From the NCBI GenBank assembly GCA_016789035.1, contig JAEUSC010000193.1, positions 1 through 11,774 of the forward strand: 11,774 nt of DNA, written 5' to 3'. Source of the stretch: Candidatus Omnitrophota bacterium (GTDB lineage: Bacteria; Omnitrophota; Gorgyraeia; Zapsychrales; Fredricksoniimonadaceae). The translations under genes and the position numbers were made by a program. Of the stretch, positions 1-11,774 are shown in pieces. The notes under the pieces were generated by a model. It worked only from the letters and a program-made list of their open reading frames with translations. It had not been told where the DNA came from and did no database searches. Each line of letters opens with the position of its first letter. The first letter of the stretch is position 1.

Positions 1-2
1 CT

Positions 3-533
3 CTGACACCACGAAGAATAGGTTCGCTAAGTACAAAGACAACGCATCCTCATTATATTCAAATGGTTCAGTCCTTATTCAATGACATAGAATTTAATAT
101 TAATGTAGTTAATCCATATCAATTTAGAACCAAAGGAGAGATGCTTAAGGAATGCAAAGACCAAGAGTTGCTTAAAAAAATTATTCCTGAATCAGTATCA
201 TGCAGTAACTGGAAGCGAAAAGGAAAACAATGCGGTCGTTGTATTCCTTGTTTAATCCGGCGTGCTGCTTTATCAAAAGCTGGAATACAAGAATCAAATA
301 GCTATTTGTATAATGATTTGAATGCTGTATTAAAAGACCAGAAGAATCGAGACGATCTTTTTGCCATAATAACTGCCGTATCTAAAGTAAATGATAAAAC
401 AATAACTTCTTGGCTTTTGGACAGTGGACCTCTCTCACATGATGAAAAGGCTCGGACTCAGTACAAAGAAATATTTATGAAGGGATTAAGTGAAGTTAAA
501 GACTATTTAATCAAGATAGGTGTGATTCAATGA
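3..533 (+). CDS. qatC: QatC, QueC-like protein of the Qat defence system (5' partial)
   Basis: This is the C-terminal part (176 codons visible) of a QueC-related protein. The frame is open from the window edge, so the ATG at 63 is an internal methionine, not the start. A THPH motif lies just before that methionine. A zinc-binding cluster C-x9-C-x2-C-x2-C follows, with the last cysteines in QCGRCIPC, as in 7-cyano-7-deazaguanine synthase (QueC). The N-terminal nucleotide-binding (PP-loop) half lies outside the window. QueC makes preQ0 for queuosine. In the QatABCD anti-phage system the QueC-like QatC is followed directly by TatD-like QatD, exactly as here, with an ATGA overlap at 530-533. No other queuosine genes are nearby, which favours defence over tRNA modification. 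The assignment to Qat rests on this pairing, because qatA and qatB are not visible. Confidence 0.82.
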   Translation: MTPRRIGSLSTKTTHPHYIQMVQSLFNDIEFNINVVNPYQFRTKGEMLKECKDQELLKKIIPESVSCSNWKRKGKQCGRCIPCLIRRAALSKAGIQESNSYLYNDLNAVLKDQKNRDDLFAIITAVSKVNDKTITSWLLDSGPLSHDEKARTQYKEIFMKGLSEVKDYLIKIGVIQ

Positions 534-1273
534 TCGATATGCATTGCCACCTTGATTTATTTCCTGATCCTGAGAAAGTGGCCAATGATTGTAAGGATAG
601 GAAATTGTGTATCCTTTCTGTTACCACGACTCCGAAAGCTTGGATTGGAACTAAGAATTTAGCCAAAGGAAATCAGAAAATAAAAACATCATTAGGATTT
701 CATCCCCAATTGGCACATGAAAGATGTGCTGAACTGGAAGTCTTTGATGAATTGCTTTCTAAGTCAGAATTTATAGGTGAAATTGGATTGGATGGAGGTA
801 AAAAATTTCAGTCACATAGTAAAGTTCAGAAACATATCTTTTCCCACATTTTAAGAAATGTACAAAAGGATGGTGGACGTATTATGTCAATCCATAGCCA
901 ACATGCTGCTACGGCAGTTTTGAATGAATTAAAACAATATCCAGATGCCGGTATTCCAATCTTACACTGGTTTACAGGTAGTGCTAGTGAATTAAAACAG
1001 GCGGTTTCTCAAGGTTGTTGGTTTTCAGTCGGCCCAGCGATGCTTGCTAGCCAAAAGGGACGAGAGTTATTTCTTAATATGCCGCACGACAGAATACTAA
1101 CTGAAACAGATGGTCCATTCGCAATGGTTAACAATAGGCCTTTGATGCCCTGGGATGTGGAACTAGTTTTTAGCCCCATAGCTAATTTATGGCAAATGGA
1201 CATTAATGTAGTTAAACAAAAAGTTATTAGTAATTTTCATAAGCTTTTAAAAGTTGGGAGGAAAAATGAATAA
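530..1273 (+). CDS. qatD: QatD, TatD-family metal-dependent nuclease
   Basis: This 247-aa protein has the full TatD/amidohydrolase metal set: HxH at residues 5 and 7 (DMHCH), E84 in GEIGLDG, H122 in SIHSQ, H146 in ILHWFTG and D194 in TETDGP. TatD proteins are TIM-barrel, metal-dependent DNases of about 250-265 aa, so the length is normal and the active site looks intact. The start ATG overlaps the qatC stop (ATGA), which implies translational coupling. In Qat defence systems QatD is the fourth gene and is required together with the ATPase QatA, QatB and QueC-like QatC. Its 3' end overlaps the next small gene by 8 bp. A housekeeping TatD is the alternative, but the QueC-like partner and the OLD-family gene downstream argue for defence. 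Confidence 0.85.
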   Translation: MIDMHCHLDLFPDPEKVANDCKDRKLCILSVTTTPKAWIGTKNLAKGNQKIKTSLGFHPQLAHERCAELEVFDELLSKSEFIGEIGLDGGKKFQSHSKVQKHIFSHILRNVQKDGGRIMSIHSQHAATAVLNELKQYPDAGIPILHWFTGSASELKQAVSQGCWFSVGPAMLASQKGRELFLNMPHDRILTETDGPFAMVNNRPLMPWDVELVFSPIANLWQMDINVVKQKVISNFHKLLKVGRKNE

Positions 1274-1535
1274 CGAAGAAATGATTCGAGAGATTGCTAA
1301 ATCTTCCCATGCATTCTCTGAGCCTATCGATCTAAGTGACGTGCTTGAAAAAGGTTTGTTAACTATGAAGGGACGTTCTTATTATGTCCAGAATTTAAAT
1401 TTACTGCCAGAGAAGATACGGGTACGCATAAAACAGTCTACGCCCACAAAATACGGTATTCGTGTGTCTTTTTATTTAAAAGGCTCTAAGGGTTTAAAGA
1501 AGATAGCCAATCAGCTCCGAGAATATCTTGATTAA
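1266..1535 (+). CDS. Small protein of unknown function in the Qat-OLD operon
   Basis: I do not recognise this 89-aa protein. The ATG at 1266 is chosen because a strong GGGAGG ribosome-binding site (1256-1261) sits just upstream; an in-frame TTG at 1254 lacks such a site. The protein is soluble and mildly basic. It has a helical N-terminal part (about residues 1-31), a middle segment rich in beta-type residues (about 37-71, including YYVQNLNLL and YGIRVSFYL), and a C-terminal basic helix (about 75-88). There are no cysteines, membrane segments or signal peptide. It overlaps the end of qatD by 8 bp and lies 12 bp before the OLD-family gene, so it must share their transcript. That position suggests an accessory or partner protein for one of them, possibly a nucleic-acid or protein-binding subunit, but nothing in the sequence proves a role. 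Confidence 0.8.
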   Translation: MNNEEMIREIAKSSHAFSEPIDLSDVLEKGLLTMKGRSYYVQNLNLLPEKIRVRIKQSTPTKYGIRVSFYLKGSKGLKKIANQLREYLD

Positions 1536-1550
1536 GGGAGATACTAATTG
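1534..1550 (+). promoter_or_regulatory. Ribosome-binding site that fixes the TTG start of the OLD-family gene
   Basis: AAGGGAG lies 7 nt before a TTG. No ATG or GTG near this position would give the expected family N-terminus, so the TTG is taken as the true start. The site begins at the stop codon of the preceding small gene, which fits re-initiation by ribosomes finishing that gene. Confidence 0.65.
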
Positions 1551-3146
1551 AGGATCGATAAGATTGAAATAAAGAATTTCCGTTCAATTCAACATGCGGT
1601 AATCCAGCCAGGTACGCTTTGTGCTTTAGTGGGGGAGAACAATTCGGGTAAATCTAATATTTTGCAAGCCATTGATTTGATCCTTGGTGAATCATGGCCT
1701 TCGGTAAAACAGATATCGGACGACGATATACACAATAAACAAGTGGATCAAGATATTGAAATCAAGATCTGGTTTGATTCGGGTTTTGATTTTACCGATG
1801 CCACTGGTCGTAATCATCAAATAAAGGGTTTTTTGCTTAGATATTCACATTATAAGAGAAAAACAGGGTATCACGCTAAAGGAGACCCAAAGGTTGATTT
1901 TATCTGCATAGATTTTAGTGGCGATGAGATAAAAGTTATAAAGAAGCTTCCTAAGGCAGGGAGCGGACAGAAACCATTCCCGGAATTGTTATATGTTACG
2001 TCTGAATACCGCGACGCATTCCCAGTTGTTTTCATAGGGGTAAATAGAGATTTAAAATATCATTTATCGGGGTCGCAATGGACATTGTTCGGTAAACTGC
2101 TCAAAGAAATAGAGAGGGAATTTCTCGAGGATACGGCAAGAAAAGGTTCGTACTTGCAGAAAATGGGCGAACTCGCAAGTTTATTGCGCATTCCATTATT
2201 TGAAGCTCTAGAAAAGAAGATTGAGGATAACGTTAAGAAGCAGACAGGTTTTAAACAGGCAAAATTAGCATTTAAAGAACCTCCAGTGCTTGCGCATTAC
2301 AAAAGTCTGGAATTGAATATTAAGGAATCTGATAGTTGTTCTGAGGCGCCGGCATTAGAAATGGGATCAGGCATTCAAAGTGCTGTTGTTATCGCATTAA
2401 TTCATGCTTATAGAGATTTAAGAAAGTCTGGCAGCATATTAATGATTGAAGAGCCAGAGGTATATTTGCACCCTCACACAAGGAGATTTTTTTATCAGCT
2501 TCTACGCGGTCTAACAGAGAACGGGGATCAAGTTTTTTATACGACACACTCAGTTGAATTCTTGGACCTATCTGACTATCAAACGATTTCGATTGTTCGA
2601 AAAATACCTCAACAGGGCACAAAAGTTTTTCAACCCACAGGACTTCAAATTCAACCCGGTACAAAGAAAGAATTAAAACTATTAACTGAGTTTGATGCTA
2701 GAAGAAACGAGCTGTTCTTTGCAAAAAAGGTCTTAATTGTGGAAGGTCCAACAGAAAGACACTCGTTGCCATTAGCCTTCAAGCTTCTGGGAGCAGATAT
2801 TAATGAATATGGAATTTCAATAGTGGATGTAGGAGGAAAAGAGAATATTCCATTCTTTATGGAAATATTGAAAGCGTTTCAGATTCCCTTCTTCGTGTTA
2901 CACGATGAAGATCGAAATGCAAACAATTATTCAAGTTATCATGATGGAAGTGCGGGTCTAAACAAGAAGATTGAAAACCTAGCGGCTGGACAGGGGATAG
3001 TTTTTAGGCTAGATCCAGATTTTGAGGGTGTTTTAGGTTTATCTGGTGCAGACAAGATTAGAAATGGTAGGGAGAAAATTATGTCTATTACCGATGTTAA
3101 TCAATTGCCTCAGACTATTCGTACTTGTTTACAAAAGTTAATTTGA
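1548..3146 (+). CDS. OLD-family ATP-dependent endonuclease (AAA ATPase + TOPRIM)
   Basis: This 532-aa protein has an N-terminal SMC/ABC-like ATPase and a C-terminal TOPRIM nuclease domain. The Walker A motif GENNSGKS is at residues 29-36, a signature-like GSGIQSA at 273-279, Walker B ILMIEEPE at 297-304 and an H-loop TTHS around 332-335. The TOPRIM part begins with VLIVEGPTER (E399) and has the acidic pair D453/D455 in HDEDRN. This matches OLD (overcoming lysogenization defect) nucleases, and the length is about that of single-gene class 1 OLD proteins. The start is a TTG at 1548 with an AAGGGAG site at 1534-1540; the second codon opens the typical RIDKIEIKNFRSI start of this family. OLD nucleases occur in phage defence, for example GajA of Gabija, but no UvrD-like GajB partner is seen here. 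The 12-bp gap to the small gene upstream places it in the Qat operon. Confidence 0.88.
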   Translation: MRIDKIEIKNFRSIQHAVIQPGTLCALVGENNSGKSNILQAIDLILGESWPSVKQISDDDIHNKQVDQDIEIKIWFDSGFDFTDATGRNHQIKGFLLRYSHYKRKTGYHAKGDPKVDFICIDFSGDEIKVIKKLPKAGSGQKPFPELLYVTSEYRDAFPVVFIGVNRDLKYHLSGSQWTLFGKLLKEIEREFLEDTARKGSYLQKMGELASLLRIPLFEALEKKIEDNVKKQTGFKQAKLAFKEPPVLAHYKSLELNIKESDSCSEAPALEMGSGIQSAVVIALIHAYRDLRKSGSILMIEEPEVYLHPHTRRFFYQLLRGLTENGDQVFYTTHSVEFLDLSDYQTISIVRKIPQQGTKVFQPTGLQIQPGTKKELKLLTEFDARRNELFFAKKVLIVEGPTERHSLPLAFKLLGADINEYGISIVDVGGKENIPFFMEILKAFQIPFFVLHDEDRNANNYSSYHDGSAGLNKKIENLAAGQGIVFRLDPDFEGVLGLSGADKIRNGREKIMSITDVNQLPQTIRTCLQKLI

Positions 3147-3156
3147 AGTGCATTAA

Positions 3157-3348
3157 TTATTTATCCAGTAACTTACTAACTTTAATACCGAGAGCTTCGG
3201 CTATTATTTGCAAGTTCTGCACTCCAATATTTTTTTCTCCACGTTCAATCTGACCAATATAAGCGCGATGCAAATTGGCTTCATGAGCGAGTTGCTCTTG
3301 GCTCAACCCCTTCTTAATTCTAAGCTGGCGGATTTGTAATGCCACCAC
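3157..3348 (-). CDS. Xre-family HTH regulator, 5' end replaced by IS
   Basis: This encodes a 63-aa helix-turn-helix protein of the Xre/Cro type. The whole five-helix domain is present: IRQLRIKKGLSQEQLA, then YIGQIERGE and a final LQIIAEALGIKVSKLL. Such proteins bind operator DNA as dimers and often control restriction-modification or defence genes. The open frame starts at a GTG-GTG pair (3348-3343) that lies in the left end of the IS, directly after an in-frame TAA, with no ribosome-binding site. The codons up to about 3340 are therefore IS DNA, and the native start was probably lost when the IS inserted. Removing the IS and joining the flanks gives a frame with no start codon before an upstream TGA, so the original 5' end cannot be rebuilt with confidence. 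It converges on the OLD-family gene with a 10-bp gap. It may be a silent remnant or may be transcribed from within the IS. Confidence 0.7.
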   Translation of the reverse strand: MVALQIRQLRIKKGLSQEQLAHEANLHRAYIGQIERGEKNIGVQNLQIIAEALGIKVSKLLDK

Positions 3349-3381
3349 TTAAGCAAGCGATTTTTAAGTTAGAACCGGCTC
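3340..3381 (+). repeat. Left terminal inverted repeat of the IS
   Basis: This imperfect repeat pairs with 4435-4487. Matching blocks are T-R-CCACC, TTAAGC, AG-x-G, and then TTAAGTTAGAA followed by GGCTC. The orfB stop codon lies inside it (3364-3366). It also supplies the GTG codons at which the Xre frame begins. Confidence 0.7.
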
Positions 3382-4140
3382 TTTGTTAAACGACTCAAGA
3401 TACTGCTTTGGCGTCATGTTGTTTAAGCTTTGATGCGGATAATCGGTGTTGTAATCGATGATCCAGTTGTTTAAAGCTTCGCTGAAGGCGAAGGGGTTGT
3501 CCCAATCGTAAGTCCAAACCAGATCTTCTTTGAGTGTGCGCATGACGCGTTCGGTGTCCGAATTGCCTTTAGGGTTCGACCAGGTGGTAAAGATCTGTTT
3601 GATGCCCAAGAGCGAGCAATTCATCATGAACCGTTGGCTTGTCGGCTGACAGCCGTTGTCGGAGATCAAGAATAATTCGTGCTCTTTGAGATGTTCCCGG
3701 ATGCCGTTGGGGAAGCGGCCGTTGACAGCCATTTCAACGGCAGATAGCCAGTCATCGGTTTTGGACTGGATACTTAATGAGTATCCGATGATCTCTTTGG
3801 TGCACCAGTCAAGGACAACGCACAAGTAGAGCCAACCCCAAGGGGTGATCTTGATTTTGGTCATGTCGATGCCCCAGAAGTGATTTGGTCTGTGGGATCT
3901 GGGTTTAGAGCGCAATGGACCCCGACGGGCGCGCAGGCGTTGAAGTTTGGTGACGATGAGTTGATGCTCTTTCATAACGCGATAGACACGATTGATGCCG
4001 AAGGTGAGACCCTGACGGTATTTCAAGTAAGCCCAGATGCGCCGGTAACCCCAGAGAGGGTGGTCGGTCTTGATGGGCATGAGGATCGCCAGCAAATCTT
4101 GATCGCGTTGTTGGGTTGATTGGGAACGTTGGCGTTTCAT
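3364..4140 (-). CDS. IS3-family OrfB transposase (DDE integrase core)
   Basis: This 258-aa protein carries the retroviral-integrase-like rve core. The catalytic residues are D92 (WGIDMTKI), D161 (LISDNG) and E197 (NSDTERV); 35 residues separate the last two, the typical DD(35)E of IS3. The upstream HPLWGYRRI segment is the usual HTH_21-like region, and the tail YPHQSLNNMTPKQYLES is the common C-terminal motif. It starts at an ATG overlapping the orfA stop. That ATG lies in the -1 frame relative to orfA, so the same protein sequence is also made as the second half of an OrfAB frameshift fusion. No internal stop or deletion is seen, so the transposase is probably functional. Confidence 0.93.
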   Translation of the reverse strand: MKRQRSQSTQQRDQDLLAILMPIKTDHPLWGYRRIWAYLKYRQGLTFGINRVYRVMKEHQLIVTKLQRLRARRGPLRSKPRSHRPNHFWGIDMTKIKITPWGWLYLCVVLDWCTKEIIGYSLSIQSKTDDWLSAVEMAVNGRFPNGIREHLKEHELFLISDNGCQPTSQRFMMNCSLLGIKQIFTTWSNPKGNSDTERVMRTLKEDLVWTYDWDNPFAFSEALNNWIIDYNTDYPHQSLNNMTPKQYLESFNKEPVLT

Positions 4141-4412
4141 AGTTCGTATTCGCTTTTTTTTAACTCAATGGTCAAGTCGCCGATGATGGTTCGCATTTTG
4201 GAGATTTCGGCTTCAAGGCGTTGTTCTTTATCGGTCTTTTTCTTGATCTCGAAGGATTCATGGCAGTTGGCCAGGAATTGGTCGCGCCATTTGTAATACT
4301 GGGTCTGGGCGATCTGATATTTCTGGCAAAGTTTGCTGATCTCGATCTGGCCGGATAAACCTTCGAGAACGATCTGTGATTTTTGTTTGCTACTCCATTG
4401 TCTGTTTTTCAT
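4137..4412 (-). CDS. IS3-family OrfA (HTH protein)
   Basis: This 91-aa protein has an N-terminal helix-turn-helix (about residues 8-45, including the WSSKQKSQIVLEGLSG and YQIAQTQYYKWRDQFL segments). A charged C-terminal leucine-zipper-like helix follows (about 58-90), as in OrfA proteins that bind the IS ends and multimerise. The ATG at 4412 is preceded by AAAGGAG. The end of the gene contains an A8-G run (4154-4161 on the complementary strand) in the codons for LKKS, a classic -1 frameshift site. Slippage there joins the OrfA N-terminus to OrfB to give the OrfAB transposase. It overlaps orfB by 4 bp (ATGA). Confidence 0.9.
   Translation of the reverse strand: MKNRQWSSKQKSQIVLEGLSGQIEISKLCQKYQIAQTQYYKWRDQFLANCHESFEIKKKTDKEQRLEAEISKMRTIIGDLTIELKKSEYEL
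4154..4161 (-). promoter_or_regulatory. Programmed -1 frameshift slippery run (A8-G)
   Basis: On the coding strand the orfA frame reads TTA AAA AAA AGC. Slipping back one base gives AAA AAG CGA ATA CGA ACT ATG, which runs straight into the orfB frame. IS3-family elements commonly use A-rich runs of this type to make OrfAB. Confidence 0.7.
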
Positions 4413-4434
4413 CGAATCGGCTCCTTTTTCGTAT

Positions 4435-4487
4435 GAGCCAATTCTAACTTAACTATCTCTGGAGTGCCACTGGCTTAACCGGTGGTA
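4435..4487 (-). repeat. Right terminal inverted repeat of the IS
   Basis: Read inward on the - strand, it starts TACCACC and ends in TTAAGTTAGAATTGGCTC. Compared with the left end it has about 11 extra nucleotides between the TTAAGC and TTAAGTTAGAA blocks. It lies upstream of orfA, where IS3 elements carry their promoter. Confidence 0.7.
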
Positions 4488-4546
4488 GTATAAAACTCGC
4501 GGCAGCGTCAACTGTTGGGAAAAGTCAGTAGGCAGGGATTTTCTTC

Positions 4547-4576
4547 TTGAAATCTATAAAGAAATTCCAAAATAAT
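4547..4576 (+). promoter_or_regulatory. Possible sigma-70-type promoter for the glycosyltransferase gene
   Basis: TTGAAA (4547-4552) and AATAAT (4571-4576) are separated by 18 nt; each matches the consensus at five of six positions. The pair lies about 55 nt before the start of the glycosyltransferase gene, between it and the IS. The surrounding 4488-4631 stretch shows no credible gene. The region is AT-rich, so a chance match is possible. Confidence 0.33.
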
Positions 4577-4631
4577 GAGGCGTCACTTTAAGGACACCGT
4601 TAGAATGAAGAATATTAACTAGAAAGGGATT

Positions 4632-5849
4632 ATGTCGGATTCGTATCATCGGTTACTCTTATTTTCCATTGCCGCTATTCTCATTTCCTTGATCGGGATG
4701 CTGCCCCCCGAACGCTCTCATCAAAATAACACCGATGAGTTTTATTATCTTCAATATGCCCACCATGTGGCTGCTCACGGAACGCAGGGTGTTCGGAATT
4801 TATTGCATTGGTACGCGCAGAGTGAGGAACACCGCTATCATCCAGCGCCTATCCGGATGGGTTATCTTTTTTTGGCTTCAACGGCAGTTAAGTGGCTGGG
4901 CGTGTCTTTCTCAACGCTTACGTGCATTTCTTATTGCGCTTTTGTACTTTTTTGCATCGCCTGTTATTACTATTCAAAGAAAATATTTTCGCGCGATGTT
5001 GCTCTATGTTTGACATTTTTATTATGTGCTTCGCCTCTGATTTCAGGAATGAGCCGGCTCGTCCTCACTGAGAGTGTGTTAAATCTTTTCTGGGGGCTGA
5101 CCGTGTGGGCTTTTCTTGATTATTTGAATCAAAGAAGTCTGGGGAAGATTGTTTGTCTTGTCTTGTTTAGGACATTGAGTTTGTTGGTTAAAGAATCGTC
5201 GGTATTGCTGCTTTTTTTTATCGTGATTGTGATGTTGGTTTTTGCCCGGTATTTTAAACTGGTCGTTCCTATCAAAGATTTAGCGATTATTTTCTTAATG
5301 CCGGCGATCCTGGCGTTTATGGTCTACTGGGCGGTTTTAGGAGGCTGGCAGAATATTCTTTTAATGCTTCACACGATGTATTTGACCCATTTTGTTGATC
5401 AAGGAAATCTTTATGCTACCATGCTGTCCTCCGGGCCGTGGTTTCGGTATTTTGTTGATTTTATTCTGCTTTCTCCGGTTATTTCTTTGATTGGTATCGG
5501 GTATGCGGGATTCTTAATTTGCGACAGCCAACGGGATTGGAAACAAAGATATTTTTTGGTCTATTTTATAACAATCATGGCGCCGTTAAGCCTGTTATCC
5601 CATACGAAAGTTGTACGTTTTGTGATCAATCTGGAAATGGTGTTGGTTCTTTTTAGCGTTTTTGCGCTGGTGAGATTTTTTAGGGGAGACATTAGGCAAG
5701 GATTGTGGATGAGGGCTTTATTGTGTTTGCTTTTTCTTTTTACAGTTTCATTTCAATCATTTTATAAAATGTTCGTTCTTAATAATATGCTGGATCCCAT
5801 CACATATCATATGATGGTTATTCACGGGTTTATTCCGCCGCTGTTCTAG
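4632..5849 (+). CDS. Multi-pass membrane glycosyltransferase, GT-C/PMT-like
   Basis: This 405-aa integral membrane protein has about nine to eleven hydrophobic segments, at roughly residues 8-24, 76-92, 95-113, 122-138, 145-163, 173-204, 213-235, 276-296, 306-323, 332-350 and 360-378. An acidic pair D35-E36 (NTDEFYYL) follows the first membrane helix, in the first periplasmic loop, where GT-C enzymes of the GT39/ArnT-like group keep their catalytic acid. A conserved-looking LLVKESS (K187, E188) lies at the fifth to sixth helix, as in that group. Such enzymes transfer sugars from polyprenyl-phosphate donors to lipids, proteins or glycans on the outer face of the inner membrane. The acceptor cannot be told. 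An AGAAAGGG site precedes the ATG. The gene stands alone: the IS is upstream, and the next gene starts 28 bp downstream. It is more AT-rich than the genes to its right. Confidence 0.72.
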   Translation: MSDSYHRLLLFSIAAILISLIGMLPPERSHQNNTDEFYYLQYAHHVAAHGTQGVRNLLHWYAQSEEHRYHPAPIRMGYLFLASTAVKWLGVSFSTLTCISYCAFVLFCIACYYYSKKIFSRDVALCLTFLLCASPLISGMSRLVLTESVLNLFWGLTVWAFLDYLNQRSLGKIVCLVLFRTLSLLVKESSVLLLFFIVIVMLVFARYFKLVVPIKDLAIIFLMPAILAFMVYWAVLGGWQNILLMLHTMYLTHFVDQGNLYATMLSSGPWFRYFVDFILLSPVISLIGIGYAGFLICDSQRDWKQRYFLVYFITIMAPLSLLSHTKVVRFVINLEMVLVLFSVFALVRFFRGDIRQGLWMRALLCLLFLFTVSFQSFYKMFVLNNMLDPITYHMMVIHGFIPPLF

Positions 5850-5877
5850 TGGCATTAAACAAGAGAAAGGCAAATGC

Positions 5878-6618
5878 ATGATTAAGAAGTTAATGTTGAT
5901 TATTGTTGGAAACGTGTTGTGTTTTAATGCAGCATTTGCGGAAGAGACGGTTTCGGATTCAACGTTACCCAAGGCGCCGTATGTGTCGATTCAGACCGTC
6001 AAACAATGGCAGTCTGCGGGCCGAGAGTTTTTATTTGTGGATGTGCGGCGGCCGGACGAATACAAGGCCGGGCATTTGCCCAAGGCGGTTAACATTCCTT
6101 ATGATCAGGTGGAAAACCGCAAGAAGGAAATTCCTCTGGACCGGCCGGTTGTTTTTTATTGCACGCAGTCGACCTGGCGCGCGCCGTATGCGGCCAACGT
6201 CATGGCAGACGCCGGGCTTAACAATGTGTATGTGCTGGAAGGCGGCGCATCCGCATGGAATGCCGGCGGTCAGGAAATCCAGGGGGATGATCCCGCGCAA
6301 AAAGCCGCGATTGTTCCCAAGCCCAAAGACCTCACGCCCAATTTTAAGCATCCGCCGATCCGGGAATACAAAATCAAGATGTCTCTGACCCGCGCTCAGC
6401 TCAAGGAGTTCGACGGAAAAAACGGCCGTCCCGCTTATATTGCGGTCAATGGTCAAATTTATGATGTCACCGTCAGCCGGCTTTGGCGCGCGGGAGAACA
6501 TGATCCCAGTCATGGCGAAGTGTATGCCGGAAAAGATTTGACCGTGGAGCTGGAGAAATCTCCGCACGGTGATAAACATCTGAAGGACTTTCCTGTGGTC
6601 GGTTCCCTGATCGACTAA
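5878..6618 (+). CDS. Exported rhodanese fused to a cytochrome-b5-like domain
   Basis: This 246-aa protein begins with a signal peptide (residues 1-21, probable cleavage after AFA). Residues about 36-135 form a rhodanese domain: FVDVRRPDEYKAGHLPKAVNIP is the CH2A-like start, and C95 in FYCTQSTWRA is the predicted persulfide-carrying cysteine. Residues about 163-245 form a compact cytochrome-b5-like heme/steroid-binding domain of the kind found as small stand-alone proteins. Its marks are FDGKNGRPAYIAVNGQIYDV, GEHDPSHGEVYAGKDLT and the terminal FPVVGSLID. H208, H212 and H230 are candidate heme ligands or ligand-pocket residues. The protein should act in the periplasm, perhaps in sulfur transfer coupled to redox, but that is inference. 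GAGAAAGG lies before the ATG at 5878. It follows the glycosyltransferase by 28 bp and could share its transcript. The base composition is markedly more GC-rich than the preceding gene. Confidence 0.8.
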   Translation: MIKKLMLIIVGNVLCFNAAFAEETVSDSTLPKAPYVSIQTVKQWQSAGREFLFVDVRRPDEYKAGHLPKAVNIPYDQVENRKKEIPLDRPVVFYCTQSTWRAPYAANVMADAGLNNVYVLEGGASAWNAGGQEIQGDDPAQKAAIVPKPKDLTPNFKHPPIREYKIKMSLTRAQLKEFDGKNGRPAYIAVNGQIYDVTVSRLWRAGEHDPSHGEVYAGKDLTVELEKSPHGDKHLKDFPVVGSLID

Positions 6619-6635
6619 CAACGCCTCCTGTCTTT

Positions 6636-6662
6636 CTAAGGGGAGAGATGTTCCTTCCTTAG
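6636..6662 (+). terminator. Weak stem-loop after the rhodanese gene
   Basis: CTAAGG (6636-6641) pairs with CCTTAG (6657-6662), and an inner GGA/TCC can extend the stem past a two-base bulge. The following bases (GGAAACTTTTATAAAA) contain only a short, delayed T run, so intrinsic termination would be inefficient. The position between two genes of different function is the main support. Confidence 0.3.
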
Positions 6663-6692
6663 GGAAACTTTTATAAAACGATTGTTTCCTGA

Positions 6693-6729
6693 TTGAAATA
6701 TTTGTGAGAAAATTTCAAAAGAATTGAAA
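6693..6729 (+). promoter_or_regulatory. TTGAAA/TTTCAA inverted repeats upstream of the efflux operon
   Basis: TTGAAAT (6693-6699) and ATTTCAA (6712-6718) form a 7-bp inverted repeat with a 12-nt spacer. A third element, TTGAAA (6724-6729), forms a second inverted repeat with TTTCAA (6713-6718) over 5 nt. This cluster lies about 75-110 nt before the TolC-like start and could be a repressor operator. The sequence is AT-rich, so chance is not excluded. Confidence 0.3.
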
Positions 6730-6805
6730 CTTTCCTGGTTTCTTGCCTGTCAAAAACTTGCAGACACATAAATCCTCAGATGGCATTCGTAAAGGTTTTA
6801 TTGTT

Positions 6806-8083
6806 ATGGTTCGCAATGTCCCTCACAATTTGAAGATTTTCGTCATCGCGGTCATCCTTCTATCTGTCACTATGCCTGTGCGCGGCGGTGAGGTCCTCAC
6901 ATGGGAGCAATGTTTGCAAGAGGCCGCGCGCAATAATCCTGATTTGATTTCCGCCCAGGAAGGCATTGTCCAAAGCAACGCCGCCAAAACGATTACAGCA
7001 AGTGGCATATTTCCGCAAATATCGGCAGACCTTAGCGCCTCAACCGCCAATGGAGACAGTTCCGGTGTCAGCAAGTCTTTCAGTTACGGTCTATCCGCAA
7101 GCCAGCTTTTGTTTGACGGTTTTTCTATCTTTAATCGCATTCACGCCGCCAACGAAGATCTCACGGCCGTTAAACAGAATTTTCTTTTCACATCTGCAGA
7201 CATCCGTTACCGCATTCGGGAGGCCTTTGTTGATCTTCTTGAGGCCCAGCAGCTTTTAATATTGACGCAGGGCATTCGTGATTTGCGCCAAAAAAATGTG
7301 GACCTGATTACTCTTCGTTACCAATCCGGCACAGAACATAAAGGGGCATTGATGAAGGCGCAGGCCAATCTGGCTCAGGCGATCTTTGAAATTCATCAGG
7401 CCGAACGCGGGATTGTGGCAGCCCAACGGCAACTGGCCAAAGAGTTGGGACGGCGCGAGGCCGATCTTGTGACTGTGGAGGGCAACTGGACGCTCATCGA
7501 TCAGCAACCGGGCGAACCGGACTTAAACAGAATTGCAGAAAGTCATCCGTCATTATTAGCGGCACGGGCCCAAAAGAATGCCTCTGGTTACGAGGCCAAG
7601 GCGAGTCAGGGAGACCTTTTACCTGCCGTTATTTTGACGGGGGATGTATTGCGGTCCGGCCAGCGCTGGGCGCCGAAGGATGACGATTCATCCGCCGGTC
7701 TTCGCGTATCGTTACCGATCTTTGAAGGCGGTCTGCGGACCGCCCGTGTGGCGCAGGCCAAAAGTGTTTACCGCCAGCTCACCCAGGATGAACGCAGCGT
7801 TCATGACGGCCTTCTTCTGAATCTGCAGCAAGCCTGGAACAATTACAGAGATGGGGTTGAAAACGTGAGCGTGCGCCGGCAGTTTTTGGACGCCGCCGAG
7901 GAACGGGCGAAGATTGCGCGTCAGCAGTATTCGGTGGGGCTTATTGATTTCGATAATTGGACAATCATTGAAGATGACTGGGTGGATAATCAAAAGTCAT
8001 TTCTCAATGTGCAGGCCGCGGCGCTCTTGGCTCAAGCCAATTGGATCCGGGCTAAAGGAGGGACTCTTGAAATCGAACCGTAA
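6806..8083 (+). CDS. TolC-like outer-membrane efflux protein
   Basis: This 425-aa protein is of the outer-membrane efflux protein (OEP) family. A signal peptide covers about residues 1-27 (hydrophobic IFVIAVILLSV core), followed by the typical LTWEQCLQEAARNNPDLISA start of the first OEP repeat. The first repeat includes SYGLSASQLLFDGF and a long coiled-coil hairpin (about 110-205). The second has the equivalent GLRVSLPIFEGGLRTARVAQAKS and another long helical region to the end. TolC proteins form trimeric channel-tunnels across the outer membrane and periplasm. The ATG at 6806 is preferred, with AAAGG at 6791-6795 and a good signal peptide; a TTG at 6743 would add 21 unlikely residues. The length is near the family norm. 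It overlaps the adaptor gene by 17 bp, so it opens a three-gene exporter operon. Confidence 0.9.
   Translation: MVRNVPHNLKIFVIAVILLSVTMPVRGGEVLTWEQCLQEAARNNPDLISAQEGIVQSNAAKTITASGIFPQISADLSASTANGDSSGVSKSFSYGLSASQLLFDGFSIFNRIHAANEDLTAVKQNFLFTSADIRYRIREAFVDLLEAQQLLILTQGIRDLRQKNVDLITLRYQSGTEHKGALMKAQANLAQAIFEIHQAERGIVAAQRQLAKELGRREADLVTVEGNWTLIDQQPGEPDLNRIAESHPSLLAARAQKNASGYEAKASQGDLLPAVILTGDVLRSGQRWAPKDDDSSAGLRVSLPIFEGGLRTARVAQAKSVYRQLTQDERSVHDGLLLNLQQAWNNYRDGVENVSVRRQFLDAAEERAKIARQQYSVGLIDFDNWTIIEDDWVDNQKSFLNVQAAALLAQANWIRAKGGTLEIEP
8054..8069 (+). promoter_or_regulatory. Ribosome-binding site that fixes the TTG start of the adaptor
   Basis: AAAGGAGGG (8054-8062) is a near-perfect Shine-Dalgarno sequence 5 nt before TTG at 8067. 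It lies inside the end of the TolC-like gene, so the two genes overlap by 17 bp. Confidence 0.7.
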
Positions 8084-9023
8084 AAAATGGATCGGGATGA
8101 TCATTGTCGTCCTCACGGTTGTTGTGTGGTGGGCCTGGGGACATGCCAAGCATGCATCCCGGCAGAATGAACAAAGGATTGTCTCCCCGCACCGCGGCGA
8201 CATCCGCAAAGTTGTGACAACCACCGGATCGCTGTTGCCCAAAAACCGTTTGGAGATCAAGCCTCCGGTGAGCGGACGTTTGGAACAGATATTGGTCCAG
8301 GAAGGGGATTCTGTGAAGGCCGGTCAGACGATTGCCTGGATGAGTTCTACCGAGCGCGCGGCACTTTTGGATGCGGCCCGCGGTCAGGGGGAAGAATCGC
8401 TCAAATATTGGCAGGAGGTCTACAAGCCGATTCCACTGATTGCACCCATCGACGGCGAGGTGATTGTGGGAACCATTCAGCCGGGGCAAACGCTGACGAC
8501 GGCCGATCCGGTAGTTGTTCTGTCGGACCGTTTGATCGTCCGCGCGCAGGTGGATGAAACTGATATCGGGCGGATCCAAAAAGGACAAAAGGCCACCATC
8601 AGCTTGGATGCTTATCCGGACACGCGGATTGATGCAACCGTCGATCATATTTATTACGAGTCCCAGGTGGTTAATAATGTCACCATTTACAAAGTGGACC
8701 TGCTTCCTTCAGATGTTCCGGTTTTCTTTCGTTCAGGGATGAGTGCCAATATTGAGTTCGTTCAGGAAAGCAAAGAAAATATTCTGGTGTTGCCTATCTC
8801 TGCCGTGCAAAAAAAAGACGGTGAATCATTTGTTTTACGACGCGACAGCCGGGGGAAGGTGGAGAAAAGGGATGTCGAAATTGGTCTGGAAGATGACCGC
8901 AATGTGGAAATTGTCTCCGGTGTGACTGAAGACGACGAGATTGTGTTGCGCACGCAAAAGTACTCGCCTCCCAAGGCCTCCAGCGGCGGGAATCCTATGA
9001 TGCCGCAACGCCGAAAAAGATAG
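8067..9023 (+). CDS. macA: MacA-like periplasmic adaptor (membrane fusion protein), short hairpin
   Basis: This 318-aa protein has an N-terminal membrane anchor (about residues 9-25). A lipoyl half-motif follows (66-90, PPVSGRLEQILVQEGDSVKAGQ), with the second half at about 122-142 (PLIAPIDGEVIVGTIQPGQ). A beta-barrel domain (about 155-232) and a membrane-proximal domain (about 238-295) complete it. The stretch between the lipoyl halves, where MacA usually has a long alpha-hairpin, is only about 30 residues. This makes the protein some 50 aa shorter than E. coli MacA. The start is TTG at 8067, chosen because AAAGGAGGG lies 5 nt upstream; starting further upstream would add residues read from the TolC-like frame, and an ATG at 8097 would cut the anchor. 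The adaptor would link the TolC-like channel to MacB. It is followed by macB after 23 bp. Confidence 0.87.
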   Translation: MKSNRKKWIGMIIVVLTVVVWWAWGHAKHASRQNEQRIVSPHRGDIRKVVTTTGSLLPKNRLEIKPPVSGRLEQILVQEGDSVKAGQTIAWMSSTERAALLDAARGQGEESLKYWQEVYKPIPLIAPIDGEVIVGTIQPGQTLTTADPVVVLSDRLIVRAQVDETDIGRIQKGQKATISLDAYPDTRIDATVDHIYYESQVVNNVTIYKVDLLPSDVPVFFRSGMSANIEFVQESKENILVLPISAVQKKDGESFVLRRDSRGKVEKRDVEIGLEDDRNVEIVSGVTEDDEIVLRTQKYSPPKASSGGNPMMPQRRKR

Positions 9024-9046
9024 CCAACCATCAGCCGTGTGATTGC

Positions 9047-11014
9047 ATGATTGAATTGACGAACATTATTAAGACGTACAGCAGCGGGGAGACCGAGGTC
9101 CGGGCGGTCAACGGCGTTACTTTATTGATTGCCTCCGGAGAATTTGTGGCCATCATGGGCGCTTCGGGCTCAGGCAAATCAACGCTCATGCATATTTTGG
9201 GACTGCTGGACCGTCCCAGTGAAGGGAGCTACCGCCTGGCGGGTTGCGATATTACGCATCTGTCCGATGATGAACGCGCGGCCTTGCGCAACCGCACCAT
9301 CGGATTTGTGTTTCAGCAGTTTCATTTGCTGGCGCGTAAGACCGCATTGGATAATGCGGCCCTTCCCTTGGTTTATGCAGGGATTCATGCTTCAAAACAA
9401 AAGGCTGTTGAGGAATTGACGGCCGTGGGGCTGCAGCACCGTCTGCATCATCGCCCCAACCAGCTCTCGGGCGGGCAGCAACAGCGGGTTGCCATTGCCA
9501 GGGCATTGGTCAATGATCCTTTGATTATTATGGCTGATGAGCCGACGGGAAATCTTGACACAAAGAGTAAGGGCGAGATTATCGATATTCTCAAGGATCT
9601 CAATCGCCGCGGAAAGACCATTGTCATGGTCACTCATGAACCGGACATGGCCGCGCATGCCGGGCGGGTCATTGTGATGCGTGACGGTGTTGTCATTTCC
9701 GATGAGCGCCATAAGAAGGTCGAGGCCGTTAACAATGATGACGCTTATCAGATTGTTAAACAGCTCCGGCATGCGGCTGTCAGGACATTTGATCAGGACA
9801 AGTTTAAAGATTCGTTTCGTCAGGCGCTGGAAGCCATGTTGGGCAACAAGCTTCGTTCCTTTCTGTCCATATTGGGGATTTTAATCGGGGTGACGGCAGT
9901 CATCGCGATGCTGGCGCTCGGGACGGGGGCTCAGGATTCGATTCAGAAACAATTATCCTCGCTGGGCTCAAACCTTTTGATGGTCCGCCCCGGTCAGATG
10001 CGGGTGCAGGGTGTGGCGCTAGAGTCGGGATCTGTCACGCGGTTGACTTTTCAGGATATGCAGGCGATTGCGCGCATTGCGTCGGTTCGACGGGTGAGCG
10101 CGTCCGTGAGCGGACGCGTGCAGGCGGTTTACGGCAGCAGCAATACCAATACGCAGATCGAAGGGGTCAATCCTGAATACGCGCCCATGCGGGCGTCCAT
10201 TCCCGTTGTTGGACGATTTTTTACCGAAGAAGAGGTCCGCAGTCGTGAAAAAGTGGCTGTGCTGGGTGCGACGGTGGTCACCAATTTGTTTGGGGATAAA
10301 GATCCAATCGGAGAGACGATTAAAATCAATATGAATAATTTTAAGGTGATTGGTATTGCGCCTCCCAAGGGCGGAAGTTCCTGGCGCGATCAGGACGATA
10401 TTATCCTGTTGCCGGTTACAACCGCGATGTACCGTCTTTTGGGTAAGACTTACATTGATACCATTTATGTGGAAGGGGTTTCGGCTGATCTTCTGGATGA
10501 AACCCAAGAGGAGGTCAAACAAACGCTGCTGACCCGTTATCGAATCAAAAATGCCTCGGAAGGTGACGAGGCCGTCGATGTGCGCAATATGGCTGACCTG
10601 AAGGCCGCATTGGAAACCACAACGAAAACCATGTCCATGCTTTTGGGTTCGATTGCCGCGATTTCTCTGTTGGTCGGCGGGATCGGAATCATGAATATCA
10701 TGCTGGTTTCGGTCACGGAGCGCACGCGCGAAATTGGGCTTCGCAAATCAATCGGTGCCACCCGTACGGATATCCTTATGCAATTTATGGTCGAATCTGT
10801 TTTGATGGCGACGATTGGAGGTGTGGCAGGAATTCTCCTGGGTTCGGGGATTTCATTGCTCATTACTCTTGTGGCCGGATGGACGGTTAAGATTGCGATT
10901 TCTTCCGTCCTTTTAGCCACGGGTTTTTCACTCATTGTGGGAATGGTTTTCGGCATTTGGCCTGCCAATAAAGCCGCACGGTTGAACCCCATTGATGCGT
11001 TAAGATACGATTAA
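9047..11014 (+). CDS. macB: MacB-type ABC exporter, fused ATPase and permease
   Basis: This 655-aa protein is a full-length MacB half-transporter. The ATPase occupies about residues 1-225: Walker A GASGSGKS (38-45), Q-loop FQQ (89-91), signature LSGGQ (140-144), Walker B LIIMADEP (159-166) and H-loop H197. A linker leads to the first membrane helix (about 272-294). A large periplasmic domain (about 295-520, MacB_PCD) follows, then three membrane helices near 525-555, 575-605 and 615-640 in an FtsX-type permease. The final motif [13 protein letters not shown] is typical. MacB dimers use ATP in the cytoplasm to drive periplasmic movements that push substrates such as macrolides, lipopeptides or toxins through the adaptor and TolC. 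The actual substrate is unknown. It is the last gene of the operon; its ATG has no strong ribosome-binding site, so coupling to the adaptor gene is likely. Confidence 0.95.
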
Positions 11015-11024
11015 CTCCCTTTTC

Positions 11025-11037
11025 ACACTTCAAGTGT
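11025..11037. repeat. Short palindrome after macB
   Basis: ACACTT-C-AAGTGT is a perfect inverted repeat around one central base. It lies 11 nt after the macB stop. No T run follows, so it does not look like an intrinsic terminator; a binding site or a chance palindrome are the alternatives. Apart from an AT-rich block at about 11143-11165, the rest of 11015-11232 shows nothing I can name. Confidence 0.3.
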
Positions 11038-11232
11038 ATTCTTCGGTGCTCGCAATTACTTTTCTTGCGCGCCTTATAAATCCCGCAAAGGTTTTCTCTT
11101 CGTAGGTTCATCACTCCTGTGGAAAATGTTTTTTGTTGCCATCTTAATTTTATTTAATTTTAAATTCATCCTTTGTTCACGGGCGTGATGCTACATTGCA
11201 ACAAAATTAAACCTAACGAAAAAGGAGCCATT

Positions 11233-11628
11233 ATGCACACGAAGACATCCATGTTTGTAATGCTGGTACTGGCTGTATCGGTTTTGATGATCCATCCCGG
11301 AAATGTTCAGGCACGGTCCGCGGACGTTGACAATACTAAAATTAACGAGCGAGACCGGGCTCCGGCGGAACTTACGGCCGATGACCAGGGTCAATCATCA
11401 ACGGATCTTGACACCACAAAACGAATACGCCAAGCCGTTGTTGATGACAAATCATTGTCGATGAATGGGCATAATGTGAAGATCATAACCAAAGATGGAC
11501 AAGTGACTCTTAAAGGTCCCGTTACCAATGAACAAGAGAAAAATGCGATAGCAGAGATTGCTGCAAGCATCGCCGGTGTCGATAAGGTTCGCAATGAATT
11601 GGATGTCAAAAGTCCGATTACGTACTAA
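11233..11628 (+). CDS. Exported BON-domain protein
   Basis: This 131-aa protein has a signal peptide (about residues 1-28, ending NVQA) and a low-complexity polar stretch (about 29-58). One BON domain follows (about 59-126): DTTKRIRQAVVDDKSL, then VKIITKDGQVTLKGPV and VDKVRNELDV. BON (OsmY/nodulation) domains bind phospholipid or envelope surfaces, and OsmY-type proteins are periplasmic and often induced by osmotic or envelope stress. The ATG at 11233 is selected because AAAGGAG (11221-11227) is 5 nt before it and a signal peptide begins there; an upstream in-frame start at 11173 would spoil both. The gene stands 218 bp after macB, so it should have its own promoter. The next gene starts 38 bp downstream, suggesting joint expression with another probable stress protein. 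Confidence 0.87.
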   Translation: MHTKTSMFVMLVLAVSVLMIHPGNVQARSADVDNTKINERDRAPAELTADDQGQSSTDLDTTKRIRQAVVDDKSLSMNGHNVKIITKDGQVTLKGPVTNEQEKNAIAEIAASIAGVDKVRNELDVKSPITY

Positions 11629-11666
11629 TTCCCTAACAATAAGCCACACAATAAAGGAGGTTTCCC

Positions 11667-11774
11667 ATGGGTCAGAAAAATATCGCAGTTTATGGAATTT
11701 ACTCCACACGCGCGGCTGTTGAAACAGCTGTAGACAATTTGAAAAATGCCGGTTTCAATAGTTCTGACATTTCT
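11667..11774 (+). CDS. N-terminus of a small general-stress-like protein (3' partial)
   Basis: The first 36 codons of a gene that runs off the window. The ATG at 11667 has a very strong AAAGGAGG site (11653-11660) 6 nt upstream. The visible residues, with KNIAVYGIYSTRAAVETAVDNL followed by KNAGFNSSDIS, fit a beta-alpha-beta opening in which a helix ends in a glycine turn. This resembles the start of YflT/general-stress-17M-like small proteins, which detect or respond to stress in many bacteria. That resemblance is from memory of the family pattern and the piece is short, so the identity is tentative. It follows the BON-domain gene by 38 bp in the same direction. Confidence 0.6.
   Translation, partial: MGQKNIAVYGIYSTRAAVETAVDNLKNAGFNSSDIS

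Follow-up and report, generated by a model that had tools for sequence, protein, structure and literature searches.

The window is a whole contig of 11,774 bp, and its left end lies inside qatC. The source genome has 2.17 Mb in 517 contigs and is 80.7% complete. Four genes on one strand come first: the qatC fragment, qatD, a small gene encoding an 89-aa protein (P89), and an OLD-family nuclease gene (Table 1). qatC and qatD overlap by 4 bp, qatD and the P89 gene overlap by 8 bp, and the OLD gene begins after a gap of 12 bp; the distance from qatD to the OLD gene is 274 bp. Frames, starts and stops were rechecked, and the layout, overlaps and gap agreed with the preliminary description. The P89 start is preceded by a Shine-Dalgarno-like GGGAGG located in the 3' end of qatD, and an alternative TTG start lies in the same frame at 1254. 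The element beyond the small HTH gene was assigned to the IS3 type, judged from its frames and domains.

Table 1. Features at the left end of the contig
Feature	Position	Strand	Description
qatC fragment	3..533	+	C-terminal ~40%, 176 codons; frame open at the left contig edge, last base of stop codon at 533
qatD, TatD-family nuclease	530..1273	+	247 aa, complete; ATG at 530
P89, 89-aa orphan protein	1266..1535	+	ATG at 1266
OLD-family ATPase-Toprim nuclease	1548..3146	+	532 aa, complete; TTG start at 1548, GGGAG upstream
Small HTH gene (Xre/controller-type)	3157..3348	-	Convergent with OLD; 5' end abuts IS element
IS3-type element	3356..4460	-	Transposase frames 4137-4412 and 3364-4140; imperfect 26-nt inverted repeats

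The qatC fragment matched the PADLOC QatC model at 193 bits (model positions 267-447). It also scored 193 bits with the NCBIfam QatC model, for which the cut-off is 280 and only model positions 219-398 of 398 are on the contig. The fragment aligned to the C-terminal part of the solved QatC chains 9vlk and 9zee, from residue 266/268 onward, and the Cys motif CGRCIPC was retained. QueC-specific models gave only 13-16 bits, and Pfam QueC, a family that spans the whole superfamily, gave 30 bits. Since the QatC models scored so far above the QueC-specific ones, a role of qatC in queuosine biosynthesis is unlikely; the preliminary description had named queuosine biosynthesis genes upstream as a result that would speak against its proposal. 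qatD scored 331 bits with the NCBIfam QatD model, above the cut-off of 230, and 310 bits with the PADLOC model. It contains the motifs HCH, GEIGLD, SIHS, LHWF and TETDGP, which we take to have a metal-ligand role. By these model scores, qatD is assigned as a genuine Qat gene, and the qatC fragment probably belongs to one as well. Phage records held five distant TatD-like matches (24-30% identity).

With the Qat system (QatABCD), the window shares QatD and probably QatC by curated models and in the same order, and the 4-bp overlap between them also occurs in several other qat loci. The difference is that two more same-strand genes follow qatD on this contig; it has neither qatA nor qatB, and its qatC lacks the 5' part. 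QatB of Qat systems is expected to start with MGTS, and the DNA that would encode it lies beyond the contig end. In the source genome, two of the three PADLOC QatB models, PDLC02212 and PDLC02211, gave no match; PDLC02211 matched no control genome either. The best model for QatB of the same phylum is the third, PDLC02213. Presumably the Qat operon is of the usual four-gene kind, with the missing part beyond the contig end. Excerpts of PMC13329287 report qatA and qatD as neighbors of qatC.

The OLD protein matched Pfam AAA_15 at residues 1-337 (126 bits) and OLD-like_TOPRIM at 390-455 (77 bits). An N-terminal ABC-type ATPase and a C-terminal OLD Toprim domain are thus found in one chain. A Walker A motif, GENNSGKS, starts at residue 29, and ILMIEEPE starts at 297. 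The Toprim residues are E399/E403, D453/D455 and D491/E493. Structure comparisons used a profile of 30 OLD proteins with that of the window listed first. The protein aligned end to end with OLD of Thermus scotoductus (TsOLD, 6p74; 314 bits, residues 3-526 to 2-517), whereas GajA chains gave 51-53 bits in two pieces only. In the profile alignment, the TsOLD metal A/B residues, taken from part of PMC7049728, all had counterparts: E377, D431 and D433 align to E399, D453 and D455, and D381, S478 and E480 align to E403, D491 and E493. The last three also correspond in kind to E402, D541 and E543 of P2 Old. In viral contigs, no match to the OLD protein was found. The PADLOC, NCBIfam and Pfam scores bear out the earlier identification of QatC, QatD and the OLD family, and they mark these three frames as genes rather than random open frames.

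The OLD gene is intact, and by sequence its product is most similar to the T. scotoductus enzyme, which is of the stand-alone (Class 1) type. The two align over their full length (532 and 528 aa) with the metal-site positions filled. Excerpts of PMC10568477 and PMC13261556 describe Class 1 OLD proteins as single-gene ATPase-nucleases and TsOLD as cutting DNA. As in Class 1, no UvrD helicase or reverse transcriptase was present among the nine window proteins scanned, a scan that starts at qatC. However, the literature defines the class by isolated genes, which are not near other defense genes in the excerpted text of PMC10568477, whereas this OLD gene sits in a defense-gene cluster behind qatD. 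The protein would therefore be Class-1-like by sequence and not Class 1 by context. With Gabija (GajA/GajB) it has the ATPase and Toprim superfamily in common, but the similarity to GajA is partial and weaker than that to TsOLD. No GajB (UvrD-like helicase) was found in the window, where the genes after OLD are the HTH and transposase genes.

P89 had a codon-usage score of 15.8 in its frame and below 0 in the five other frames, with its three neighbors as the training set. None of 5000 base shuffles reached its coding score. P89 looks like a coding sequence. Among 5.8 billion proteins no relative was found; the sole match was an identical, shorter reading of P89 itself (one cluster) on a 6,369-bp contig. 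In the phylum it occurred in 1 of 364 genomes, namely its own. Viral contigs, PHROGs and PADLOC gave no match, and neither did the best 80 of 231 OLD loci at E 10. Three family assignments were rejected: MepB-like (Pfam, 17.4 bits; cut-off 27), DUF4046 (Pfam, 16.9 bits; cut-off 22.8), and an NCBIfam match at chance level (E 0.05). The structure model, made from one sequence, had a mean pLDDT of 45 and was uninformative.

A weak match to P89 (E 0.04-0.05) was an 83-aa Vibrio plasmid protein encoded 44 bp before qatA, the best of 5,890 frames from 31 Qat loci. A two-sequence profile of P89 and the Vibrio protein retrieved 27 proteins; apart from P89, all 26 were related to the Vibrio protein. 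A model of 23 relatives of the Vibrio protein scored P89 at 9.4 bits; 5 of 20,000 shuffles scored as high, and two unrelated frames scored higher. As the best of so many frames, the match was taken as chance. The position of the Vibrio protein beside qat is curious. The most likely reading of P89 is an accessory gene that evolves fast, with a predicted function as a regulator or inhibitor.

The four genes had a GC content of 0.345-0.381; the IS3-type element had 0.479, and the DNA to its right 0.49. Six stretches from other contigs of the same genome had a GC content of 0.40-0.48. The right part of the contig matched 20 of 24 family genomes, its own included, with many of the matches short; the best other matches were 65% over 3.2 kb in one genome (G019) and 2.8 kb in another (G001). 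Because of these family matches, the contig belongs with this family. The GC content, the IS element and the family match at the right suggest that the left end is an acquired low-GC island.

Promoter-like sites numbered 14, compared with 11.1 (sd 3.1) in shuffles, and terminator-like sites numbered 3, compared with 3.6. No terminator-like site was predicted between the qatD end and the OLD start. A promoter-like site on the + strand inside P89 (1356-1385) could serve OLD alone; such sites were at shuffle level. The predictions neither prove nor split an operon. Of the shared transcript proposed earlier, what stands is its plausibility from the gene spacing; the promoter and terminator scan decides neither way.

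Other Qat loci were collected by QatD searches. In the phylum of the source organism, 5 of 368 genomes were above the cut-off, that of the window included; an earlier search of 92 relatives had given two, both among these five. One OLD locus (L051) comes from an Oceanospirillum genome, and 369 genomes of its class gave 4. Another (L033) comes from a Flavisolibacter genome, and 375 genomes of its phylum gave 11 at E 1e-50, of which 10 were above the cut-off. These genome searches yielded 19 non-window loci, all of which were fetched. On plasmids, 148 records matched QatD, 100 of them at E 1e-40, and 23 were hand-picked among the matches listed, at about one per genus (Agrobacterium twice); near-duplicates, such as Deinococcus records, and weaker matches were left out. 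QatC and QatD were re-found in all of the resulting 42 loci (19 + 23).

None of the 42 carried an OLD gene downstream of qatD on either strand, as searched with the profile of 30 OLD proteins; the downstream DNA was short in two of them (L159, 284 bp; L157, 1,455 bp). A convincing P89 was found in none, and the sole match was the weak Vibrio one. The four other loci of the same phylum had QatB (4/4) and QatA (2/2 scanned) and different genes after qatD. These results give no support to the earlier proposal of P89 and OLD as additional effectors of Qat.

OLD-type genes adjoined qat in 4 of the 42 loci, upstream and divergent (L173, 106 bits; L161, 26; L160, 22; L153, 18), a count that is a lower bound because the upstream flanks of the plasmids end about 1 kb before qatA. 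Three of the four, those other than L173, are on Rhizobiaceae plasmids. There the divergent neighbor of qatA was annotated as an ATP-dependent endonuclease in two cases and, for the weakest match, as an AAA family ATPase; the next gene was annotated as an ATP-dependent helicase (two) or a UvrD-helicase (one). Judged from the annotations, these are Gabija-like pairs of an ATPase/endonuclease and a helicase. They show independent systems near qat that differ from the window in orientation and make-up, and that such neighbors recur.

OLD relatives were encoded at 231 places in public genomes, and the best 80 were used; at least 1.5 kb of upstream DNA was present in 63 of them. Neither QatC nor QatD was found near OLD in these best 80 (phmmer, E 1e-5, local stretch). 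QatD was also absent at E 1e-50 from all 16 whole genomes searched behind OLD loci (L002-L013, L063, L033, L051 and L060). In the phylum of the source organism, the OLD subtype occurred in 2 of 384 genomes at >1,000 bits (next best 131), that of the window and G100, which carries locus L002. Besides the OLD protein of the window, eleven had 66-77% identity (P0003-P0013), and the locus was read for one, P0008, which is that of L002. There the OLD gene (73%, the closest with a readable locus) starts 2 bp after a gene whose 308-aa product belongs to no Pfam family; an AAA ATPase gene and a type I specificity gene also precede it, and no Qat gene lies within 10 kb. OLD follows an HTH gene in L003 and precedes a UvrD helicase gene in L004. 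The genes preceding OLD varied between loci L002-L008.

We consider it probable that an independent OLD nuclease gene lies behind a Qat operon with an orphan small gene between them, that is, two ordinary systems side by side and not one new system. This explanation is favored because no Qat locus other than that of the window had OLD downstream (0/42), because the OLD loci (0/80) had neither QatC nor QatD and the genomes behind them (0/16) no QatD, and because the OLD protein matches TsOLD over its whole length but GajA only in pieces. The varied neighbors of the OLD relatives and the island signs at the left end also speak for it. The preliminary description had named the near absence of adjacency between qatABCD and the 89-aa/OLD pair as the outcome that would speak against its proposal, and this was the outcome in the sampled loci. 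Three observations stand against the side-by-side arrangement. Two unrelated modules would not need to lie so close, with P89 starting inside qatD and OLD 12 bp on. The OLD-type genes that adjoin qat in at least 4 of 42 loci are perhaps more than island clustering alone would give. A narrow Qat-linked OLD clade is possible, as one of the eleven relatives at 66-77% identity had its locus read.

It is unlikely that P89 and OLD form a self-contained two-gene defense unit, a small antitoxin or regulator with a nuclease, that moved behind Qat. The 12-bp distance fits such a unit. A guard protein is plausible, given the harm that OLD proteins can do to the cell; excerpts of PMC13261556 and PMC7049728 describe P2 Old as lethal in recBC-deficient E. 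coli and YbjD as cytotoxic. However, the protein collection, the 364 phylum genomes, the viral contigs and the best 80 OLD loci contained no relative of P89, and the genes before OLD relatives differ by locus (L002-L008). The two-gene unit suggested earlier is not supported by these results.

An extended Qat system, in which this variant of Qat has OLD as its own dedicated effector (e.g., activated by QatBC) and P89 as an adaptor or inhibitor, is less probable still. The gene overlaps and the common strand are consistent with it, and the activity of QatBC without QatA/QatD, reported in excerpts of PMC13279940, leaves the final step to be assigned. It is opposed by the other Qat loci, the four of the same phylum among them, and by OLD relatives that live without Qat. 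Slightly more doubtful again is a lineage-specific form of Qat whose dedicated OLD nuclease is turned on by QatBC or by modified QatB, with P89 as a coupling or restraining subunit. An assembly or binning artifact joining unrelated pieces is very improbable: the genome is fragmented and incomplete and the low GC is at the left only, but with neighboring genes overlapping or almost in contact, a false join would have to coincide with an overlap. In addition, P89 has a record on the 6,369-bp contig and OLD has records on two contigs (the second known from its record only), and the right part of the contig is family sequence.

Under the favored explanation of two systems side by side, the Qat operon would carry an independent OLD-family nuclease gene behind qatD, with P89 between. 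The four genes would sit in a horizontally acquired low-GC defense island and would probably share a single transcript, with their translation coupled. Qat would act as published. Excerpts of PMC13279940 report that a complex of QatB with QatC is enough to protect against some phages, that an N-terminal glycine motif of QatB is essential, with a modification like CBASS deazaguanylation proposed, and that QatA/QatD affect the phage range, the full pathway being described as unknown. QatC would accordingly work with its partner QatB, presumably modifying the QatB N-terminus, and QatA and QatD would influence the phage range. OLD would act alone, like stand-alone OLD enzymes, with the ABC-type ATPase gating the Toprim nuclease. 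Infection would trigger this nuclease and lead to DNA or tRNA cleavage; P2 Old, in excerpts of PMC10568477 and PMC13261556, is activated on RecBC inhibition and said to cleave host tRNA. The common transcript would mean joint dosage, not joint mechanism.

In a search of the open-access literature, we found no paper that brings together Qat, Gabija and OLD with adjacency in an operon. Excerpts of PMC13279940 and PMC13329287 name no OLD partner of Qat, and the word OLD is absent from the latter. The parts are known, and their adjacency, found only in this organism among the sampled loci, is a defense-island arrangement and not evidence for a new system. If Qat and OLD did cooperate, OLD would be an effector for Qat; the present data do not favor cooperation. 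The locus is an example of two known defense systems seemingly in one operon. It also shows an OLD gene of the stand-alone type placed within a defense cluster, a context that such genes lack according to the excerpted text of PMC10568477.

The relatives of the window OLD protein, an OLD-family ATPase-Toprim nuclease, were found in both Class-1-like (stand-alone) and Gabija-like contexts, since a UvrD helicase gene followed the archaeal relative in L004. On the right of the OLD gene in the window, a small controller-type HTH gene was convergent with it. An IS3-type element with imperfect inverted repeats of 26 nt abutted the 5′ end of the HTH gene, which may be truncated or have its promoter displaced. 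Further right, the genes at 6743-11014 had matches across the family Fredricksoniimonadaceae, and this part of the window is ordinary chromosome.

Features of the window and of the compared loci
Locus	Position	Feature	Remark
L004	3495-6973	OLD relative, then UvrD helicase	archaeal (53%); helicase 189 bp on
L162	755-1006	83-aa protein	Vibrio plasmid; 44 bp before qatA
L170, L171, L172		ATPase/endonuclease and helicase pair	Agrobacterium and Rhizobium plasmids; divergent from qatA
Window	3157-4460	HTH gene and IS3-type element	
Window	6743-11014	outer-membrane-factor, membrane-fusion and MacB-like ABC genes	assigned by eye

Neighbours of other Qat loci were also compared. Type I restriction-modification-like genes adjoined two qat operons of Omnitrophota (L137 and L138; frames judged by eye). 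The small protein of L162 had a CapR-like match below the cut-off, and the named members of its family were Vibrio or Grimontia among the matches of the profile search. The pairs in L170, L171, and L172 were Gabija-like. In L173, an OLD-type gene occupied the same divergent position. ATPase/endonuclease and helicase genes or OLD-type genes divergent from qatA are possibly a recurrent Qat neighbour.
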